64,000 bases of DNA, taken from assembly GCA_019163375.1 (NCBI GenBank), contig JAFLKK010000007.1, positions 283,813 through 347,812 on the forward strand, written 5' to 3'. Under the pieces are notes generated by a model. That model was not told the DNA's origin. It worked only from the letters and a program-made list of their open reading frames with translations, and searched no databases. The position numbers and the translations under genes were made by a program. Source of the DNA: Paludibacter sp. (GTDB taxonomy: Bacteria; Bacteroidota; Bacteroidia; Bacteroidales; Paludibacteraceae). Position 1 is the first letter of the stretch, and each line of letters starts with the position of its first letter. Shown in pieces: positions 1 through 64,000 of the stretch.

Positions 1-273
1 TGCAATAAGTGAGTCAAAGGCATGTTTCTCCAAATCTGAATTAAGCATTTTAAACCTTGTTCTGGGTCGTTTTTGTGCTTGTATCCTTCGTGGCTGAATC
101 GTTTCTCTTGCCACTATTTTGGCAGGGTTCTCTATCTCCACTAACACACTATCGGCGTCTACTGCCTTTATGGTTGCACTGACTATGCTGTCTGCTTTTT
201 CAGTTATACTTTTGGCATTGGCACCAAATATAATCAATAAAAAAGCAAAAGTGAGTAATGTTTTTAATCTCAT
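1..273 (-). CDS. Exported protein of unknown function, 5' part only
   Basis: An open frame of 91 codons starts with ATG at 273 and runs off the left edge without a stop. The first 20 residues form a clear signal peptide (MRLKTLLTFAFLLII, then FGANA before a Lys), so the product is probably exported to the periplasm or outer membrane. The visible mature part is polar and rich in Lys, Glu and Ser, and I recognise no domain. It reads away from rmuC, with about 114 bases between them. The forward open frame on the opposite strand (119-304) is a shadow. The function cannot be given from this fragment. Confidence 0.6.
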   Translation of the reverse strand, partial: MRLKTLLTFAFLLIIFGANAKSITEKADSIVSATIKAVDADSVLVEIENPAKIVARETIQPRRIQAQKRPRTRFKMLNSDLEKHAFDSLIA

Positions 274-387
274 AATGTTGTACATAAAAATCCAATGCAG
301 ATGATTTCTACATTAGATTGCGATTATTTTTTTTGTAATTCGGATTCGTAATTACAAAATTAAATTAGGTCATTTCATTTCGAAATG

Positions 388-1728
388 CTAGTGATTTTCG
401 AACCCGGCAGGGAGTGATTTATTATTTCCTGTTTTTGCGCCCAGTTCTTTTATCTTTTCGGCGGTACGAATAATATTTCCACTGCCATCTTTCATTTTTT
501 TCACGGCATCATCGTATGCGCTAGAAGTTCGGTCGATATTGGTCTTTATTTTTACCATATCTTCGGTAAATCCGATGAACTTATCGTACAATGCACCACT
601 TAACCTAGCTATTTCCTGCGCATTTTTTGTCTGGTTTTCCTGCTTCCAAATGGATGAAATGGTTCGCAGGGTAGCCAACAGTGTTGTGGGACTTACAATT
701 ACAATTTTACGTTCCCATGCATACGAGAATATCTCGCTGTCGCCTTGCACGGCTACCGAAAACGAGGCTTCGATAGGTAAAAACATCAACACAAAATCCG
801 GAGTATTCAGGTTTTGTGCATTTTGATAATTCTTCTCGCTCAATAATTTTACGTGGCTTCGCAACGAGTTTACATGTTCTTTCAAATGCACTACCCGGTG
901 CTCCTCCGTTTCTGCAGAAATAAATCGTTCGTACGCCACCAGTGACACTTTCGAGTCGATAATAATGTGTTTGTTGTCCGGTAAATGTATAATGACGTCC
1001 GGACGTTGTACGCTGTAATCGGCACCTTCAACCACCACTTCTCGTTCAAATTCCTGCCCACGTGTCAACCCCGATCGTTCCAATACGCGCTCCAGAATCA
1101 CTTCGCCCCAGTTTCCCTGTTTTTTCACATCCCCTTTCAGTGCGTTGGTCAAATTATTGGCCTCCTGACTGATGCGTGTATTTAATTCGGTAAGTTTTCT
1201 TACTTCTTCGCGCAAGCTAATTTTGTCTCGCAATTCTTTATCATATGTTTCGTCTACCTTTTTCTCAAATAACTGAATCTTTTCTTTCAGCGGATTGAGA
1301 ATCTCAGTCATATGTTTATTGTTCGAAACCGTAAACTCGTCCGACCTTTCTTTGAGAATCTTGGTGGCAATATTTTCAAACTCAACTGTGAGTCGCTTTT
1401 GCAGGGTTTCAATCTCGCTTTTCTGATTTTCGAGTTTTTCGCCAATATTTTCATTTACCACTTTTAGCGCAGCAACTTCCATGCCACGGGCATTCGAAAT
1501 TTCAATTTGTTTCGTTAATTCTGCTTGAAGCCGTTGAATTTCATCTATTTTTAAGCGAACTGTTTCCAATGCTACCGATTTTTGAGTTTGAGTATCGGCC
1601 AAAGTAGCCATAAGTGTTTTTTCGTTAGCCTCGTAATTTTGTCGGGTTACGGCGCGTTGACGTGATGCAATAAACCAAGCTGCCAGAAAGCCGACAGCCA
1701 ATGCAAGAAATACCAAAATGATTTCCAT
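388..1728 (-). CDS. rmuC: DNA recombination protein RmuC
   Basis: The product is 446 residues, normal for RmuC, a membrane-anchored protein of the restriction-like nuclease fold that limits DNA rearrangement at inverted repeats. An N-terminal membrane helix (about residues 3-20, rich in Leu, Val and Ala) is followed by a long charged coiled coil to about residue 210. The conserved RmuC core runs from about 200 to 415, with the family-typical stretches GNWGEVILERVLE, QRPDVIIHLP, IIDSKVSL and IVSPTTLLATLRTI. The Asp in IIDSKVSL is in the place of a nuclease-fold acidic residue. The gene stands alone between unrelated genes. The family assignment is strong; the biochemical activity is inferred from the family. 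Confidence 0.93.
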   Translation of the reverse strand: MEIILVFLALAVGFLAAWFIASRQRAVTRQNYEANEKTLMATLADTQTQKSVALETVRLKIDEIQRLQAELTKQIEISNARGMEVAALKVVNENIGEKLENQKSEIETLQKRLTVEFENIATKILKERSDEFTVSNNKHMTEILNPLKEKIQLFEKKVDETYDKELRDKISLREEVRKLTELNTRISQEANNLTNALKGDVKKQGNWGEVILERVLERSGLTRGQEFEREVVVEGADYSVQRPDVIIHLPDNKHIIIDSKVSLVAYERFISAETEEHRVVHLKEHVNSLRSHVKLLSEKNYQNAQNLNTPDFVLMFLPIEASFSVAVQGDSEIFSYAWERKIVIVSPTTLLATLRTISSIWKQENQTKNAQEIARLSGALYDKFIGFTEDMVKIKTNIDRTSSAYDDAVKKMKDGSGNIIRTAEKIKELGAKTGNNKSLPAGFENH

Positions 1729-1800
1729 ATTATAGCTTGTTTGTGTTTTGTTTAAAATGGCACGCCGTTGGGCATAATTTGATGGAATGCGAGGAGATAT

Positions 1801-2010
1801 TTAATCGAAAAGGGTTGGATGATCTTCTTCAAATCTACGAATAATGGCCACCATCAGTGTCTCACGGATAAACTTTGACTTGTTTTGCACCTTATACTTC
1901 GCAATATAACGGTCTAATGCTTTGTTTTCCTCGTCATTAAGAGTGAAAATTTGACGATGTGTACGTAGGGAATTTCGCTGTGAGGCGGGTAATGGTTTCT
2001 TTTTTGCCAT
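1801..2010 (-). CDS. Small ribbon-helix-helix-like protein
   Basis: This 69-residue, very basic protein starts MAKKKPLP. After a Lys/Arg-rich tail, the segment RQIFTLNDEENKALDRYI, then the helix around NKSKFIRETLM, resembles a ribbon-helix-helix fold: one beta strand and two helices with an N-S/K-S-x-F-I-R turn, as in Arc/MetJ-type repressors and mobilisation accessory proteins. No relaxase or toxin gene lies beside it. It is divergent from yraN, and an 11-bp inverted repeat lies between them. A -7-like element (TATTTTTG on the minus strand, 2030-2037) lies just upstream of the start. DNA binding is inferred from the fold, not shown. Confidence 0.6.
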   Translation of the reverse strand: MAKKKPLPASQRNSLRTHRQIFTLNDEENKALDRYIAKYKVQNKSKFIRETLMVAIIRRFEEDHPTLFD

Positions 2011-2065
2011 AATTGCTGAATAATCAGTACAAAAATAATATTATCTTAGCAACTTTGACTGTTAT

Positions 2066-2091
2066 AGTTCAAAAATCTGTATTTTTGAACT
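2066..2091. promoter_or_regulatory. Perfect inverted repeat between divergent genes
   Basis: AGTTCAAAAAT and its exact complement ATTTTTGAACT are separated by four bases. The repeat lies between the ribbon-helix-helix-like gene and yraN, and overlaps a TATTTTTG (2080-2087) that could be a plus-strand -7 element. It could be an operator. It could also act as a hairpin terminator, because a T-run follows at 2095-2100. Confidence 0.45.
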
Positions 2092-2164
2092 GTCTTTTTT
2101 ACAAATGACTGAATAAAAATTTAATTTGAAAATTTGAAACGTTTATTTTATATGTTTTTAATTT

Positions 2165-2530
2165 ATGGCAGACCATAACGATTTAGGTAAACTTGGTGAA
2201 GAACGTGCCCAGGCCTACTTACGGAGCAAAGGGTATCGTATTTTGCATACCAACTGGGTGAAAGGCAAGCTGGAACTTGACATTGTGACCCGCAAAGACG
2301 ACTGGCTTATAGTTGTGGAGGTGAAAACACGCTCAACGGAGACTTTTGAGCATCCCGAAGAAGCTATCAATCTCCGAAAAATCAGGAATATAGTAAATGC
2401 TACTCACGAGTATATCTTACAATACGATTGGCAGGGGGAAACACGTTTTGATGTCATTTCAGTCATTCCTCATGGTCAGGAATTTATAATCGATCATATC
2501 GAAGATGCTTTTTTGTCGCCCGTAAACTAG
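2165..2530 (+). CDS. YraN/UPF0102 family endonuclease-like protein
   Basis: At 121 residues this matches the UPF0102/YraN family, small proteins of the restriction-endonuclease-like (Holliday-junction resolvase type) fold found in nearly all bacteria. The diagnostic parts are visible: LGKLGEERAQAYL at the N-terminus, then LELDIVTRKDDWLIVVEVKTR, which carries the D...E-x-K metal-binding arrangement of the PD-(D/E)xK superfamily. The C-terminal RFDVISV strand is also typical. The start ATG at 2165 gives full family length. The DUF3108 gene follows on the same strand after 75 bases. The substrate is unknown for the family in general. Confidence 0.9.
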   Translation: MADHNDLGKLGEERAQAYLRSKGYRILHTNWVKGKLELDIVTRKDDWLIVVEVKTRSTETFEHPEEAINLRKIRNIVNATHEYILQYDWQGETRFDVISVIPHGQEFIIDHIEDAFLSPVN

Positions 2531-2605
2531 AACTTCTTCTTTTTTTGGTATGGTTCTTGAAAGTTATTCGAGAAATCTTAATTTCAACAAGTTATTCTAT
2601 ACAAA

Positions 2606-3373
2606 ATGAATATTATCAGAAATAACAGTCTGTTTTTTATGTTGTTCGTATGCCTTATCACTCAGGCTGCCAATAATCCTAAAGCCAATGCCACTTTCCT
2701 TAAAGGCGAAACGCTGGAATATAAGGCTCGCTGGGGATTGCTGACTATCGGGCGCGCTCAAACTAAAATAGACCCCAAAGTATATATGGTGCAGTCTCAC
2801 CCCTGTTTTAAAATAGAAGTGAAAGGGCAAACAAACGGATTGGCCAGCCTTTTTTATGTAAAAGACAGCTGGAGTTCATATATCGACACTTCAGATCTTA
2901 TTACACATCGTACCTCACGCTCTATTCGCGAAGGGCGTTACGTGTTGGACGAAACGGCAAACTTTGATCATAAAAACAAAAGAGTAGCTGTGTCGATTCT
3001 GGATCAAAAGCAGCAGAAGTACAATGAGCCCAAATACTACGAAGCGCCTGAAAATGTAACAGACCTGATTGGTGGCTTTATGTTGATGCGGCTTAGAGAC
3101 TTCTCTAACCTGAAAAAAAACGATACGATTAAAGTAAATGGCTTTTTCGAAGATAAAAGTTACGAGATGAATATTGTGTATTTAGGCAAAGAAATCATCA
3201 ACACTTCAAGAGGCAAAGTAAGATGCTTACTTTTGCGCCCTATTATGCCCGACAATAAGCTTTTGAATGGCAAGCATTCTGTGGATGTATGGATGTCTGA
3301 CGATGATAGTCAGACACTAATGCGCATCCGGGCAAAAATGTTTATTGGTACATTTAATATTGAATTAGATTAA
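2606..3373 (+). CDS. DUF3108 domain-containing exported protein
   Basis: This 255-residue protein has an N-terminal signal peptide (hydrophobic NSLFFMLFVCLITQAA, mature part from about residue 22). The rest fits the DUF3108 family common in Bacteroidota, recognisable from GETLEYKARWGLLTIGRA near the start of the mature part, then KIEVKGQTNGLASLFYVKDSW and VDVWMSDDDSQTLMRIRAKM near the end. It is predicted to be periplasmic or outer-membrane associated and largely beta. The family has no settled function. It lies downstream of yraN, probably in the same transcript. A short hairpin (3434-3454) lies in the 223-base gap before pyrE. Confidence 0.8.
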   Translation: MNIIRNNSLFFMLFVCLITQAANNPKANATFLKGETLEYKARWGLLTIGRAQTKIDPKVYMVQSHPCFKIEVKGQTNGLASLFYVKDSWSSYIDTSDLITHRTSRSIREGRYVLDETANFDHKNKRVAVSILDQKQQKYNEPKYYEAPENVTDLIGGFMLMRLRDFSNLKKNDTIKVNGFFEDKSYEMNIVYLGKEIINTSRGKVRCLLLRPIMPDNKLLNGKHSVDVWMSDDDSQTLMRIRAKMFIGTFNIELD

Positions 3374-3532
3374 TCGTGTTTTATATATTGAACAAAATGA
3401 ATGGAAGTATATTCGTCTTTTATTTATAAATATACAAAATGACTGACATTTTGTTCGTTATTTAAAAGCCTACACAAAAAAAGAATGTTGTATAATATAA
3501 ATATTTATGTTTTTAGTCTTAATTTGTTTGCG

Positions 3533-3540
3533 TACTTTTG
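3533..3540 (+). promoter_or_regulatory. Candidate -7 element for pyrE
   Basis: TACTTTTG matches the Bacteroidota consensus TAnnTTTG. The expected -33 position 19 bases upstream (3510-3513) reads TTTT rather than TTTG. The pyrE start lies 57 bases downstream, which suits a short leader. Confidence 0.5.
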
Positions 3541-3596
3541 TAGCCAAATGGGAATTGTATTTTACTTAAGCACTAAAGAGATAAACTGAACTCAAA

Positions 3597-4235
3597 ATGA
3601 AAACATTAGAAAAAAATGTAGCTGAAAAGCTACTTAAAATTAAAGCTATCAAGTTACAACCGAACAATCCATTTACATGGGCTTCCGGTTGGAAATCGCC
3701 TATATATTGCGACAATCGCAAAACATTGTCATACCCACAAATTCGCAGTTTTATCAAGATTGAGCTTGCCCGTTTGGTGCTGGAAATGTATCCTGATGTG
3801 GAGGTTATTGCCGGTGTAGCTACAGGAGCTATTGCTCAGGGTGCACTGATTGCCGATGCACTTGGGTTGCCATTTGTGTATGTTCGTCCTACCCCAAAAG
3901 GACATGGACTCGAAAATATGATTGAAGGTGACTTGCGCCCAAAACAAAAAGTGGTAGTTGTTGAAGACCTTATTTCTACAGGAGGAAGTAGTTTGAAAGC
4001 CTGCGAAGCCATTCGTAATGATGGATCCGAAGTGTTAGGTATGTTAGCAATTTTCACGTACGGATTCCCTGTTGCAGAACAAAAATTCAAACAAGCCAAG
4101 GTGAAGCTTACTACACTTTGTAGTTACGATGCTGTATTAGCTGAGGCACTGTCAACAAATTATATTTCGCCCGACGATATTGAAACATTGCAAGAATGGC
4201 GTACCAATCCATCGGAATGGAAAACTGAACTTTAA
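3597..4235 (+). CDS. pyrE: Orotate phosphoribosyltransferase
   Basis: This enzyme joins orotate to PRPP to give orotidine 5'-monophosphate in pyrimidine synthesis. The 212-residue product shows the type I phosphoribosyltransferase signature VVVVEDLISTGGSS at about residues 119-132, which binds PRPP. It also has the family stretches ASGWKSPIYCDNR near residue 25 and YVRPTPKGHG near residue 97. It is followed on the same strand by a small SRPBCC gene and argH, so a pyrE-SRPBCC-argH transcript is likely, although 111 bases separate pyrE from the next gene. The assignment is secure. Confidence 0.97.
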   Translation: MKTLEKNVAEKLLKIKAIKLQPNNPFTWASGWKSPIYCDNRKTLSYPQIRSFIKIELARLVLEMYPDVEVIAGVATGAIAQGALIADALGLPFVYVRPTPKGHGLENMIEGDLRPKQKVVVVEDLISTGGSSLKACEAIRNDGSEVLGMLAIFTYGFPVAEQKFKQAKVKLTTLCSYDAVLAEALSTNYISPDDIETLQEWRTNPSEWKTEL

Positions 4236-4346
4236 TCGATACAGTTTTGTTTTGATTCGTAATTTAGTGCCGAACGATTAGAATTTATCCGGCATATATC
4301 ACGAGATAATCATAAACTGAACTTATTTCATTTGTAAATAAACTAT

Positions 4347-4763
4347 ATGACAACATACGAAAGCGATATAAAAACCATTTCTTCGAACGAAGAAGTGGTT
4401 TTTGGCATTCTTAGCGACTTAAATAATCTTAGAAAAATTCAGGAACAAGCGCCTGCAACCGATAAAGTAAAGGATCTGGAGTTTGACACAGACAGTTGTA
4501 GCTTTGTGGTGGAAGGTTTTGGGAAAGTTGGTTTCCGCGTTATTGAGCGGGAAGCGTTCAAAACCGTTAAGTTCGAATCTGAAAATGCACCTGTAAAGGT
4601 AAACGTGTGGATACAGCTAAAACATATTGAGGAACACCAAACAGCTATGAAACTGACTATCAAAGCAGATTTGCCTACCATGATAAAAATGATGGTAGAT
4701 AAAAAACTTAAAGAAGGTGTTAACATGGTGGCTGATTTGCTTGCAAAGAGCTTGAATAAATAA
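4347..4763 (+). CDS. SRPBCC (START/Bet v 1-like) family protein
   Basis: This is a 138-residue single-domain protein. An initial strand (YESDIKTISSNEEVVFGIL), an alpha segment SDLNNLRKIQEQAP, alternating strands and a long C-terminal helix (MMVDKKLKEGVNMVADLL) give the helix-grip layout of the SRPBCC superfamily, which binds hydrophobic ligands or lipids. Such proteins are commonly labelled polyketide cyclase/dehydrase, but no enzymatic role can be read here. It ends nine bases before argH, so the two are almost certainly co-transcribed. No signal peptide is seen, so it is predicted to be cytosolic. Confidence 0.75.
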   Translation: MTTYESDIKTISSNEEVVFGILSDLNNLRKIQEQAPATDKVKDLEFDTDSCSFVVEGFGKVGFRVIEREAFKTVKFESENAPVKVNVWIQLKHIEEHQTAMKLTIKADLPTMIKMMVDKKLKEGVNMVADLLAKSLNK

Positions 4764-4772
4764 TCGATAATT

Positions 4773-6110
4773 ATGGCTACAAAACTCTGGGAAAAAAGTA
4801 CGCAGGTAAATGCTAAAATTGAGGCATTTACTGTTGGTCGCGACCGGGAAATGGATGTATTTCTGGCAAAGTACGATGTACTTGGCTCCATGGCTCACAT
4901 TCGCATGTTAGAGTCTGTTGGTTTATTGGAGGCAACCGAGTTAGAGGCTTTGCTGACCGAACTGAAAAGCATATATAAAATTGCAGACAGCGGTCAATTC
5001 AGCATCGAAGAAGGTGTGGAAGACGTTCACTCGCAAGTGGAAATGCTGCTTACCCGCAAGCTTGGTGATATGGGTAAAAAGATACACAGTGGCCGATCGC
5101 GGAATGACCAGGTGCTTGTTGACCTAAAACTTTTTGCACGTGCTGAAATTGAAAAAACAGTGACAGCCGTTACTGATTTGTTTGATGTGCTTATTTCGCA
5201 AAGTAACCGGTACAAAGAAGTGCTGCTTCCAGGATACACGCATTTGCAAGTGGCTATGCCATCGTCATTTGGATTGTGGTTTGGTGCTTATGCCGAAAGT
5301 CTGGCCGACGACTTGCAACTACTGCTTTCGGCGTGGAAAATTACCAATCGTAATCCGCTCGGCTCTGCCGCAGGCTACGGTTCATCATTTCCGCTCAATC
5401 GTCAAATGACAACCGAATTGTTAGGCTTTGACACGATGAATTACAATGTGGTGTATGCGCAAATGGGGCGTGGCAAAATGGAACGCACAGTGGCAAATGC
5501 ATTGGCCGGTGTTGCAGCTACAGTTGCCAAACTGGCCTTTGATGCTTGCATGTTTACTTCGCAAAACTTCGGATTTATCCGACTTCCCGACGAATTTACA
5601 ACCGGCTCGAGCATCATGCCCCATAAGAAAAACCCCGACGTGTTCGAACTCACGCGTGCTAAATGCAACAAACTGCAGTCTTTGCCTCAACAAATAATGA
5701 TGATAACAAATAATTTGCCATCGGGTTATTTCCGCGATTTGCAGATTATCAAAGAGGTTTTTGTTCCCGCTTTTGCCGAGCTTACCGACTGTCTGGAGAT
5801 GACTGCTATGATGATGGCGCAAGTGGAAGTGAATACTGAAATTCTGACCGATTCCCGTTACGATTATTTATTTAGCGTAGAAGAAGTTAATCGTCTGACA
5901 CTGACCGGAACTCCTTTCAGAGATGCCTACAAACAAGTGGGCTTGGAAATTGAAGCAGGTAATTTTAAGCCAAACAAGGTCGTAAATCACACGCATCAGG
6001 GAAGTATTGGGAACTTGTTTAACAACGAAATATGCGCTTACAAAGATGAAGTACTGGATCAATTTACATTTAAAAAAGTAAGAACTGCTGAAATGAAATT
6101 GATAGAGTAG
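4773..6110 (+). CDS. argH: Argininosuccinate lyase
   Basis: This enzyme splits argininosuccinate into arginine and fumarate, the last step of arginine synthesis. The 445-residue product carries the superfamily signature GSSIMPHKKNPDVFE at about residues 278-292, whose Ser is on the catalytic loop. It also has HSGRSRNDQV near residue 105 and GYTHLQVAMPSS near residue 154, both typical of argininosuccinate lyases. The other arginine genes in the window (argG, argR) are 15 kb away on the other strand. A strong terminator follows at 6130-6170. The assignment is secure. Confidence 0.97.
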   Translation: MATKLWEKSTQVNAKIEAFTVGRDREMDVFLAKYDVLGSMAHIRMLESVGLLEATELEALLTELKSIYKIADSGQFSIEEGVEDVHSQVEMLLTRKLGDMGKKIHSGRSRNDQVLVDLKLFARAEIEKTVTAVTDLFDVLISQSNRYKEVLLPGYTHLQVAMPSSFGLWFGAYAESLADDLQLLLSAWKITNRNPLGSAAGYGSSFPLNRQMTTELLGFDTMNYNVVYAQMGRGKMERTVANALAGVAATVAKLAFDACMFTSQNFGFIRLPDEFTTGSSIMPHKKNPDVFELTRAKCNKLQSLPQQIMMITNNLPSGYFRDLQIIKEVFVPAFAELTDCLEMTAMMMAQVEVNTEILTDSRYDYLFSVEEVNRLTLTGTPFRDAYKQVGLEIEAGNFKPNKVVNHTHQGSIGNLFNNEICAYKDEVLDQFTFKKVRTAEMKLIE

Positions 6111-6129
6111 GATAACAAAAATTTTACTC

Positions 6130-6170
6130 CAACAAAGGCCGACGAATTATTTGTCGGCCTTTGTTGTGTT
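6130..6170 (+). terminator. Intrinsic terminator after argH
   Basis: A perfect 14-bp stem (6130-6143 with 6153-6166, core GGCCGAC/GTCGGCC) begins 19 bases after the argH stop. The T-run after it is broken (TGTTTAATT). Confidence 0.8.
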
Positions 6171-6303
6171 TAATTCTAAAGCGAATACCGGTTTATTGGC
6201 TTGTAATAGCTACTGATTAAGTAGCAAGACCGACCCTTATGAATATTTCATTCAAAATCATAAATATTTATAGGAAAATTGCATTGTATTAACAGCATTT
6301 TGT

Positions 6304-6311
6304 TATATTTG
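6304..6311 (+). promoter_or_regulatory. Candidate -7 element for the DUF3857 gene pair
   Basis: TATATTTG fits TAnnTTTG. It lies between the argH terminator and the first DUF3857 gene, which starts at 6450. The longer open frame begins at 6342 with an atypical, non-hydrophobic lead, so I prefer the start at 6450 and a leader of about 130 bases. Confidence 0.45.
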
Positions 6312-6449
6312 CAGAGTTTTAAGTAAATAAATATTGCAACTTTGCTTCATATATCGACCAAGTCTGCTATCAGTTTTTTTTATATATGCGAAAAGTGCCT
6401 ATTTGTCAACAAATTACCCCATATCCATACTACTATAAAATTAGAACTT

Positions 6450-8318
6450 ATGAAGAAATCCCTACTTTTTTTGCTCTTTTCCTTTTTGCTAATAAATGTT
6501 ATACATGCTCAAAAAGCACCCATGAAGTATGGCAAAGTTGACCAGGCTGATTTGGACATGAAAGTTTATCCGGCCGATTCTAGTGCATCAGCAGTGGTAT
6601 TGTGTAATTATGGATATTTTAACTCGCGAGAATTTCAGTTTGTGCATCAAAAACGTATCAAAATTCTGAAAGAAGAAGGTAAATCGCAAGGTGATTTTTT
6701 TGTTCCAGCCACTGAAAAAGCAGTCGTGAAGGGACAAATCGTAAACATGGAAAATGGTGTCCCTGTTGTCACAAAACTAGGTAAAGAATCAATTTTTATA
6801 GAAAGGGTTTCAAAAAATCAATACCGAGCGAGGGTTGCTTGCCCGAATGTAAAAGTGGGCTCTGTAATTGATGTGGAGTTTTATTATACAGGGTTACCCA
6901 CTCTCTGGAGGTTTCAGGAAACAATTCCTGTACGTTGGAGCGAGTTGATAATTGAAGACAATCAGTACTTGTCATTTCGCAAAAATGCTGTTGGATTTAC
7001 TCCTTTTTTTGTTTCTACAGATACCCGTTGGGTTACCAAAGATGTTCAGGCTTTCAAATCGGAACCTTATATCAACAATTATGAAAATTACATGTCAAGA
7101 TTTGATATTGAAATATCTTCTATACATATACCAGGCGAGCTGTATAAAGACTATGCCACAACCTGGGAAGCCGTTGCCGAAGCGTTGAACAAAGAATCAA
7201 ATTTTGGACAAGAACTTTACACCCTCCAACTATATCTGAACGGACTTGCCAAGCAAATTAAAGAAGCTACAAGCATACCTGAAGAACGTTTATCCAAAGC
7301 CTATAACGAAATAAAGAAAATAAAATGGAATAAAACCGAATCGATATGGATATCACAAAGTGGCCTAAATCAGTCATTCAATAAAAAAATTGGCAATGCT
7401 TCGGAAGTGAATCTAAATTTAGTCTTGTTGCTTCGCAAGTTGGATATTAGTGCTAATCCATTGGTATTGAGCACCCGCTCGAATGGTGTTTTGCCGCAAT
7501 ACTCAGTCAGTTTTGATAAATTAAATTATGTTGCGGCACATGCAGTAATAGGTGATAAAACCTATCTTTTAGATGCTACTGAAGAAAATTTACCGCTAGG
7601 ATTATTGCCTGAACGTGCTTTAAACGGAAGAGGGATGCTGGTATTGAGAGAGGGTTTTAAATGGGTGGATTTAAATCCGACAAAAAAAGAGAAAACAACA
7701 TCTTTCTTTAAACTAAAACTCTCGGCTGATGGAACAATGAAGGGCGACTGGACCAAAATGTGTAGCGATTATGCAGCATTGGACCTTAGAAACCACTATA
7801 AAACGTTCAACAGTCAGGATGATTATTTAAAATCAATTGAAAACGATAACATTGGTCTTTCTGTTGATAAATATACAGTTTCCGATTTCGATAGTTTACA
7901 AAATTCGGTAAAAGAGGATTTTACCGTGGTATTAAAAAATAGGGCTACAAAAACGAACAATCAATTGTTTGTGAACCCAATATTAATGGATAAATGGACC
8001 GAAAACCCATTTAAATTGGAGCAGCGCATCTATCCTGTTGACTTTACAACTGCTATTGAAAAATCACTGATTGTTTATTTAGAACTACCCGAAGGTTATG
8101 AGGTGGAACAACTACCGAAGAACACAAAGATGGCGTTGCCCGAAAATTCAGCAAGTTTTCAAATGCAGACTGCACTAACAGAGAGTGGCGTTCAAATGGT
8201 TTTCAAATTCAACATTAATAAGCCGATATTTTATGCAGCCGAATATCCTGATTTGAAAATTTATTTTGATGAATTGGTGAAAAAACAATCCGAAATGCTG
8301 ATCCTCAAAAAAATATAA
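6450..8318 (+). CDS. DUF3857 protein with a degenerate transglutaminase fold
   Basis: Starting at the ATG at 6450 gives 622 residues and a clean signal peptide (MKKSLLFLLFSFLL, then INVIHAQ). The 36 extra upstream codons do not look like a signal. The mature part has the DUF3857 beta domain (about 20-240), a transglutaminase-fold domain (about 280-390) and a C-terminal beta domain. Against its downstream neighbour, the catalytic Cys position reads GNASEVN (Ala317) and the His position reads LNYVAAH (Tyr360); only the Asp (375, in LLDAT) remains. It is therefore probably not an active enzyme. Four bases separate it from the next gene, so the two are likely co-expressed partners in the periplasm. 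Confidence 0.8.
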   Translation: MKKSLLFLLFSFLLINVIHAQKAPMKYGKVDQADLDMKVYPADSSASAVVLCNYGYFNSREFQFVHQKRIKILKEEGKSQGDFFVPATEKAVVKGQIVNMENGVPVVTKLGKESIFIERVSKNQYRARVACPNVKVGSVIDVEFYYTGLPTLWRFQETIPVRWSELIIEDNQYLSFRKNAVGFTPFFVSTDTRWVTKDVQAFKSEPYINNYENYMSRFDIEISSIHIPGELYKDYATTWEAVAEALNKESNFGQELYTLQLYLNGLAKQIKEATSIPEERLSKAYNEIKKIKWNKTESIWISQSGLNQSFNKKIGNASEVNLNLVLLLRKLDISANPLVLSTRSNGVLPQYSVSFDKLNYVAAHAVIGDKTYLLDATEENLPLGLLPERALNGRGMLVLREGFKWVDLNPTKKEKTTSFFKLKLSADGTMKGDWTKMCSDYAALDLRNHYKTFNSQDDYLKSIENDNIGLSVDKYTVSDFDSLQNSVKEDFTVVLKNRATKTNNQLFVNPILMDKWTENPFKLEQRIYPVDFTTAIEKSLIVYLELPEGYEVEQLPKNTKMALPENSASFQMQTALTESGVQMVFKFNINKPIFYAAEYPDLKIYFDELVKKQSEMLILKKI

Positions 8319-8322
8319 GCAA

Positions 8323-10224
8323 ATGTATAAAAGATTTATTTTTAGTTTGATTTTATTATCACTTTGCATTATTATTTCTGCTAAGGAGCTAATGTATCCG
8401 GTGAGTGAAATTCCAGCTGCATTGCTGCAAAATGCGCACACTGTTATGCGTGTATATAAACAGGAAGTAGAGATTAAATCCGAGAAATCGGCTATTGTAT
8501 CAGTAACCGAAGTGCGCACTATTCTGAATAAAAATGGGGAGGATAATGCCTATTTTAGTCGACTATATAGCCCAATGTTTAAGTTATCAAATATAAAAGG
8601 AAAAGTTTACAATGAATTGGGAAAGCAAATAAAATCTTTGGGAGGGGATGATGTAATCGATCACAGTGCAATAAGTGGTTTCTCTCTATACGATGATAAC
8701 AGAGTGAAGTACATAAATCCGAAATACTTAACTTACCCATTTACTGTTGAATATACCTATACTATTGATTTAAACCAAACTTTTACTTTGCCAGACTGGG
8801 ATCATGATACAGAAAATACATCATACGAAACTTCAATATTTATTGTAAAATCCCCAATGGGGTATTCTTTTCGTTACAGAGAATACAACTTGCCAAAAGG
8901 AGTTGTAAAAACGACGCAAGATGATAAAGATATTTACACATGGTCAATTACTAATCTTACTGCCAGAACTTATGAACCTATGGCATCAAAATTAACTCCA
9001 AATTATCCTTTAGTTCGTTTAGCTCCTAATAAATTCGATCTAGGAGAAATAAGAGGATCTACTGAAACATGGAAAGATTTCGGTGTATGGTTAACTAGTT
9101 TGAATGACAAAAAAGATGTGCTACCGGAGCCTACAAAGGTCAAAATGAGAGAAATAACTGCAGCATGCAAGACTGATTTAGAAAAAGTAAAAGTTGTTTA
9201 CGAGTACATGCAACAAAAAACCCGCTATGTGAATATTTCAATAGGGATAGGCGGATTACAACCATTTGATGCAGAAATTGTTGACAAAACATCGTATGGC
9301 GATTGTAAAGCACTATCTAACTACACAAAGGCATTGTTAGCCTGCGTGGGAGTCAAATCATATTACACAATCGTAAATGCCGGAAGTTCACAAAATGACA
9401 CTGAAATAGGATTCCCATCGAATCAATTTAATCATGTTATGGTTTGTGTCCCTCTCGAAAAAGATACGGTTTGGTTGGAGTGTACTAGCCAACGGAAACC
9501 TTGTGGGTTTAATGGTGATTTTACTGATGACCGAGATGTGTTGATTGTTGATGGAGAAAACAGTAAATTGGTACATACACGTATCTATCCGGCAGCCGAG
9601 AATTGTATTAACAGATCCACAAAGGTCAATCTGGCTGATATTGAGTCGGGAGATGCAACAGCATCTGCAAAATATATAGGATTGTGCTATGATGATATGA
9701 TGCCGATTTATTACGCCGATGATGCAGACAAGCTGAAAAAAATCACACAAAGCATAGAGCTTCCATCCTTCTCACTTACAAAGTTTTCACTTGTCGAAAA
9801 TCGGAGTAAAACTCCTTCGTTGGATGAGTATTTGAATCTGACTTTCACAAATTATATCAAAAAAATGGGTGATATTGCTTTGTTGCCATTGAACTTTATG
9901 AACCGGCTGAGTTCTATTCCTGATAAAGTTAGGAACCGTAAGACAGATATGTGTATCCGTCGATCCTATATGGAAAATGACACTGTCACTTATCAATTGC
10001 CTAAGGGGTATCAGGTAACTGACTTGCCTCAAAAAACAGAACTTGTAAGTAAATTTGGGAAATACATTTCTCAATCGACTCAAAAAGGAAGTGAAATTAC
10101 GTACACTCGCCGTTTTGAATTGACGAAAGGTACATTCCCCGCACAGGATTATACGGATTTCAGGGATTTTCTGGAGCAGATTGCAACGGCCGATGGAGTG
10201 GTTGCAAGCTTGAAGAAGATATAA
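8323..10224 (+). CDS. DUF3857 and transglutaminase-like exported protein
   Basis: This 633-residue protein has a signal peptide (FIFSLILLSLCIIISA), an N-terminal DUF3857 domain (about 25-230) and a transglutaminase-like domain (about 260-400). In the latter, SYGDCKALSNY supplies the nucleophile Cys328, QFNHVMV supplies His371 and WLECT puts Glu386 where Asp is usual. A C-terminal beta domain follows. Transglutaminase-like folds act as peptidases or acyl-transferases; the substrate here is unknown. Such tandem DUF3857 genes are frequent in Bacteroidota. It ends just before a hairpin terminator and is the last gene of its transcript. Confidence 0.85.
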   Translation: MYKRFIFSLILLSLCIIISAKELMYPVSEIPAALLQNAHTVMRVYKQEVEIKSEKSAIVSVTEVRTILNKNGEDNAYFSRLYSPMFKLSNIKGKVYNELGKQIKSLGGDDVIDHSAISGFSLYDDNRVKYINPKYLTYPFTVEYTYTIDLNQTFTLPDWDHDTENTSYETSIFIVKSPMGYSFRYREYNLPKGVVKTTQDDKDIYTWSITNLTARTYEPMASKLTPNYPLVRLAPNKFDLGEIRGSTETWKDFGVWLTSLNDKKDVLPEPTKVKMREITAACKTDLEKVKVVYEYMQQKTRYVNISIGIGGLQPFDAEIVDKTSYGDCKALSNYTKALLACVGVKSYYTIVNAGSSQNDTEIGFPSNQFNHVMVCVPLEKDTVWLECTSQRKPCGFNGDFTDDRDVLIVDGENSKLVHTRIYPAAENCINRSTKVNLADIESGDATASAKYIGLCYDDMMPIYYADDADKLKKITQSIELPSFSLTKFSLVENRSKTPSLDEYLNLTFTNYIKKMGDIALLPLNFMNRLSSIPDKVRNRKTDMCIRRSYMENDTVTYQLPKGYQVTDLPQKTELVSKFGKYISQSTQKGSEITYTRRFELTKGTFPAQDYTDFRDFLEQIATADGVVASLKKI

Positions 10225-10239
10225 GGCTTAAAAATAAAT

Positions 10240-10276
10240 CGCCCCGTTTAGCACTATTCATGCGCTAAACGGGGCG
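10240..10276. terminator. Terminator hairpin between convergent genes
   Basis: A perfect 13-bp GC-rich stem (10240-10252 with 10264-10276) surrounds an 11-base loop. The T-rich tail (TTTATTTTTAAG) is on the minus-strand side, so it best serves transcripts from the TPR-regulator cluster, but it can also close the DUF3857 transcript. Confidence 0.7.
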
Positions 10277-10688
10277 AACTATATCACAAAAGGTGAGTGG
10301 TATAATTTCTCTCTAAAAAATTTACAAGTCGCATTTTCCTTATCATGGTTTAGGTTGTGAGGACAAACGCCTTATGGGTTTCACTATCACCATACTTGAA
10401 TATACCGCTCATTCCTTTTGCTTATAAAATGCAAAAATTAAGTGCTGTGTGTTTATAGTACAATAGTAGAAAAATATTGCTACATTTTTGTGCGGCTAAA
10501 TTAGAGAATACACCTAGTCTAACCAAATTTGGGACGAAAATAGTTTGGACATCTTAAAAAATAATTCGCTGAAATTCAAGACAATACAATCGTTAATGCG
10601 ATTATTTTTGGACATTGGGTAAGTCGCCTTAAATATTTACTTAAATTGAGCCAAATCTCTACAAGGTATAAAAATAAACGAGCTACAT
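10277..10688. other. Intergenic stretch of about 410 bases without a gene
   Basis: There is no credible open frame in either direction. The noteworthy parts are a 10-bp palindrome CCAAATTTGG (10523-10532) followed by GACGAAAA, and two TTTGGACAT-like motifs nearby. The same layout recurs downstream of the fourth TPR regulator, near 16917. Confidence 0.4.
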
Positions 10689-12284
10689 TTAGATGTGGTT
10701 GGAAACACTTTCATTTAAAAATGCATCTAATTCTTTTGCACTTTTCAAATTTAATTTTTGAGCAACTCGTTGTTTCATTTTATATAAACCTTCGGTGGTC
10801 GTTTCTAATATAAGAATCCTATCTGCACTGGAAATATTCAACAGTTGAAGACAGCACCAACTAATTTCCTTGCGACTTAGAGCTGGATAGTTCGCTTGAA
10901 GTTTATCTATTATTCCATTGAATGCATGATTCATTTCACAAGTAAAAACATCCCAGTTATTTATATGCAGGCTGTTGTTGTACACTTCCTTGTCTAACTT
11001 TATTCTATCATTAGGCAATGCATGCTTGCGCGTAACTGCCTGAATCGCTTTTGAATCCTCGATTTTTTTACTTATACTTTGACTAACAAAAACCTGTTTT
11101 TTATTTAGCTCAGTTTTATATCCATCGAGCTCTTGCTTTTTAATTTTATTCCGCTTGTAGAAGAAATACGAAATAGCACCACCAAGCAAAGCAACCACAA
11201 CTAATAGCAAAATGGTTATTGCTAAACTTTGCCTTGCACCAGTGGTTTCGATAGAATTTGCATGCAAGTCTTCAATAACAGTGGCTTTCGTTTGAGACTC
11301 TAAGATACGAATGGAGTCTGTATATTGCTGGTAATTACTCATATATTTACCCATGAGTTTTATATCTCCTTTCAAGTAAGTTGTATTTACCAGTATAAGG
11401 TAACAGCCGCGTCGGGTAAAAAAGTCGGCAGGATATTTTAAGGACTTTTTTACATACAGTTCAGCAGAATCATTTCTATTTTTGTTTGCATATGCATCTG
11501 CAAGCAAAAAATACCGAGCAGCATAGCCTGTTCTTTTTGCAGGATATTGCAAGCTTATTCTCAAATAGTGTATTGCAGAATCAGGTAGGTCTGATATTAA
11601 ATAGACATTCCCAATCTCCTGATATGCACCACCAAGCAATAGTGAATCAGCAGTTTGCTGAATAACATTATGATAACACTTAAGTGCAGACTTAAATTCC
11701 TTAGCACACCTGTATGTTACTCCAATGTCCAACATTGAACAGCATACAGCATTCTTATTTTGGACTTTCTCAAAATATTTTGAGGCTAGTAAGTACTTTT
11801 CTCTTGCTTCTTTGTGCTGTTGTTGCGCAGAATATATTTTACCCATGTCGGAATACACTTCACCAAGGGTGTTGTAATCTGTTTCAATATTTAGGTTGTC
11901 CAACGCTTTTAGATATTCTGAAGTAGCCAGTTCAAATTTATTTTTGTACAGATATGTTCGCCCTTTGTACAAATAGCAACTCCCAAGCCGAATTTTATCA
12001 TCTCTCCTTGTATAGTAATCTATTGAGAAGTTCAGCAACGAAATGGGCTGCATCTGTAAACCACTAGCGTCCATCGATTTGAAAAGAAGCAGCCCATATA
12101 ATGCCCGGTTAGCATACGTGGTGTATTTTTCAGGATGTAATTGTTGCAGTATATGTAATGCTGAATCGGGGTGATCCTCTATTATTTTCTCTGCTATTCT
12201 TAGCTCATTAGGAGTCTTTGAACAACTCGTAAAGCTGAAAGTAAGTAGAGTAATAATTAGACTATATAGTGTGATGAATCTCAT
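10689..12284 (-). CDS. Transmembrane TPR regulator, copy 1
   Basis: The start at 12284 (MRFITLYS) gives 531 residues; a start three codons earlier is possible. An N-terminal export signal ends at a Cys (FTSC-SK), suggesting a lipoprotein or a signal anchor. Repeated 34-40-residue helical pairs with TPR features (YLYKGRTYLYKNKFELA, ALKCYHNV, SAIHYLRISL) follow to about residue 330. One membrane helix lies at about 353-375, then a charged helix. The C-terminal 60 residues (LSRKEISWCCLQLLN ... LYKMKQRVAQKLNL) resemble the helix-turn-helix end of Bacteroidota TPR regulators. Topology implies outside sensing and cytoplasmic DNA binding. It is the most divergent of the three adjacent copies. Confidence 0.75.
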   Translation of the reverse strand: MRFITLYSLIITLLTFSFTSCSKTPNELRIAEKIIEDHPDSALHILQQLHPEKYTTYANRALYGLLLFKSMDASGLQMQPISLLNFSIDYYTRRDDKIRLGSCYLYKGRTYLYKNKFELATSEYLKALDNLNIETDYNTLGEVYSDMGKIYSAQQQHKEAREKYLLASKYFEKVQNKNAVCCSMLDIGVTYRCAKEFKSALKCYHNVIQQTADSLLLGGAYQEIGNVYLISDLPDSAIHYLRISLQYPAKRTGYAARYFLLADAYANKNRNDSAELYVKKSLKYPADFFTRRGCYLILVNTTYLKGDIKLMGKYMSNYQQYTDSIRILESQTKATVIEDLHANSIETTGARQSLAITILLLVVVALLGGAISYFFYKRNKIKKQELDGYKTELNKKQVFVSQSISKKIEDSKAIQAVTRKHALPNDRIKLDKEVYNNSLHINNWDVFTCEMNHAFNGIIDKLQANYPALSRKEISWCCLQLLNISSADRILILETTTEGLYKMKQRVAQKLNLKSAKELDAFLNESVSNHI

Positions 12285-12336
12285 AATAAGCAATTGAAAC
12301 CTATAGTATCGAACAATCTGATACTGTCATTTTTTG

Positions 12337-12344
12337 CAAATTTA
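12337..12344 (-). promoter_or_regulatory. Candidate -7 element for TPR regulator copy 1
   Basis: On the minus strand this reads TAAATTTG, fitting TAnnTTTG. The same element and flanks occur upstream of copy 2 (14025-14032), because the upstream regions are duplicated. No clear -33 TTTG is present at the expected distance. Confidence 0.4.
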
Positions 12345-12377
12345 CAAAATATAAATCACATTAGCGATGTCGATAAA

Positions 12378-12790
12378 TTAGTTTCTACTCGCTGCTTTAT
12401 TTCTGAGGTACGTGTCCAGTTCCTTTGTACTCACCAGATTTAATTTTTGCGCAATACGTTGTTTTAGTTTGTACAATCCTTCTGTAGTGGTTTCCAGTAA
12501 TAAAACCCTGTCTACATTCGAAATATCCAACAAATGAAGGCAGCACCAACTAATTTCTTTGCGACTTAAAGCAGGGTGATCTGTATGCAGTTTGTCTACA
12601 ATATTATTGAACGCGTGATTCATTTCGGAGGAGAACACGTCCCAATTGTCAATGTGCAGTGCATTGTTATATAGCTCTTTGCTGAGTTTTAGGCGGTCGT
12701 CGGGCTGCGCGTTCCTTCTGGTTTTCGTTTGGATGGATTTCAGCTCTTCAATTTTAGTGCTTATGCTCTGACTAACAAAAACCTGCTTGC
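12378..12790. repeat. Duplicated 3' segment of TPR regulator, copy A
   Basis: About 410 bases covering the 3' end of the second regulator gene are nearly identical to 14066-14478 in the third, with only scattered single-base differences. The central part (about 12530-12750) is the longest unbroken match. The similarity continues leftwards into the intergenic spacer, which is also repeated. Confidence 0.85.
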
Positions 12791-13973
12791 TATCTAATTC
12801 CAACTTACAATTCTCAATTTGCTGTTTCCGAAGCTTGTTTCGGTGGTATAAGTACACACCAATAATCAAGATAATGAGAATCGAGGCAGTAAGTAGTAAA
12901 GTATATAGAGTAAGATTCTGTTTTACAGCAGCCGTCTCCGTCTTGCTATTGTGTTGTTTTTCAATTACTACTGCTTTAGTTTGAGATTCAATGACACGAA
13001 CCGAGTCAGTACATTCCTGATACTTACTCATGTATTTGTTCATCGTTTTCATGTCTTTTCTATTATAAGCAGCGTTCACTACTATTCGGCAACATTCTTT
13101 TTTCACGTGGAAACCCGCTGGATATTTCATGGATTTTAACGCATAGAATGAAGCAGAATCATACTGGCTGATGTTGTAAAAAACACCAGCTAAAGTATAG
13201 TATCTAATTGCAAGGCTCCCTTCTCTAATAGGGTAAGTAAATGATTGCTTGTAGTAATATAAGGAAGAGTCGTATTGATCATTTTTATAGTACGAAGTTC
13301 CTATCTCGGCGAGTGCTGTGCCAAGGGTAAACGAATCAGTGCTTAATAAATATACTTTTTTATAATATAGTCTAGCAATATTGTATTTTTTTTCTACTAC
13401 ATATGTTTGACCAATATTAAGAAACTCATTTAACACAAATTCAGGCCTTTTTGCTTTGTTGAAGATGGAGGATGCCTTTAGATACTTTTTTCGCGCTTCG
13501 ATATTCTCCTTTTGCATAAAGCTAATAGCTGCTAAATCGGAATAATTCTTCCCCAAAAGTAGATTATTAGTATTATTTGTACAGTTCTCTATGGAACTCA
13601 AAAACTCTTTTGTCGCCTTTTCATATTCTTTTTGGGAATACAGTTTTCGTCCTTTATAAAAATATGCTATTGCAAGATATTTTTCATCTTTTTGTTTTAG
13701 ATAATAATCTATCGAAAAGTTTATCAATGAATCCGGTTGTAAGGGCAAATAATTCTTATCCAGAGCTTGAAAAAGGAGGATGCCGAATAACGCCCTGCTG
13801 GCATCAGAACTATATTTTTCAGGAGGTAGTTTTTGTAAGATCTGTAATGCAGAATCAGGATGTTCCTCCATTATTTTTTCTACTATTTTTAGTTCATTAG
13901 GAGTCTTAGAACAACTCATAAAGCTGAAAGCGAGTAGGGCAATAAGTATACTATATAGTGTGATGAATCTCAT
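12378..13973 (-). CDS. Transmembrane TPR regulator, copy 2
   Basis: The frame is open from 14027, but by comparison with copy 1 the start is MRFITLYS at 13973, giving 531 residues. The N-terminal signal ends in SFMSC-SK. A TPR-rich sensor region follows to about residue 330, with repeats such as AIAYFYKGRKLYSQKEYEKA and SSLYYYKQSF. One membrane helix lies at about 353-375 and a cytoplasmic helix plus helix-turn-helix-like domain closes the protein. The last 140 residues are identical to copy 3 except for one Ser/Asn change, while the middle of the TPR region differs clearly. This is the pattern of one output module shared by two sensors. The target genes are unknown. Confidence 0.75.
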   Translation of the reverse strand: MRFITLYSILIALLAFSFMSCSKTPNELKIVEKIMEEHPDSALQILQKLPPEKYSSDASRALFGILLFQALDKNYLPLQPDSLINFSIDYYLKQKDEKYLAIAYFYKGRKLYSQKEYEKATKEFLSSIENCTNNTNNLLLGKNYSDLAAISFMQKENIEARKKYLKASSIFNKAKRPEFVLNEFLNIGQTYVVEKKYNIARLYYKKVYLLSTDSFTLGTALAEIGTSYYKNDQYDSSLYYYKQSFTYPIREGSLAIRYYTLAGVFYNISQYDSASFYALKSMKYPAGFHVKKECCRIVVNAAYNRKDMKTMNKYMSKYQECTDSVRVIESQTKAVVIEKQHNSKTETAAVKQNLTLYTLLLTASILIILIIGVYLYHRNKLRKQQIENCKLELDSKQVFVSQSISTKIEELKSIQTKTRRNAQPDDRLKLSKELYNNALHIDNWDVFSSEMNHAFNNIVDKLHTDHPALSRKEISWCCLHLLDISNVDRVLLLETTTEGLYKLKQRIAQKLNLVSTKELDTYLRNKAASRN

Positions 13974-14024
13974 AATAAGCAATAGGGACATAAAGCATCG
14001 AATAATCTGACACTGTCTTTTTTG

Positions 14025-14032
14025 CAAATTTA
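14025..14032 (-). promoter_or_regulatory. Candidate -7 element for TPR regulator copy 2
   Basis: TAAATTTG on the minus strand, in a spacer almost identical to the one upstream of copy 1. It suggests that both copies start from duplicated promoters and are likely controlled alike. Confidence 0.4.
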
Positions 14033-14065
14033 CAAAATATAATTTACATTAGCGATGTCGATAAA

Positions 14066-14478
14066 TTAGTTTCTATTCGCTGCTTTATTTCGGAGGTACG
14101 TGTCCAGTTCCTTTGTGCTCACCAGATTCAATTTTTGCGCAATACGTTGTTTTAGTTTGTACAACCCTTCCGTAGTGGTTTCCAGCAATAAAACCCTGTC
14201 TACATTCGAAATATCCAACAAATGAAGGCAGCACCAACTAATTTCTTTGCGACTTAAAGCAGGGTGATCTGTATGCAGTTTGTCTACAATATTATTGAAC
14301 GCGTGATTCATTTCGGAGGAGAACACGTCCCAATTGTCAATGTGCAGTGCATTGTTATATAGCTCTTTGCTGAGTTTTAGGCGGTCGTCGGGCTGCGCGT
14401 TCCTTCTGGTTTTCGTTTGGATGGATTTCAACTCTTCTATTTTAGTGCTTATGCTCTGACTAACAAAAACCTGTTTGC
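14066..14478. repeat. Duplicated 3' segment of TPR regulator, copy B
   Basis: This is the partner of 12378-12790. The differences seen (for example near 14093, 14129, 14170 and 14432) are mostly at synonymous positions, so the encoded output domains stay identical. It is the result of a recent duplication or of gene conversion. Confidence 0.85.
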
Positions 14479-15658
14479 TGTCTAATTCCTGCTTGTAATT
14501 CTCAATTTGCTGTTTCCTAAGTCTGCTCCGGTGGTATAAGTAGACACCAATAATCAAGAAAATCAGAATTGAGACTGTTAGGAGTAAAGTATATAGTCTA
14601 AGATTCTGTTTTGTATTTGTAAATTCTATTTTATTATTGTGTTGTTGTTCTATGACTGTTGATTTAGTTTGAGACTCAATACTACGGATAGAATCAGTAT
14701 ATTCCTGATACTTGTTAATGTATTTTTTCATGAGTTTAGCGTCTCCAGTATTATAAGTCGCGTTTGCAATTACTCGACAGCATTCTCTGTTTATATATAC
14801 GTTGCCTCCTGTACAATTCAATGATTTCATTGCATAAATGGTGGCTGAGTCAAACTTATCTATGTCGAAGAATACATTCGCTAAAGAACTATACCTGAGA
14901 GAAAGGTTATTATCCCTAGAAGGGTATGTCAACGATTTCTTGTAATAGTATAATGTTGAGTCAAATTGTTTGTTGTTGTAGTACGTGGCTCCAATCTCGT
15001 TTAAAGCTATACCAATTGTGAACGGGTCTTTGCTTAAGGAATATACTTTTCTAAAGTAGGATCTCGCAGTAATATATTTATTTTCAAATAGATACGAAAT
15101 TCCAGTAGTTATTAATGTCAAATATACAAATTCTGTTTTTCCCGCTTTTAGATAAATTGAGGTTGCCAATTGACTCTTTCTTCTCCCCTCTTTATAATTC
15201 CTTTGCTTAAGACATATAGTTGCTAAGTCTTCATAATTTTTACCTAAGAGCAGAAAGTCAGAATTTGGATTACAGTTATCTATCGATTTGTAAAATTCTG
15301 CTGAGGCTTTCTCATACTTCATTTCATTTTTGAGTTTTCTCCCCTTGTAAAAAAAGGCTATTGCAAGGTTTGATTTATCCTTTTGCCTCAGATAATAGTC
15401 AATTGAAAAGTTTATCAATGAATCCGGTTGCAAAGGCATATAATTTTTATCCAGAGCTTGAAACAGGAGGATGCCGTATAATGCCCTATTGGCATCAGAA
15501 CTATATTTTTCAGGAGGTAATTTTTGAAGGATGTGCAATGCGGTATCGGGATGCTCTTCCATTATTTGTTCTACTCTTTTTAGCTCATCGGGGATATAGG
15601 AGCAACTTACGAATAAAACACATAGAACCAGAAAAAGAATACGTGGAGGTGTGATCAT
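14066..15658 (-). CDS. Transmembrane TPR regulator, copy 3
   Basis: This 530-residue product starts MITPPRILFLVL, and a signal ends at FVSC-SY, a possible lipidation Cys. The layout matches its neighbours: TPR-like repeats to about residue 330, a membrane helix at about 352-374 (LYTLLLTVSILIFLIIGVYL), a charged helix, then a helix-turn-helix-like end with the cluster-wide motif SRKEISWCCL. The first 110 residues are also very close to copy 2 (shared KLPPEKYSSDA and QPDSLINFSIDYYL), whereas residues about 120-340 diverge. A -7-like TACTTTTG lies at 15730-15737. Regulation of nearby or distant surface genes is inference. Confidence 0.75.
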   Translation of the reverse strand: MITPPRILFLVLCVLFVSCSYIPDELKRVEQIMEEHPDTALHILQKLPPEKYSSDANRALYGILLFQALDKNYMPLQPDSLINFSIDYYLRQKDKSNLAIAFFYKGRKLKNEMKYEKASAEFYKSIDNCNPNSDFLLLGKNYEDLATICLKQRNYKEGRRKSQLATSIYLKAGKTEFVYLTLITTGISYLFENKYITARSYFRKVYSLSKDPFTIGIALNEIGATYYNNKQFDSTLYYYKKSLTYPSRDNNLSLRYSSLANVFFDIDKFDSATIYAMKSLNCTGGNVYINRECCRVIANATYNTGDAKLMKKYINKYQEYTDSIRSIESQTKSTVIEQQHNNKIEFTNTKQNLRLYTLLLTVSILIFLIIGVYLYHRSRLRKQQIENYKQELDSKQVFVSQSISTKIEELKSIQTKTRRNAQPDDRLKLSKELYNNALHIDNWDVFSSEMNHAFNNIVDKLHTDHPALSRKEISWCCLHLLDISNVDRVLLLETTTEGLYKLKQRIAQKLNLVSTKELDTYLRNKAANRN

Positions 15659-15729
15659 AACTTTGTACTTGCATATGGCAACCCCGGTTTCTTACTGTAG
15701 ATTAAGAGACGCCAAAGTTTGCCTTAATG

Positions 15730-15737
15730 CAAAAGTA
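15730..15737 (-). promoter_or_regulatory. Candidate -7 element for TPR regulator copy 3
   Basis: TACTTTTG on the minus strand, 72 bases upstream of the start codon. This upstream region is not the duplicated one seen before copies 1 and 2. Confidence 0.45.
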
Positions 15738-15835
15738 CAAATTTATTTTAAAAAAACGATTGGAAAGATAAAGGTACGTTAGCTGATCGTACAATCAGTA
15801 AAAATTTAATGCGATAAAATAGTTGAAAATACAAT

Positions 15836-16345
15836 TTAGGCCTTGCAAAGCCACGCTCTAAATGCGACTCCACATGCAGGAATGTCATTTTTAGGGTTAC
15901 GACCTATCGGCTTAAAATTCTCATAGCCTTGAACTACTTGTTCGGCCGATTTCTCGTTTTGCGGAGCTGCTTTTTCTCCAAGAATTTCCACCGTTGTTTC
16001 AAACATGCCCTGTCTAAGCTCGTTGCTCGGAATAATCGATACATTTACCGAGTTTACGTTTGGGTTCCAGGTTTTGTTGTACAACTGCCCTTTGATAATC
16101 GGATACATGGATACCAAGCCGGTATCTACTTTGTTACCGTTAAAAACAAGATCAGATGTTTTTTTGTTGAAAGTTGTAATTACCTTCGTAGCAAAATCGT
16201 GGTCAATTTCAAGACCCTCTTTTATCATTTCATTAATAATGTCCGACAAATATAGATTTTTGTTTATAGTAACTTCTGCACTATATTCGTTTGTGTTGTA
16301 TGACTGATTGTTTTTTGTCAGCCAGGCCTTTAATATTTTTATCAT
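15836..16345 (-). CDS. HU-like DNA-binding domain protein
   Basis: This 169-residue protein resembles the N-terminal HU/IHF-like domain of the Bacteroidota DNA-binding family often annotated with DUF4469. Matching parts are IKAWLTKN near the start, LSDIINEMIKEGLEIDHDFATKVITTF (helices), the turn NGNKVDTGLVSMYPIIKGQLYN, and a beta segment ending in VEILGEKAAP. The Ig-like C-terminal domain of longer relatives is absent; a short tail ending RAWLCKA follows instead. It lies between a regulator gene and the DUF3244 gene on the same strand. Relatives may act as nucleoid or surface-locus proteins; the role here is unknown. Confidence 0.65.
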   Translation of the reverse strand: MIKILKAWLTKNNQSYNTNEYSAEVTINKNLYLSDIINEMIKEGLEIDHDFATKVITTFNKKTSDLVFNGNKVDTGLVSMYPIIKGQLYNKTWNPNVNSVNVSIIPSNELRQGMFETTVEILGEKAAPQNEKSAEQVVQGYENFKPIGRNPKNDIPACGVAFRAWLCKA

Positions 16346-16395
16346 ACCCTAAAGTGTTTTGAAAGTTTCTATTTATTGATTGTCGTTGCTTTAAT

Positions 16396-16424
16396 AACGA
16401 GGCGGTAGTATAGCCCGCCTCGTT
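16396..16424. terminator. Hairpin terminator after the DUF3244 gene
   Basis: A 10-bp GC-rich stem (AACGAGGCGG at 16396-16405 with CCGCCTCGTT at 16415-16424) lies 12 bases beyond the DUF3244 stop. The richer T-tract is on the plus-strand side, so termination strength for the minus strand is uncertain. Confidence 0.6.
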
Positions 16425-16435
16425 TTAAGTTTTTC

Positions 16436-16822
16436 TTATAGTTCGAATTCTCCTACTAAGTTGGTTGAACCATAGCTGATTTTTAAAGTGTAAACGCCAC
16501 CATCGAAATTTTGAGTGTCGATATACGCATCTAGTGTTGTAAAGGTGTCAACTGTTTCCAGATAAACTACTTCGCCGTTTTCATTTTCTACTGTTACAAG
16601 TGCAGTACCTACGGGGTACAAAAAGTTTAGAGTGACGTCAGTTTCATTTTGTGTTACATTAAGGGCGATGCTAACTGGTGCTCTTGTTCCTGTACTAGGG
16701 ATATTGTAGTCGCTTGGATCTTCACTTTTTATAGGCACATCTCTTGCAGAAGTACTTTGAAAAGGAAGAGTAAATAGCAGTAGCATAAGAATGCTAAAAA
16801 GGGGTAAATTAATTTTTTTCAT
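16436..16822 (-). CDS. DUF3244 secreted protein
   Basis: I place the start at 16822 (MKKINLPLFS), giving 128 residues with a signal peptide that ends near SARDVPIK; the open frame extends 21 codons further without a signal. The mature part is a small beta-sandwich-like domain typical of DUF3244. Its core (SIALNVTQNETDVTLNF, TVENENGEVVYLETVD, GGVYTLKISYG) matches the family pattern of a short secreted domain ending in a G-x-Y-T-L strand. It is predicted to be periplasmic or extracellular. It lies between TPR regulator 4 and the HU-like gene. In Bacteroidales such genes are, as I recall, found near TPR regulators; a ligand role is speculation. Confidence 0.75.
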   Translation of the reverse strand: MKKINLPLFSILMLLLFTLPFQSTSARDVPIKSEDPSDYNIPSTGTRAPVSIALNVTQNETDVTLNFLYPVGTALVTVENENGEVVYLETVDTFTTLDAYIDTQNFDGGVYTLKISYGSTNLVGEFEL

Positions 16823-16915
16823 ACACATTGCGTTTTTGTAAAGTGATACTTGTAGTTTTATAAATGTAAAAGGGTGTTCTTTCAAGGTGCTAAGTTATAC
16901 ATAGCATACAATAGT

Positions 16916-17023
16916 TCCAAATATTTGGACGAAATAAAGTAGGACAAGCCATTTTGCATTTGTCTTATTTTCAGGGAGATACGACTGGACAAGCGGAAAA
17001 AATCAGGACAAGCAAAAATGGAC
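16916..17023 (+). repeat. Palindrome and direct GGACAAGC repeats
   Basis: A 14-bp palindrome TCCAAATATTTGGA (16916-16929) is followed by ACGAAA. Three exact copies of GGACAAGC then follow at 16942, 16987 and 17006, and a further GGAC at 17020. The block lies downstream of TPR regulator 4 and upstream of the DUF3244 gene, where it could be an operator array. Confidence 0.5.
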
Positions 17024-17089
17024 CGAAAATAAGGGGGTAAAAGTGGAGGGATAAAACCAGGAAATTGAAGTAAAGCAGTTGAGAAATGA

Positions 17090-18676
17090 TTATTTAGACA
17101 CCGATCTTTCCTTTAAGAGTTGATTTAACTCGAGTGTTGTTTTAAGTTTCATTTTCTGAGCCAGACGCTGTTTTAATTTGTACAAACTTTCAGGTTTGCA
17201 ATCCAACACCAACGCCATATCGCCACTATGAATATTAAGCAAATAAAGACAGCACCAGGTTATTTCTTTGTGTGTAATATCAGGGTAGGTTTTCTCTAAA
17301 AAGCTTACCGTATTGTTGAAGGTGCGATTCATGCTTTCGCTAAAAACTTTCCAGTCGTTGAGATGCAGGCAGACGTTGTACACTTCTTTGTCCATAGCCT
17401 CCCGTTTCGCCAGCGAAGACTTACGGTACTCCTCCATATGTAACGACTTAGATTCCTCAATTTTTTGGATAAAATTGTTTTTCAAATTCAATTGTTTCTC
17501 TGTCAATTGTAATTCTACTTCTACTAATTGTTTTTCTTTCCCTTTATTTCGTTGCCTTAAACGAAAAAGGATAAACAGGCTTATAACAATAATAAAAGGT
17601 ATCAACCAGCCGAGAACAATAAGGTATTGCTTTGTTTTTCCTGCAGTTTGCGAAGTCTCATGTATGTTTTCTAGAACAGTAGTTTTGGTTTGAATGTCTA
17701 TTTTCCGAACAGAGTCGGTGCATGCCTGATATTTGCTCATATAAAATGCCATTTGCTTAAAATCGCCCTGAGAATATTTTGAGTTCGCTAATATTCTATA
17801 GCATGCTTTTTGAGTGAAGAAACTTGATGGGTGTTTTAACGATATGTTAGCATAGTGTATTGCTGAATCTAATTTAGAAACTAAGAAAAACAATTCAGAT
17901 AGATTGCAACATCTTATTGCATAATTGAATTCTTTGCAAGGAAACTTTAAACTTTTACGATAGTAAATTTCAGCAGAATCTAATTGTCTTGTGTATTGAT
18001 AATTAGTACCAATTTCCTGATATGCTATTCCTAATAAGATTGAATCACGACTAATTGAGACTGCTTTTCTATAATATTGCAAAGCCATTTTATAATTTTT
18101 CTCACAACGATAGGTTACGCCAATGTCAATAATTCTAAAAGATGCATCAGCTGTTTTTCCTATTTGATTTAAACAATTAACCGCAAGTTGGTGCTTTTCT
18201 CTGGCTTTTACATAATCTTTTTGAATAGAGCAGATATATCCCATGTCACCATATATTTTCCCCATCAAGGCATAATCTTTTTTATCCTGACAATTGTCTA
18301 AGGCTTTCAAATACATTTCGGTAGCCTCATCGTATTGTTGAGCATACTTGTACATGCGCCCTTTGTAAAAATAGCACCTCGCTAATCGAACTTTGTCTTT
18401 TTTGCCTTGGTAATAGTCTAACGAAAAATTTATAGCTGAATCTGGCTGAAGGGGTAAATATTTTTTATCCAATGCTTCGAAGAGGAGAAGACCATATAAG
18501 GCCTGATCGGCACTGGATAGTGATTGGTTGGGTTTTATTTGTCGCAAGAGATGTAGAGCAGAATCGGGTGAGGTCTCCATCAGTTGCTCTGCAGTCTTCA
18601 TTTTGTTCGGGAGCAACGAACAACCGACAAAGAGTAAAAAGATGTATGGAATAAATATGCGATATTTGAACTGCAT
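17090..18676 (-). CDS. Transmembrane TPR regulator, copy 4
   Basis: I take the start at 18676 (MQFKYRIF), giving 528 residues with a signal that ends at LLFVGC-SLLP, a good lipoprotein-type site; the frame opens 12 codons earlier without a signal. TPR-like repeats run to about residue 330 (RLARCYFYKGRMYKYAQQYDEA, MALQYYRKAV, SAEIYYRKSL). One membrane helix lies at about 351-372. The cytoplasmic tail ends in HKEITWCCLYLLN and LYKLKQRLAQKMKL, the same helix-turn-helix-like pattern as the other three. It is more divergent from them than they are from each other. Its nearest downstream gene is the DUF3244 gene, making that the first candidate target. Confidence 0.75.
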   Translation of the reverse strand: MQFKYRIFIPYIFLLFVGCSLLPNKMKTAEQLMETSPDSALHLLRQIKPNQSLSSADQALYGLLLFEALDKKYLPLQPDSAINFSLDYYQGKKDKVRLARCYFYKGRMYKYAQQYDEATEMYLKALDNCQDKKDYALMGKIYGDMGYICSIQKDYVKAREKHQLAVNCLNQIGKTADASFRIIDIGVTYRCEKNYKMALQYYRKAVSISRDSILLGIAYQEIGTNYQYTRQLDSAEIYYRKSLKFPCKEFNYAIRCCNLSELFFLVSKLDSAIHYANISLKHPSSFFTQKACYRILANSKYSQGDFKQMAFYMSKYQACTDSVRKIDIQTKTTVLENIHETSQTAGKTKQYLIVLGWLIPFIIVISLFILFRLRQRNKGKEKQLVEVELQLTEKQLNLKNNFIQKIEESKSLHMEEYRKSSLAKREAMDKEVYNVCLHLNDWKVFSESMNRTFNNTVSFLEKTYPDITHKEITWCCLYLLNIHSGDMALVLDCKPESLYKLKQRLAQKMKLKTTLELNQLLKERSVSK

Positions 18677-18723
18677 GGTCTTGTTTTGTAGTGTTAATGG
18701 GGGTCTCCACATGTATTTTAATA

Positions 18724-18731
18724 CAAAACTA
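18724..18731 (-). promoter_or_regulatory. Candidate -7 element for TPR regulator copy 4
   Basis: TAGTTTTG on the minus strand fits TAnnTTTG and lies 48 bases upstream of the chosen start. It lies outside the open frame, supporting the start at 18676 or 18712 but no longer form. Confidence 0.4.
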
Positions 18732-18863
18732 CAAATTAAATTTCATTCTAAATCGATATTTTCTACATTATATCTTTGATTTAGAGTTAAAATAAATTGT
18801 GATTTTTTTGTACTGTTCGAGGTTAATTGTTATCACTTTCATATTTACTAAAATATCGATATT

Positions 18864-19550
18864 CTAAGCCACTGCTAATGTAAAAATACTCACTTTTATC
18901 CCTTCAATTTCAATTAAAACGCGAACGCAGGCTTCGAGGGTTGAGCCCGTAGTAAGCACATCGTCAACTAGTAAAACATGTTTACCCGTTAAATTGTTTT
19001 GATTTTGTAACATAAATATTCCATCAGTGTTTTCATAGCGTTCAAACACAGTCTTTTTAGTTTGAGTTGTATTTTCTCGAATACGTGTTAAACTCGTGGT
19101 ATCAATAGGTTTTTCAAGTATTTTGGATAGTCCATTTCCAATGCATTCACTCTGGTTGTAGCCTCTTATTTTTTGTTTTTTAGGATGAAGTGGAACGGGT
19201 ATAATGACATCAATTGTAGAAAAATCGACAGATTCTAATAATTCTTGCGCTGCATATTTTCCGAGCAACTCACCGACTTCCTGATTGCCTCTGTATTTTA
19301 AACTATGTAAGATTTTCTGATAGGGAGTTCCTTTCTGAAAGAAGAAAAAAGCCGTACCCCGATTTATTGGAACCTTGCCCCAAAATCGCTTTTCGATCGG
19401 ATTACTAACTACCAGATGATAATTTGTTTTCGGGATGCCCTGCAAACAGTTTATGCACAGCTGTTGCTCTTGTTTATGCAGATTTTCTCCACAAACAATG
19501 CAAAGATTTGGGAACAACAAGTTTAGAAAATCTGTGAGCACTGATTTCAT
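18864..19550 (-). CDS. comF: ComF family phosphoribosyltransferase-like protein
   Basis: The start at 19550 (MKSVLTDFLNLLFP) gives 228 residues, typical of ComF/GntX proteins linked to DNA uptake or DNA use. Two Cys pairs (C17-x-x-C20 and C32-x-x-C35) form the N-terminal zinc-binding motif. A type I phosphoribosyltransferase fold ends with the PRPP loop VLLVDDVLTTGSTLEA near residue 200. NQSECIGNGLS and RIRENTTQTKK are also family-typical. It starts 13 bases after dgkA ends, so efp-dgkA-comF lie in one direction, although a terminator separates efp from dgkA. The biochemical role of ComF in this group is not established. Confidence 0.9.
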   Translation of the reverse strand: MKSVLTDFLNLLFPNLCIVCGENLHKQEQQLCINCLQGIPKTNYHLVVSNPIEKRFWGKVPINRGTAFFFFQKGTPYQKILHSLKYRGNQEVGELLGKYAAQELLESVDFSTIDVIIPVPLHPKKQKIRGYNQSECIGNGLSKILEKPIDTTSLTRIRENTTQTKKTVFERYENTDGIFMLQNQNNLTGKHVLLVDDVLTTGSTLEACVRVLIEIEGIKVSIFTLAVA

Positions 19551-19563
19551 GGCCTGTCTCAAA

Positions 19564-19941
19564 TTAGAATAACAATGATACTGCATGCCAAAATTTCGGA
19601 CCAAAAACTAATAGTCCTACTACCACTGAGATAATGGCACATATTAGCACAGCACCGGCAGCTATATCTTTTGCTTTTCCGGCTAATGGGTGATGATTTG
19701 GAGAAACAAGATCGACTATATTTTCGATAGCTGTATTTACCATTTCCATGCCAACTACTAACCCAATGCAAAGTACACAAGCTATCCATTCGGCTACACT
19801 TATTTGGAATATAAATCCGGCTATCAGAACCAGTATGGAGATGCAGATATGAATTTTCATATTTGTTTCAGTTCCAAACACAGTGCGAATTCCTCTTCCC
19901 GCATATTGAAAGCTATTTATTCTTTTCTTTAATTTTTCCAT
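19564..19941 (-). CDS. dgkA: Diacylglycerol kinase family membrane protein
   Basis: Starting at 19941 (MEKLKKRINSFQYA) gives 125 residues, the usual size. The longer open frame to 20016 overlaps the terminator hairpin and is rejected. Three membrane helices are visible, and the family signature EMVNTAIENIVDLV (about residues 70-83) contains the catalytic Glu and the Asn-Thr-Ala-x-E motif. The enzyme phosphorylates diacylglycerol or, in many Gram-positive-like and Bacteroidota forms, undecaprenol, feeding the lipid carrier pool. Which substrate applies cannot be read here. comF follows after 13 bases. Confidence 0.92.
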   Translation of the reverse strand: MEKLKKRINSFQYAGRGIRTVFGTETNMKIHICISILVLIAGFIFQISVAEWIACVLCIGLVVGMEMVNTAIENIVDLVSPNHHPLAGKAKDIAAGAVLICAIISVVVGLLVFGPKFWHAVSLLF

Positions 19942-20004
19942 TATATATAGTTCATATTGCAAATTAAGCATATTTTTTTCATATTCGTGTTTTTTCTGCA
20001 TAAA

Positions 20005-20040
20005 AAAGTCCGGCAAACTTCTTTAGTTCGTCGGACTTTT
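20005..20040 (-). terminator. Intrinsic terminator after efp
   Basis: AAAAGTCCG (20005-20013) pairs with CGGACTTTT (20032-20040), and a T-run follows on the minus strand (TTTTTTATGC). It lies 26 bases beyond the efp stop and covers the rejected upstream extension of dgkA. Confidence 0.8.
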
Positions 20041-20065
20041 GGTCATTTCCCTTCCGGGAAGTGAT

Positions 20066-20632
20066 TTATGCCTTTACACGCTCAACGTATGAACCGTTGC
20101 GAGTGTCCACTTTAATAGTTTCTCCATCATTAATAAACAAAGGAACACGTACAGTAGCACCTGTTTCAACAGTGGCCGGTTTGGTAGCATTAGTTGCAGT
20201 GTCGCCTTTCAATCCTGGTTCTGTGTAGGTGATTTTTAGAGCAACCTGAACCGGAAGATCAACATAAAGAATGGTTTCTGATTGTGCGTGAGTTACAACT
20301 TCGCAAATCATACCCTCTTTCAAAAAATCTACTCCGTTGATAATGTCTTTGTTTACGGATACTTGTTCGTAATCTTCGTTGTTCATGAAGTTGTATCCAG
20401 CCTCATCCTGATAAAGATATTGATAATCACGTCGTTCGATACGCACTTCTTCAATGCGAATTCCTGAATTAAATGTTCTGTCAAGTGTACGCCCGGTAAC
20501 AACGTTTTTCATTTTTGTCCGAACAAAAGCCGGTCCTTTTCCCGGTTTAACGTGAAGAAATTCTGTAATGAAATAGTATTGACCATCAATGTCCAAACAC
20601 ATTCCGTTTTTAATATCTGCTGTAGTAGCCAT
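20066..20632 (-). CDS. efp: Elongation factor P
   Basis: This ribosome-binding factor relieves stalling at polyproline. The 188-residue product has the three OB/KOW-like domains of the family. The first contains [12 protein letters not shown] with Lys32 at the tip, the position that is modified in many bacteria, so a Lys-type rather than an Arg-type EF-P is present. [23 protein letters not shown] near the end is the standard C-terminal signature. A near-perfect promoter lies at 20721-20751, giving a leader of about 80 bases. No modifying-enzyme gene (epmA, epmB) is in the window. Confidence 0.97.
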
Positions 20633-20720
20633 ATATTTAATTTATAATTAATAATGCATAATTTATAATTGAAATACAAGCAACTCAGTGTCTCCATATC
20701 AATTATTATCTTTTCGATTA

Positions 20721-20751
20721 CAAAAGTACAATTTTTATTTCGAATGCCAAA
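20721..20751 (-). promoter_or_regulatory. Promoter of efp
   Basis: On the minus strand, TTTG (20751-20748), a 19-base spacer and TACTTTTG (20728-20721) match the Bacteroidota -33/-7 consensus exactly. Confidence 0.75.
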
Positions 20752-20779
20752 ATACACAGTAAATCAGTATCTTATAATA

Positions 20780-20808
20780 AAAGCCACTGTGTTATGGACA
20801 GTGGCTTT
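20780..20808 (-). terminator. Intrinsic terminator after argG
   Basis: An 11-bp perfect stem AAAGCCACTGT / ACAGTGGCTTT around a 7-base loop, followed on the minus strand by TTATTATAAG. It separates argG from efp. Confidence 0.75.
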
Positions 20809-20844
20809 ATCGACATTCTTTAGTACTATTGTTTTTCTTCGTAG

Positions 20845-22065
20845 TTATTTATCATTCCGCTTTTGTACGTTATAATAAATTTTCATTTGGTTACCCAATA
20901 TCTTTGTAAATCCTTTCACATCATCGGCACTCCAGGCACGGTTTACTTCGCCATATTCGCCAAAATCGGTTTTCATTAAATCGAAAGTGCTTTCAACACC
21001 CACCAAGGTATAATTGTACGGACGAAGTTTTACAATTACTGTTCCGGTTACGTTCTGTTGTGAACTTTGTAGAAACTGTTCGATGTCACGCATAACAGGT
21101 TCAAGGTATTGAGCTTCGTGTAGAAACATTCCGTACCAGTTACCTAATTGGTCTTTCCAGTATTGTTGCCATTTGGTGAGAGTATGCTTCTCAAGCATCT
21201 TATGTGCGTTGATAATCAACAAAGGAGCAGCTGCCTCGAATCCAACACGACCTTTGATACCAATAATGGTGTCGCCGATATGCATGTCGCGACCAATACC
21301 ATATTTGTTGGCTATTTCTTCGAGTTGATTGATCAACAATACTTTATTTTCATTTGTAGTGCCGTTGACCGAACAGATTTCGCCATTTTCAAAACCGATA
21401 GTAACGGTTTCTTCGCCTTGGTTTTCAACCTGGCTTGGATAAGCTTCTTCGGGTAAGGTTTGTTCGGATTTCAATGTTTCTTTGCCGCCAATACTTGTTC
21501 CCCATAAACCTTTATTAATGGAGTATTCCATTTTTTTGAAATCCGCTTCAAAACCATGATCTCTCAAATAATTAATTTCATATTCGCGCGTCAAAACCAT
21601 ATCGCGGGTAGGAGTTAATATTTTGATTTCCGGAGCTATTACATCAAAAGTAAGATCGAAGCGAACCTGATCATTTCCTGCACCCGTGCTACCATGAGCT
21701 ACATATTCAGCTCCAATTTCTTTTGCATAGTTGATAATGGCTATGGCTTGAAAAATACGTTCGGAACTCACCGAGATGGGGTATGTACCATTACGCAGCA
21801 CATTTCCAAAAACCATGTATTTAATGCTTTTGTCGTAATATTCTTGCGTTACGTCCAGGGCGACATGGCTCGCGGCACCCAAGCGATATGCCTTATCTTC
21901 AATAACTTTCAGTTCCTCGGCGCTAAATCCACCTGTGTTTGCAACTGCAGTATGTACTTCATATCCTTTTTCCTGAGCCAGATACATGGCGCAGAACGAA
22001 GTATCCAATCCTCCGCTAAATGCTAATAATACTTTTTCTTTCATGTTGTTTATGTCTTCGGCCAA
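20845..22065 (-). CDS. argG: Argininosuccinate synthase
   Basis: This enzyme joins citrulline and aspartate using ATP, the step before argH. The 406-residue product has the N-type ATP pyrophosphatase loop VLLAFSGGLDTSF at about residues 12-24. It also has VAHGSTGAGNDQVRFD near residue 124 and KLRPYNYTLVGVESTFDL near the C-terminus. This is the distinct argininosuccinate synthase type usual in Bacteroidota. It follows the GNAT gene by 38 bases and closes the argR-GNAT-argG row. It is probably repressed by ArgR when arginine is abundant; that is family knowledge plus the palindrome seen upstream of argR. Confidence 0.96.
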   Translation of the reverse strand: MAEDINNMKEKVLLAFSGGLDTSFCAMYLAQEKGYEVHTAVANTGGFSAEELKVIEDKAYRLGAASHVALDVTQEYYDKSIKYMVFGNVLRNGTYPISVSSERIFQAIAIINYAKEIGAEYVAHGSTGAGNDQVRFDLTFDVIAPEIKILTPTRDMVLTREYEINYLRDHGFEADFKKMEYSINKGLWGTSIGGKETLKSEQTLPEEAYPSQVENQGEETVTIGFENGEICSVNGTTNENKVLLINQLEEIANKYGIGRDMHIGDTIIGIKGRVGFEAAAPLLIINAHKMLEKHTLTKWQQYWKDQLGNWYGMFLHEAQYLEPVMRDIEQFLQSSQQNVTGTVIVKLRPYNYTLVGVESTFDLMKTDFGEYGEVNRAWSADDVKGFTKILGNQMKIYYNVQKRNDK

Positions 22066-22103
22066 CAGACTTCAATCAGCGGTCGTATTTTTTAGATGTC
22101 GAT

Positions 22104-22673
22104 TTATTTCTCAATGTCTTTTGCCGGATCGAACAGCATTCCTGTGCACAGGCAATGTTTTCGACCGGTACGTTGTAAGATGTCATAGTTCACACAACTT
22201 TGGCAGCCTTTCCAGAAAGCCTCGTCGTCAGTTAGTTCGGAGAACGTAACCGGCTTGTAGCCTAATTCTGAGTTGATTTTCATTACTGCCAGGCCGGTAG
22301 TAAGTCCGAAAATTTTAGCATCCGGATAGCGTAATCTTGATAGTTCAAAAGCTTTACGTTTAATGCGTTTGGCAAGACCATGACCACGGAATTTGTCCAC
22401 GACAATTAAACCGGAGTTGGCCACAAATTTTTTGTTTCCCCATGATTCGATGTAGCAAAACCCGGCAAATTCGGTACCTGCCAAGGCTATAATTGCCTTT
22501 CCTTCTTTCATTTTTTGCACGATATATTCGGGCGAACGTCTGGCAATTCCTGTTCCGCGAACTTTGGCCGCGTCAGCTATGGTGGTCAAAATCGTATCAA
22601 CATATTCTAAGAAACGCTCATCAGCTACTTGTACCGTGATCTCGTCAACGGTAATATTTGTGTCCATATTCAA
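22104..22673 (-). CDS. GNAT-family acyltransferase with a C-terminal Cys cluster
   Basis: This 189-residue protein contains a GNAT fold: ITVQVADERFLEYVDTIL at the start, a beta segment ending in GLIVVDKFRGHGLAKRIKRKAFE (acyl-CoA-binding R-G-x-G-L-A loop near residue 95), and MKINSELGYKPV. The C-terminus carries CQSC, then RKHCLCTGM, four closely spaced Cys that could hold a metal. Its place between argR and argG suggests the missing first step of arginine synthesis, N-acylation of glutamate. Bacteroides is known to use N-succinyl intermediates, so succinyl-CoA or acetyl-CoA are both possible. That role is inference. Confidence 0.8.
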   Translation of the reverse strand: MNMDTNITVDEITVQVADERFLEYVDTILTTIADAAKVRGTGIARRSPEYIVQKMKEGKAIIALAGTEFAGFCYIESWGNKKFVANSGLIVVDKFRGHGLAKRIKRKAFELSRLRYPDAKIFGLTTGLAVMKINSELGYKPVTFSELTDDEAFWKGCQSCVNYDILQRTGRKHCLCTGMLFDPAKDIEK

Positions 22674-22693
22674 TTAATGAATGAGTTCTAATT

Positions 22694-22720
22694 ATACTTT
22701 GAGCGCTAACTCCAAAGTAT
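22694..22720. repeat. Inverted repeat upstream of the GNAT-argG genes
   Basis: ATACTTTG (22694-22701) and CAAAGTAT (22713-22720) with an inner GAG/CTC pair form an 11-bp imperfect palindrome, 21 bases upstream of the GNAT start. It could be an operator or a 5' leader hairpin. Confidence 0.4.
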
Positions 22721-22744
22721 TTCACTTGCTTTAATAAATTCCCT

Positions 22745-22766
22745 AAGCCATTATTTTCGATGGCTT
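22745..22766. terminator. Weak hairpin after argR
   Basis: AAGCCAT (22745-22751) pairs with ATGGCTT (22760-22766), 36 bases beyond the argR stop. There is no good T-run on the minus strand, so read-through from argR into the GNAT gene is likely. Confidence 0.3.
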
Positions 22767-22801
22767 TTCTCAACGTAAAATAGCATTCACTATTTTATCT
22801 T

Positions 22802-23272
22802 TTACTCTTTTTCTGAAAATGTGATATTGAGCATTTCTAGAATATCCTCTCGTGATACGCCTTCACGTGGAATTACTAAAATCGTATCATCACCTGCAAT
22901 TGTGCCAAGTACCTCATCGTTTGCCTTGTTGTCAATATCCCAGGCGATAGCACTTGCATAGCCGGGCTTTGTTTTAACAACAGCCAATTGTCCTGAAAAC
23001 TCAATACTTCGCACCGCACCATGAGATTGAAGTGTGTTGAACGTTCCTTCAATAGGAACCGGTTTGTTCACCGGAGGTAAAATATACTTGTACGCTCCAT
23101 TAGATAATGGCGTTTTTGCCACTTTCAGTAATTTTAAATCGCGCGATAAAGTTGCTTGTGTCACTTCGCATTGTTTATCCAAAAGAATTTTGAGTAATTC
23201 TTCCTGGCTCCCCACCACACTCGATCTAAGTATTTCTGATATTATCTGTAACCGGTTTCGCTTATTCTTCAT
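22802..23272 (-). CDS. argR: Arginine repressor
   Basis: This 156-residue protein has the standard ArgR layout. An N-terminal winged helix (about 1-70, recognition part EVTQATLSRDLKLLKV) binds ARG boxes. A C-terminal domain (about 80-150) binds arginine and forms hexamers; its ligand loop VLGTIAGDDTILVI is intact. It precedes the GNAT and argG genes on the same strand. Its promoter is overlapped by a perfect palindrome (23315-23329), which suggests autoregulation. ArgR normally represses synthesis genes when arginine is plentiful. Confidence 0.95.
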   Translation of the reverse strand: MKNKRNRLQIISEILRSSVVGSQEELLKILLDKQCEVTQATLSRDLKLLKVAKTPLSNGAYKYILPPVNKPVPIEGTFNTLQSHGAVRSIEFSGQLAVVKTKPGYASAIAWDIDNKANDEVLGTIAGDDTILVIPREGVSREDILEMLNITFSEKE

Positions 23273-23298
23273 AAATGTATAATTATTTAGATTTTGGG

Positions 23299-23329
23299 CA
23301 AAAGTAATACAAATATTGTATAATACAAT
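23299..23329 (-). promoter_or_regulatory. argR promoter with overlapping palindrome
   Basis: On the minus strand the -7 element TACTTTTG (23306-23299) lies 19 bases from an ATTG (23329-23326). That ATTG is part of the perfect palindrome ATTGTATAATACAAT (23315-23329). A repressor bound there would block the -33 region. The obvious candidate is ArgR itself. Confidence 0.55.
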
Positions 23330-23751
23330 GCATTTAGCTATAATTATTCATTATGAGTGGAATATTCTTTGCTTTTGTAATTAATATACGCTCATTATGC
23401 AGAAAAAGTGTTTTTAAAATGTATTTTTTTGGTATATCTCTAAAATTCTTATGCAAAAATACAAATAAATGATCAATTGAACTTGGAAGTTATTGTATAT
23501 TTGACAATATATTTTTCTTGTTTCAAATACGGGTTTTTTAAGATGAAAAATGATAAATTCGCACATTCCCGTTTCGGTTTGTAACAAAATGAAACTCTAA
23601 AAATCGGCCCTAAATCTCAAATGTTGTACTATGTTAATGAGTATTAATTTATTGTCCCTTCAGAAGCACCAGAGGTGCTCCATATTGTCATTTTTTGATG
23701 GATTTGAGCAGAAAAATCTCTCATTTATCGCGTTGGTGCAAGAAAAAAACA
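23330..23751. other. Intergenic stretch of about 420 bases
   Basis: Very AT-rich, with no open frame I can support. A small perfect hairpin AGCACC-AGA-GGTGCT lies at 23665-23679. Nothing else stands out before the terminator at 23752. Confidence 0.4.
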
Positions 23752-23778
23752 GGAAAAGACAGCTGACGTGTCTTTTCC
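23752..23778 (-). terminator. Hairpin terminator after the outer-membrane barrel gene
   Basis: GGAAAAGACA (23752-23761) pairs perfectly with TGTCTTTTCC (23769-23778). It lies 38 bases beyond the stop of the gene at 23817; a T-run (CCTGTTTTTTTC) follows on the minus strand. Confidence 0.7.
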
Positions 23779-23816
23779 CATTATATAATATGTATCGAAA
23801 AACTGAATAATTATTT

Positions 23817-26273
23817 CTATTCGCCACCCATATCCATATTCATTTCTCCCGTCCCGGCTTTTTTCTTCATGTCGGTTTGTTTTGGTTTCATGTTCCCAAA
23901 ATTATAACTTACCGAAAGTCCAATCATACGACGGTGAAAGTAAGATTCAGCCACTTGGTAAAATCCTGTTCCATGGGTTGTAGTCTTATCTTTGTTGAAG
24001 TTGAATATATCCATAGCCATTATGTTTACGCTTAATTTTCTATCAAAGAATGTCTTGCGTAGTCCCAGGTCTATTTTATATTCAGCACTTTCTTTCCCCT
24101 GAGCAATAAGCGTAGGCGATGAGTATTCGGCTGTAATTTGTCCCGACATAGTTTTACTAAGCATGAGGTTAGCCATCATGTTTGCACTCCACGAAAAAGT
24201 ACTTTGCCCGGGTATGGTTGTGGAGATAGCTGTATTATATGGGTTTACATACACCGAAGAGTTGATTTTGCTATGGTATAAATTTACCGATGACGTAAGA
24301 TTAAGTATTGTAAATAGTTGATTTTTAGCCACAAGTTCTAATCCCGAATTTTGTCTCTTCGCTATGTTCATGTACGTATTCTCCATTGTTCCGGCATTGA
24401 GAAAGCGCACATTCTCAATAACATTGTCGGTGATACGGTAATATGCAGACGCCGAAAGCGAATGACTTTGCCATGATTTCAGATAATTCAGCTCCAAAGC
24501 CGATGAGTATTCCGGCAGTAGATTCGGATTACCGTACGAAATACTTGTAGAATCCGAATAATCTCGAAATGGACTAATCTGTCGGCCACGCGGACGATTT
24601 ACCCTGCGGGTGTAATTTAGCTGAATTTCGTCCGACTTTGATAATGTATACGACAAATACATGCTCGGAAACAATTGAAGGGTTGGCTTTGGATCAATGG
24701 TTTGTGCTCCCGTAGCCGTTGTGTTTGTAAATGTTTTATCCAGGTATTCAGCACGCAAGCCCCCCTGTACACTGAATTTTTCCAAAAATCTATCTCCATA
24801 GGTCAAATATGCAGCATGAATCATCTCGTTGTAATCAAACTTATTCTGATATTCGGGTAGACTTACATTTGTTTGTGTATAATTGCCCGTAGCGTCGCTC
24901 AACCTGTCGCTGACCGTACTTTGCCATCCGGCTTCAAAACGACTTGTTTCGGAGAACTTGTTAGTATAATCAGCTTTGAATGCAAATTCCTTATTGTTAT
25001 TGTCGGAACTTTGTGTTTTATCATTTTGGGGCGTAGGCAAATCGGATTGTTGGTAACGATTGTCACCGCCGCGATTGTGAGCTGAATAAGACAAGCTCGT
25101 CATTAAATTGTGGTTGCCTTTGCTGTCGAAATCATGACGATAATCCAAATTCACATTTACACTTGGACGAGTTCCGGTTCCTGTGTTAGCTTGAGAGTAA
25201 TCACGTATAATTTGTTTGCTGATTAAGTCTGTTTTCAGATAGCTCAATGTACTGTTTGATTTTCCACTACCTGCCATGCCAAACCCTCCAATACTAATGG
25301 TATTTTTATTATCTAAATGATAATCGATGCCCGTTCGCATAAAAAGTCCTGAGAATGAATTCCGCATCACATTGTTTTGGGTCAATAGAGTATCAGCAAG
25401 CGTTGGCGAAGCATTGTTATAACGTGTGCTGTTACCGCCACCTTTAAAATTCATTGCACGATAACCAATGTTCAGGTAGGCATCTATTTTGCCGCTATTA
25501 AAATTAATATTAGTTCCAAACGACTGTCCTAATTTCCCTCCGGTTGGATACATTAGTCCTGCCGAAACACTACCGTAATAACCGGCTTTTCGGTTTTTTT
25601 TCATCACCAGATTGATAATTCCCGCAGTGCCTTCAGGATTGAACTTTGCCGAAGGATTGGTCATTATCTCGATAGATTCGATACTTTCTGCCGGCATTTG
25701 TTGTAAAACCTGCGCGCGATTATCGGCTGTAAGTCCTGATGGTTTACCATTTATCCACACTTCAACATTAGCATCTTTCCGAAGCGAAACATTTCCTTCA
25801 TTATCTACCTTCACAGATGGTATGTTTTTTAAAACGTCTGATGCTGAACCTCCTGCTGCAGAAATATTTTTATCGACACTGAACACTTTCTTATCGATAT
25901 CAAAACGCATTTGCGATCCTTGCCCTATAACTTCTACTGCAGCCAGATTCTTTGCATTTCCTTCAAGTGATATAGTTCCCAGATTAAGCGGCTTTTCTAA
26001 AACTTCCAATTCCTGATTGTGCGTATTGTAGCCCACATAGCTTATGCGGAGAGAATATTTCCCATTGTTTACTGTTGGTAATGTGAAGTCGCCACTTGCA
26101 TTTGATACAACGCTGGCAACCGGAATGCTATTCCCTGGTTTAAATACAGTTATGTTCACAAAATCGAGTGGAGATTGAGTGCCGGCATCTATTACTTTGC
26201 CTTTTATGCTGACGGCTCCAAATGCCTGAAAGGAAAATGCAATGAAAAAGACGAAATAGAGAATTTTTTTCAT
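23817..26273 (-). CDS. Outer-membrane beta-barrel family protein (TonB receptor-like)
   Basis: This 818-residue protein has a signal peptide (LYFVFFIAFSFQAFGA) and then a carboxypeptidase-regulatory-like domain (about 20-105: SIKGKVIDAGTQSPLDFVNITV ...). A plug domain follows (about 110-225, with ASDVLKNIPSVKVDNEGNVSLR and WINGKPSG), then a long barrel to the C-terminus. This is the layout of Bacteroidota 'outer membrane beta-barrel family' proteins related to TonB-dependent receptors. No SusD partner is nearby, and the tail ends in a Met/Gly/Lys-rich stretch (KPKQTDMKKKAGTGEM) instead of a terminal aromatic. The substrate cannot be told. Confidence 0.88.
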   Translation of the reverse strand: MKKILYFVFFIAFSFQAFGAVSIKGKVIDAGTQSPLDFVNITVFKPGNSIPVASVVSNASGDFTLPTVNNGKYSLRISYVGYNTHNQELEVLEKPLNLGTISLEGNAKNLAAVEVIGQGSQMRFDIDKKVFSVDKNISAAGGSASDVLKNIPSVKVDNEGNVSLRKDANVEVWINGKPSGLTADNRAQVLQQMPAESIESIEIMTNPSAKFNPEGTAGIINLVMKKNRKAGYYGSVSAGLMYPTGGKLGQSFGTNINFNSGKIDAYLNIGYRAMNFKGGGNSTRYNNASPTLADTLLTQNNVMRNSFSGLFMRTGIDYHLDNKNTISIGGFGMAGSGKSNSTLSYLKTDLISKQIIRDYSQANTGTGTRPSVNVNLDYRHDFDSKGNHNLMTSLSYSAHNRGGDNRYQQSDLPTPQNDKTQSSDNNNKEFAFKADYTNKFSETSRFEAGWQSTVSDRLSDATGNYTQTNVSLPEYQNKFDYNEMIHAAYLTYGDRFLEKFSVQGGLRAEYLDKTFTNTTATGAQTIDPKPTLQLFPSMYLSYTLSKSDEIQLNYTRRVNRPRGRQISPFRDYSDSTSISYGNPNLLPEYSSALELNYLKSWQSHSLSASAYYRITDNVIENVRFLNAGTMENTYMNIAKRQNSGLELVAKNQLFTILNLTSSVNLYHSKINSSVYVNPYNTAISTTIPGQSTFSWSANMMANLMLSKTMSGQITAEYSSPTLIAQGKESAEYKIDLGLRKTFFDRKLSVNIMAMDIFNFNKDKTTTHGTGFYQVAESYFHRRMIGLSVSYNFGNMKPKQTDMKKKAGTGEMNMDMGGE

Positions 26274-26374
26274 GATGAGATATTGACTTTTACAATTTTA
26301 TGTTTGCGTTTTTTTATAACGCTGGTTTGACTTTAAAAGTTGGCGGAGGTTTAATTTGATTAGAAACATTAATG

Positions 26375-26408
26375 AAAAAAGGCGTTCAATGCTTTGAACG
26401 CCTTTTTT
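26375..26408 (-). terminator. Intrinsic terminator after pyk
   Basis: A perfect 15-bp stem AAAAAAGGCGTTCAA / TTGAACGCCTTTTTT with a 4-base loop. T-runs on both sides make it bidirectional, but it lies directly downstream of pyk on the minus strand. Confidence 0.85.
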
Positions 26409-26428
26409 AATATGATAATCCTGTGGGA

Positions 26429-27871
26429 TCAAAAATTTGGGAGAAGGTATTTTTCACGTGATTTGAAAATATTACTTACCTTGTTTACTTCAAGGAAAGT
26501 AGTTCCAAGTCCCATGCCGTAGCTTCCGCTCAGGTAACAAACTGAATCTGCTTCAGTAATCCAACCTTTTTGAATCAAATCTTTCAATGCAGTAAGGAAA
26601 TATTGTTGTACATTATCGCCTTCTGGTTGATAGATAGGGAATACACCGTAAGAAAGAGCCAATTGACGAACCATACGCTCGTGATAGCAAATAGACCAAA
26701 TCGGAGCAAAACCACGGTAAGCGGCCAAATAACGAGTCGTACGACCGGTATAAGTATCTGTAATAATTGCTTTTGTGCCTAATTTAGTACAAGTTTCTAC
26801 AGCAGCATTCGAAAGGAATGAAGTCAAGTCATTTGTATCGATATCAATTGGAATATCGTTTTCTGCCATTTTAGTTTTTTCCGCTTCCTTGGCAATAGTA
26901 GCCATTGTGCGTACAGCCTCTACAGGATATTTACCGTAAGCAGTTTCGCCACTTAACATTAAAGCATCTGTGCGATAATAAATTGCGTTAGCGATATCTG
27001 TAACCTCAGCACGTGTAGGACGTGGATTCTTGATCATGGTATGAAGCATTTGTGTTGCTACGATTACCGGTTTTTTAGCTTGCACACATTTGCGAATCAA
27101 ACGACGTTGGATGCCTGGAATTTTTTCCTGAGCAACTTCAATACCTAAGTCACCACGGGCAATCATAACACCGTAAGTATGTTCAAGAATTTCATCTATG
27201 TTGTCAACACCTTCTTGGTTCTCAATTTTAGAGATAATTTTGATGTCGCTGTTATGTTCGTCAAGAATTTTTTGAATTTCGATAACATCTTGTTTATTAC
27301 GCACAAAAGAGTGAGCAATAAAGTCAAGATCCATTTCAATAGCCAATAGGATATTTGTACGGTCTTTTTCGGTAAGTGAAGGCAGATTGATACGCACACC
27401 CGGGATGTTCACACTTTTGCGGCTTCCTAAATTACCATTGTTTTGTACGGTACAAACCAAATGATCTGCTTCTTTAGAGTCGACGCGAAGATCAATTTCA
27501 CCATCATCGAAAAGAATGCTGTCGCCAATATTCAAGTCGCGTACAAAGTGTTCGTAGTTTACAGCAATACATTCCTTAGTAGAAATCAAATCCGGATTTC
27601 CGGTTACTTTAACGATATCGCCTGTTTCAAGGTCGATAGAATCGTTTTCGACTTTAGTTGTGCGAATTTCAGGTCCTTTTGTATCCATTAGGATGGCAAG
27701 GTTTTTACTAACCGCACGTGTGTTGTTAACGATTCTTTCGAATCCTTCGCGTTGTAAGTGAGCCGAGTTCATACGAACTACGTTAATACCCTCGTTATAC
27801 AATTCACGGATAAAATCCACTTCGCAGCGAAGGTCGCTAATCGTTGCGACAATTTTTGTTGACTTAGACAT
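26429..27871 (-). CDS. pyk: Pyruvate kinase
   Basis: This glycolytic enzyme converts phosphoenolpyruvate and ADP to pyruvate and ATP. The 480-residue product has the family barrel: TKIVATISDLRCEVDFI at the N-terminus, VVRMNSAHL near residue 32, LMDTKGPEIRT near residue 61, the signature IISKIENQEGVDN near residue 210, and MIARGDLGIEVA near residue 236. The C-terminal domain (SGSYGMGLGTT) is present. aroQ ends 87 bases upstream on the same strand, so a SemiSWEET-aroQ-pyk transcript is possible. The N-terminus is slightly unusual (SDLRCEVDFI in place of the common G-P-x-S). Confidence 0.96.
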   Translation of the reverse strand: MSKSTKIVATISDLRCEVDFIRELYNEGINVVRMNSAHLQREGFERIVNNTRAVSKNLAILMDTKGPEIRTTKVENDSIDLETGDIVKVTGNPDLISTKECIAVNYEHFVRDLNIGDSILFDDGEIDLRVDSKEADHLVCTVQNNGNLGSRKSVNIPGVRINLPSLTEKDRTNILLAIEMDLDFIAHSFVRNKQDVIEIQKILDEHNSDIKIISKIENQEGVDNIDEILEHTYGVMIARGDLGIEVAQEKIPGIQRRLIRKCVQAKKPVIVATQMLHTMIKNPRPTRAEVTDIANAIYYRTDALMLSGETAYGKYPVEAVRTMATIAKEAEKTKMAENDIPIDIDTNDLTSFLSNAAVETCTKLGTKAIITDTYTGRTTRYLAAYRGFAPIWSICYHERMVRQLALSYGVFPIYQPEGDNVQQYFLTALKDLIQKGWITEADSVCYLSGSYGMGLGTTFLEVNKVSNIFKSREKYLLPNF

Positions 27872-27958
27872 ACAATCTTTTTTTTGTTATTATTCCATTC
27901 CAACTAAAAACACATTGGAATAAGAATGGTTTATAAAACAGCTATTTAATACTATTAT

Positions 27959-28384
27959 TTAATCAAAATGTAAAATGGCATCGATGCCTAAACGATATGA
28001 ATCCATTCCGAAACCAACTATACATCCTTTGCAAGCATCAGACAGATAAGAGTGATGGCGGTATGCCTCCCGTTTAAATACATTTGAAATGTGAACTTCC
28101 AGCACCGGTACAGTGATAGACCTAATGGCATCGGCAATGGCAATGGAAGTGTGTGTATAAGCTCCGGCGTTGAGCACAATCCCGTCGTACGAAAAACCGA
28201 CTTCGTGGAGCTTGTCTATTAGTTCGCCCTCAATGTTCGACTGATAATAATCCAATTGCAAATCGGAAAACTGATTCTTCAGTTCCTGCAAATAGGCTTC
28301 GAAAGTTTGATTACCATATACTGTTGGTTCGCGTTTACCTAGCAAGTTGAGGTTCGGTCCGTTGATAATCTGAATGCGTTTCAT
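27959..28384 (-). CDS. aroQ: 3-dehydroquinate dehydratase, type II
   Basis: This shikimate-pathway enzyme dehydrates 3-dehydroquinate to 3-dehydroshikimate. The 141-residue product has the type II signature IINGPNLNLLGKREP at the N-terminus, followed by the active-site Tyr in VYGNQTF. The other family motifs are GIVLNAGAYTHTSIAIADA and VLEVHISNVFKREAYRH. Its ATG overlaps the stop of the SemiSWEET gene by four bases (ATGA), which suggests translational coupling. The gene is a usual neighbour of pyk in this group. Confidence 0.96.
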   Translation of the reverse strand: MKRIQIINGPNLNLLGKREPTVYGNQTFEAYLQELKNQFSDLQLDYYQSNIEGELIDKLHEVGFSYDGIVLNAGAYTHTSIAIADAIRSITVPVLEVHISNVFKREAYRHHSYLSDACKGCIVGFGMDSYRLGIDAILHFD

Positions 28385-28662
28385 TGAATATTTTTTTTTA
28401 ATCTGTTCAAATTTCTAATGGTAATAAAAAGAATATATACCGAGGGAATTAAACAAACAAAATTGGCTAAAATCATTGGTAAATCGGGAATTAGTACGCC
28501 GTACATAAACCAAAAGAAGATTCCCAATGTCATAATTATGTACATTCCCAGAGAAATGCTGCTTGTCTCGCCCGTTCTGATAACCTTGTAAGCTTGCGGA
28601 AACTGAGCAATAGCGGTGCAGAAGCCTGCTAAATATCCAACAAAGACAATATCGAACGCCAT
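28381..28662 (-). CDS. SemiSWEET family sugar transporter
   Basis: With the start at 28662 (MAFDIVFVGYLAGFC) the product is 93 residues with three membrane helices, the normal size for bacterial SemiSWEETs, which dimerise and pass small sugars across the inner membrane. The N-terminal helix contains the conserved AQFPQAYKVIRTGE (Pro-Gln motif). Helix two reads SSISLGMYIIMTLGIFFWFMYGVL, and helix three ILANFVCLIPSVYILFITI. The frame is open for 44 more codons, but a -33/-7 pair lies inside them, so they are not translated. It overlaps aroQ by four bases. The sugar is unknown. Confidence 0.85.
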   Translation of the reverse strand: MAFDIVFVGYLAGFCTAIAQFPQAYKVIRTGETSSISLGMYIIMTLGIFFWFMYGVLIPDLPMILANFVCLIPSVYILFITIRNLNRLKKNIQ

Positions 28663-28676
28663 AAAAATAATTTTTG

Positions 28677-28707
28677 CAAAAGTAGTAAAAAAAAGCGACG
28701 AGTGAAA
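28677..28707 (-). promoter_or_regulatory. Promoter of the SemiSWEET-aroQ genes
   Basis: On the minus strand, TTTC (28707-28704), a 19-base spacer and TACTTTTG (28684-28677). The predicted transcript would start only about 8 bases before the ATG at 28662, so the leader is very short. Confidence 0.6.
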
Positions 28708-28912
28708 GAGCTTGGCAGTTAATTTACAGGGCTTAATACATTTAAATTGGTATACCAATTCCACTCCTATTGACCGTTCCATGTCACTATCCATTTACTC
28801 TAAAAAAATATTTACAAACAATATGAGTTTACTCAAAGTCAAATAGCTATAATTATCGTAATTTTACGGCGAAAACAATTTAAACATTCTGATACAGCTA
28901 AATTTATTTGAA

Positions 28913-29509
28913 ATGAATCTTATACAATTCCCACTACAACTGACTTTTAATATTGGAACATTTAGCAATGATTTTGTGGCTAAAGACACCAATGGAAGCA
29001 CAATAGCCTATGTGCGAGAAAAAATGCTGAAACTTATTGATGAGGTGCAGGTTTTTGCCGATGAAAGCCGCTCGCAGCAAAACTACACCATAAAAGCTAA
29101 TCAATGGCTGGATTTTTCGGCTTCTTACAAATTTACGGATTATAATGGTTTAGAAATTGGAAGTATAGCCAGAAAAGGCTGGGCATCGCTATGGAAAGCA
29201 AACTATGAAATTTTTGACGAACAACAACAAAAAGATTTGTTTGTAAAAGAAGAGAATCCATTGGCAAAAGTTTTTGATAGTTTACTAGGCGAGGTGCCGG
29301 TTTTAGGGATGTTGACCGGTTATTTTTTTCACCCTGCTTATAGTGTATCGCGCCCCGATGGAACTGTAGTGGCGCGGCTTATCAAGGAACCATCACTTTT
29401 TGGTCGAAAATTCACAATTGAGAAACTCAATAATTTCGAAAAAGGCGAAGAGCAGCGAATACTCCTTGGTTTAATGATGATGATTTTATTGGAACGACGA
29501 AGAGGCTGA
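28913..29509 (+). CDS. LURP-one/scramblase-like family protein
   Basis: This 198-residue protein has the single-domain layout of the LURP-one-related (Tubby-like C-terminal/phospholipid scramblase-like) family. It opens with PLQLTFNIGTFSNDFVAKDTNG, then YVREKMLKLIDEVQVFAD, both typical twisted-barrel strands of the family, and later GSIARKGWASLWKANYEIFD. The C-terminal part has a Gly/Phe-rich stretch (MLTGYFFHPAYSV) and a final hydrophobic segment (LLGLMMMILLE) that could touch membrane. There is no signal peptide. The role of bacterial members is not known. It stands alone, 61 bases before the S9 peptidase. Confidence 0.7.
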   Translation: MNLIQFPLQLTFNIGTFSNDFVAKDTNGSTIAYVREKMLKLIDEVQVFADESRSQQNYTIKANQWLDFSASYKFTDYNGLEIGSIARKGWASLWKANYEIFDEQQQKDLFVKEENPLAKVFDSLLGEVPVLGMLTGYFFHPAYSVSRPDGTVVARLIKEPSLFGRKFTIEKLNNFEKGEEQRILLGLMMMILLERRRG

Positions 29510-29570
29510 TAAAAAAGCTTAGCATAGTTATTGACAAAAAAGTTGCAATTTGTTTTAAATGGATGCAAAA

Positions 29571-31988
29571 ATGAAAACATTTACCTCAACCCTTTTACTT
29601 ATCCTTTCAGGATTAACCACTATGGCTCAAGACAATTTAAGCTATCAAACACCCCCGCCAAGCATAATGCAACTGGCCGATTACGAACGCTCGCCATCAG
29701 TGGCAATGGACACAAAAAAGGAATATATGCTTCTGAGCTACAGGAGCACCTATAAAACCTTGGACGATCTTAATCAGCAGGAAATTAGCATTGGCGGTTT
29801 ACGCATCAATCCGGTGACCAACATTGCCACTTCCACTACCTACATCAATAATTTAAAAGTATGCAAATTGATGGATATTGAGCCAATACAGGTAAAAAAC
29901 TTACCGGCGAATCCACGCATAGCCTATGTAAGTTGGTCGCCCGATGAAACAAAAATTGCATTCACACATACTTCAGCAAAAGGCGTTGAACTCTGGCTGC
30001 TTGATATAGCCACGGCACAAGCACAGCGGCTTACGGAACCGGTAGTAAACGCAAATTTAGGCAGTCCGTTGAATTGGTATCGCGACAGCAAACATATATT
30101 GGTTAGATTATTGCCTAAAAACAGACCCAACTTACATGATGCCAAAAAGGATTTACCTACAGGTCCGGTTGTATCAATCAGCGATGGTTCGAAGGCTCAA
30201 AACAGAACCTATCCCGACTTATTGAAGAATTCAACTGATGAGGCCAATTTTGTTACGCTTACTACGTCGGAACTACACAAGATATCATTAAGTGGCAATG
30301 ACGAACTTTTTATGGGTGAAGATATGTATGCGGGAGAGAATATATCGCCCGATGGCAGATATATTCTTGTTACTACACTCCACAAGCCGTTTTCGTATGT
30401 GGTTCCATTAAACCGGTTTCCACAATTGAGCATTGTCTACTCCATAGATGGACCAAAAGTAAAAACGGTAAATGAGGTTCCCCTTTCAGAAGTATTGCCC
30501 AAGGGTTTTATGGCAGTGCGAAAGGGGAAGCGTGATATGAACTGGCGCTCGGATGTTCCATCGACTCTTTATTATGCTGAGGCTCTCGATGGTGGCGACC
30601 CGCAAGTAAAAGTGAAACACCGCGATGCCCTTTTTCAATGGGAGGCTCCGTTTACAAAACCGGCAGTATTATTTACCAAAACTATTTCCCGGTTTTCGCA
30701 TATCCTCTGGGGCAATGCTTCGGTAGCAATTATGCAGGATGAGTGGTATGATACCCGCAATGAAAAAACGTATCTGATTCAGCCATCGACAGTGAATGAA
30801 GAACCGAAAGTGGTTAATGATCGGAATTTTCAGGATGTACATTCTGATCCGGGTCATTTTGAACTGCGAAAGAATGAGTTTGGAAAATATGTTCTGGCAG
30901 TAGAAAACAATAGTTTATATCGGATTGGTGATGGGTTTACGCCTAAAGGTCAGTTTCCATTTATTGATGAACTGAATTTGAACACACTAAAATCAAAACG
31001 ACTTTACCAATCGGCATATACCGATAAGATTGAGGAGATCTATTCGATAGAAGACTTTAAAAAAGGAGAAGTATTGGTACGTATTCAATCGCCAAACGAA
31101 TACCCGAACTATTATTTCCGCTATATCAATGCAAAAAACAAGTTGACTCAGCTTACGCACTTCCCTAATCCGTTTAAAAGCATCAAAAATGTATATAAGG
31201 AATTAATTAAGTACAAGCGTGCCGATGGTGTAGAGTTAACCGGAACGTTGTATTTGCCTGCCGGGTATGATCGTGTAAAAAAAGAGAAGTTACCACTTTT
31301 AATATGGGCCTATCCCGCCGAATACAAAGATAAAAACAGCGCCGGCCAAAGTACCAGCAATCCTAATGAATTCACTTTCCCAAATTATGGTTCGTTCGTA
31401 TATTGGGTAACGCGGGGCTATGCAGTACTGGATGATGCGGCATTCCCTATTGTTGGCGAAGGAAAAACAGAACCTAATGATAACTTCAGGGAACAATTAA
31501 TTGCGAATGCCAAAGCTGCTATCGATGCGGTAGATACGCTAGGTTATATCAACAGAAAAAAAGTGGCTATCGGGGGACATTCATACGGTGCATTTATGAC
31601 AGCCAACTTACTCACTCATTGTAATTTATTCGCATGTGGAATTGCCAGAAGCGGAGCTTATAATCGTACATTGACACCTTTCGGTTTTCAGAGCGAACAG
31701 AGAAACTATTGGGACACTCCAAAGGTGTACAATGATATGTCGCCATTTATGAATGCTGATAAAATGAAAACTCCCTTGTTACTGGTTCATGGCGAAGCGG
31801 ATAATAACCCGGGCACATTTACCTTGCAGACCGAACGTTATTTTCAAGCTTTGAAGGGACTAGGTGCACCTGCACGAATGGTTATTCTGCCCAAAGAATC
31901 GCATGGTTATGTGGCTCGTGAGAATATACTGCATTTACTCTGGGAGCAAGACCGGTTTTTGGAAAAATATTTGAAAGGAAATGAATGA
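29571..31988 (+). CDS. S9 family serine peptidase (prolyl-oligopeptidase type)
   Basis: I use the ATG at 29571 (MKTFTSTLLLILSGLTTMAQ), which gives a signal peptide and 805 residues; the frame opens four codons earlier. A beta-propeller region (about 30-560) is followed by an alpha/beta-hydrolase domain (about 570-800). The catalytic triad is visible: Ser671 in GGHSYGAF, Asp744 in HGEADNN and His778 in KESHGY. The length and the E-x-x-N-P-N-E region resemble the glutamyl-peptidase-like branch of S9, but substrate preference cannot be told. It is predicted to act in the periplasm. It ends at a strong bidirectional terminator. Confidence 0.92.
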   Translation: MKTFTSTLLLILSGLTTMAQDNLSYQTPPPSIMQLADYERSPSVAMDTKKEYMLLSYRSTYKTLDDLNQQEISIGGLRINPVTNIATSTTYINNLKVCKLMDIEPIQVKNLPANPRIAYVSWSPDETKIAFTHTSAKGVELWLLDIATAQAQRLTEPVVNANLGSPLNWYRDSKHILVRLLPKNRPNLHDAKKDLPTGPVVSISDGSKAQNRTYPDLLKNSTDEANFVTLTTSELHKISLSGNDELFMGEDMYAGENISPDGRYILVTTLHKPFSYVVPLNRFPQLSIVYSIDGPKVKTVNEVPLSEVLPKGFMAVRKGKRDMNWRSDVPSTLYYAEALDGGDPQVKVKHRDALFQWEAPFTKPAVLFTKTISRFSHILWGNASVAIMQDEWYDTRNEKTYLIQPSTVNEEPKVVNDRNFQDVHSDPGHFELRKNEFGKYVLAVENNSLYRIGDGFTPKGQFPFIDELNLNTLKSKRLYQSAYTDKIEEIYSIEDFKKGEVLVRIQSPNEYPNYYFRYINAKNKLTQLTHFPNPFKSIKNVYKELIKYKRADGVELTGTLYLPAGYDRVKKEKLPLLIWAYPAEYKDKNSAGQSTSNPNEFTFPNYGSFVYWVTRGYAVLDDAAFPIVGEGKTEPNDNFREQLIANAKAAIDAVDTLGYINRKKVAIGGHSYGAFMTANLLTHCNLFACGIARSGAYNRTLTPFGFQSEQRNYWDTPKVYNDMSPFMNADKMKTPLLLVHGEADNNPGTFTLQTERYFQALKGLGAPARMVILPKESHGYVARENILHLLWEQDRFLEKYLKGNE

Positions 31989-32019
31989 TGCGATGATGTG
32001 GTGGATTTATTAATCAAAA

Positions 32020-32063
32020 AAACGTTCGGATAAACACTGTTTTCGTGTTATGCCCGAACGTTT
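32020..32063. terminator. Bidirectional terminator between convergent genes
   Basis: AAACGTTCGG (32020-32029) pairs with CCGAACGTTT (32054-32063), and inner bases also pair. A T-run follows on the plus strand (CTATTTTTTTGG) and on the minus strand (TTTTTGATTAA). The stop codon of the convergent gene (32048-32050) lies inside the hairpin. Confidence 0.8.
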
Positions 32064-32728
32064 CTATTTTTTTGGTAGAATAAATTGAAATAACCAAAGG
32101 TTAATCGTTGTTTCATTTTTGCAGCTGATTTCCATAGAGAGTAAATACCGGTGAGAAATAAAAGGAAAAGTAAACCATCGCCTACAGGTATTGAATTATG
32201 TGGGTTCTTGCCACCCGGGTCTCTTGCTCCGTGTGAATTTGCTCCACCGGCAGCCTGACGAGTTGCGTTAGAGCTTAGCGAACCATCTGTAGTCAACGAA
32301 CTTGTTGTAGTCCCGGATGCATCTTTTGCAGCACCTTCCTCGTTACTCGAATTCAAAGCCAAAACCGCTACGCCCGAATTTGATTCTCCCGTCCCGCCGG
32401 ACTTACTTGAAAAACCACTACCACCCGAACCATTGGTATATTGTGATTTGCTGCTTTCATTGGATGGTTCTATACTGGAAGCTGAATAAGATGCGTTATC
32501 GGGAGAGTATTCAGGTATGGATATATCTGTTTGATCATATTGAGCATAGGTGGTTTGAGTAGGAGCGTTTAGAATTTCTTCGTCAAAATCAACCCCTTGA
32601 CTCACTGCAAAATAATTATCGGGTTGAGACGAAGAGTCTATCGTTTTGATTGCGCTGTAGGCAATGAAGAGAAACAGAGCTACTCCCGATAATAAGGAAA
32701 ATAATATGCTTGCATTTGATCTGTCCAT
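32048..32728 (-). CDS. Ser/Gly-rich membrane-anchored protein of unknown function
   Basis: This 226-residue protein has an N-terminal membrane helix (about residues 8-27) and a long low-complexity region rich in Ser, Gly, Asn and Thr (about 75-170). Near the C-terminus comes GGKNPHNSIPVGDGLLF, then a hydrophobic stretch (LLFLTGIYSLWKSA) and a basic tail. The C-terminal form P-V-G-D-G-L followed by a membrane helix and Lys/Arg is, as I recall, shared by many Bacteroidota surface or secreted proteins and may be a sorting or anchoring signal. No enzymatic domain is visible. Confidence 0.6.
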   Translation of the reverse strand: MDRSNASILFSLLSGVALFLFIAYSAIKTIDSSSQPDNYFAVSQGVDFDEEILNAPTQTTYAQYDQTDISIPEYSPDNASYSASSIEPSNESSKSQYTNGSGGSGFSSKSGGTGESNSGVAVLALNSSNEEGAAKDASGTTTSSLTTDGSLSSNATRQAAGGANSHGARDPGGKNPHNSIPVGDGLLFLLFLTGIYSLWKSAAKMKQRLTFGYFNLFYQKNRNVRA

Positions 32729-32848
32729 TTTGGTGCGTATTATTCATTAGTCTCCTTTTTACTATATCATTTATTCAATTTTTAGCTATTCATTATTTAA
32801 ATAACAATTCATTTATATCCTATTATTTTGATTAATTGAATTGGATTC

Positions 32849-32892
32849 TATTAAACCGCAGTCGGTATCATTTCACAAACCGCGGTTTAATA
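32849..32892. repeat. AAACCGC palindrome and inverted repeat
   Basis: A perfect 12-bp palindrome AAACCGCGGTTT (32877-32888) shares its right arm with an 11-bp inverted repeat (TATTAAACCGC at 32849-32859 and GCGGTTTAATA at 32882-32892). It is a plausible regulatory site upstream of the gene at 32728; the forward open frame across it (32841-33035) looks non-coding. Confidence 0.4.
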
Positions 32893-33017
32893 AAACCAAT
32901 CAAAACCTTTATCTCACTTTTTCCAATCTCTTGTTTCAGAGAGAATCTATTAAATCAATCTATTCAAAAACACAACCATACCTAAAAAACTATTTCAATA
33001 TCAGTATTGCCTGTAAA

Positions 33018-33197
33018 TCAGTGTATATCTATTAAGTAAGTATGCTGTATCGGTTCCACGGAAGCAGCATTAACAGTAATTGTTTTCTCTGCAGCATTTT
33101 TGCACGAATGCTTGACAGAGGTCTGGGTATATACAAACGGTGTGAAAATAACCAGGGTAAATAGAATATTCAGAGTATTTACGATTATTGCTTTCAT
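33018..33197 (-). CDS. Short exported peptide, hypothetical
   Basis: A frame from ATG at 33197 gives 59 residues: a signal peptide (IIVNTLNILFTLVIFTPFVYTQ) and a mature part of about 36 residues with one Cys (VKHSCKNAAEKTIT). A longer frame to 33260 adds 21 residues that hold an alternative hydrophobic stretch. I see no known family and no clear promoter. It is an isolated reading frame in a gene-poor gap, so it could be spurious; the well-formed signal sequence is the only support. Confidence 0.35.
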   Translation of the reverse strand: MKAIIVNTLNILFTLVIFTPFVYTQTSVKHSCKNAAEKTITVNAASVEPIQHTYLIDIH

Positions 33198-34127
33198 AAG
33201 AGTACATCGAGTAAATATAACGGCTGCTATTCCCATTTGAAACAACCAGTATGCAAACATACAAATAAATTTATATTATGTTGATATATAGCACTGTGTA
33301 GTGTTGATATTGACGTTTGTAGCAATTATTTCAGTAGAAAAACAGGTGTCCGAATTTCTACTAGTGAGGTTTATTTTTGGAGTATTGACCATTCAGATGC
33401 CATCAGAACGATGAACCAATGTGAAAATGGACATATACACTTATCCTTAAAGTTTGTATCTAGTAATTAATGGGTTGGTAGCTGAAAATTTGTATATGCG
33501 CATTGGAACATATGCTACATAGAAATGCGAATCTGTACTGCCAATATTGAACATTTTGAAATGAAACTGTTATTTACAGTCTGTTTTATGCCGAAACAAA
33601 TAACATTCATTAATAATAAATAACAATTAATGTGGATTGCATGAGCAACACTGTACAAACATTAACTTTAAAACATCCGGCAAATTCGTTTTACTGCCGG
33701 TTTATAAGTTAATCTACACCGGGCGAGCGCTTCGCTGATATAAGTATTGATATTGATGAGAGTTAATGATAAAACAGAGTATGACATCTAAAATGACTCA
33801 CTGGAACGACCATCTCCTTCGAAAAATAGAATGGCAACCAGCAAGCAAAATCTAAAAAAAACATGTATAGCTCTTGTAATTCTACAACGAAATCCATCCG
33901 TTCGGACAAAGATGTCGGCTAGAAAACCAGAAAATGGAGTATTAAATTTTTAGACATCTCCACTTCATCAGATGACGGAGTCTTCTTTCTCCATGAAGAG
34001 AAAGGGAAAGTGGAACTGTTTATCGGAGGGTAGGCAGTAGTGATACTGGGTGGTAAAACGGAATAAGATCGGGTCAATACCCATTTCCTGATACATTCCC
34101 GGATAATTTCGCTGCATTTCTATCAAC
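33198..34127. other. Gene-poor gap of about 930 bases
   Basis: Apart from a weak 60-codon frame (33968-34150), no gene is supported. A small terminator-like hairpin (CCGGCA at 33677-33682 with TGCCGG at 33695-33700) and AGATGTC/GACATCT arms (from about 33909 to 33955) suggest remains of earlier genes or elements, but I recognise no transposase. Confidence 0.35.
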
Positions 34128-34150
34128 GTATTTGCAAGATTTAATTCCAC
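33968..34150 (-). pseudogene. Possible gene remnant, 60 codons
   Basis: A GTG-initiated frame encodes 60 residues of ordinary composition (for example NYPGMYQEMGIDP and QFHFPFLFMEKED), unlike most spurious frames. It starts inside the loop of a 15-bp inverted repeat. It has no family I recognise and no ribosome-binding site worth noting. It may be the end of a decayed gene or chance. Confidence 0.2.
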
Positions 34151-34174
34151 AAATGAACAAAATCTTGCAAATAC
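34128..34174. repeat. 15-bp perfect inverted repeat beyond sppA
   Basis: GTATTTGCAAGATTT (34128-34142) and its exact complement (34160-34174) surround a 17-base loop, starting 12 bases beyond the sppA stop. There is no T-run on either side, so it is not a classic terminator; it could be an mRNA-stabilising 3' hairpin or the trace of an element. Confidence 0.55.
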
Positions 34175-34185
34175 CTAAGATATAA

Positions 34186-35949
34186 CTATTGAATATTCAA
34201 ATCATAGGGTAATCGAGCCTGAATACCATTTATTTTGTCCAGATTTCGAACTTGTTTGAATAGTTTATATTGCTCACCTAACTGAGCTTTCAAAAAGCGG
34301 GCTTCTACATCGTCACCGAAACTTTTCATGAATTTAGATTCGAATGTTTCTTTCTTGGGGTATTCGCTAACATTATAAGTTTTCAGCTTTGCTTTTGCTA
34401 CAGCCAATGCAATCGCGTCGTTCAATCCGCCAATTTTATCCACTAATCCATTCTTGATAGCATCTTCTCCGGTCCATACGCGACCTTCGGCGATGGCTTT
34501 GATCTGTTCGGTTTTCATTTTGCGTCCATCGGCACAACGTTTCACAAATAGCTCATAACCACGATTCACGTAGTTTTGCATCAAATCATGTTCTTCGGGT
34601 GTAAACTTCCGATTTACAGTTATCGCATCACTCATCTTATTGGTTTTAACACCGTCGTAGGTCAAACCGAGCTTTTCATTTAAGCCGCTAATATTCGGAA
34701 TAACTCCAAAAATCCCGATAGAACCTGTAATAGTATTTGGCTGAGCCACAATGTTGTCTGCCATACATGATATATAATATCCGCCCGAAGCAGCATAATC
34801 ACCCATAGAGACAATCAATGTTTTTTTCGCTTTCAGAATATTCAGAGCATGCCATATCTGTTCTGATGCATAAGCACTTCCACCCGGGGAACTCACGCGC
34901 AAAACCACCGCTTTAACGGCAGAATCCTTTGCTACCTCGTTTATGGTTTTTACCAAATCTCTTGCCACTATACCTTCACCATCAGCATCTGTTATTTCGC
35001 CAACAGCATAGATTACAGCTACTTTATTTTTGTCGTACTTGCTGGTATCGGGCAATTTAGTCATTGCCGAATGCTTTACAAAAGTTACGTCCTTATCTTT
35101 CTCCAACCCTTTTACAAAGGTTTTAAGAATACTATCTGCTTCGTTAGTATATGCCAATCCATCAACCAATCCATATTGTTTGGCCTTTTCGGTAGGCTGA
35201 AACATCAACATTTCGTCGGCATAAGCATTCAATTTTTCTACTGAAATTTTGCGGGCTGCCGATACCTCTGTGAGGAATGTTTTCCAAATCGATCCCATAT
35301 AAACAGTAACCTGCTCGCGATTGGCATCGCTCATTTTTGTAGTGATCAACGGCTCAACGGCAGATTTGTAAGTTCCTACTTTTACAATTTGCATTTCAAT
35401 TCCCAATTTATCCAGCGTGTTTTTGAAAAACATAGTCTGTGCCGAAAGCCCTTTTAGCTCCAACATACCTTGTGGATTAATCAATATCTTATTTGCCACC
35501 GATACCAGGTAGTAATCCTTTTGCGAATAATTATCGGCATAAGCTACAATAAATTTTCCTGCTTTTTTAAAATCAAGCAACGCATTTCTAATTTCTTTAA
35601 ATGATGCAAAACCTCCTGAAAGAGAACCTCCATTGAGGTAGATACCTACAATATTTGCATCGTTTTTTGCTTTTTCAATATTGGACAACAGATCGTCAAG
35701 TCCCATTGTTTTTTCGGATGTTGTCCCCATTGCCTCTGCTAATGCTGCCGAAAACGGATCATCTTCCGAGCGGTCGATCAGGTTTCCTTCCAATTTTATT
35801 TCGTAAACCGAATTGGGTTTAAGTTCCGTTACCGATTCTTTTGAACCTGCTACAGCGCCAACTATCCCAAACAGGATTAAAATGCCTAATAATGTTGTAA
35901 TTATAATGCCAACAATGGTGGCAAGTGTAAATTTCAAAAACTGTTTCAT
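34186..35949 (-). CDS. sppA: Signal peptide peptidase SppA, 67K type
   Basis: This membrane-bound serine protease clears cleaved signal peptides. The 587-residue product has the double-domain 67K layout. An N-terminal membrane helix (about 8-33) is followed by an N-domain with the general-base Lys195 in GTYKSAVEP and a C-domain with the nucleophile Ser388 in DYAASGGYYISC. The lead VSSPGGSAYASEQIW and ANTITGSIGIFGV are also typical. It stands alone; cydB ends 213 bases upstream behind a terminator. The catalytic Lys/Ser pair is intact, so the enzyme should be active. Confidence 0.95.
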   Translation of the reverse strand: MKQFLKFTLATIVGIIITTLLGILILFGIVGAVAGSKESVTELKPNSVYEIKLEGNLIDRSEDDPFSAALAEAMGTTSEKTMGLDDLLSNIEKAKNDANIVGIYLNGGSLSGGFASFKEIRNALLDFKKAGKFIVAYADNYSQKDYYLVSVANKILINPQGMLELKGLSAQTMFFKNTLDKLGIEMQIVKVGTYKSAVEPLITTKMSDANREQVTVYMGSIWKTFLTEVSAARKISVEKLNAYADEMLMFQPTEKAKQYGLVDGLAYTNEADSILKTFVKGLEKDKDVTFVKHSAMTKLPDTSKYDKNKVAVIYAVGEITDADGEGIVARDLVKTINEVAKDSAVKAVVLRVSSPGGSAYASEQIWHALNILKAKKTLIVSMGDYAASGGYYISCMADNIVAQPNTITGSIGIFGVIPNISGLNEKLGLTYDGVKTNKMSDAITVNRKFTPEEHDLMQNYVNRGYELFVKRCADGRKMKTEQIKAIAEGRVWTGEDAIKNGLVDKIGGLNDAIALAVAKAKLKTYNVSEYPKKETFESKFMKSFGDDVEARFLKAQLGEQYKLFKQVRNLDKINGIQARLPYDLNIQ

Positions 35950-36062
35950 AAAAGTTTGTATGAAGGTTATTTATAAATTGATAAATATCTTGCAAAGGAA
36001 AACATTATTTTTCGATTAACGAAATTATACCACCCATCTGCACTAAAAATTATTTACTTTGA

Positions 36063-36117
36063 ATACCAAAAAGAACAAAGACTGCAACTCTGATGAGCTA
36101 CAGCCTTTGTTTTGGTA
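36063..36117. terminator. Strong terminator after cydB
   Basis: TACCAAAA plus AACAAAGACTGCAACTC pairs, with a few G-U pairs and one small bulge, with GAGCTACAGCCTTTGTT plus TTGGTA. The stem is about 22 bp with a 4-base loop. It lies 46 bases beyond the cydB stop. Confidence 0.75.
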
Positions 36118-36162
36118 TGGCTAACTATATACTAACGAGTTTATAGTTAATTCCAGGCCGGC

Positions 36163-37308
36163 TTAATAAGCATGGCTATCATTGTTTACGTCATCAATAT
36201 CGGTTCTGTTTTTTTCCATTGCTCTCCATGCGTAAAAGATATACGCAAGAACAAACGGAATAGCTATTGAAACGATGGACATTGCTTTTAGCGTAAATAA
36301 GCTGGAGGATGCGTTGGAAATAGTTAGTGAGCTTTGCAGATTAATGGAAGGATAGAACGATGTGTTGTTATATCCCACTATCAAAAATAAACAGCAAACG
36401 GTAATAATCGTGCCAATGCCTGAGAACCAGATACCGCTTTTGAATTTTTCGCTGAGTAAGCTTCTGCCAATTCCGTACAAAACACCCACTACCCCAAGCA
36501 ATAAAAATACAAGTATAACCGGCATTTCGATAAGATTAGTAAAGTATTTGTATTTTTCCATAGCCACAACACCTGTTGTAGCATTTACGGCAAATCCTTC
36601 CGATAAAAGCGTCCAGATAACAAAGGTCAGGAAAAATACAAGAAATGGCAATGTGTTTATCAATAAATACTTTCTTGAACGTTTTTCCAATACTGGGTTG
36701 TTTAGTCTGTTGATAAAAAACAGCGAAGCTTGTGCACGCGATAAAAAGAAAACAGCAAATCCCAAGGTTAGATTACGTATACTTAGCAACGCTTCCAGAC
36801 CGTGCCATGGATTTTGCCACTGACTGATAACAGGCGTCAGTTGCTCAGTGATATTTGCTTTGTTCACTATAAAATCAGAACCTGTAAAGAAGGTGGCAAT
36901 GGCAACACCAATAAGAAATGTACCCAGCAAACCGTTAGCAAACAAGAATGCACGATAAGTATTAATGCCAAAAACATTTCCCGGCTTTGATTGAAATTCG
37001 TACGATACAGCCTGAAGCGTGAAGCAAAACAAAATTGCCATCCACACCCAATACGCACCACCAAAACTAGTGGAGTAAAATAGTGGGAAGGATGCAAAAA
37101 AAGCGCCCCCAAAGGTAACCAATGTGGTGAAGGTAAATTCCCACTTGCGACCAAGTACGTTTACCAACAGTTTTCGCTCATCTTCTGTTTTCGACAAAGA
37201 GAAAAGCATCGATTGTCCACCCTGAACAAATAGTAGAAAAGCAAGAATTCCGCCTAAAAGTGATATAATAAACCACCAGTAATGTTGCAAAAATGAATAT
37301 GTTATCAT
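36163..37308 (-). CDS. cydB: Cytochrome bd ubiquinol oxidase subunit II
   Basis: This is the second membrane subunit of the high-affinity terminal oxidase that reduces oxygen at low concentrations. The 381-residue protein is almost wholly hydrophobic, with eight or nine helices, beginning with LQHYWWFIISLLGGILAFLLFVQGGQS, the family-typical first helix with its Gln-Gly-Gly. It lies 113 bases after cydA on the same strand, in the order DUF4492-cydA-cydB usual for Bacteroidota. No small CydX-like frame follows it. The oxidase lets an otherwise anaerobic cell remove or use traces of oxygen; that ecological point is inference. Confidence 0.94.
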   Translation of the reverse strand: MITYSFLQHYWWFIISLLGGILAFLLFVQGGQSMLFSLSKTEDERKLLVNVLGRKWEFTFTTLVTFGGAFFASFPLFYSTSFGGAYWVWMAILFCFTLQAVSYEFQSKPGNVFGINTYRAFLFANGLLGTFLIGVAIATFFTGSDFIVNKANITEQLTPVISQWQNPWHGLEALLSIRNLTLGFAVFFLSRAQASLFFINRLNNPVLEKRSRKYLLINTLPFLVFFLTFVIWTLLSEGFAVNATTGVVAMEKYKYFTNLIEMPVILVFLLLGVVGVLYGIGRSLLSEKFKSGIWFSGIGTIITVCCLFLIVGYNNTSFYPSINLQSSLTISNASSSLFTLKAMSIVSIAIPFVLAYIFYAWRAMEKNRTDIDDVNNDSHAY

Positions 37309-37421
37309 ATAAATTAGTATTAAATTATAGAATGTGGAAATTCAAAAATGAATAATTCGAAATATCTCCGCATCAATGGGAGGAAGTATTTTTCAGATTA
37401 TCTCATTTTCAAATTATTTTT

Positions 37422-38969
37422 TTAATGATCTGCTTCTGGACCTTTTTTAATTTGGTTGAGCATTATTCTTATTTCGGCTACTAGTAGCGCAGTAAAAAGA
37501 ATCAGGAAAAGAAAGAAGGTTATTTGCACCGACTGTGATGAGATGCCTGAGATAGCTGCCTGAACGGGAAGCACATCCTGTATAGCCCATGGTTGTCGTC
37601 CCACTTCGGCTACCGCCCACCCTAACTCGCCGGCTACGTAACCCAATGGAATGCTCCACAAAGCAGCTTTCAAAAGCCATTTCGTTTTCTCTATTTCCTG
37701 ACGGTACGTGTAGAATAAAAGTAGCGAGAAAAGCGCTATGAAATACATACCCAACATCACCATTACGTGGAATGAGTAGAAAACAGTTGGTACACTAGGT
37801 ATGATATCTTCAGCCTTATCCAGATAACTATAGCCAAAATAAGGGAAATTAGTTTTTAACTGTGCTTTATGAATCGCTGCCGCAGCAGTATCTTTTGCCG
37901 TAATTGCTTTTTGATAATCGGCGAGCGATTGTCTGGCAGCTTTACCCATGGTTTGCTTTTCGGTAAACGAAAGTGCTTTTCCGCTGGATGTTTCGTATCC
38001 TCCGTCAATAACGTCTTTAATACCAGGAACAAATGCATTTATATCCCTGTAGCCCAACATTGAGAGCATGTAAGGAATTTCCACTTTGAATTTATAAGGA
38101 TTTATCGAGTCATTGTACGATTTTTTATCATTATTCAGAACACCAAATGCAACTAAACCTGCCCCTTTTTTCCCCTCGTACAAGCCTTCCATAGCAGCCA
38201 GTTTCATCGGCTGATGCTGAGTTACATTGTAAGCCGATCCATCGCCGGTGAAAGCCACAAGCAAAGAAGATACGACCCCAAAAATGGCTCCGACCAACAT
38301 ACTCTTAAGTGCAAAATCGACCTGACGCTTTTTCAACAAAAACCATGCACTAACACCCACCACAAACAGTGATCCCATGACCCAACCCGAAATGACGGTG
38401 TGAAGAAATTTGTTGATGGCCATTGGAGAGAAGAGAATGCTCCAGAAATCAATCATTTCATTGCGCACGGTGTCGGGGTTAAACTCCATCCCTACCGGAA
38501 ATTGCATCCAGGCATTGGCTACCAATATCCACAGTGCCGACAAAGTAGCACCAATAACAGTTAACCATGTGGAAGCGAGGTGAAATTTCTTGCTCACTTT
38601 GTTCCAACCAAAAAACATGATGGAAATAAATGTTGCTTCCATGAAAAAAGCAAAAATACCTTCGATGGCGAGAGGAGCCCCGAAAATATCACCTACAAAC
38701 CAGCTGTAATTGGACCAGTTAGTTCCAAACTCAAACTCCAGAATAATTCCGGTTGCTACACCAATGGCAAAGTTTACGCCAAAGAGCGTCATCCAAAACT
38801 TTGTGATTTTTTTCCATTCTTCGTTGCCGGTTCTCAAATACAAGGTCTCCATAATTGCCATTATTACGCCTAAACCCAAGGTAAGTGGCACAAAAAGCCA
38901 ATGGTACATGGCGGTCATCGCAAACTGTGCTCGCGACCAATTCACCAAAGATGCGTCCAATAAGTCCAT
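37422..38969 (-). CDS. cydA: Cytochrome bd ubiquinol oxidase subunit I
   Basis: This is the haem-bearing and quinol-oxidising subunit. The 515-residue protein begins LVNWSRAQFAMTAMYHWLFVPLTLGLG, with the first axial His at residue 23. It then shows HTVISGWVMGS, another haem-ligand helix, and VFYSFHVMVMLGMY near residue 390. The signature GRQPWAIQDVLP is present near residue 440. The quinol-binding loop (about 240-370) contains the conserved Lys/Glu stretch KVEIPYMLSMLGY. A promoter upstream of DUF4492 probably drives the whole set; 114 bases separate DUF4492 and cydA. Confidence 0.96.
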   Translation of the reverse strand: MDLLDASLVNWSRAQFAMTAMYHWLFVPLTLGLGVIMAIMETLYLRTGNEEWKKITKFWMTLFGVNFAIGVATGIILEFEFGTNWSNYSWFVGDIFGAPLAIEGIFAFFMEATFISIMFFGWNKVSKKFHLASTWLTVIGATLSALWILVANAWMQFPVGMEFNPDTVRNEMIDFWSILFSPMAINKFLHTVISGWVMGSLFVVGVSAWFLLKKRQVDFALKSMLVGAIFGVVSSLLVAFTGDGSAYNVTQHQPMKLAAMEGLYEGKKGAGLVAFGVLNNDKKSYNDSINPYKFKVEIPYMLSMLGYRDINAFVPGIKDVIDGGYETSSGKALSFTEKQTMGKAARQSLADYQKAITAKDTAAAAIHKAQLKTNFPYFGYSYLDKAEDIIPSVPTVFYSFHVMVMLGMYFIALFSLLLFYTYRQEIEKTKWLLKAALWSIPLGYVAGELGWAVAEVGRQPWAIQDVLPVQAAISGISSQSVQITFFLFLILFTALLVAEIRIMLNQIKKGPEADH

Positions 38970-39083
38970 AATTTTTTAGTGTTTAATAAGTACTTGAAAA
39001 ATGATTAATTGTGCAATTTTATTTTTGTAAATAGAATTTCAGTTGGATTTTATTTCGACATCAGCACATTATCTGCGCGATTA

Positions 39084-39302
39084 TTATTGTTGTAGGAGTT
39101 GTTCTCGGACGTGGTTAGCCTTACTTTTATCATCGCGAAAATTGGTATTCAAATAATTGGGGAAAAAGAAAATTTTCAATACGATAAACATAATAAAGAG
39201 TTTGATAAGTACTATTAGCCAAAGTGTTTTACCTACCGTCATGCTCTTAAATCCATCGCGATAAAATGTATAAAATTTATTTAGAAACTCGGGCGTTCTC
39301 AT
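39084..39302 (-). CDS. DUF4492 small membrane protein of the cyd operon
   Basis: This 72-residue protein has one membrane helix (TLWLIVLIKLFIMFIVLKIFFF) between a basic N-terminus (FLNKFYTFYRDGFKSMTVGK) and a charged tail. The FY-x-F-Y-x-D-G-F-x-x-M pattern is typical of DUF4492, which in Bacteroidota is found directly upstream of cydA. It is a good candidate for an accessory or assembly subunit of the bd oxidase, in the place where other bacteria have CydX-like peptides, but no experiment in my knowledge settles this. The start at 39302 lies 40 bases from a -7 element. Confidence 0.8.
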   Translation of the reverse strand: MRTPEFLNKFYTFYRDGFKSMTVGKTLWLIVLIKLFIMFIVLKIFFFPNYLNTNFRDDKSKANHVREQLLQQ

Positions 39303-39341
39303 TTTGGGTCGAGATATAGATTACAAATTGTAATAGCATCA

Positions 39342-39374
39342 CAAAAATAACAATAAAAGTGGAATAGTTACAAT
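39342..39374 (-). promoter_or_regulatory. Candidate promoter of the DUF4492-cydAB operon
   Basis: On the minus strand, ATTG (39374-39371), a 21-base spacer and TATTTTTG (39349-39342). The -33 element differs from TTTG by one base. Confidence 0.5.
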
Positions 39375-39465
39375 TTTGAAGAGGTTTAATTGAAAAAAAA
39401 GTAAGATAAGTGAAATTTCGTACCTGCAAATATAGTTTATTTTTGATAATATGACATATTTATTC

Positions 39466-39506
39466 AAAAAAAAGCGTCGAAAGAGTTGTACTTTCGACGC
39501 TTTTTT
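39466..39506 (-). terminator. Intrinsic terminator after recQ
   Basis: AAAAAAAGCGTCGAAAG pairs perfectly with CTTTCGACGCTTTTTT around a short loop (stem about 16 bp), 21 bases beyond the recQ stop. T-runs on both strands. Confidence 0.85.
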
Positions 39507-39526
39507 AATTGATATTTGTATTCTGA

Positions 39527-41713
39527 TTAATTTCCAATCTCAGACAGGAACTTGATTCTGACCAGCCTTACTTCGGTTTCGCTGTAATCATTTTCACCAA
39601 GTTCATCCAGCGCAGGCTCAATCTTATCAGTTTCGGCAGTGCTGAAATAGTCAAAAATTTCATCTACGTGATCACTATCCATAACTTCTTCGAGGAAATA
39701 ATCGATATTTATTTTAGTTCCCGAATAAACAATTGCTTCTATCTCGTCCAATAATTCGCCAATGTCCAATCCTTTTGAAAGAGCGATGTCGTCGAGCGCA
39801 ATTTTTCTATCTATAGACTGAATGATAGACACTTTTAGTTTCGATTTATTAGCCACCGTACGCACGCGCAAATCTTCAGGGCGAATGATTTCGTTTTCTC
39901 TAACGTGTTCTTTAATCAGTTTCAAAAACTCGTCGCCATAGCGCTTAGCTTTACCTGCACCTACACCGGGTATATTCTGAAGTTCTTCGAGCGTAATAGG
40001 GTAGCTGGTAGCCATTGCCTCGAGCGATGGATCCTGAAAGATAACAAAAGGCGGAACCTCAAGTTTCTTCGACATCTTTTTGCGTAAATCTTTCAGAATT
40101 GAGAACAGGACATCATCTGCCGCACAAGTTCCACCTGAGCTTTTTACCGCAGCTTCCTCTTCCTCTTCTTCAAACTCTTTATCTTTTACTACCGGAAATG
40201 GTTCAGGTTTTTTCAAATAAGCTTTACCTCTGGCTGTAACCTTTAGCAGTCCGTAATTTTCAATATCTTTCGAAACAAAACAAGCAATCATAGCCTGACG
40301 AATCACCGCATGCAACAAGCTTTCATCTTCATCCGAAGCGGCTGCGAAGTTTTCCAGTTCATCGTGTTGATATGATTTTATATCCGATGTTTCATTCCCT
40401 TTTAAAATGTCTACTATGTGTTCTGCTTTGAATTTCTCTTTTACTTGTAAAATAGTTTCTAACGCCAGTGTTAGTAGTTCTTGTCCTTCAATAAATTTTC
40501 GTGGTTTCATACAGTTATCACAGCACCCACAGTTTTCTTCCAAATATTCTTCTCCAAAATAATGTAACAACATTTTTCGGCGACAAATAGATGTTTCGGC
40601 GTAGGCTTGCGTTTCCAATAATAATTGATTGCCAATTTCCTGCTCGGCAACGGGTTTGCCTTGCATAAATTTGCGTAACTTATCTAAATCTTTATATGCG
40701 TAAAATGCGATGCACTGACCTTCGCCACCATCACGACCTCCGCGTCCCGTTTCTTGATAATACCCTTCTAAACTTTTTGGCATGTCGTAGTGCAACACAT
40801 AGCGCACATCGGGTTTGTCAATGCCCATCCCGAAAGCAATTGTGGCTACAATCACTTCTACTTTTTCCATTAAGAAACTATCCTGATTCTCGCTCCGTTG
40901 CGCTGAGTCCATACCTGCATGGTAAGGTAGCACCGAAACGCCATTCATTTTCAGGGTTTCCGATAATTCTTCCACCTTTTTGCGACTCAAACAGTAAATA
41001 ATACCAGATTTGCCGGCTTGTGAGCGGATGTATTTAATTATGTCTTTGTCTACATCATTCGTTTTTGGACGAACTTCGTAGTATAAATTTGCGCGATTGA
41101 ACGACGATTTATAAACGGTAGCATTCAGCATGCCAAGGTTTTTCTGTATGTCGTGCTGCACTTTAGGCGTGGCAGTTGCAGTAAGCGCAATAAGTGGCGC
41201 AACGCCTATTTCGTTTATTATCGGGCGAATGCGGCGGTACTCCGGACGGAAATCATGCCCCCACTCCGATATACAGTGCGCTTCATCTACTGCATAAAAC
41301 GAAATTTTTACTTGTTTTAAAAATTCAATATTTTCTTCTTTCGTAAGCGACTCGGGAGCCACATACAGCAATTTTGTTTTACCCGACAAAATATCGCCTT
41401 TCACTAAATCAATGGCTTGCTTCGACAACGAGGAATTGATAAAGTGGGCAATGCCATCTTCTTCGCTAAAGTTGCGCATGGCATCTACCTGATTTTTCAT
41501 TAACGCAATAAGTGGCGAAATGACTATTGCAGTACCTTCCATGACAAGAGATGGTAGCTGATAACACAGCGATTTCCCTCCACCAGTAGGCATTAGCACA
41601 AAAGTGTCATTGCCATCAAGCACATTCTGAATAATCGCTTCCTGGTTTCCTTTGAAAGTATCGAAACCGAAGTTTTTTTTCAACTGCGTGGTTAATGCAG
41701 ATAGTTTGGCCAT
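39527..41713 (-). CDS. recQ: ATP-dependent DNA helicase RecQ
   Basis: This 3'-5' helicase is used in recombination and replication-fork repair. The 728-residue product has the complete RecQ layout. Walker A MPTGGGKSLCYQ has Lys47, and motif II and the aromatic loop read DEAHCISEWGHDFRPEYR near residue 139. The helicase C domain contains ATIAFGMGIDKPDVR, and a zinc site CRRKMLLHYFGEEY ... CGCCDNC lies near 375-400. A winged-helix RQC part follows, then an HRDC domain (about 525-605). An acidic stretch (EFEEEEEEAA) separates RQC and HRDC. A further C-terminal domain of about 100 residues is normal for Bacteroidota RecQ. It stands alone. Confidence 0.96.
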   Translation of the reverse strand: MAKLSALTTQLKKNFGFDTFKGNQEAIIQNVLDGNDTFVLMPTGGGKSLCYQLPSLVMEGTAIVISPLIALMKNQVDAMRNFSEEDGIAHFINSSLSKQAIDLVKGDILSGKTKLLYVAPESLTKEENIEFLKQVKISFYAVDEAHCISEWGHDFRPEYRRIRPIINEIGVAPLIALTATATPKVQHDIQKNLGMLNATVYKSSFNRANLYYEVRPKTNDVDKDIIKYIRSQAGKSGIIYCLSRKKVEELSETLKMNGVSVLPYHAGMDSAQRSENQDSFLMEKVEVIVATIAFGMGIDKPDVRYVLHYDMPKSLEGYYQETGRGGRDGGEGQCIAFYAYKDLDKLRKFMQGKPVAEQEIGNQLLLETQAYAETSICRRKMLLHYFGEEYLEENCGCCDNCMKPRKFIEGQELLTLALETILQVKEKFKAEHIVDILKGNETSDIKSYQHDELENFAAASDEDESLLHAVIRQAMIACFVSKDIENYGLLKVTARGKAYLKKPEPFPVVKDKEFEEEEEEAAVKSSGGTCAADDVLFSILKDLRKKMSKKLEVPPFVIFQDPSLEAMATSYPITLEELQNIPGVGAGKAKRYGDEFLKLIKEHVRENEIIRPEDLRVRTVANKSKLKVSIIQSIDRKIALDDIALSKGLDIGELLDEIEAIVYSGTKINIDYFLEEVMDSDHVDEIFDYFSTAETDKIEPALDELGENDYSETEVRLVRIKFLSEIGN

Positions 41714-41890
41714 ATTAGTGTCTTTTGTAAAAAAAATGAATGCGAAAGTAGTATTTATTGTCGAAAGTAATGCACGGAATGAATTATTTTTTTACTGTTT
41801 ATTGCAAATAATTCTTAATAATATTATCTCGCAGCTAATTCTTCCATAGACAAAATTATAAACAGATTTCAAATATACAACATGTTTTGA

Positions 41891-41935
41891 AAAAAAAAAC
41901 TGGATATTAACCAATCAAGTTGGTCAATATCCAGT
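41891..41935 (-). terminator. Intrinsic terminator after clpX
   Basis: ACTGGATATT pairs with AATATCCAGT and an inner ACCAA pairs with TTGGT, giving a long stem. On the minus strand a run of ten T follows directly. It ends the tig-clpP-clpX transcript. Confidence 0.9.
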
Positions 41936-41980
41936 CGTCTTATTTTATATTGTTGATATTCAATAATTAAGAATACTTAT

Positions 41981-43213
41981 TTAAGCTGTTTTTAATCTAT
42001 GAATATTTGCTTTTTCTAATTTGCTTTGAGCGTAAGTAAGCGAAACAGTCAGTTCTTTAACGTTTCGCGACGGCATCTCAAACATTTCGTCCATCATGAT
42101 GGTCTCCGTGATGGAGCGCAGTCCACGGGCACCAAGCTTAAACTCAATTGCTTTGTCTACAATATATTCCAATACCTCTTCTGCAAAAGTCAAATCAATA
42201 TCATCCATTTTGAATAATTTGGTGTATTGTTTGATGATTGAGTTCTTTGGTTCTGTCAGAATACGACGCAATGCGGTGCGATCTAACGGTTCGAGATAAG
42301 TAAGGATAGGTAGACGGCCAATAATCTCAGGAATCAAACCAAACGATTTCAAGTCTTGCGGTGCAATGTATTGAAGCATATTGTGCTTGTCGAGTTGTTC
42401 TGTGCCTTTTGCAGCATTGTAACCTACCACTCTCGTATTTAAACGTGAGGCGATTTTTTTCTCGATGCCATCAAATGCACCACCGCAAACGAATAAAATG
42501 TTTTGAGTGTTTACAGCTATCATTTTTTGGTCGGGATGCTTGCGCCCCCCTTGTGGTGGAACGTTTACAATGGCTCCTTCAAGCAGTTTAAGCAAGCCTT
42601 GTTGAACACCTTCACCACTCACATCGCGGGTAATACTTGGGTTGTCGCCTTTACGTGCAATTTTGTCAATCTCGTCGATAAACACAATGCCACGTTCAGC
42701 TGCCTTTACATCGTAGTCAGCCACCTGTAGCAGGCGCGTAAGAATGCTTTCGATATCCTCACCCACGTAACCGGCTTCGGTTAGCACAGTGGCGTCGACA
42801 ATGGCAAACGGAACGTGCAATTTCTTTGCAATGGTGCGGGCCAAAAGCGTTTTACCTGTTCCGGTATAACCTACCATGATAATGTTCGATTTTTCAATTT
42901 CGACATCATCGCTGGTTTTTTCCTGCATCAACCGTTTGTAGTGGTTGTAAACAGCTACCGAAAGAAACTTTTTAGCTTCATCCTGACCAATCACATATTC
43001 GTCGAGGTATTCTTTTATTTCAATTGGTTTTGGAAGTTGCTCTTTATTTAAATTGGGCAATTTCGATTTGCTTAAGGTATTTTCCTTTACAATGTCCGAA
43101 GCTTGTACGGCACACTCGTCACAAATGTGCGCACCCTCCATGCCCATAATAAAAAAGCCAACCTGCGATTCGGGACGCCCGCAAAAGCTACATTTCTTTG
43201 TTGTTTTAGCCAT
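41981..43213 (-). CDS. clpX: ATP-dependent Clp protease ATP-binding subunit ClpX
   Basis: This AAA+ unfoldase feeds tagged or damaged proteins to ClpP. The 410-residue product has the N-terminal zinc domain (Cys8, Cys11, Cys31, Cys34), the Walker A loop [12 protein letters not shown] near residue 115 and Walker [12 protein letters not shown] near residue 178. The pore loop region carries [12 protein letters not shown]. The sensor-2 Arg lies near the C-terminus in [10 protein letters not shown]. It follows clpP by 91 bases on the same strand. That gap holds a perfect 12-bp hairpin ending 11 bases before the clpX start, which could tune its translation separately from clpP. Confidence 0.97.
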
Positions 43214-43224
43214 ATCTGTATTGT

Positions 43225-43258
43225 CTCAAAACCACGATCGGTCGACCGTGGTTTTGAG
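43225..43258 (-). promoter_or_regulatory. Perfect hairpin just upstream of clpX
   Basis: CTCAAAACCACG (43225-43236) and CGTGGTTTTGAG (43247-43258) pair without mismatch around a 10-base loop, and no T-run follows. It lies between clpP and clpX, ending 11 bases before the clpX ATG, where it may cover the ribosome-binding region or block exonucleases. Confidence 0.6.
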
Positions 43259-43304
43259 TTGTTCTTTAAAAATTATATCGCAGGGCGATTATCTCAGTGA
43301 GAGA

Positions 43305-43982
43305 TTATTTTTTCTTTTCGTTGAATAAAATTTTGTCGATCATGCCGTAGTCCAATGCCTCTTCCGAAGTCATCCAGTAGTCACGGTCCGAATCTTTTTC
43401 GATGCGTTCGAATGGATTTTTAGAGTGGTCGGCAATAATGGTATACAATTCTTTTTTCAGTTTTTGAATTTCGCGTGCGGTGATTTCAATATCCGAAGCC
43501 TGTCCTTGTGCGCCGCCCATTGGTTGGTGAATCATTACGCGCGAGTGTTTCAACGCTGATCGTTTTCCTTCGGCACCTGCTACCAATAATACAGCACCCA
43601 TCGATGCGGCCATACCTGTACATATAGTTGCTACATCAGAACTGATAAATTGCATGGTATCATAAATGCCCAGTCCGGCATAAACCGAACCGCCCGGAGT
43701 GTTTAAATAGATAGAGATATCTTTCCCCGGATCAGATGAATCCAAGTAAAGTAGCTGAGCCTGAATAACATTAGCAGTATAATCATCTACCTGAGTTCCA
43801 AGAAAAATAATACGATCCATCATTAAGCGCGAAAAAACATCCATTTGAGTAACATTCAATTGACGTTCTTCCAGGATAGAAGGAGAGATGTAGTTACTGG
43901 TAATATCGGCGTATTTATCCAACGCCAACCCATTCATGCGTAGATGTTTGGTTGCGAAATCGCGAAAATCGTTGTTGTTCAT
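43305..43982 (-). CDS. clpP: ATP-dependent Clp protease proteolytic subunit
   Basis: This is the barrel-forming serine protease partner of ClpX. The 225-residue product shows the nucleophile Ser127 in TGMAASMGAVLL and the catalytic His152 in RVMIHQPMGGAQGQ. Family-typical strands are DRIIFLGTQVDD and ISIYLNTPGGSVYAGLGIYDTM. The N-terminal 35-40 residues precede the mature barrel and may be trimmed. It lies between tig (137 bases upstream) and clpX. The gap to tig holds two overlapping hairpins that cannot form together. Confidence 0.97.
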   Translation of the reverse strand: MNNNDFRDFATKHLRMNGLALDKYADITSNYISPSILEERQLNVTQMDVFSRLMMDRIIFLGTQVDDYTANVIQAQLLYLDSSDPGKDISIYLNTPGGSVYAGLGIYDTMQFISSDVATICTGMAASMGAVLLVAGAEGKRSALKHSRVMIHQPMGGAQGQASDIEITAREIQKLKKELYTIIADHSKNPFERIEKDSDRDYWMTSEEALDYGMIDKILFNEKKK

Positions 43983-44015
43983 ATTTATAATGTTTTAATA
44001 AGCTTCTAAAATCGG

Positions 44016-44115
44016 AAAAGGCCTTTAACTATTCCCAAAAAGAAAAACAAAGATAATTCTATTTTGTTTAAATTTTTAGCAGTTAAAAGCCTTTTCGGCA
44101 AAATAATCCGAAAAG
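44016..44115 (-). promoter_or_regulatory. Overlapping alternative hairpins between tig and clpP
   Basis: AAAAGGCCTTTAACT (44016-44030) can pair, with one mismatch, with AGTTAAAAGCCTTTT (44081-44095). The segment CTTTTCGG (44091-44098) can instead pair with CCGAAAAG (44108-44115), giving a short terminator-like hairpin followed by GCTTTT on the minus strand. The two folds share bases. Confidence 0.4.
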
Positions 44116-44118
44116 CAA

Positions 44119-45474
44119 TTATTTTGCTTCGAACATTTTGTTGAATTCGTCGATTGAAACTTCTTTAGTTTCTAATTTTACAGCTCCTTTTACTACTGCA
44201 AATACTTTTTCTTCGGCTACTTTGTCGACAATGTTTTTAAGCGTGTCTTCTTTTTTCAACATGTCTTTAGCATAGTTGGCGATAATTTCGTCGTCCATGC
44301 CAATCATTCCGTATTGAGCAAATTGAGCTTTTGCCATTTTTTTAGCAAATTCTTCAACGTCTTCTTTTTCAACTTTCACGTCGTTAGCTTTTGCCAATTT
44401 GTCTTTTACAAGGTGCCATGTTAAGTCGGCAATCATTTTCGAATAATCTTCATCCAATTTTTCAGCGGTCAGATTTTCGTTTGAAGACAATACCCAACGT
44501 TTCAAGAAAGAGTCTGGGAAAGGAAGGCTGTTGTATTTTGCAATCAACATTTCCTGTGCGTCAACACCAAATTTGTATTCGCTGTCTGAAGTCAGGTTTT
44601 CCTGAATGTTTTCTTTGATTTTTGCGCGGAATTCTTCTACGCTTGATACAACACCTTCGCCATATACTTTGTCGAACAAATCCTGATCGATTTCAGATTC
44701 GTGGTAGCGGGTGATGCTTTCGATTTTTAATTGGAAGTCTGCATCGATTGTTTTTGCTTCGTCTTTCGATATCTTCAACAATGAGCTGATTTCAGCTTCT
44801 TCAACATAAGCTTTAGCAGGGTTGAACGTGATTAAATCGCCTTTTTTTGCTCCTGCGAAAAGTGCTTTTTGGTCGGCATCTTTCATGTAAGCAATGGTCA
44901 TGGTAGCGTCCTGAACTTTAAGACCTTCTTCGTTTACTTTGCCGTCTGCCATTTCCAGCAATTCGCCTTTCAACATGTCTTTTTCTTCAACGCTGTCTTC
45001 CTGAATATATTTACCGTAACGACCGGTGTATGATTTAACTTGGTTGTCAATCATTTCTTCGCTAACAGTAATATTATAGAAAGCTACTTTATCTTTTTTT
45101 GTCAATTCCACTTCAAATTCAGGAGCAATACCCAAATCGAAAACAAATTCGAAAACTTCCTGAGTTTCGAAATCAATTTGTTTTTGTTCTGTTTGGTTTG
45201 GAAGTGGCTCACCAAGTATATTGATATTGTTGTCGCGGATATAACCATATAAACCGTCCGAAACCAATTTGTTGATTTCCTCAGCTAATACAGCTTTTCC
45301 GTACATTTTTTTTACTAAACCCACCGGCACCATGCCTGGGCGAAAGCCTGGGATGTTTGCTTTTTTGCGGTAATCGCGTAAAGTTTTGTCCACTTTTTCG
45401 CTGTAATCCACTTTTTCAATGCTTAATGTAACCATTGCATTGCTCTGATCGAGGTCTTTTCTGACAATATTCAT
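44119..45474 (-). CDS. tig: Trigger factor
   Basis: This ribosome-bound chaperone has a peptidyl-prolyl isomerase domain in most bacteria. The 451-residue product begins MNIVRKDLDQSNAMVTLSIE, and the ribosome-binding signature NIPGFRPGMVPVGLVKKMYG lies near residue 40. The PPIase-like region (about 150-245) is weakly conserved, as in other Bacteroidota, and the helical C-domain runs to the end. It is first in the row tig-clpP-clpX, the standard order. A -7 element TACCTTTG lies 52 bases upstream of the start. Confidence 0.95.
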   Translation of the reverse strand: MNIVRKDLDQSNAMVTLSIEKVDYSEKVDKTLRDYRKKANIPGFRPGMVPVGLVKKMYGKAVLAEEINKLVSDGLYGYIRDNNINILGEPLPNQTEQKQIDFETQEVFEFVFDLGIAPEFEVELTKKDKVAFYNITVSEEMIDNQVKSYTGRYGKYIQEDSVEEKDMLKGELLEMADGKVNEEGLKVQDATMTIAYMKDADQKALFAGAKKGDLITFNPAKAYVEEAEISSLLKISKDEAKTIDADFQLKIESITRYHESEIDQDLFDKVYGEGVVSSVEEFRAKIKENIQENLTSDSEYKFGVDAQEMLIAKYNSLPFPDSFLKRWVLSSNENLTAEKLDEDYSKMIADLTWHLVKDKLAKANDVKVEKEDVEEFAKKMAKAQFAQYGMIGMDDEIIANYAKDMLKKEDTLKNIVDKVAEEKVFAVVKGAVKLETKEVSIDEFNKMFEAK

Positions 45475-45525
45475 AAATATAATAATCTAGTAATTTGCTG
45501 ATATTTATCTTTTTGTAATGGGGTG

Positions 45526-45533
45526 CAAAGGTA
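45526..45533 (-). promoter_or_regulatory. Candidate -7 element for tig
   Basis: TACCTTTG on the minus strand, directly followed by CACCCC. The same TTTGCACCC start-site context recurs upstream of typA. Confidence 0.55.
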
Positions 45534-45576
45534 CAAAAAAAAGATAAACACAATGCAATTTATATGAAAAAAAATG

Positions 45577-45609
45577 CTAACGCTTTAAATTTGAATTTCA
45601 ATGCGTTAG
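45577..45609. repeat. CTAACGC inverted repeat upstream of tig
   Basis: CTAACGC (45577-45583) and GCGTTAG (45603-45609) surround a 19-base loop. Each strand has a T-run after it, so it may be a weak terminator for transcripts from the right or a site upstream of the tig promoter. Confidence 0.35.
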
Positions 45610-45642
45610 TGATCTTTTTTGTTTTAGCGTATGATTGAACAA

Positions 45643-45680
45643 AAAAAAGAAGTGAACCGATAACGATTCACTTCTTTTTT
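45643..45680 (-). terminator. Intrinsic terminator after the small barrel gene
   Basis: AAAAAAGAAGTGAA (45643-45656) pairs perfectly with TTCACTTCTTTTTT (45667-45680), with T-runs on both strands. It lies 24 bases beyond the stop of the gene at 45705. Confidence 0.85.
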
Positions 45681-45704
45681 AATTATTGTTGAATGATTTT
45701 AATC

Positions 45705-46328
45705 TTAAAACATATAGACCAAATTCATCGTAAAAACTTTATTTTTGAACGAACTGTCGTCATTGCTTGTGCTTTTAATGCCATTGCTCCAGGTACCGCC
45801 GAGTTGAATTTTTCTGAACAGTTCAACACCTGCACCAAAGTTATAGCCGTAATCCACACGATCGGCAAAAGTCTTGTAGGCTTCTTTTTCGGTAGTGCTT
45901 GTACTTTCGGTAACGGTTGAACCGCTTAGTGCACAAGCTCCGTAAACGCCACCAAAACCGTATACGCCAACAAGGCCTACAATTATATGATAACGTATGT
46001 TGAGTGGCACTTCGAGGTAGTTTATCTCCTTGTAGCCGTTGCGCAATACGTTATCCACATTTATGCTGTCGAAATGGAAGCTGCTCCCTTTTTGGGAAAG
46101 TAGTGCACCTATTTCTACGCCCATACCTGTTTTCTTAGGCATCGCCTGATATACCAGTCCGATTTGATAGCCCGTTAAATTGCTCGATTGAAAACTCGTA
46201 GCAACATCGGACCGATTGAACGATCTGATCTCATTCGCCATGTTCAAACCGGCTTTTATACCCAGCTGAGCAAACAGACCGGTCGAACAAAGCAATGCCA
46301 TCAGCATTAAGAAGTTTTTTCTTTTCAT
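45705..46328 (-). CDS. Porin-family outer-membrane beta-barrel protein
   Basis: This 207-residue protein has a signal peptide (FLMLMALLCSTGLFA) and a mature part that starts LGIKAGLNMANE, the usual opening of the PorT-like/opacity-type barrels of Bacteroidota. Alternating strands such as YQIGLVYQAM, MGVEIGALLSQKG, YLEVPLNIRYHI and VYGFGGVYGACAL follow, and the C-terminus closes with FTMNLVYMF, ending in the Phe typical of outer-membrane proteins. It is probably an eight-stranded barrel. The function is unknown. It lies alone between typA and tig. Confidence 0.8.
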   Translation of the reverse strand: MKRKNFLMLMALLCSTGLFAQLGIKAGLNMANEIRSFNRSDVATSFQSSNLTGYQIGLVYQAMPKKTGMGVEIGALLSQKGSSFHFDSINVDNVLRNGYKEINYLEVPLNIRYHIIVGLVGVYGFGGVYGACALSGSTVTESTSTTEKEAYKTFADRVDYGYNFGAGVELFRKIQLGGTWSNGIKSTSNDDSSFKNKVFTMNLVYMF

Positions 46329-46398
46329 ATTACAAAGAAATTAAATTTGACGTGTCAAGTGTCATTTCTAAACAAACAACTTTTATGCCAATGATAAA

Positions 46399-48198
46399 TT
46401 ATTTTCTGGTCATGCGTTTACGTTCATTTTCATCAAGATAGATTTTACGCAATCTGAAAGTCACCGGAGTGATTTCAACGTATTCATCTTCTTTGATATA
46501 TTCCAATGCTTCTTCCAAACTGAAAACAATAGGCGGAATAAGTTTGGCCTTGTCATCCGCACCCGAGGCACGCATGTTGGTAAGTTTCTTAGGCTTGGTA
46601 ACATTCACTACCATATCGCCTTCTTTTGCACTTTCGCCCACAACCTGACCTGCGTAGATCTCGTCTTGTGGGAATACGAAGAAGCGACCACGGTCTTGCA
46701 ACTTATCTAATGAATATGAAAAAGCTCTTCCGCCTTCCATAGCGATGATAGATCCGTTAGTACGTTTTTCGATATGTCCTTTGTAGGGTTGGTATTCCAG
46801 AAAGCGGTGCGACATAATGGCTTCACCGGCTGATGAAGTAAGTACGGCGTTACGCAATCCGATAATTCCACGCGAAGGAATCATAAATTCTAATTGAATA
46901 CGGTCGTTTACAACTTCCATACTTAGCATTTCACCCTTGCGGATGGCAACCATTTCAATTACCTTACCCGAACAATCTTCCGGTAAGTTGATAGTAAGTT
47001 GTTCAATCGGTTCGCAACGTACGCCATCAATTTCTTTGAAAATTACCTGTGGCTGCCCTACCTGAAGCTCGTAACCTTCGCGACGCATAGTTTCAATCAA
47101 TACCGACAAGTGAAGTACACCACGTCCGTAAACATTCCATACGTCCGAAGCAGGATCTTTTTCAACACGTAAAGCAAGGTTTTTGTCCAACTCTTTTGTT
47201 AGACGATCTTGAATGTGACGTGAAGTTACAAATTTACCTTCTTTTCCGAAGAACGGAGAGTTATTGATGGTAAATACCATACTCATGGTTGGTTCGTCGA
47301 TAGCAATCGGCACCAATGGTTCAGGGTTTTGTAAATCGGCAATAGAATCGCCAATATCGAATCCTTCGATACCTACCAAAGCACAAATATCACCCGATCT
47401 TACCTCGGTAGCACGTGTACGTCCCAGTCCGGTAAAAGTGTGTAATTCTTTGATACGCGATTTGATTGGAGTGCCGTCTCTTTTTACAAGATTTACATCC
47501 ATTCCTTCGCGCAATGTTCCACGATGAAGGCGTCCTACGGCAATACGACCCACATATGATGAGTAGTCGAGAGAAGTAATCAGCATTTGTGGAGTACCCT
47601 CAATAAATTCAGGTCCCGGGATATATTTAATGATAGCATCCAATAAAGGTACGATGCTGTCGGTTTGTACGTTCCAGTCTTCCGACATCCAGTTGTTCTT
47701 AGCAGAACCATAGATAGTATGGAAGTTCAGTTGAGTTTCGCTAGCATTCAGGTTGAACATTAAGTCGAATACAGCTTCATGAACTTCGTCCGGGCGACAG
47801 TTTTGTTTGTCTACTTTGTTCACAACCACAATAGGAAGTAATCCCATTTGAATTGCTTTTTGTAGTACAAAACGAGTCTGAGGCATTGGTCCTTCGAAGG
47901 CATCTACCAACAATAATACACCGTCGGCCATGTTCAATACACGTTCCACTTCACCGCCAAAGTCCGAGTGACCCGGAGTGTCGATGATGTTGATTTTGTA
48001 TCCCAGATAGTCGATGGATACATTCTTTGCTAATATGGTGATACCCCTTTCGCGTTCGAGGTCATTATTATCCATGATTAACTCGCCTGCGTTTTCGTTT
48101 TCGCGGAACAGGTGTCCAGCTAATAACATCTTGTCTACCAAGGTTGTTTTTCCGTGGTCAACGTGGGCAATAATAGCAATGTTTCTAATTTTTTGCAT
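46399..48198 (-). CDS. typA: Ribosome-associated GTPase TypA/BipA
   Basis: This translation-factor GTPase acts in ribosome assembly and stress. Starting at 48198 (MQKIRNIAIIAHVDHGKTT) gives 599 residues. The 10 extra codons of the open frame lie across a -7 element and are rejected. The G1 loop AHVDHGKT (residues 11-18), the DTPGHSDFGGEVERV G3 region near residue 72 and NKVDKQNCR (G4) are clear. Domains II, III, V and the TypA-specific C-terminus follow, with the typical GRGVLHLSVLIETMRREGYE. The assignment is secure. Confidence 0.96.
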   Translation of the reverse strand: MQKIRNIAIIAHVDHGKTTLVDKMLLAGHLFRENENAGELIMDNNDLERERGITILAKNVSIDYLGYKINIIDTPGHSDFGGEVERVLNMADGVLLLVDAFEGPMPQTRFVLQKAIQMGLLPIVVVNKVDKQNCRPDEVHEAVFDLMFNLNASETQLNFHTIYGSAKNNWMSEDWNVQTDSIVPLLDAIIKYIPGPEFIEGTPQMLITSLDYSSYVGRIAVGRLHRGTLREGMDVNLVKRDGTPIKSRIKELHTFTGLGRTRATEVRSGDICALVGIEGFDIGDSIADLQNPEPLVPIAIDEPTMSMVFTINNSPFFGKEGKFVTSRHIQDRLTKELDKNLALRVEKDPASDVWNVYGRGVLHLSVLIETMRREGYELQVGQPQVIFKEIDGVRCEPIEQLTINLPEDCSGKVIEMVAIRKGEMLSMEVVNDRIQLEFMIPSRGIIGLRNAVLTSSAGEAIMSHRFLEYQPYKGHIEKRTNGSIIAMEGGRAFSYSLDKLQDRGRFFVFPQDEIYAGQVVGESAKEGDMVVNVTKPKKLTNMRASGADDKAKLIPPIVFSLEEALEYIKEDEYVEITPVTFRLRKIYLDENERKRMTRK

Positions 48199-48225
48199 GT
48201 AATACAATCTTTTTTTTTGAGGGTG

Positions 48226-48233
48226 CAAAGTTA
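48226..48233 (-). promoter_or_regulatory. Candidate -7 element for typA
   Basis: TAACTTTG on the minus strand, followed by CACCC. It overlaps the first codons of the longest typA frame, so the start at 48198 is preferred. Confidence 0.55.
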
Positions 48234-48357
48234 GTCAAAATAATTCAATATTCATTTTATTTCGGAAATGAACTGAATATTAGATAGTAAACCGGTGTTT
48301 TTTGAAGTTGTTATTATATTGTTTTATTCATATAATCGTAAAAAAGAGCACATTATT

Positions 48358-48388
48358 TTTGTGTGATAAAAAAATAATAGTACTTTTG
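48358..48388 (+). promoter_or_regulatory. Promoter of rplS
   Basis: TTTG (48358-48361), a 19-base spacer and TACTTTTG (48381-48388) match the Bacteroidota consensus exactly. The leader before rplS is about 80 bases. Confidence 0.8.
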
Positions 48389-48473
48389 CAGTCCAATTTT
48401 AGCGTAATCTCTGACAGAATATAGAATGGTCTGTGAATATTGCGCATATTATTAAAATAAAAAAAGAGCAATA

Positions 48474-48821
48474 ATGGACTTTATTAAAATTGCAGAACAA
48501 GCATTTCTTGTTGAAAAAACGCACCCAGCTTTCAAAGCCGGTGACACTGTTACGGTAGCATACCGTATTATTGAGGGAACAAAAGAACGTATCCAAGAGT
48601 TTCGTGGAGACGTAATCAAAGTGGTTGGACACGAAGGTAGAAAACGCTTCACCGTTCGTAAAATTTCAAGTAACATTGGAGTTGAACGTATTTTCCCATT
48701 AGATTCACCATTTATCGAAAGCATTACTGTAAACAAACATGGTAAAGTTCGTCGCGCTAAATTGTACTATTTACGTGCACTTACCGGTAAAAAAGCAAGA
48801 ATCAAAGAAAGACGCGTATAA
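48474..48821 (+). CDS. rplS: 50S ribosomal protein L19
   Basis: This is a ribosomal large-subunit protein at the 30S-50S interface. The 115-residue product has the family core [28 protein letters not shown], then [20 protein letters not shown] and the basic tail [20 protein letters not shown]. It is transcribed alone from a strong promoter and closed by a terminator 26 bases beyond the stop. In many bacteria rplS lies with rpsP-rimM-trmD; here it is separate, which is normal for Bacteroidota. Confidence 0.98.
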
Positions 48822-48846
48822 TTACGGTCTTCGAAAAAGAAATAAG

Positions 48847-48877
48847 AAAGAGAAATCCGAAAGGGTTTCTCTTTTTT
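48847..48877 (+). terminator. Intrinsic terminator after rplS
   Basis: AAAGAGAAATCC pairs with GGGTTTCTCTTT (one G-U pair) around a 4-base loop, followed by seven T on the plus strand. Confidence 0.85.
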
Positions 48878-48904
48878 TGTGCCCAGAAATCCGGCAACGT
48901 TAAT

Positions 48905-48936
48905 TTACAGATATTCCAAAAAAAGCGTATCTTTGC
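48905..48936 (+). promoter_or_regulatory. Candidate promoter of mlaE-mlaF-xth
   Basis: TTTA (48905-48908), a 20-base spacer and TATCTTTG (48929-48936). Transcription would start near 48943, which argues for the mlaE start at 49007 rather than 48944. Confidence 0.6.
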
Positions 48937-49006
48937 AATTCGAATGTTTCGCACTCACTTTCGCAGACATCGTTCTAAAATAGTAAACAATAATAAAAAG
49001 ATAGAC

Positions 49007-49747
49007 ATGGGTTTAATAGCCGATACCGGTAAGTATATTTTATTAATGAAACGGGTTTTTGTTGCGCCAGACAGAGGACGTATGTTTTTCCGTCAGTTTC
49101 CAAAAGAACTCGAAAAACTGGGCTTGCAGTCCTTGCCCATTGTAGCGATTATATCCGTGTTCATTGGCTTTATCATGACTATGCAAACCAAACTGAACAC
49201 ATCCAACCCTTTACTGCCGGTTTACACCACCGGATTGGTAACGCGTGACACCTTGCTCCTTGAGTTCTCATCTACTATCCTGTGTTTGATTTTAGCAGGG
49301 AAAGTGGGTTCTAATATAGCCTCTGAAATAGGAACGATGCGCATCACCGAACAAATTGATGCACTCGAAATTATGGGAGTAAATTCTGCTAATTACCTGA
49401 TACTTCCAAAGGTTGTTGCTTTTGTGGTGATGATGCCTTTTCTGGTTATCTTTAGTATGGCGTTGGGGATATTTGGTGGATATTTTGTGGGTGTTCTAAC
49501 CACAATTATGACTACAGGTGATTATCTGGTAGGGATAAAGTTTGCTTTTGTGCCGTATTATGTTTTCTACTCGCTGATAAAATCGATGATTTTTGCCTTC
49601 CTTATTTCTTCGGTGGCAGCATTTTATGGTTATTATTCGTACGGAGGCGCCCTCGACGTTGGTAAGTCGAGCACCAATGCAGTTGTAAATGGAAGTATTC
49701 TGATTCTGTTTTTCAATATTCTTATCACCAAAATTATGTTGAACTAA
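49007..49747 (+). CDS. mlaE: MlaE-type ABC transporter permease
   Basis: With the ATG at 49007 (MGLIADTGKYILLM) the product is 246 residues with five or six membrane helices; the frame opens 21 codons earlier at 48944, almost at the predicted transcription start. Family-typical parts are ETLGLQ-like LEKLGLQSLPIVAIISVFIGFIM, the motif EIGTMRITEQIDALEIMGVN (coupling to the ATPase) and PYYVFYSLIKSMIFAF. The MlaEF system moves phospholipids between outer and inner membranes. mlaF follows after 30 bases. No mlaD-like gene is adjacent. Confidence 0.92.
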   Translation: MGLIADTGKYILLMKRVFVAPDRGRMFFRQFPKELEKLGLQSLPIVAIISVFIGFIMTMQTKLNTSNPLLPVYTTGLVTRDTLLLEFSSTILCLILAGKVGSNIASEIGTMRITEQIDALEIMGVNSANYLILPKVVAFVVMMPFLVIFSMALGIFGGYFVGVLTTIMTTGDYLVGIKFAFVPYYVFYSLIKSMIFAFLISSVAAFYGYYSYGGALDVGKSSTNAVVNGSILILFFNILITKIMLN

Positions 49748-49777
49748 TGGTTCGCGCCGCCTAGACAGAAAATAAAA

Positions 49778-50536
49778 ATGATTGAAGTAAAAAATATAGA
49801 GAAATCATTCGAAAGTAACCACGTATTGAAAAATGTGTCGGCTGTTTTTGAAACCGGAAAAACCAATATGATTATTGGGGGTAGTGGTTCCGGCAAAACG
49901 GTGCTAATGAAAAGCATTATCGGTCTGCATCGCATTGATGGTGGCCGTATTGAGTACGATGGCCGTAACCTGCCCGATATGAAAATGAGCGAAATACGCA
50001 TGCTGCGTCGCGAGGTGGGTATGCTGTTTCAGGGTTCTGCTCTTTTCGATTCGTTAACTGTATTAGAAAATGTGATCTACCCGCTCGAAATGTTTTCGCC
50101 GAGCACTAAAGAGGAAATGCTGGAACGTGCTCGTTTTTGTCTGAAACACGTGAATCTGGAAGAAAAAGCCTTTGGTTTAGCACCCTCGGAAATTAGTGGT
50201 GGTATGCAAAAACGTGTGGCCATTGCCAGAGCTATTGCATTGCAACCTAAATACTTGTTTTGCGATGAGCCTAACTCGGGTTTGGATCCTAAAACATCAC
50301 TTGTTATCGATCAGTTGATACATGAAGTAACGCATGAGTTTGAGATTACCACCATTATCAATTCGCACGATATGAACTCGGTGATGGAAATTGGAGAGAA
50401 CATTATTTTTATTGAAAAAGGAGAAAAAGCGTGGCAAGGGAACAAAGATGACATTTTTCATGTTGATAACGAAGCGCTGAACAATTTTGTTTTTGCGTCC
50501 GAACTATTCAAAAAAGTAAAAAGAACAAATCAATGA
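49778..50536 (+). CDS. mlaF: MlaF-type ABC transporter ATP-binding protein
   Basis: This 252-residue ATPase powers the MlaE permease. It shows Walker A IIGGSGSGKTVLM (Lys40), the ABC signature EISGGMQKRVAIARA near residue 147 and Walker B KYLFCDEPNSGLDP near residue 165; NSHDM supplies the H-loop. The form S-G-G-M-Q-K-R is the one typical of Mla/Ttg2 ATPases. It overlaps xth by four bases (ATGA), so the three genes are one transcript. Confidence 0.95.
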   Translation: MIEVKNIEKSFESNHVLKNVSAVFETGKTNMIIGGSGSGKTVLMKSIIGLHRIDGGRIEYDGRNLPDMKMSEIRMLRREVGMLFQGSALFDSLTVLENVIYPLEMFSPSTKEEMLERARFCLKHVNLEEKAFGLAPSEISGGMQKRVAIARAIALQPKYLFCDEPNSGLDPKTSLVIDQLIHEVTHEFEITTIINSHDMNSVMEIGENIIFIEKGEKAWQGNKDDIFHVDNEALNNFVFASELFKKVKRTNQ

Positions 50537-51294
50537 AAATTATCTCTTATAACGTAAACGGCATTAGAGCCGCTCTTCAAAAGAATTTCACCGAATGGCT
50601 TACAGCCGAGAATCCAGATGTACTTTGCCTGCAAGAAACGAAAGCGCAACCGGATCAAATTGACACCATGATATTTGCCGAATTGGGATATACTTCTTAT
50701 CTGCATTCGGCCGAAAAAAAAGGATATAGCGGAGTAGCTATTATCACCAAACAGGCTCCCGACAAGGTTGTAATAGGAATGGATGTTCCCTTATATGACG
50801 GTGAAGGACGTGTTATCCGTGCCGATTTCGGTGATGTGACTGTTGTTTGTGTCTATATTCCTTCGGGTTCGTCGGGTGATTTACGTCAGGTATTCAAAAT
50901 GGAATTCCTGAAATCATTTGCTGTTTATATTGCCAATCTTCGGAAAACAAGGGACAATGTTGTTGTTTGCGGCGACTATAATATTTGTCATAAACCTATT
51001 GATATTAATCACCCTGAGCGTCAAAACGGTGTTTCGGGTTTTTTGCCCGAAGAGCGCGCCTGGCTGGATGAACTGGAGGCAAGTGGTATGGTAGATTCTT
51101 TTCGTATGTTCGACCAAAGTGCCGAGAAATACAGCTGGTGGAGTTACCGCGGTGGAGCGAGGTTTAGAAATGCAGGTTGGCGTATCGACTATCATTGGGT
51201 GAGCGAACCATTGCGCGAAAGGTTGACGTCTGCTGCTATACTTGACGGTGCTGTTCACTCCGATCATTGCCCGGTAGTAGTAGAACTGACCTGA
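50533..51294 (+). CDS. xth: Exodeoxyribonuclease III
   Basis: This AP-endonuclease and 3'-exonuclease is used in base-excision repair. The 253-residue product has the exonuclease-endonuclease-phosphatase fold: MKIISYNVNGIRAAL at the start, CLQETKAQPDQ (metal-binding Glu), VVCGDYNICHKPIDI near residue 140, WWSYRGGARFRNAGWRIDYH and the terminal SDHCPVVVE with the catalytic Asp-His. It overlaps mlaF by four bases, a coupling that joins lipid transport and DNA repair only by transcript. Confidence 0.96.
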   Translation: MKIISYNVNGIRAALQKNFTEWLTAENPDVLCLQETKAQPDQIDTMIFAELGYTSYLHSAEKKGYSGVAIITKQAPDKVVIGMDVPLYDGEGRVIRADFGDVTVVCVYIPSGSSGDLRQVFKMEFLKSFAVYIANLRKTRDNVVVCGDYNICHKPIDINHPERQNGVSGFLPEERAWLDELEASGMVDSFRMFDQSAEKYSWWSYRGGARFRNAGWRIDYHWVSEPLRERLTSAAILDGAVHSDHCPVVVELT

Positions 51295-51383
51295 TTACAT
51301 GCGTTTTCTTCTAAATATCTTGTTTTTAATGATAAAAAACAATAAATCTTGTACAAAGTGGTCGAGAAAACGAAAAATAAATT

Positions 51384-51391
51384 TAACTTTG
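51384..51391 (+). promoter_or_regulatory. Candidate -7 element for the DUF6242 lipoprotein gene
   Basis: TAACTTTG lies inside the longest open frame (from 51349) but upstream of the lipoprotein start at 51418, which supports the shorter product. Confidence 0.5.
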
Positions 51392-51417
51392 TCCTTTCAA
51401 AAATAATCCCTATCAAT

Positions 51418-52755
51418 ATGAAGTTCAATTTTCTTAAATTCATTTGTCTATTTTGCGTTGTTGTAGCTTTGTCTGCTTGTTTAAGCGATGATGAAACTAC
51501 CGTCACCAGTTCTACAAACCCACGCATGACAGCCTTTACTTTAGCTGGAAATGATTCCATTAAGACTGCAGTATTTACACTTAATGCAGACAGTGTGACT
51601 GTTGAGAATGTCGATTCATTGCCTTTTGGCACTCCGGTAAATAAAGCTATTCCAACTTTTACATTTGTGAGTAGTTACGGGGCTGTATACTACTTAAATG
51701 GATCTACAACTGCCAAATCGATTACAGGAAAGGATACAATTGATTTTAGTCTGCCGGTAAAAGTTATAAATAAAGCAGCTGACAATATAGCGGCAAAAGA
51801 ATATATTGTTAAGGTAAATGTTCACAAAGTGGAACCAAAATTATATGTGTGGAGTATGCTGCCTAATAGCGTTGGGGCAGCTAATCCGACGAGCCAGAAA
51901 GCAATTTATTTCAATAATAAACTTCTATATTATGCAAACGAAGCAGGGGTTGCCACCTTGTACACTTCAACCAATGGAGCAGCGTGGGCAGCAGCGACAC
52001 TAAGCGGTTTACCTGCTAATGCATCAATGGTCAACACGGTACAATTCGATGGAAAGCTTTTTTATACGCAGGATGGCGTGAAAATATACTCTTCGACTGA
52101 TGGGGCAACCTGGACAGTTGCTGATGTTTCGGCTGCGGATTACACCTTTAAAACCATATTGTTTTCCCTGAATGGAAATATTTGGGCTATTACTCAATCA
52201 AAAGTGGATTCGAAATATCATTTTGCAAGTTCGGTTGATGGTACTGTTTGGTTAATAAGGAATGAATTGCCTTCAAATTTTCCTCTGACAGATTTTGCTG
52301 CACTTTCTTTTACATCGCGTGTGGGTAACAAGGCAAAAGCGATTATTATTGGTGGTAAAAGTGCTAATGGTACGGTTTTGAATACTAATTGGAATACCGA
52401 AAATGGAGATTACTGGGTGAACTTTAACGAAAATTCGAATCACAGTAAATCATTGGATACATTGGCATTGGGTGCTTCGCTTATTGCTTACGACAGCAAA
52501 TTATTCGTGTTTGGGACTAAAACAACCAATGTTAAAGTAGCTCAATATAAAGTATCGTTAGACGAAGGTTTGACATGGAAAGCTCCTGATTCTACATATA
52601 ATAAATTGCCTATTAGTTATACACATAGAAATTATTCATCTGTAGTGGTAGGTAATTCAAATCGCATTTATATTATTGGAGGAAAGACCAACACAGCTAT
52701 TCTTACAGATGTTTGGACTGGGAAATTAAACAGTTTAGGTTTTATCAAGCAATAG
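51418..52755 (+). CDS. DUF6242-like lipoprotein with a beta-propeller-like domain
   Basis: Starting at 51418 gives 445 residues with a lipoprotein signal ending VALSACLSDDE, so the protein is lipid-anchored with acidic residues after the Cys, a pattern that in Bacteroidota favours surface export. The N-terminal part (about 25-135) is a beta domain with TAFTLAGNDSIKTAVFTLN. The C-terminal part (about 150-445) has repeated units such as LYTSTNGAAWAAATL, IYSSTDGATWTVADV and FASSVDGTVWLIRN, the S-x-D-G-x-x-W repeat of sialidase/kelch-like propellers. The last repeat ends RIYIIGGKTNTAI. The ligand is unknown. Confidence 0.75.
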   Translation: MKFNFLKFICLFCVVVALSACLSDDETTVTSSTNPRMTAFTLAGNDSIKTAVFTLNADSVTVENVDSLPFGTPVNKAIPTFTFVSSYGAVYYLNGSTTAKSITGKDTIDFSLPVKVINKAADNIAAKEYIVKVNVHKVEPKLYVWSMLPNSVGAANPTSQKAIYFNNKLLYYANEAGVATLYTSTNGAAWAAATLSGLPANASMVNTVQFDGKLFYTQDGVKIYSSTDGATWTVADVSAADYTFKTILFSLNGNIWAITQSKVDSKYHFASSVDGTVWLIRNELPSNFPLTDFAALSFTSRVGNKAKAIIIGGKSANGTVLNTNWNTENGDYWVNFNENSNHSKSLDTLALGASLIAYDSKLFVFGTKTTNVKVAQYKVSLDEGLTWKAPDSTYNKLPISYTHRNYSSVVVGNSNRIYIIGGKTNTAILTDVWTGKLNSLGFIKQ

Positions 52756-52775
52756 CCTGAATTAATGCTAGTTGA

Positions 52776-52815
52776 GAAAGTGATTTTGTCCGCAAAATCA
52801 CTTTCTTCATTTTTT
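52776..52815 (+). terminator. Intrinsic terminator after the DUF6242 gene
   Basis: A perfect 13-bp stem GAAAGTGATTTTG / CAAAATCACTTTC with a 4-base loop, followed by TTCATTTTTT. Confidence 0.85.
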
Positions 52816-52840
52816 AGCCATCCATTACTGAAATTTTGCT

Positions 52841-52848
52841 TACTTTTG
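52841..52848 (+). promoter_or_regulatory. Candidate -7 element for the small gene and TonB receptor
   Basis: TACTTTTG lies between the terminator at 52776 and the start at 52874, so the leader is only about 20 bases. No clear -33 TTTG is present. Confidence 0.55.
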
Positions 52849-52873
52849 CACTTTCTAAAAAAGCACAATAACC

Positions 52874-53209
52874 ATGAATAAAAAAACGCAACCTACAAAT
52901 TCAACTCTTCGCTTCCGTCGTTGGAGCAGAGTGGGGTATGCTGTGTTTTGTAGTTTGTCTTGTTGTGTATCAATAGGTGCGCTTGCTATTTCGGTTTCCG
53001 ACAAAACGCTTCAGAAGTCAGAAGGAATTTCAATGACCCGTGTTCATTCGACTCTCACTACTGCCGATGGAAGCGAGAATGACCCGGTCGATGATGAGGT
53101 GGAGGCAACGCTTCAGCAAGCCATTATTGTATCTTTATCCGAAATGTCATCAGACAGTGCTGCAGCGCTTCGTCTGACTACATCATATATTATTAACTGT
53201 AACGGTTGA
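52874..53209 (+). CDS. Short protein upstream of a TonB receptor, unknown function
   Basis: This 111-residue protein opens with a basic stretch (TLRFRRWSRVGYAVFCSL), then a short hydrophobic Cys-rich part (SCCVSIGALAISV) and an acidic, soluble C-terminal half (ENDPVDDEVEATLQQ). The R-R-W-S-R-x-G-Y-A-x-F motif is, as I recall, shared by short Bacteroidales proteins encoded directly before TonB-dependent receptors; I cannot name a function. The stop codon lies inside a strong terminator-like hairpin that separates it from the receptor gene. It could be a leader-type or regulatory protein. Confidence 0.6.
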   Translation: MNKKTQPTNSTLRFRRWSRVGYAVFCSLSCCVSIGALAISVSDKTLQKSEGISMTRVHSTLTTADGSENDPVDDEVEATLQQAIIVSLSEMSSDSAAALRLTTSYIINCNG

Positions 53210-53238
53210 GGTGGATTTTCCACTTCAACCGTTTTTTT
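53201..53238 (+). terminator. Terminator-like hairpin between the small gene and the receptor
   Basis: AACGGTTGAGGTGGA (53201-53215) pairs, with one G-U pair, with TCCACTTCAACCGTT (53219-53233), followed by a run of T to 53238. The stem includes the small gene's stop codon and ends 17 bases before the receptor start, so it may work as an attenuator. Confidence 0.75.
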
Positions 53239-53249
53239 ATTTTACTAAG

Positions 53250-55166
53250 ATGAAAAAAAACTTTCTACTTTATTCGTTTTCGCTTTTGTTTTGTCTGCCA
53301 TCGCTTTTTGCGCAGCAAAGAAATGATTCTGCATCGGTAAACCTTCAGGATGTGGAAGTAAATGCAACCAGGAATAAGCTTTATTCGGAAATGGGTCGTA
53401 TCCTTACCGTTATTGATAAAAACGAGATATCCCGTTCGTCGGTTCAAAGCATAGATCAGTTATTGGATTATGTTGCGGGCATTGACATTCGCCAACGTGG
53501 AACGAATGGCACACAAGCCGATATTAGTATCCGTGGCGGATCGTTCGATCAGGTGTTGATTTTGCTAAACGGTGTAAATATCACCGATCCGCAAACAGGG
53601 CATTTTAATCTGGATATACCGGTTGATTTGTCGGATGTGACACGCGTAGAGATTCTACAAGGTTCATCGGCTCGCGTGCTTGGACCGAATGCCTTTAGCG
53701 GTGCAATAAATATTGTGACGGAAAAGACTGGCAAATCGGCTTTAAATGCCGAATTGAGTGCCGGTAGCTTTCATAACTACGGACAATCCGTTTCAGGTAA
53801 TTGGGGTAACGACAAAATTCATTCGTTCGCATCTGTATCTCACAGGAGCAGTGCAGGTTATATGGCGAATACCGATTTTGATGTATTGAACGCTTTTTCT
53901 CAATCGGTGTTGAATACTCGAACTGCAGGAAAGTTTGATTTGCAACTGTCGGCTCAGCAAAAATCTTTTGGCGCTAATAGTTTCTATTCGTTGGCTTATC
54001 CAAATCAGTTTGAGAGTTCTAAAACCTTTATGACAGCCCTGAACTGGTCACTTACCAAAGGTCGTTTGACTCTGAATGCACAAGCCTCATGGCGTCGTCA
54101 CCACGACCGATTCGAGTTGTTCCGCGATTTTACAGGAGCAGCCTCGTGGTATAAAACCCACAATTACCACATGACCGATGTGACGGGAGCTAGAGCGTCG
54201 GCATCGTACTTGTCTACGCTTGGTAAAACTACACTTGGTATTGAAGCACGCAACGAGCACATATACAGCAATGTGCTTGGAACTGCCATTGATTCAATGC
54301 GTGCACCGTTGGAAACAAATGGTTATTTCACCAGAGAAAATAACCGTCTACTAGAAACCGCGTTTTTGGATCATGCTGTGAACATAAATAAATGGTATTT
54401 TTCAGCCGGAGCAGCAGCGACTCATTCGGCTGTGTTTGGTTGGAATGGCTATGGAGGTATTGATGTGGCGTATGCCTTCAATGACAATTTCCGTGTTTTT
54501 GCTGATGCCAACTCGGCAGTGCGCCTTCCTACTTTTACTGATTTATACTACAAAAGTGCAACTCAACTGGCCAATCCAAACCTGCAGCCTGAGAAATCGC
54601 AAACGGTAGAAATCGGAAGCAAAATAAGACAAACCAATTGGAAACTGGATGCAACAGCTTATTACCGCATGGGGCAAAATGTGATTGACTGGGTGAAAGC
54701 ACCAACAGCCACTGTTTGGGAAAGCAAGAACCTAACCGAAGTTAATGCATTAGGTGCTGATGTAACCTTTGCTTATTATTTTCAACAATCATTTGTGAAG
54801 AAAATAGGTGTGGCCTATTCTTATTTAAAAATGGATAAGAGTGCAGATCAGCTTGATTCGAAATATGTGCTTGATTATTTGAAAAATAAAATAACCGTAT
54901 CGGTTGATCATTCTATTTGGAATCGTTTGTCGGCCTGTTGGCAGCTGGGATACCTTGATAGAGCGGGGAGTTATACCGATGCAAACAAAGTATTGCAGAA
55001 ATTTTCGCCATACGCTATGCTCGATTGCCGACTGTTGTGGAACGATAAGCACTTTGATGTATTTGCCGATATGAACAATATTTTCAATAAGTCTTATGCC
55101 GATTACGGTGGACTGACTCAGCCCGGTAGAAATGTAAATGTAGGCGTTCGATTGAAACTGAATTAA
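53250..55166 (+). CDS. TonB-dependent receptor, BtuB-like
   Basis: Starting at 53250 (MKKNFLLYSFSLLF) gives 638 residues and a signal peptide ending SLFAQQ; the frame opens 13 codons earlier inside the hairpin region. A TonB-box-like QDVEVNA is followed by a plug (about 35-160: QSIDQLLDYVAGIDIRQRG, DISIRGGSFDQVLILLNGV, VEILQGSSARVLGPNAFSGAINI) and a 22-strand-type barrel with NPNLQPEKSQTVEIG near residue 440. The length and plug resemble cobamide receptors (BtuB-like), but no cobalamin riboswitch or transport genes are near. The substrate is therefore open. Confidence 0.88.
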   Translation: MKKNFLLYSFSLLFCLPSLFAQQRNDSASVNLQDVEVNATRNKLYSEMGRILTVIDKNEISRSSVQSIDQLLDYVAGIDIRQRGTNGTQADISIRGGSFDQVLILLNGVNITDPQTGHFNLDIPVDLSDVTRVEILQGSSARVLGPNAFSGAINIVTEKTGKSALNAELSAGSFHNYGQSVSGNWGNDKIHSFASVSHRSSAGYMANTDFDVLNAFSQSVLNTRTAGKFDLQLSAQQKSFGANSFYSLAYPNQFESSKTFMTALNWSLTKGRLTLNAQASWRRHHDRFELFRDFTGAASWYKTHNYHMTDVTGARASASYLSTLGKTTLGIEARNEHIYSNVLGTAIDSMRAPLETNGYFTRENNRLLETAFLDHAVNINKWYFSAGAAATHSAVFGWNGYGGIDVAYAFNDNFRVFADANSAVRLPTFTDLYYKSATQLANPNLQPEKSQTVEIGSKIRQTNWKLDATAYYRMGQNVIDWVKAPTATVWESKNLTEVNALGADVTFAYYFQQSFVKKIGVAYSYLKMDKSADQLDSKYVLDYLKNKITVSVDHSIWNRLSACWQLGYLDRAGSYTDANKVLQKFSPYAMLDCRLLWNDKHFDVFADMNNIFNKSYADYGGLTQPGRNVNVGVRLKLN

Positions 55167-55168
55167 TT

Positions 55169-55209
55169 AAAAAAGGCGAATGTAACAATGAATTACATTC
55201 GCCTTTTTT
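55169..55209. terminator. Bidirectional terminator between convergent genes
   Basis: A perfect 17-bp stem (55169-55185 with 55193-55209, core GGCGAATGTAA / TTACATTCGCC) with T-runs on both strands. It closes the TonB receptor gene and the LTA-synthase-like gene. Confidence 0.9.
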
Positions 55210-55221
55210 CTTTCGTTTAAT

Positions 55222-57171
55222 TTATCTGTTCGGCAACAATCTATTGTCCAACATTCTGTTATTGTACTGTTGAATAAAAGCCTTCACATCCAAAGTCAGT
55301 GAGTCGGCAAGGGCTTTATTGGCAGTCAACAAGTTGTTTGATAGTCTTTCGTCGTTCTTGAAATCAAACATGGAGACTGCTTTTTGTCCATCAAAGCGCA
55401 ACAGGTACTTGTCTTTCAGTAATTGATAAAATCCGTTTTTATAATTTACCACAATGTATTTGTCGCTCGGGCGGTGGAATGTGTCGAAACCAAACGAGAA
55501 ATAGGGTTTGTCATAGTTCAGGAACCCCAGAATTGACGGCATAATGTCGGCTTGCTGCACTATGTCTGTTTGATTGTATTCTTTTTTAATCTGTCCACCC
55601 GGAGTATAAAAGATGATTGGAACCGCAAAATGATTCAGATCGGTTTTGTATTTCTCCAGATACTTTTGATTGGTATGATCGGCAGTAATCACAAAAAGCG
55701 TATTTTTAAACCATGGCATTCTAGACGCAGCTTTAAAAAATTTGCGCAAAGCCATATCAGTGTAACCGATGCACTGGTGAATAGGTATGTTCCCCAACGG
55801 GAATTTGCCTTCGTAGCGCTTTGGCACTTTGTAAGGATCGTGTGACGAAACAGAAAAAATGGTCGTCATGAACGGTTGTTTGAAAGTACCCATCTTGCGT
55901 GCATAGAACTGGAAAAACTCCTCGTCCCATATTCCCCATATATTGTCAAAGTCAGCATCGTTATTGTATTCGGTTTTGCCAAAATAGGCATCGTATCCGG
56001 TTAGATTGGCAAAGGCCTGGAAGCCCATAGAACCATTGGGCGCACCATGAAAATAGGCCGAATAATAGCCTTTCGGTTTTAGCAGGCTTGCAATGCTGTT
56101 TATACTATTATTAGTAGCGTAACGCGTTGTAATAAAGGGCTCTACCATGTATGGAATACTGCACAGGATAGACGGCATGGCATCAATCGACTTTTGTCCG
56201 CTGGCATACGAATATTTGAACGTAAGACTTTGGTTTATCAACGAATCCATAAATGGAGTGTAGCCTTTGTAGGCGGGTTTTATGTCTTTGTTGTAAAAAC
56301 CGTAGTACTCCTTACCATTACTTTCGAGGATCATGATAACCACATTCATTGGTTTGAACGCTCCGTCGGCCGAACTCGTTCTTACAGGGTTATAATGATT
56401 TGCCAACACTTTTTCGTCTTCGAAGAAGGTTCCACGCTTCAAATCTACAATTTCAATTGTTTTCAGAAGTGTAAACGGTGTGTTCAGAACAATATTTACT
56501 TCCAATGGATTCTTGGTGTAGTCGCCTGAATTGCTGAGTGTAATCGGGCGTGTACTGTGTCTGAAGCCACCCCTTACACCAGCTACAAAGAGTCCAGAGA
56601 ATATGGCTAGAAGCAATAACCCTTTGGGATAATAAAATAGTGGTTTGCTAAATTTAGATGGACGTTGAACAAAGCTACCATACATTTTTTTCATCGCATA
56701 TATAGCCAATACAAAGAGAAGGGCAATATACCAATAGGTAAGAATGAAATGGGCAAGAAGCTTAAATCCTTGTGTCTCGTTTTGGAATTCTTTGAATACA
56801 TTGAAGGTGGTGCGACGAAGCGTAAACCGAAAATAAACAATGTCTATACAATTTGCCAGTAAAGTAATTGAGTTGCAGACAATAAATATCCATTCGAGCG
56901 TTTTTTGATAGACTTTATTGTACCTGAATTTAAAAGGGATAATGCAGAGAATGATAAAAAGGGCATTGGTATAAAGCATAGCCACAAGGTCGAATTTTAG
57001 TCCACCCAAAGCCATTCGCATATAGTCTACAAACGTTACCTGTTCAAAAAGATCCCGGTTGAGGGTAAAAAATATGATTCGGAGTATAGAATAAAACAAC
57101 ATGGCCAGACCAAGTCTGGCGACAAATTTAAAATACCAATTTGTGTTGAGATGTTTAAGTTTTTGAAACAT
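55222..57171 (-). CDS. LTA-synthase family sulfatase-type membrane protein
   Basis: This 649-residue protein has five N-terminal membrane helices (about 15-190) and an extracytoplasmic alkaline-phosphatase-fold domain (about 255-600). The metal and active-site parts are visible: MILESNGKEYYGF, the probable nucleophile Ser328 in ASGQKSIDAMPS, and FVITADHTNQ. Gram-positive relatives polymerise glycerol phosphate; in Bacteroidota, which lack lipoteichoic acid, such proteins are thought to transfer phospho-groups to surface glycans or lipids. The exact donor is unknown. A consensus promoter lies at 57208-57238. Confidence 0.85.
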   Translation of the reverse strand: MFQKLKHLNTNWYFKFVARLGLAMLFYSILRIIFFTLNRDLFEQVTFVDYMRMALGGLKFDLVAMLYTNALFIILCIIPFKFRYNKVYQKTLEWIFIVCNSITLLANCIDIVYFRFTLRRTTFNVFKEFQNETQGFKLLAHFILTYWYIALLFVLAIYAMKKMYGSFVQRPSKFSKPLFYYPKGLLLLAIFSGLFVAGVRGGFRHSTRPITLSNSGDYTKNPLEVNIVLNTPFTLLKTIEIVDLKRGTFFEDEKVLANHYNPVRTSSADGAFKPMNVVIMILESNGKEYYGFYNKDIKPAYKGYTPFMDSLINQSLTFKYSYASGQKSIDAMPSILCSIPYMVEPFITTRYATNNSINSIASLLKPKGYYSAYFHGAPNGSMGFQAFANLTGYDAYFGKTEYNNDADFDNIWGIWDEEFFQFYARKMGTFKQPFMTTIFSVSSHDPYKVPKRYEGKFPLGNIPIHQCIGYTDMALRKFFKAASRMPWFKNTLFVITADHTNQKYLEKYKTDLNHFAVPIIFYTPGGQIKKEYNQTDIVQQADIMPSILGFLNYDKPYFSFGFDTFHRPSDKYIVVNYKNGFYQLLKDKYLLRFDGQKAVSMFDFKNDERLSNNLLTANKALADSLTLDVKAFIQQYNNRMLDNRLLPNR

Positions 57172-57207
57172 GAGTACTTTTAATTCAAAGAGATTACAAA
57201 TGAGCTA

Positions 57208-57238
57208 CAAAAGTACTACGATATTCCAGTCATTCAAA
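57208..57238 (-). promoter_or_regulatory. Promoter of the LTA-synthase-like gene
   Basis: On the minus strand, TTTG (57238-57235), a 19-base spacer and TACTTTTG (57215-57208), an exact consensus match 37 bases before the start codon. Confidence 0.75.
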
Positions 57239-57271
57239 GTTTCGTTACAATTAGTTAACATATAAATACAA

Positions 57272-57303
57272 AAAGAGTGAGCAGAAAGATCCACTCACTC
57301 TTT
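57272..57303 (-). terminator. Intrinsic terminator after the fumarase gene
   Basis: AAAGAGTGAG (57272-57281) pairs perfectly with CTCACTCTTT (57294-57303), followed by T-rich sequence on the minus strand. It lies 25 bases beyond the fumarase stop. Confidence 0.8.
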
Positions 57304-57327
57304 AAAAAAGAGATTAGAAGTCAAATG

Positions 57328-58959
57328 CTAGCAAACCATTGTTGGTTTAATTTGCTTGAAAAAATCATTTCCTTTGTCATCAACAAGAATAAATGCCGGG
57401 AAATTCTCCACTTCAATTTTCCAGATAGCTTCCATTCCTAACTCAGGATATTCCAAACATTCCACTTTTTTAATGTTTTGTTGCGCCAAAATAGCTGCTG
57501 GACCACCAATAGAACCAAGGTAGAAACCACCGTATTTCTTACATGCATCAGTTACCTGCTGGGTGCGGTTTCCTTTGGCAATCATGATTAAGCTGCCGCC
57601 GTTTTCTTGGAATAAGTCCACATACGAATCCATACGACCGGCTGTGGTTGGGCCAAATGAACCGGAAGGCATTCCTTTAGGTGTTTTAGCAGGACCTGCA
57701 TAATAAATAGGGTGATCTTTCACATATTGTGGAAGTGGTTTGCCGGCGTCAATCAATTCTTTCAGCTTAGCATGAGCAATATCACGACCAACAACAATAG
57801 TTCCATTCAATGACAAACGAGTTGCAACAGGATATTTCGATAAAATAGTCAGAATATCTTTCATTGGCATATTCAAATCGATTTTTACTGCGTTGCCTTC
57901 GCCTTCGTTGCGCAATTCTTCAGGAATCAATGCGCCCGGATTGTCTTCCATTTTCTCAACCCAAACACCGTCTTTGGTTATTTTACCTTTGATATTACGG
58001 TCGGCAGAGCACGAAACAGCCATACCCACAAAGCAAGAAGCACCATGACGCGACAAACGAATGATGCGTACGTCGTGAGCAAAGTATTTACCTCCAAACT
58101 GAGCCCCGAAACCCGAAGCCTGTGCTTGTTTCAAGATTTTTTGTTCCATTTCCACATCGCGGAAAGCTTGTCCTAGTTCGTTTCCTTCGGTTGGCAATTC
58201 GTCGTAATATTTTGTCGAAGCCAATTTTACTGTTTTCATACAAGCATCAGCCGATGTTCCGCCAATAACGAAAGCAATATGGTAAGGTGGACAAGCCGCA
58301 GTACCCAATGTTTTCATTTTTTCGGTAAGGAATTTCTCCAACGAAGCTGGGTTCAACAGCGCTTTTGTTTCCTGGAATAGGTATGATTTGTTGGCCGAAC
58401 CACCACCTTTGGCAATAAATAAGAATTTGTAATCGTTACCATGACCTGCCACTAAGTCGATTTGAGCAGGAAGATTGGTACCTGTGTTTATCTCATCGTA
58501 CATGTTCAAAGCCGCATTTTGAGAGTAGCGCAGGTTCTCTTCGGTATACGTTTCGTAGATGCCTTTCGATAGGGCTTCTTCGTCGGTTCCGTTAGTCCAC
58601 ACATTGCTTCCTTTTTTTGCGTAAACGGTAGCTGTACCGGTATCCTGACAGAAAGGAAGAATGCCTTTAGCCGAGATTTCTGCATTGCGAAGCATGGTTA
58701 GCGCCACGTATTTATCGTTCTCGCTAGCCTCAGGGTCAGCCAGAATAGCTGCTACCTGCGCCTGGTGTGCAGGGCGGAGCAAGAACGAGCAATCGCGCAT
58801 GGCAGCACGAGCCAATTCGGTCATTGCTTCCGGTTCTACTTTCAGGATTTCTTGTCCGTCAAACTTCGATACCGAAACATGCTCTTTGGTAAGCAAATAG
58901 TATTCGGTTGTGTCTTTTCCCAATGGAAATGTTTCCTGGTACTTAAATTCTTTTGCCAT
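57328..58959 (-). CDS. Fumarate hydratase, class I (iron-sulfur)
   Basis: This enzyme interconverts fumarate and malate. In anaerobes it often runs towards fumarate for respiration or propionate formation. The 543-residue single chain joins the alpha and beta parts of class I fumarases. Candidate cluster Cys lie in [14 protein letters not shown] near residue 138, [16 protein letters not shown] near 236 and [16 protein letters not shown] near 320. The C-terminal half carries [15 protein letters not shown] and [25 protein letters not shown], typical of the beta part. The oxygen-labile iron-sulfur type fits an anaerobic host. A -7-like TAATTTTG lies at 59013-59006. It is monocistronic. Confidence 0.95.
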
Positions 58960-59074
58960 TTTAGTTGTATATTAATCAGTTATAATTGACGATTGAAATG
59001 AGTCGCAAAATTACGGAAATTTTTCTGTAATTGTTTTCAAAAAAACAAAAATCCTATTAAATTGAAGGTCGTAG

Positions 59075-59120
59075 AAAAAGAATGTCCGAAAACTCACTTG
59101 AATTTTCGGACATTCTTTTT
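59075..59120 (-). terminator. Intrinsic terminator after parC
   Basis: A perfect 18-bp stem (59075-59092 with 59103-59120, core GAATGTCCGAAAA / TTTTCGGACATTC) with T-runs on both strands, 24 bases beyond the parC stop. Confidence 0.9.
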
Positions 59121-59143
59121 TTTTATTTTGGAGAATTGATGAT

Positions 59144-61963
59144 TTAAAACAAAGTCATTTGTCCTGTAATATCATCAATAATCTGTTGTTGATCAATAAT
59201 ATCATCGGGCAGTACCGAGTCATTCTTAGTTGTTTTGGTTGTTTTCTCAGCTTTTGTTTTTGGCACTTCGGTTACGCTTTCGTCAGCAGTAGCTTCTGTA
59301 TCTTCGTTTGCTTCTTCGGTATCTATTTCTTCGCCGTTGCCACCACCATCATTCCCATCGGGTTGTTCTTCCTTCACAGGCGCGAAGCGCAGAGGCTCCA
59401 GTTCATTGATGGTTTCTACTTCGAAAGTAGTAAGTCGCTTTCCTTTTGCTTTGTAACTTTTTATACCAATAAATTCTTCGGCATCAATCACCAACGCTTC
59501 GCGGAAAGCATCGTTGCCGCCAAATATTACTTCAAAACGAGGGAAGTCCACATCGGTCATCAGCATTAAGCGTGACTCGGCATTTTCGCCAAGGAAGTTT
59601 TGTGGCTTAACCGATGCCTCCAGTTGGAAGCGTTTCAAATAATAGAATTTTTGCTCTGCATCCCACAGTGCCACTGTCCATGCTTTGTGTGGGTCGAACT
59701 TCTCAATCGCCAAAATATCTTTGTCGTAGTGGTTGTTTAGATCGAAGTTGCTGGTGTAAAAATTTCCTTTGCTCGATACTACCAGGATAAGATCGTCGCT
59801 TTGGAACTCGCCCAAATAGTCGCCACGTTTATCGTAGTTGAGACGCAGCACATCGCGGTCGAACCAAACCTGGCGCCCACCGAGCGTGGATCCCCCTTTT
59901 GTTTTCAATGCAATTTTTTGAACCTCATTTTTAGTGAGCACATTACCCATCGATTGTCGCCCTTTAATGGCAATATCACTGAAGTCTTTTTCAAAAGCCA
60001 GTTTGAATAACCGTGGCTTCGGTTTTAGGATGATGCGAATAACTTCGGCCTCGGCATTGGGGTTAGACGTGAAATAAATCACTTTCGAACCAGCTGTACC
60101 TTGCGTGATATCATATTCTTTATCGCGCGTTATACCATTTACGGCAAATCGTTTAATGTAATGCGGACCAACTTTCCCATCACGATACACGGCGTTATAC
60201 ACGGTTCGCTTGTCATTTTTCTTGAAAACGGCTAGATGCAGGATATTTTTACCCACAAAGATTTTGTCAGCAACCTTTACTATTTTGTATTTTCCGTCTT
60301 TGAAGAAAATAATAATATCATCGATATCCGAACAGTTAGACACAAACTCGTCCTTGCGGAGCGAAGTGCCAATAAATCCTTCGTCGTAGTTGACGTATAA
60401 TTTTTCGTTTGCCTCCACTACTTTCGAAGCCACAATGGTCTCGAAGTTGCGAATCTCGGTCATACGAGGGTGATCCTTTCCGTATTTTGTTTTCAACCCT
60501 TCGTACCAGGCAATAGTGTAGGCAACGATGTGTGTTAAGTTGTAATCAATTTCGTCAATCTTTTTCTGAATTGCCAACAAAGTATCCGTTGCCTTGTCCG
60601 AGTCGAACTTGGTGATACGCATCATCTTTATCTCTAGCAATTTCAGGAAATCTTCGCGTACAATCTCACGAATAAAATCTTTTTTGAACGGCTCTAATCG
60701 TTTGTCGATATGTGCAATAACCTCATCTTGCGAGGTGCTGTCTTCGAAACCTTTATCCTTGTAGATGCGGTTTTCGATAAATATCTTTTCGAGCGAAGTG
60801 AAGAAGAGTTGTTCTTGCAACTCTGCTTTCTGAATCTCCAATTCGAGTTTTAGCAACTCCATGGTATGCTGACAACTAATGCGCAACATCTCACTTACGC
60901 CACAGAACCGTGGTTTGTTATCATGAATAACGCAACAGTTTGGTGAAATGCTGAGTTCACAATCGGTAAAAGCATAGAGCGCATCGATGGTTTTGTCGGA
61001 CGACGAGCCGGGTAGTAGATGTACCAATATTTCGACATTAGCCGAGGTATTATCATCCACTTTGCGGATTTTAATTTTTCCTTTATCGCTGGCTTTGATG
61101 ATTGATTCTATCAATTTGGATGTGTTAGAACCAAAAGGAATTTCGCTAATAACCAGGGTTTTATTATCCACCTTACCTATCTTAGCCCGGATTTTTACCG
61201 CACCACCACGCTCCCCATCATTATAACGACTTACATCGATAGATCCTCCGGTTTGAAAATCGGGGAAAAGGATAAATTCCTCGTCGCGCAAATGAGCAAT
61301 ACAGGCGTCGAGTAGTTCGTTGAAATTATGAGGTAAAATTTTTGAATTTAAACCAACGGCAATACCTTCTACTCCTTGTGCCAATAACAGCGGGAATTTT
61401 ACCGGTAAAGCGATAGGTTCTTTGTTTCTGCCATCATAAGAGGCTTTCCATTCTGTCGTTTTAGGATTGAAAACCGTTTCGAGCGCAAATTTTGAAAGGC
61501 GCGCCTCGATGTAACGTGGAGCAGCTGCACCATCACCGGTAAGTATGTTTCCCCAGTTTCCCTGGCAGTCAATAAGCAAGTCTTTTTGTCCCAGTTGCAC
61601 CAGCGCATCGCCAATGGAAGCATCACCGTGTGGGTGAAACTGCATGGTATGCCCAACGATGTTTGCCACTTTGTTGTAGCGACCATCATCCAATCGTTTC
61701 ATTGAATGAAGAATACGACGCTGAACGGGTTTCAGGCCATCGTAAATATCCGGTACGGCACGTTCCAGAATTACGTACGAAGCGTAGTCCAAAAACCAGT
61801 TTTGGTACATGCCCGAGAGATGATGTTTTACAGCATCATCTTTTATTTTAGGAACTTTGTAATTTGAATGTTCGGTCGATTCAGCATCGGCAATTATTTC
61901 GTCGGCTGAATCTGTCAATTCATTTTCTAGGTTTTCGTCGTCAATTATTTCGTCGGTGCTCAT
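59144..61963 (-). CDS. parC: DNA topoisomerase IV subunit A (ParC-type)
   Basis: This is the cleaving subunit of a type IIA topoisomerase. The 939-residue product has an acidic N-terminal extension of about 45 residues, then LERAVPDIYDGLKPVQRRIL, the quinolone-region stretch VGHTMQFHPHGDASIGDALV and the catalytic Tyr151 in GDGAAAPRYIEARL. A long coiled tower follows, then a beta-pinwheel C-domain and an acidic Lys/Asp/Glu tail. The pinwheel lacks a clear GyrA box (Q-R-R-G-x-x-G), and the sequence matches the separate Bacteroidota ParC lineage rather than GyrA. parE is not in the window. A -7 element TATTTTTG lies at 62101-62094. Confidence 0.9.
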   Translation of the reverse strand: MSTDEIIDDENLENELTDSADEIIADAESTEHSNYKVPKIKDDAVKHHLSGMYQNWFLDYASYVILERAVPDIYDGLKPVQRRILHSMKRLDDGRYNKVANIVGHTMQFHPHGDASIGDALVQLGQKDLLIDCQGNWGNILTGDGAAAPRYIEARLSKFALETVFNPKTTEWKASYDGRNKEPIALPVKFPLLLAQGVEGIAVGLNSKILPHNFNELLDACIAHLRDEEFILFPDFQTGGSIDVSRYNDGERGGAVKIRAKIGKVDNKTLVISEIPFGSNTSKLIESIIKASDKGKIKIRKVDDNTSANVEILVHLLPGSSSDKTIDALYAFTDCELSISPNCCVIHDNKPRFCGVSEMLRISCQHTMELLKLELEIQKAELQEQLFFTSLEKIFIENRIYKDKGFEDSTSQDEVIAHIDKRLEPFKKDFIREIVREDFLKLLEIKMMRITKFDSDKATDTLLAIQKKIDEIDYNLTHIVAYTIAWYEGLKTKYGKDHPRMTEIRNFETIVASKVVEANEKLYVNYDEGFIGTSLRKDEFVSNCSDIDDIIIFFKDGKYKIVKVADKIFVGKNILHLAVFKKNDKRTVYNAVYRDGKVGPHYIKRFAVNGITRDKEYDITQGTAGSKVIYFTSNPNAEAEVIRIILKPKPRLFKLAFEKDFSDIAIKGRQSMGNVLTKNEVQKIALKTKGGSTLGGRQVWFDRDVLRLNYDKRGDYLGEFQSDDLILVVSSKGNFYTSNFDLNNHYDKDILAIEKFDPHKAWTVALWDAEQKFYYLKRFQLEASVKPQNFLGENAESRLMLMTDVDFPRFEVIFGGNDAFREALVIDAEEFIGIKSYKAKGKRLTTFEVETINELEPLRFAPVKEEQPDGNDGGGNGEEIDTEEANEDTEATADESVTEVPKTKAEKTTKTTKNDSVLPDDIIDQQQIIDDITGQMTLF

Positions 61964-62200
61964 TGATTTTTTAGTTACAAGTTACGAGTTACAAGTTAGG
62001 AGGCTTGGGTGTGAGTTGTTGCGTAAAGCGATTTTGTTCTAAAAATCTATGCATTAACTCCCCGCGACTATACTATTTTTCGGATTCAATCGACAAAAAT
62101 ACAAAAAAAATAGTAACTTTGCACCTCTTTTTGGACTACAATTTCATACTAAATTGATATAAAATTATTTTTCCTTTGCAAGTAGATATTCGTAACTCGT
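61964..62200. other. Divergent promoter region between parC and rhuM
   Basis: This gap holds no gene. AGTTAC-type short repeats (61973-61999) recur inverted at 62192-62204 (GTAACTCGTAACT), bracketing two divergent -7 elements: TATTTTTG for parC on the minus strand (62101-62094) and TAACTTTG on the plus strand (62114-62121). The latter is followed by GCACC, as in other promoters here. Confidence 0.55.
62114..62121 (+). promoter_or_regulatory. Candidate -7 element, probably the ancestral glyS promoter
   Basis: TAACTTTG with the following GCACC. It now lies upstream of rhuM, while a decayed copy of the glyS start (62212) follows it by 90 bases, suggesting it once served glyS directly. Confidence 0.5.
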
Positions 62201-62251
62201 AACTAAATAGTATGGCTTTGCGAGATGATGTTTTTTGTTGAACAATTGATT
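62201..62251 (+). repeat. Decayed copy of the glyS start region (left copy)
   Basis: AACTAAATAG-T-ATGGCTT, then GATGTTTTT and AATTGATT, match the glyS initiation region at 63284-63331 with few differences. Read in frame from 62212 it gives MALRDDVFC and a stop, against MASQEDVFKK in glyS. It lies 15 bases before the rhuM start. Confidence 0.7.
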
Positions 62252-62265
62252 ATTTTTTATTCAAA

Positions 62266-63276
62266 ATGCAGAAAAGCGAAATACTGATATATCAAAATAA
62301 CGATGGTAATATCAAGATTGATGTCCGACTTGACGAAGATACAGTTTGGTTGACGCAAGACCAAATGTCTTCACTTTTTGGTAAAGGTAGATCCACAATT
62401 TCGGAACATATTCAAAATATATTTAGCGAAGGCGAATTGAATGAAAATGTGGGATGTCGGAATTTCCGACAAACCACTCAACATGGCGCTATTGAAGGGA
62501 AAACACAAGAAAGAGACGTAAAGCATTATAATCTTGATGTCGTTATTTCGGTTGGGTACAGAGTCAAATCGCAGCAAGGTACTCAATTCCGAATTTGGGC
62601 AACGCAGCGATTGAGAGAATATATTGTGAAGGGTTTTGCGCTCAACGATGACCGTTTTAAATCGGGTACTTCGATGAATTATTTCAGCGAGCTACAAGAA
62701 CGGATACGGGAAATTCGGATTTCAGAGCGCTTCTTTTATCAAAAAATAAAAGATATTTATACCACAAGTATCGATTATAATCCGAAAGACGAAAGAACAA
62801 TAGAGTTTTTTAAAATTGTACAAAACAAATTGCTTTGGGCTATCAGCAGTCAGACAGCTGCTGAGTTGATTTATCGTAGAGTTGATGCATCGTTACCGTT
62901 ATTGGGAATGCTTTCTTATGATAAAAATAAACCTCAATCAATTAGGAAATCGGATATAAGTATTGCAAAAAACTATTTAAACGAGAATGAAATAAAATTA
63001 CTTGGTTTATTAGTGGAGCAATACCTCGCGTTTGCCGAAACGATGGCGCAGCAACAAACGCCAATGTATATGAATGATTGGATACAACGGTTGGACACAA
63101 TTCTTCAACTTAATGGAAGAGAGTTGCTGATGCATGCAGGTAAAGTGAGTCACGATATGGCGTTGCAAAAATCAAATTTGGAATACGAGAAATATCAATC
63201 AGTTCAGAAACAAATAGAGAAAGAGCAAAGTATGGTTGAGATAGAGCAGGATATAAAGAAATTGAAAGGTAAATAA
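62266..63276 (+). CDS. rhuM: RhuM family protein
   Basis: This 336-residue protein of the RhuM (virulence protein) family was first named from Salmonella pathogenicity island 3. It opens with EILIYQNNDGNIKIDVRLDEDTVWLTQDQMSSLFGKGRSTISEHIQNIF, a helix-turn-helix-like segment. The family core follows: RDVKHYNLDVVISVGYRVKSQQGTQFRIWATQRLREYIVKGF, then FSELQERIREIRISERFFYQKIKDIY. The C-terminal third is helical with a final coiled coil. RhuM genes are scattered in bacterial accessory regions and their function is unsettled. It lies between a promoter and glyS and is flanked by the duplicated glyS start, evidence of insertion. Confidence 0.9.
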   Translation: MQKSEILIYQNNDGNIKIDVRLDEDTVWLTQDQMSSLFGKGRSTISEHIQNIFSEGELNENVGCRNFRQTTQHGAIEGKTQERDVKHYNLDVVISVGYRVKSQQGTQFRIWATQRLREYIVKGFALNDDRFKSGTSMNYFSELQERIREIRISERFFYQKIKDIYTTSIDYNPKDERTIEFFKIVQNKLLWAISSQTAAELIYRRVDASLPLLGMLSYDKNKPQSIRKSDISIAKNYLNENEIKLLGLLVEQYLAFAETMAQQQTPMYMNDWIQRLDTILQLNGRELLMHAGKVSHDMALQKSNLEYEKYQSVQKQIEKEQSMVEIEQDIKKLKGK

Positions 63277-63283
63277 TATAGAA

Positions 63284-63331
63284 AACTAGATAGATATGGC
63301 TTCACAAGAAGATGTTTTTAAAAAATTGATT
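63284..63331 (+). repeat. glyS start region (right copy of the flanking repeat)
   Basis: Partner of 62201-62251. This copy is intact and contains the working glyS start codon at 63296. The two copies bracket rhuM. Confidence 0.7.
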
Positions 63332-64000
63332 GCACATTGTAAGGAATATGGTTTTGTATTTCCTTCGAGCGAAATTTATGACGGATTAGCTGCTGTGTAC
63401 GACTATGGTCAAAATGGTGTTGAACTCAAAAACAATATCAAAAAGTATTGGTGGGACAGCATGGTGTTGCTCAATGAAAACGTGGTTGGACTTGATGCAG
63501 CCATCTTTATGCATCCTACTACCTGGAAAGCTTCCGGTCACGTGGATGCATTTAATGATCCGTTGATTGATAACAAGGACAGCAAAAAGCGTTATCGTGC
63601 CGATGTATTGATTGAAGATTTATTGGCAAAATACGATGACAAAATCAATAAAGAAGTTGAAAAAGCAGCTAAACGCTTTGGAGATAGTTTTGATGCTGCT
63701 GTTTTTCGTTCTACTAACGAACGCGTATTGGAAAATCAAGCTAAACGCGATGAGATTCACGCTCGTTTTGTAGCTGCGCTGAACGATTCCAACCTGGCTG
63801 AACTAAAAGCCATTATCGAAGATTACGAAGTGGTTTGTCCGGTAAGTGGGACCCGCAACTGGACTGATGTTCGTCAATTCAACCTGATGTTCTCCACTGA
63901 AATTGGTTCAACTGCCGATGGAGCAATGAAAATTTACCTTCGTCCCGAAACAGCTCAGGGTATTTTTGTAAACTACCTGAACGTACAAAAAACAGGTCGT
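63296..64000 (+). CDS. glyS: Glycyl-tRNA synthetase, 5' part
   Basis: The first 235 codons of glycyl-tRNA synthetase of the single-chain dimeric class II type, cut by the right edge. The N-terminal part shows AHCKEYGFVFPSSEIYDGLAAVYDYGQNGVELKNNIKKYWW, the motif 1 region, then MHPTTWKASGHVDAFNDPL, and later CPVSGTRNWTDVRQFNLMF and YLRPETAQGIFVNY, which is motif 2. The enzyme charges tRNA-Gly. It starts 19 bases after rhuM, so it is probably transcribed through rhuM. Some databases call this type glyQS. Confidence 0.95.
   Translation, partial: MASQEDVFKKLIAHCKEYGFVFPSSEIYDGLAAVYDYGQNGVELKNNIKKYWWDSMVLLNENVVGLDAAIFMHPTTWKASGHVDAFNDPLIDNKDSKKRYRADVLIEDLLAKYDDKINKEVEKAAKRFGDSFDAAVFRSTNERVLENQAKRDEIHARFVAALNDSNLAELKAIIEDYEVVCPVSGTRNWTDVRQFNLMFSTEIGSTADGAMKIYLRPETAQGIFVNYLNVQKTGR

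Follow-up and report, generated by a model that had tools for sequence, protein, structure and literature searches.

Candidate membrane-anchored TPR regulators with adjoining DUF3244 genes, direct-repeat boxes and a structured RNA element in a Paludibacter genome

Organization of the regulator locus

The window analyzed here, a 64,000-nucleotide stretch of a Paludibacter sp. contig (JAFLKK010000007.1), harbors at positions 10689..18676 four minus-strand paralogues of 528-531 amino acid residues, whose coordinates and strand agree with the list of open reading frames. Copies 1 (10689..12284), 2 (12378..13973) and 3 (14066..15658) were delimited by reading frame and paralogue alignment, and copy 4 (17090..18676, start MQFKYR) by its reading frame, the longest version of which reaches 18712. 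Counted from their Met starts, copies 1 to 4 encode 531, 531, 530, and 528 residues, and identity to copy 1 is 52% for copy 2, 48% for copy 3 and 42% for copy 4. The architecture described in an earlier note on this DNA was borne out by reading frames, alignment and hydrophobicity: all four copies possess an export signal with a Cys at residue 21, 21, 19, and 19, respectively (copy 3 has a further Cys at 13), matches to Pfam TPR families, a single hydrophobic window beginning near residue 353-357, and a shared tail motif, KEISWCCL in copies 1-3 and KEITWCCL in copy 4. Signal, Cys and single membrane helix together suggest that the TPR part is periplasmic.

The same note had called these regulators mosaic, in agreement with the DNA-level comparison of copies 2 and 3, which are 96-100% identical in windows from residue 401 onward (longest exact run, 244 bp) and only 58-68% identical in windows beginning at residues 101-261, i.e., near-identical tails combined with diverged TPR parts. 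Copies 1 and 2 have a common 5' end (87% at the DNA level). One tail type and diverging TPR parts in copies 1-3 support the proposal of different sensors sharing one output. Copy 4 has an AlphaFold model with a pLDDT of 93.9, and the tail, modelled from this copy, is predicted as a C-terminal LuxR/GerE-type four-helix HTH fold, so that structure prediction supplies the DNA-binding fold anticipated for the tail. This HTH is detectable at the structure level only; no Pfam HTH model, GerE (PF00196) included, matches any of the four tails at E ≤ 1. The predicted fold is that of the LuxR/NarL/GerE domains of DosR, GerE and EvgA, but the regulators described here differ from these proteins in having neither a response-regulator domain nor the Pfam match.

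As also noted earlier, a DUF3244 gene and an HU-like gene lie between copies 3 and 4, on the same minus strand. The former (16436..16828; PF11589, E 2.2e-11, 44.0 bits, above the curated cut-off of 25) encodes a protein of about 130 residues with an export signal, and has solved relatives, as domains, in 3sd2 and 4g5a. A protein search with it retrieved 81 relatives with uninformative names, and no role for DUF3244 was found in the literature searched. The HU-like protein (15836..16345) matches PF14848 HU-DNA_bdg (E 3e-28, 98.8 bits, above the curated cut-off of 30), has a solved relative in 4fmr (E 8.5e-12) and ends in a conserved C-terminal ACGxAFRxWL. A hairpin recognized by eye separates the two genes (16397..16423, minus strand). 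Copy 4 has an adjacent DUF3244 partner gene, and copies 1-3 have none.

Pairing of DUF3244 genes with regulators

The co-occurrence check confirmed that DUF3244 genes are linked to these regulators elsewhere. All three DUF3244 matches of the same genome lie 3' of a regulator paralogue on the same strand, and so do 75 of the 82 DUF3244 genes in 65 genomes of a Bacteroidaceae-like family. DUF3244 is present in 37 of these 65 genomes: 36 possess both genes, 18 neither, 10 the TPR gene only and one DUF3244 only, the TPR score of this last genome having fallen just below the cut-off. As an order-wide marker, Pfam DUF3244 alone proved poor; most of the matches listed are part of long open frames, which is what T9SS-type tails would be expected to show, and an order-wide rate is for that reason omitted.

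The linkage of the HU-like gene held in part. The window and 6/6 of the close relatives retrieved keep the order TPR-DUF3244-HU, although this is no general rule: the other two TPR-DUF3244 pairs of the genome keep no HU-like gene, and an HU-type match lies downstream in just 7/82 Bacteroidaceae-like loci. The HU-like gene was accordingly rejected as a core part, being confined to the window locus and its close relatives. Genes behind DUF3244, which often encode exported products as well, are too variable to define the system; RiPP-like clusters are headed by 10 of the 82 Bacteroidaceae-like loci.

Putative operator boxes and co-variation

DUF3244 genes are preceded by promoter regions of their own, in which TGTCC-like boxes recur as direct repeats. 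In the window, three TTGTCC repeats begin at 17011, 16992, and 16947 (16940..17012, minus strand; spacings 19 and 45). Just 3' of the last box lies a promoter-like TTTGG ... TATAACTTAG (16890..16921, minus strand), a block aligned in 10 loci, which we take to resemble the Bacteroidota promoter consensus. At least two copies of the same TG[TC][CG][CA] 5-mer occur in 54 of 97 upstream regions, compared with 8/97 when reverse-complemented, 6 when reversed and a mean of 6.5 when shuffled, while at least two TTGTCC boxes precede 16/93 DUF3244 genes versus 0/266 other genes and 0/72 TPR genes. Spacings cluster at about 11 bp and its multiples, i.e., near whole helix turns. A second putative operator, a TGTCCAAA repeat 63 bp apart, was identified 3' of copy 1 by pattern search and comparison with relatives (10546..10614, minus strand). 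A wide regulon in the same genome was rejected, TTGTCCN{55,61}TTGTCC being found at 3 places versus 5 in the reversed control. A looser pattern gave 4 places versus 0 in the control. Two of these are the promoter of the DUF3244 gene and the operator beyond the 3' end of copy 1; of the other two, one has no clear target.

Box class tracks the identity of the HTH (AUC 0.651, 818 distant pairs, 0/500 permutations) and not that of the TPR part (AUC 0.411). Conversely, the DUF3244 sequence tracks the TPR part (partial correlation 0.369, 0/300 permutations) and not the HTH (0.008, 143/300 permutations). The trend persists with equal 70-residue windows, and the co-variation of DUF3244 and sensor is strongest at regulator residues 80-149. 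This supports the earlier suggestion that the secreted protein is ligand or target.

A candidate structured RNA element 3' of copy 1

The feature delimited earlier stopped at 10689 and therefore lacked the promoter and the RNA element that lie 3' of copy 1 (10290-10614). The element (10290..10411, minus strand) scores 90.4 bits with model R1, of whose training set it is a member, and is followed by a G+C-rich terminator-like hairpin seen by eye (10240..10276, minus strand). Its fold z-score (-0.90) is the weakest among 14 copies. Model R1 gave 13 matches in 5 of 150 family genomes. It is rather unlikely, in our estimate, that the element has no function as an RNA and is instead inverted-repeat DNA (a small mobile element, for example, or an attenuator hairpin) gathering at these loci. 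One long stem does dominate it, and 2/13 copies have neither regulator nor DUF3244 within 1.5 kb, the other 11 adjoining one or the other. A second, inner helix apparent by eye was discarded, since its length did not clearly exceed that in shuffled sequences (8.1 vs 7.4 bp), and Rfam 15 gave 0 matches both at E ≤ 1 in 10225-10700 and at gathering thresholds in the whole window. However, 11 of the 15 stem pairs are altered on both sides, so the ends are not one terminal repeat; moreover, the loop motif AGTGAA is kept in 13/14 copies, and the same kind of operator precedes the element in the window and three relatives.

Proposed mechanism and alternatives

The reading we favor, with a probability of roughly 60%, is that these proteins are membrane one-component regulators, each sensing its cognate exported protein and driving the gene for it together with local cargo, and that tandem copies drive a structured RNA. 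Each regulator would be a membrane switch in which a single membrane helix that continues into a coil connects an exported TPR superhelix to a cytoplasmic LuxR/GerE-type tail. Copy 4 is predicted to bind the direct-repeat boxes and so to act on the promoter of the adjoining DUF3244 gene, while its TPR domain would recognize the exported DUF3244 protein, closing a loop of either sign, with DUF3244 as ligand or as a feedback partner holding the sensor in one state. Copies 1-3, as diverging sensors with a shared tail type, may act on the promoter 3' of copy 1, which would yield structured RNA and not protein. In Bacteroidaceae-like genomes, the regulators may also drive peptide-natural-product clusters. 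The role of the locus in envelope sensing suggested earlier is an inference.

An appreciably less probable explanation is that DUF3244 is mere cargo, a surface or secreted effector whose gene stands first in the regulated operon more often than any other, with the TPR part sensing envelope state or another exported product. It is favored by the 53 of 123 regulator matches that have no DUF3244 match: among 20 sampled loci of this kind, 12 begin with a different gene whose product is hydrophobic at its N-terminus as judged by a crude test (one of the 12 is transposase-like), and 9 keep repeated boxes. The frequent export of genes behind DUF3244 is equally in its favor, as is the assignment of BT_3441 to a putative operon that also encodes lectin-like and MACPF proteins (PMC2954219). 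It is opposed by the fact that DUF3244 follows its neighbor's TPR part more than the tail, with a peak at residues 80-149. In a further alternative, the TPR proteins would be membrane scaffolds with a decayed HTH and not transcription factors, another factor binding the boxes. The tails' lack of Pfam HTH matches and their Foldseek matches at E-values of 0.30 or worse point that way, yet we regard this as very improbable.

Comparison with known systems

In RRNPP quorum sensing, receptors and partners form pairs such as Rap/Phr, PlcR/PapR and NprR/NprX, several per genome, and the partner matures to a short peptide. The regulator-DUF3244 pairs would work like these systems but are not one of them. 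Here too a TPR receptor gene directly adjoins a small exported partner gene, with several pairs per genome, and the full regulator model matches Rap structures among others. RRNPP receptors, however, are described as intracellular proteins of 250-500 residues (PMC10075063), whereas the sensors of 528-531 residues are predicted from signal and helix to be exported and membrane-anchored, their HTH is LuxR-type and C-terminal, and their partner is probably a folded Ig-like domain. A bolder and decidedly doubtful generalization would be a Gram-negative analogue of receptor-pheromone pairing, in which each membrane-anchored TPR receptor with its LuxR-type tail responds specifically to an exported Ig-like DUF3244 protein as its signal. 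A genome would contain several such insulated pairs, with specificity written twice (sensor-signal and HTH-box) and two interchangeable outputs, the signal protein itself or a structured RNA not described before. In Bacteroidaceae, peptide natural-product clusters would be gated by these pairs, as would other exported products.

In Bacteroides thetaiotaomicron, BT_3442 (TPR) and BT_3441 (DUF3244) share one putative operon; the BT_3441 homologue 3d33 has an Ig-like fold, and the passages on BT_3442 treat it as a TPR protein possibly binding partners, proposing transport and not regulation (PMC2954219). The families are related to those described here, with scores far under the equivalog cut-offs: NF053779 (BT3442_fam) matches all four copies at E 3.6e-17 to 4.7e-29 with 62.3-101.5 bits (cut-off 940), and NF053775 (BT3441_fam) matches the window DUF3244 at E 1.2e-4 with 22.4 bits (cut-off 210). 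TPR genes with a suggested regulatory role are likewise held by Bacteroidales RiPP clusters BGC2 and 9 (PMC10352776), similar to the loci heading RiPP-like clusters here; the text of that paper contains 0 occurrences of DUF3244, and its portion dealing with these genes mentions no operator sites. No description of exported-protein-sensing membrane switches driving a partner gene or a folded RNA was found in the literature searched. New here are the operator boxes at DUF3244 promoters, the co-variation of box with HTH and of DUF3244 with sensor, and the RNA element, itself a new target for function studies. The set of receptor, partner and operator makes DUF3244 function directly testable, would supply insulated switch pairs, and offers a handle on the switching-on of peptide natural-product clusters in commensals. 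Finally, copies 1 and 4 show weak TPR-region similarity to FimS of Porphyromonas (NF053520; E 4.4e-8 and 9.7e-8, respectively), a protein named as a histidine kinase, whereas the present regulators have a DNA-binding-type tail instead.

Association of DUF3244 genes with the TPR regulators

DUF3244 genes are true neighbours of the TPR regulators. In the genome of the window, all three DUF3244 genes lie after a paralogue of the regulator family. The pairing was surveyed in the 65 genomes of the family of reference genome G095, here called Bacteroidaceae-like (an inferred name), using 82 DUF3244 matches with E ≤ 1e-6 and with flanks; a same-strand regulator stands upstream of 75 of them, mostly no more than 331 bp away, with a few of these regulators split or more distant (L157, L162, L186, L196, L218). 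Among the seven unpaired genes, four (L182, L201, L220, L225) have just 12 to 1250 bp of contig upstream, leaving L176, L188 and L214 as true exceptions. By genome, both genes occur in 36, only the TPR gene in 10, only DUF3244 in one and neither in 18; the single DUF3244-only genome (G157) has a TPR match at E 9e-22, which falls short of the threshold applied. Elsewhere in the order, six loci from other families hold a DUF3244 gene that also matches the query A3; a same-strand regulator precedes four, one has a divergent arrangement and one sits where its contig begins. Another five loci from other families, fetched for short-frame Pfam matches, have neither an A3 nor a regulator match.

In the reverse direction, 70 of 123 regulator matches have a DUF3244 match within 2 kb. 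Twenty of the 53 regulator matches without one were fetched, and two of the 20 do carry DUF3244, as detected by a model built from 85 sequences. By a crude test, the first downstream gene has a hydrophobic N-terminus in 14 of the 20 (the two with DUF3244 are counted, as is one resembling a transposase), and repeated boxes are present at nine of the 20. At L269 (3710-5017, minus strand) the gene behind a regulator that lacks DUF3244 encodes an exported protein of thiol-cytolysin type (Pfam E 3e-13, a likeness by this match).

In the subscription-free literature searched, no account treating the regulator-DUF3244 pair as a signalling system turned up, and neither of the two papers there that mention DUF3244 deals with this system. 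Published papers assign BT_3442 and BT_3441 to one putative operon, citing 3d33 (PMC2954219), include DUF3244 genes in iron data (PMC10434189) and report TPR genes within RiPP clusters (PMC10352776).

Candidate operators and co-variation

Between copy 4 (17090..18676, minus strand) and the DUF3244 gene (16436..16828), TTGTCC repeats spaced 19, 45 and 64 bp apart adjoin a promoter-like block. At least two TTGTCC occur upstream of 16 of 93 DUF3244 genes, versus none of 266 other genes in these loci and none of 72 regulator genes. A repeat of the same 5-mer of the form TG[TC][CG][CA] was found in 54 of 97 DUF3244 upstream regions and was absent from 43, compared with control counts of 8 of 97 for the reverse complement, 6 for the reversed pattern and 6.5 on average for shuffles. 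The 54 loci comprise the classes TGTCC (27), TGTCA (12), TGTGA (10) and others (5), and the spacings cluster at 10-12, 19-23, 43-45, 63-65 and 77. On a trimmed spacing list the best period is 11.0, with none of 2000 random sets as good; for spacings of at least 18 alone, 32 of 2000 sets match it. A class-free search for the best repeat reached significance (no more than 1 of 40 shuffles) at just 22 of the 97 loci; the window's own DUF3244 upstream region was not among them (7 of 40). On contig C1 of the window's own genome, L246 (C1:140247) has a TGTCC pair of the same spacing ahead of a 236-aa gene and short repeats that look non-coding.

Across 49 loci, regulators of the same box class have more similar HTH tails, even where their TPR parts are less than 30% identical (AUC 0.651, reached by 0 of 500 label permutations); neither the TPR part (AUC 0.411) nor the middle part (0.504) shows this effect. 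With the other parts controlled for, DUF3244 identity tracks that of the TPR part (partial 0.369; 0 of 300 permutations) and also that of the middle part (0.209; 0 of 300), but not that of the HTH (partial 0.008; 143 of 300). When the regulator was scanned in equal 70-residue windows, the correlation with DUF3244 was highest at residues 80-149 (0.50), fell to its minimum at 350-419 (0.25), rose again at 377-446 (0.38) and stood at 0.28 at the HTH. The box AUC peaked at the HTH (0.69), followed by 350-419 (0.62). This double dissociation is the trace that contact of the sensor with DUF3244 and of the tail with the boxes would leave, its strength being limited by the relatedness of the sequences.

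Evolution of the regulator copies

At the DNA level, copies 2 (12378..13973) and 3 (14066..15658) are nearly identical beyond about residue 400, where one uninterrupted match spans 244 bp, and mostly 58-68% identical in their TPR parts; copies 1 (10689..12284) and 2 have a common 5' end. These patterns point to gene conversion. The copies share a tail and differ in their sensors. Across relatives, tails are 60% identical within the DUF3244-linked copies (seven sequences) and 61% within the tandem copies (another seven), versus 49% between these groups, defining two tail types; the TPR parts of tandem copies are 41% alike. The distribution of the regulator family is patchy: at E ≤ 1e-30 it was found in at least 7 genomes out of 119 from across the order, and in at least 12 out of 61 within the family of the window.

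The window's genome also encodes a seventh, distant paralogue (C1:36506-38107, E 1.6e-39), around which a 14-kb stretch (L242) has no DUF3244 or HU match. At L233 (G214:C1:429544-436449), one DUF3244 gene is preceded by four tandem regulators, perhaps an independent expansion. Relatives of copy 4 (<60% identity) are carried on 14 plasmid records, e.g. NZ_OY725766.1, 11 of them from Parabacteroides or Phocaeicola.

A candidate structured RNA element

A second promoter lies 3' of copy 1, with TGTCCAAA boxes 63 bp apart. L016, L227 and L230 carry similar box pairs 3' of their final tandem copy, a non-coding stretch following each pair. Model R1 of a structured RNA element (window copy 10290-10411) was built from six sequences. 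Over 96 sources it recovered the training set, reverse-strand echoes and one weak extra match in L015 (E 0.015), 22 nt downstream of DUF3244, the rest (E ≥ 0.4) being taken as chance. With stricter filters, 150 family genomes, at least 13 of them from the window's genus, gave 13 places in five genomes, all of that genus. Five belong to the training set; six of the eight others adjoin a regulator or DUF3244, with L276 lying on the opposite strand, and two (L274, L281) have neither within 1.5 kb. In G325 the two kinds of element alternate, as regulator-RNA-regulator-RNA (L278, L280).

In the 14-sequence alignment, pairing holds in 91.4% of stem cells, and both sides change at 11 of 15 pairs. None of 500 shuffles reaches the covariation score, with the caveat that the stem guided the alignment and that relatedness among its rows can outdo shuffling. 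The folding z-scores extend from -0.90 (window) and -1.66 (L279) down to -6.41 (L013); a second inner helix has no statistical support, and the element has no Rfam match.

Genes behind DUF3244

Among the 75 proteins of at least 100 aa scanned as first genes after DUF3244, seven are HU-DNA_bdg (five from close relatives of the window), five S74, five OMP barrels, four DUF4848, four DUF4831 and four C39 peptidases. RiPP-like clusters, called by radical SAM, LanC-like, glycosyltransferase or C39/VKOR genes, occur at 10 of the 82 loci of the G095 family (L079, L149, L150, L153, L164, L165, L169, L173, L174, L187), on the basis of Pfam for the proteins of five loci and of similarity clusters and inspection by eye for the others. 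Short GG-leader-like, Cys/Gly-rich ORFs were seen by eye at seven of these ten (L149, L164, L165, L169, L173, L174, L187).

The DUF3244 protein of the window (16436-16828) also gives a weak match to the T9SS C-terminal sorting domain (Por_Secre_tail, E 4e-4, short of that model's cut-off), as if DUF3244 were a free-standing relative of the T9SS tail. The HU-like proteins of the window (15836-16345) and of L014-L017, five sequences, have after the HU domain an invariant C-terminal ACGxAFRxWL, a motif named here.
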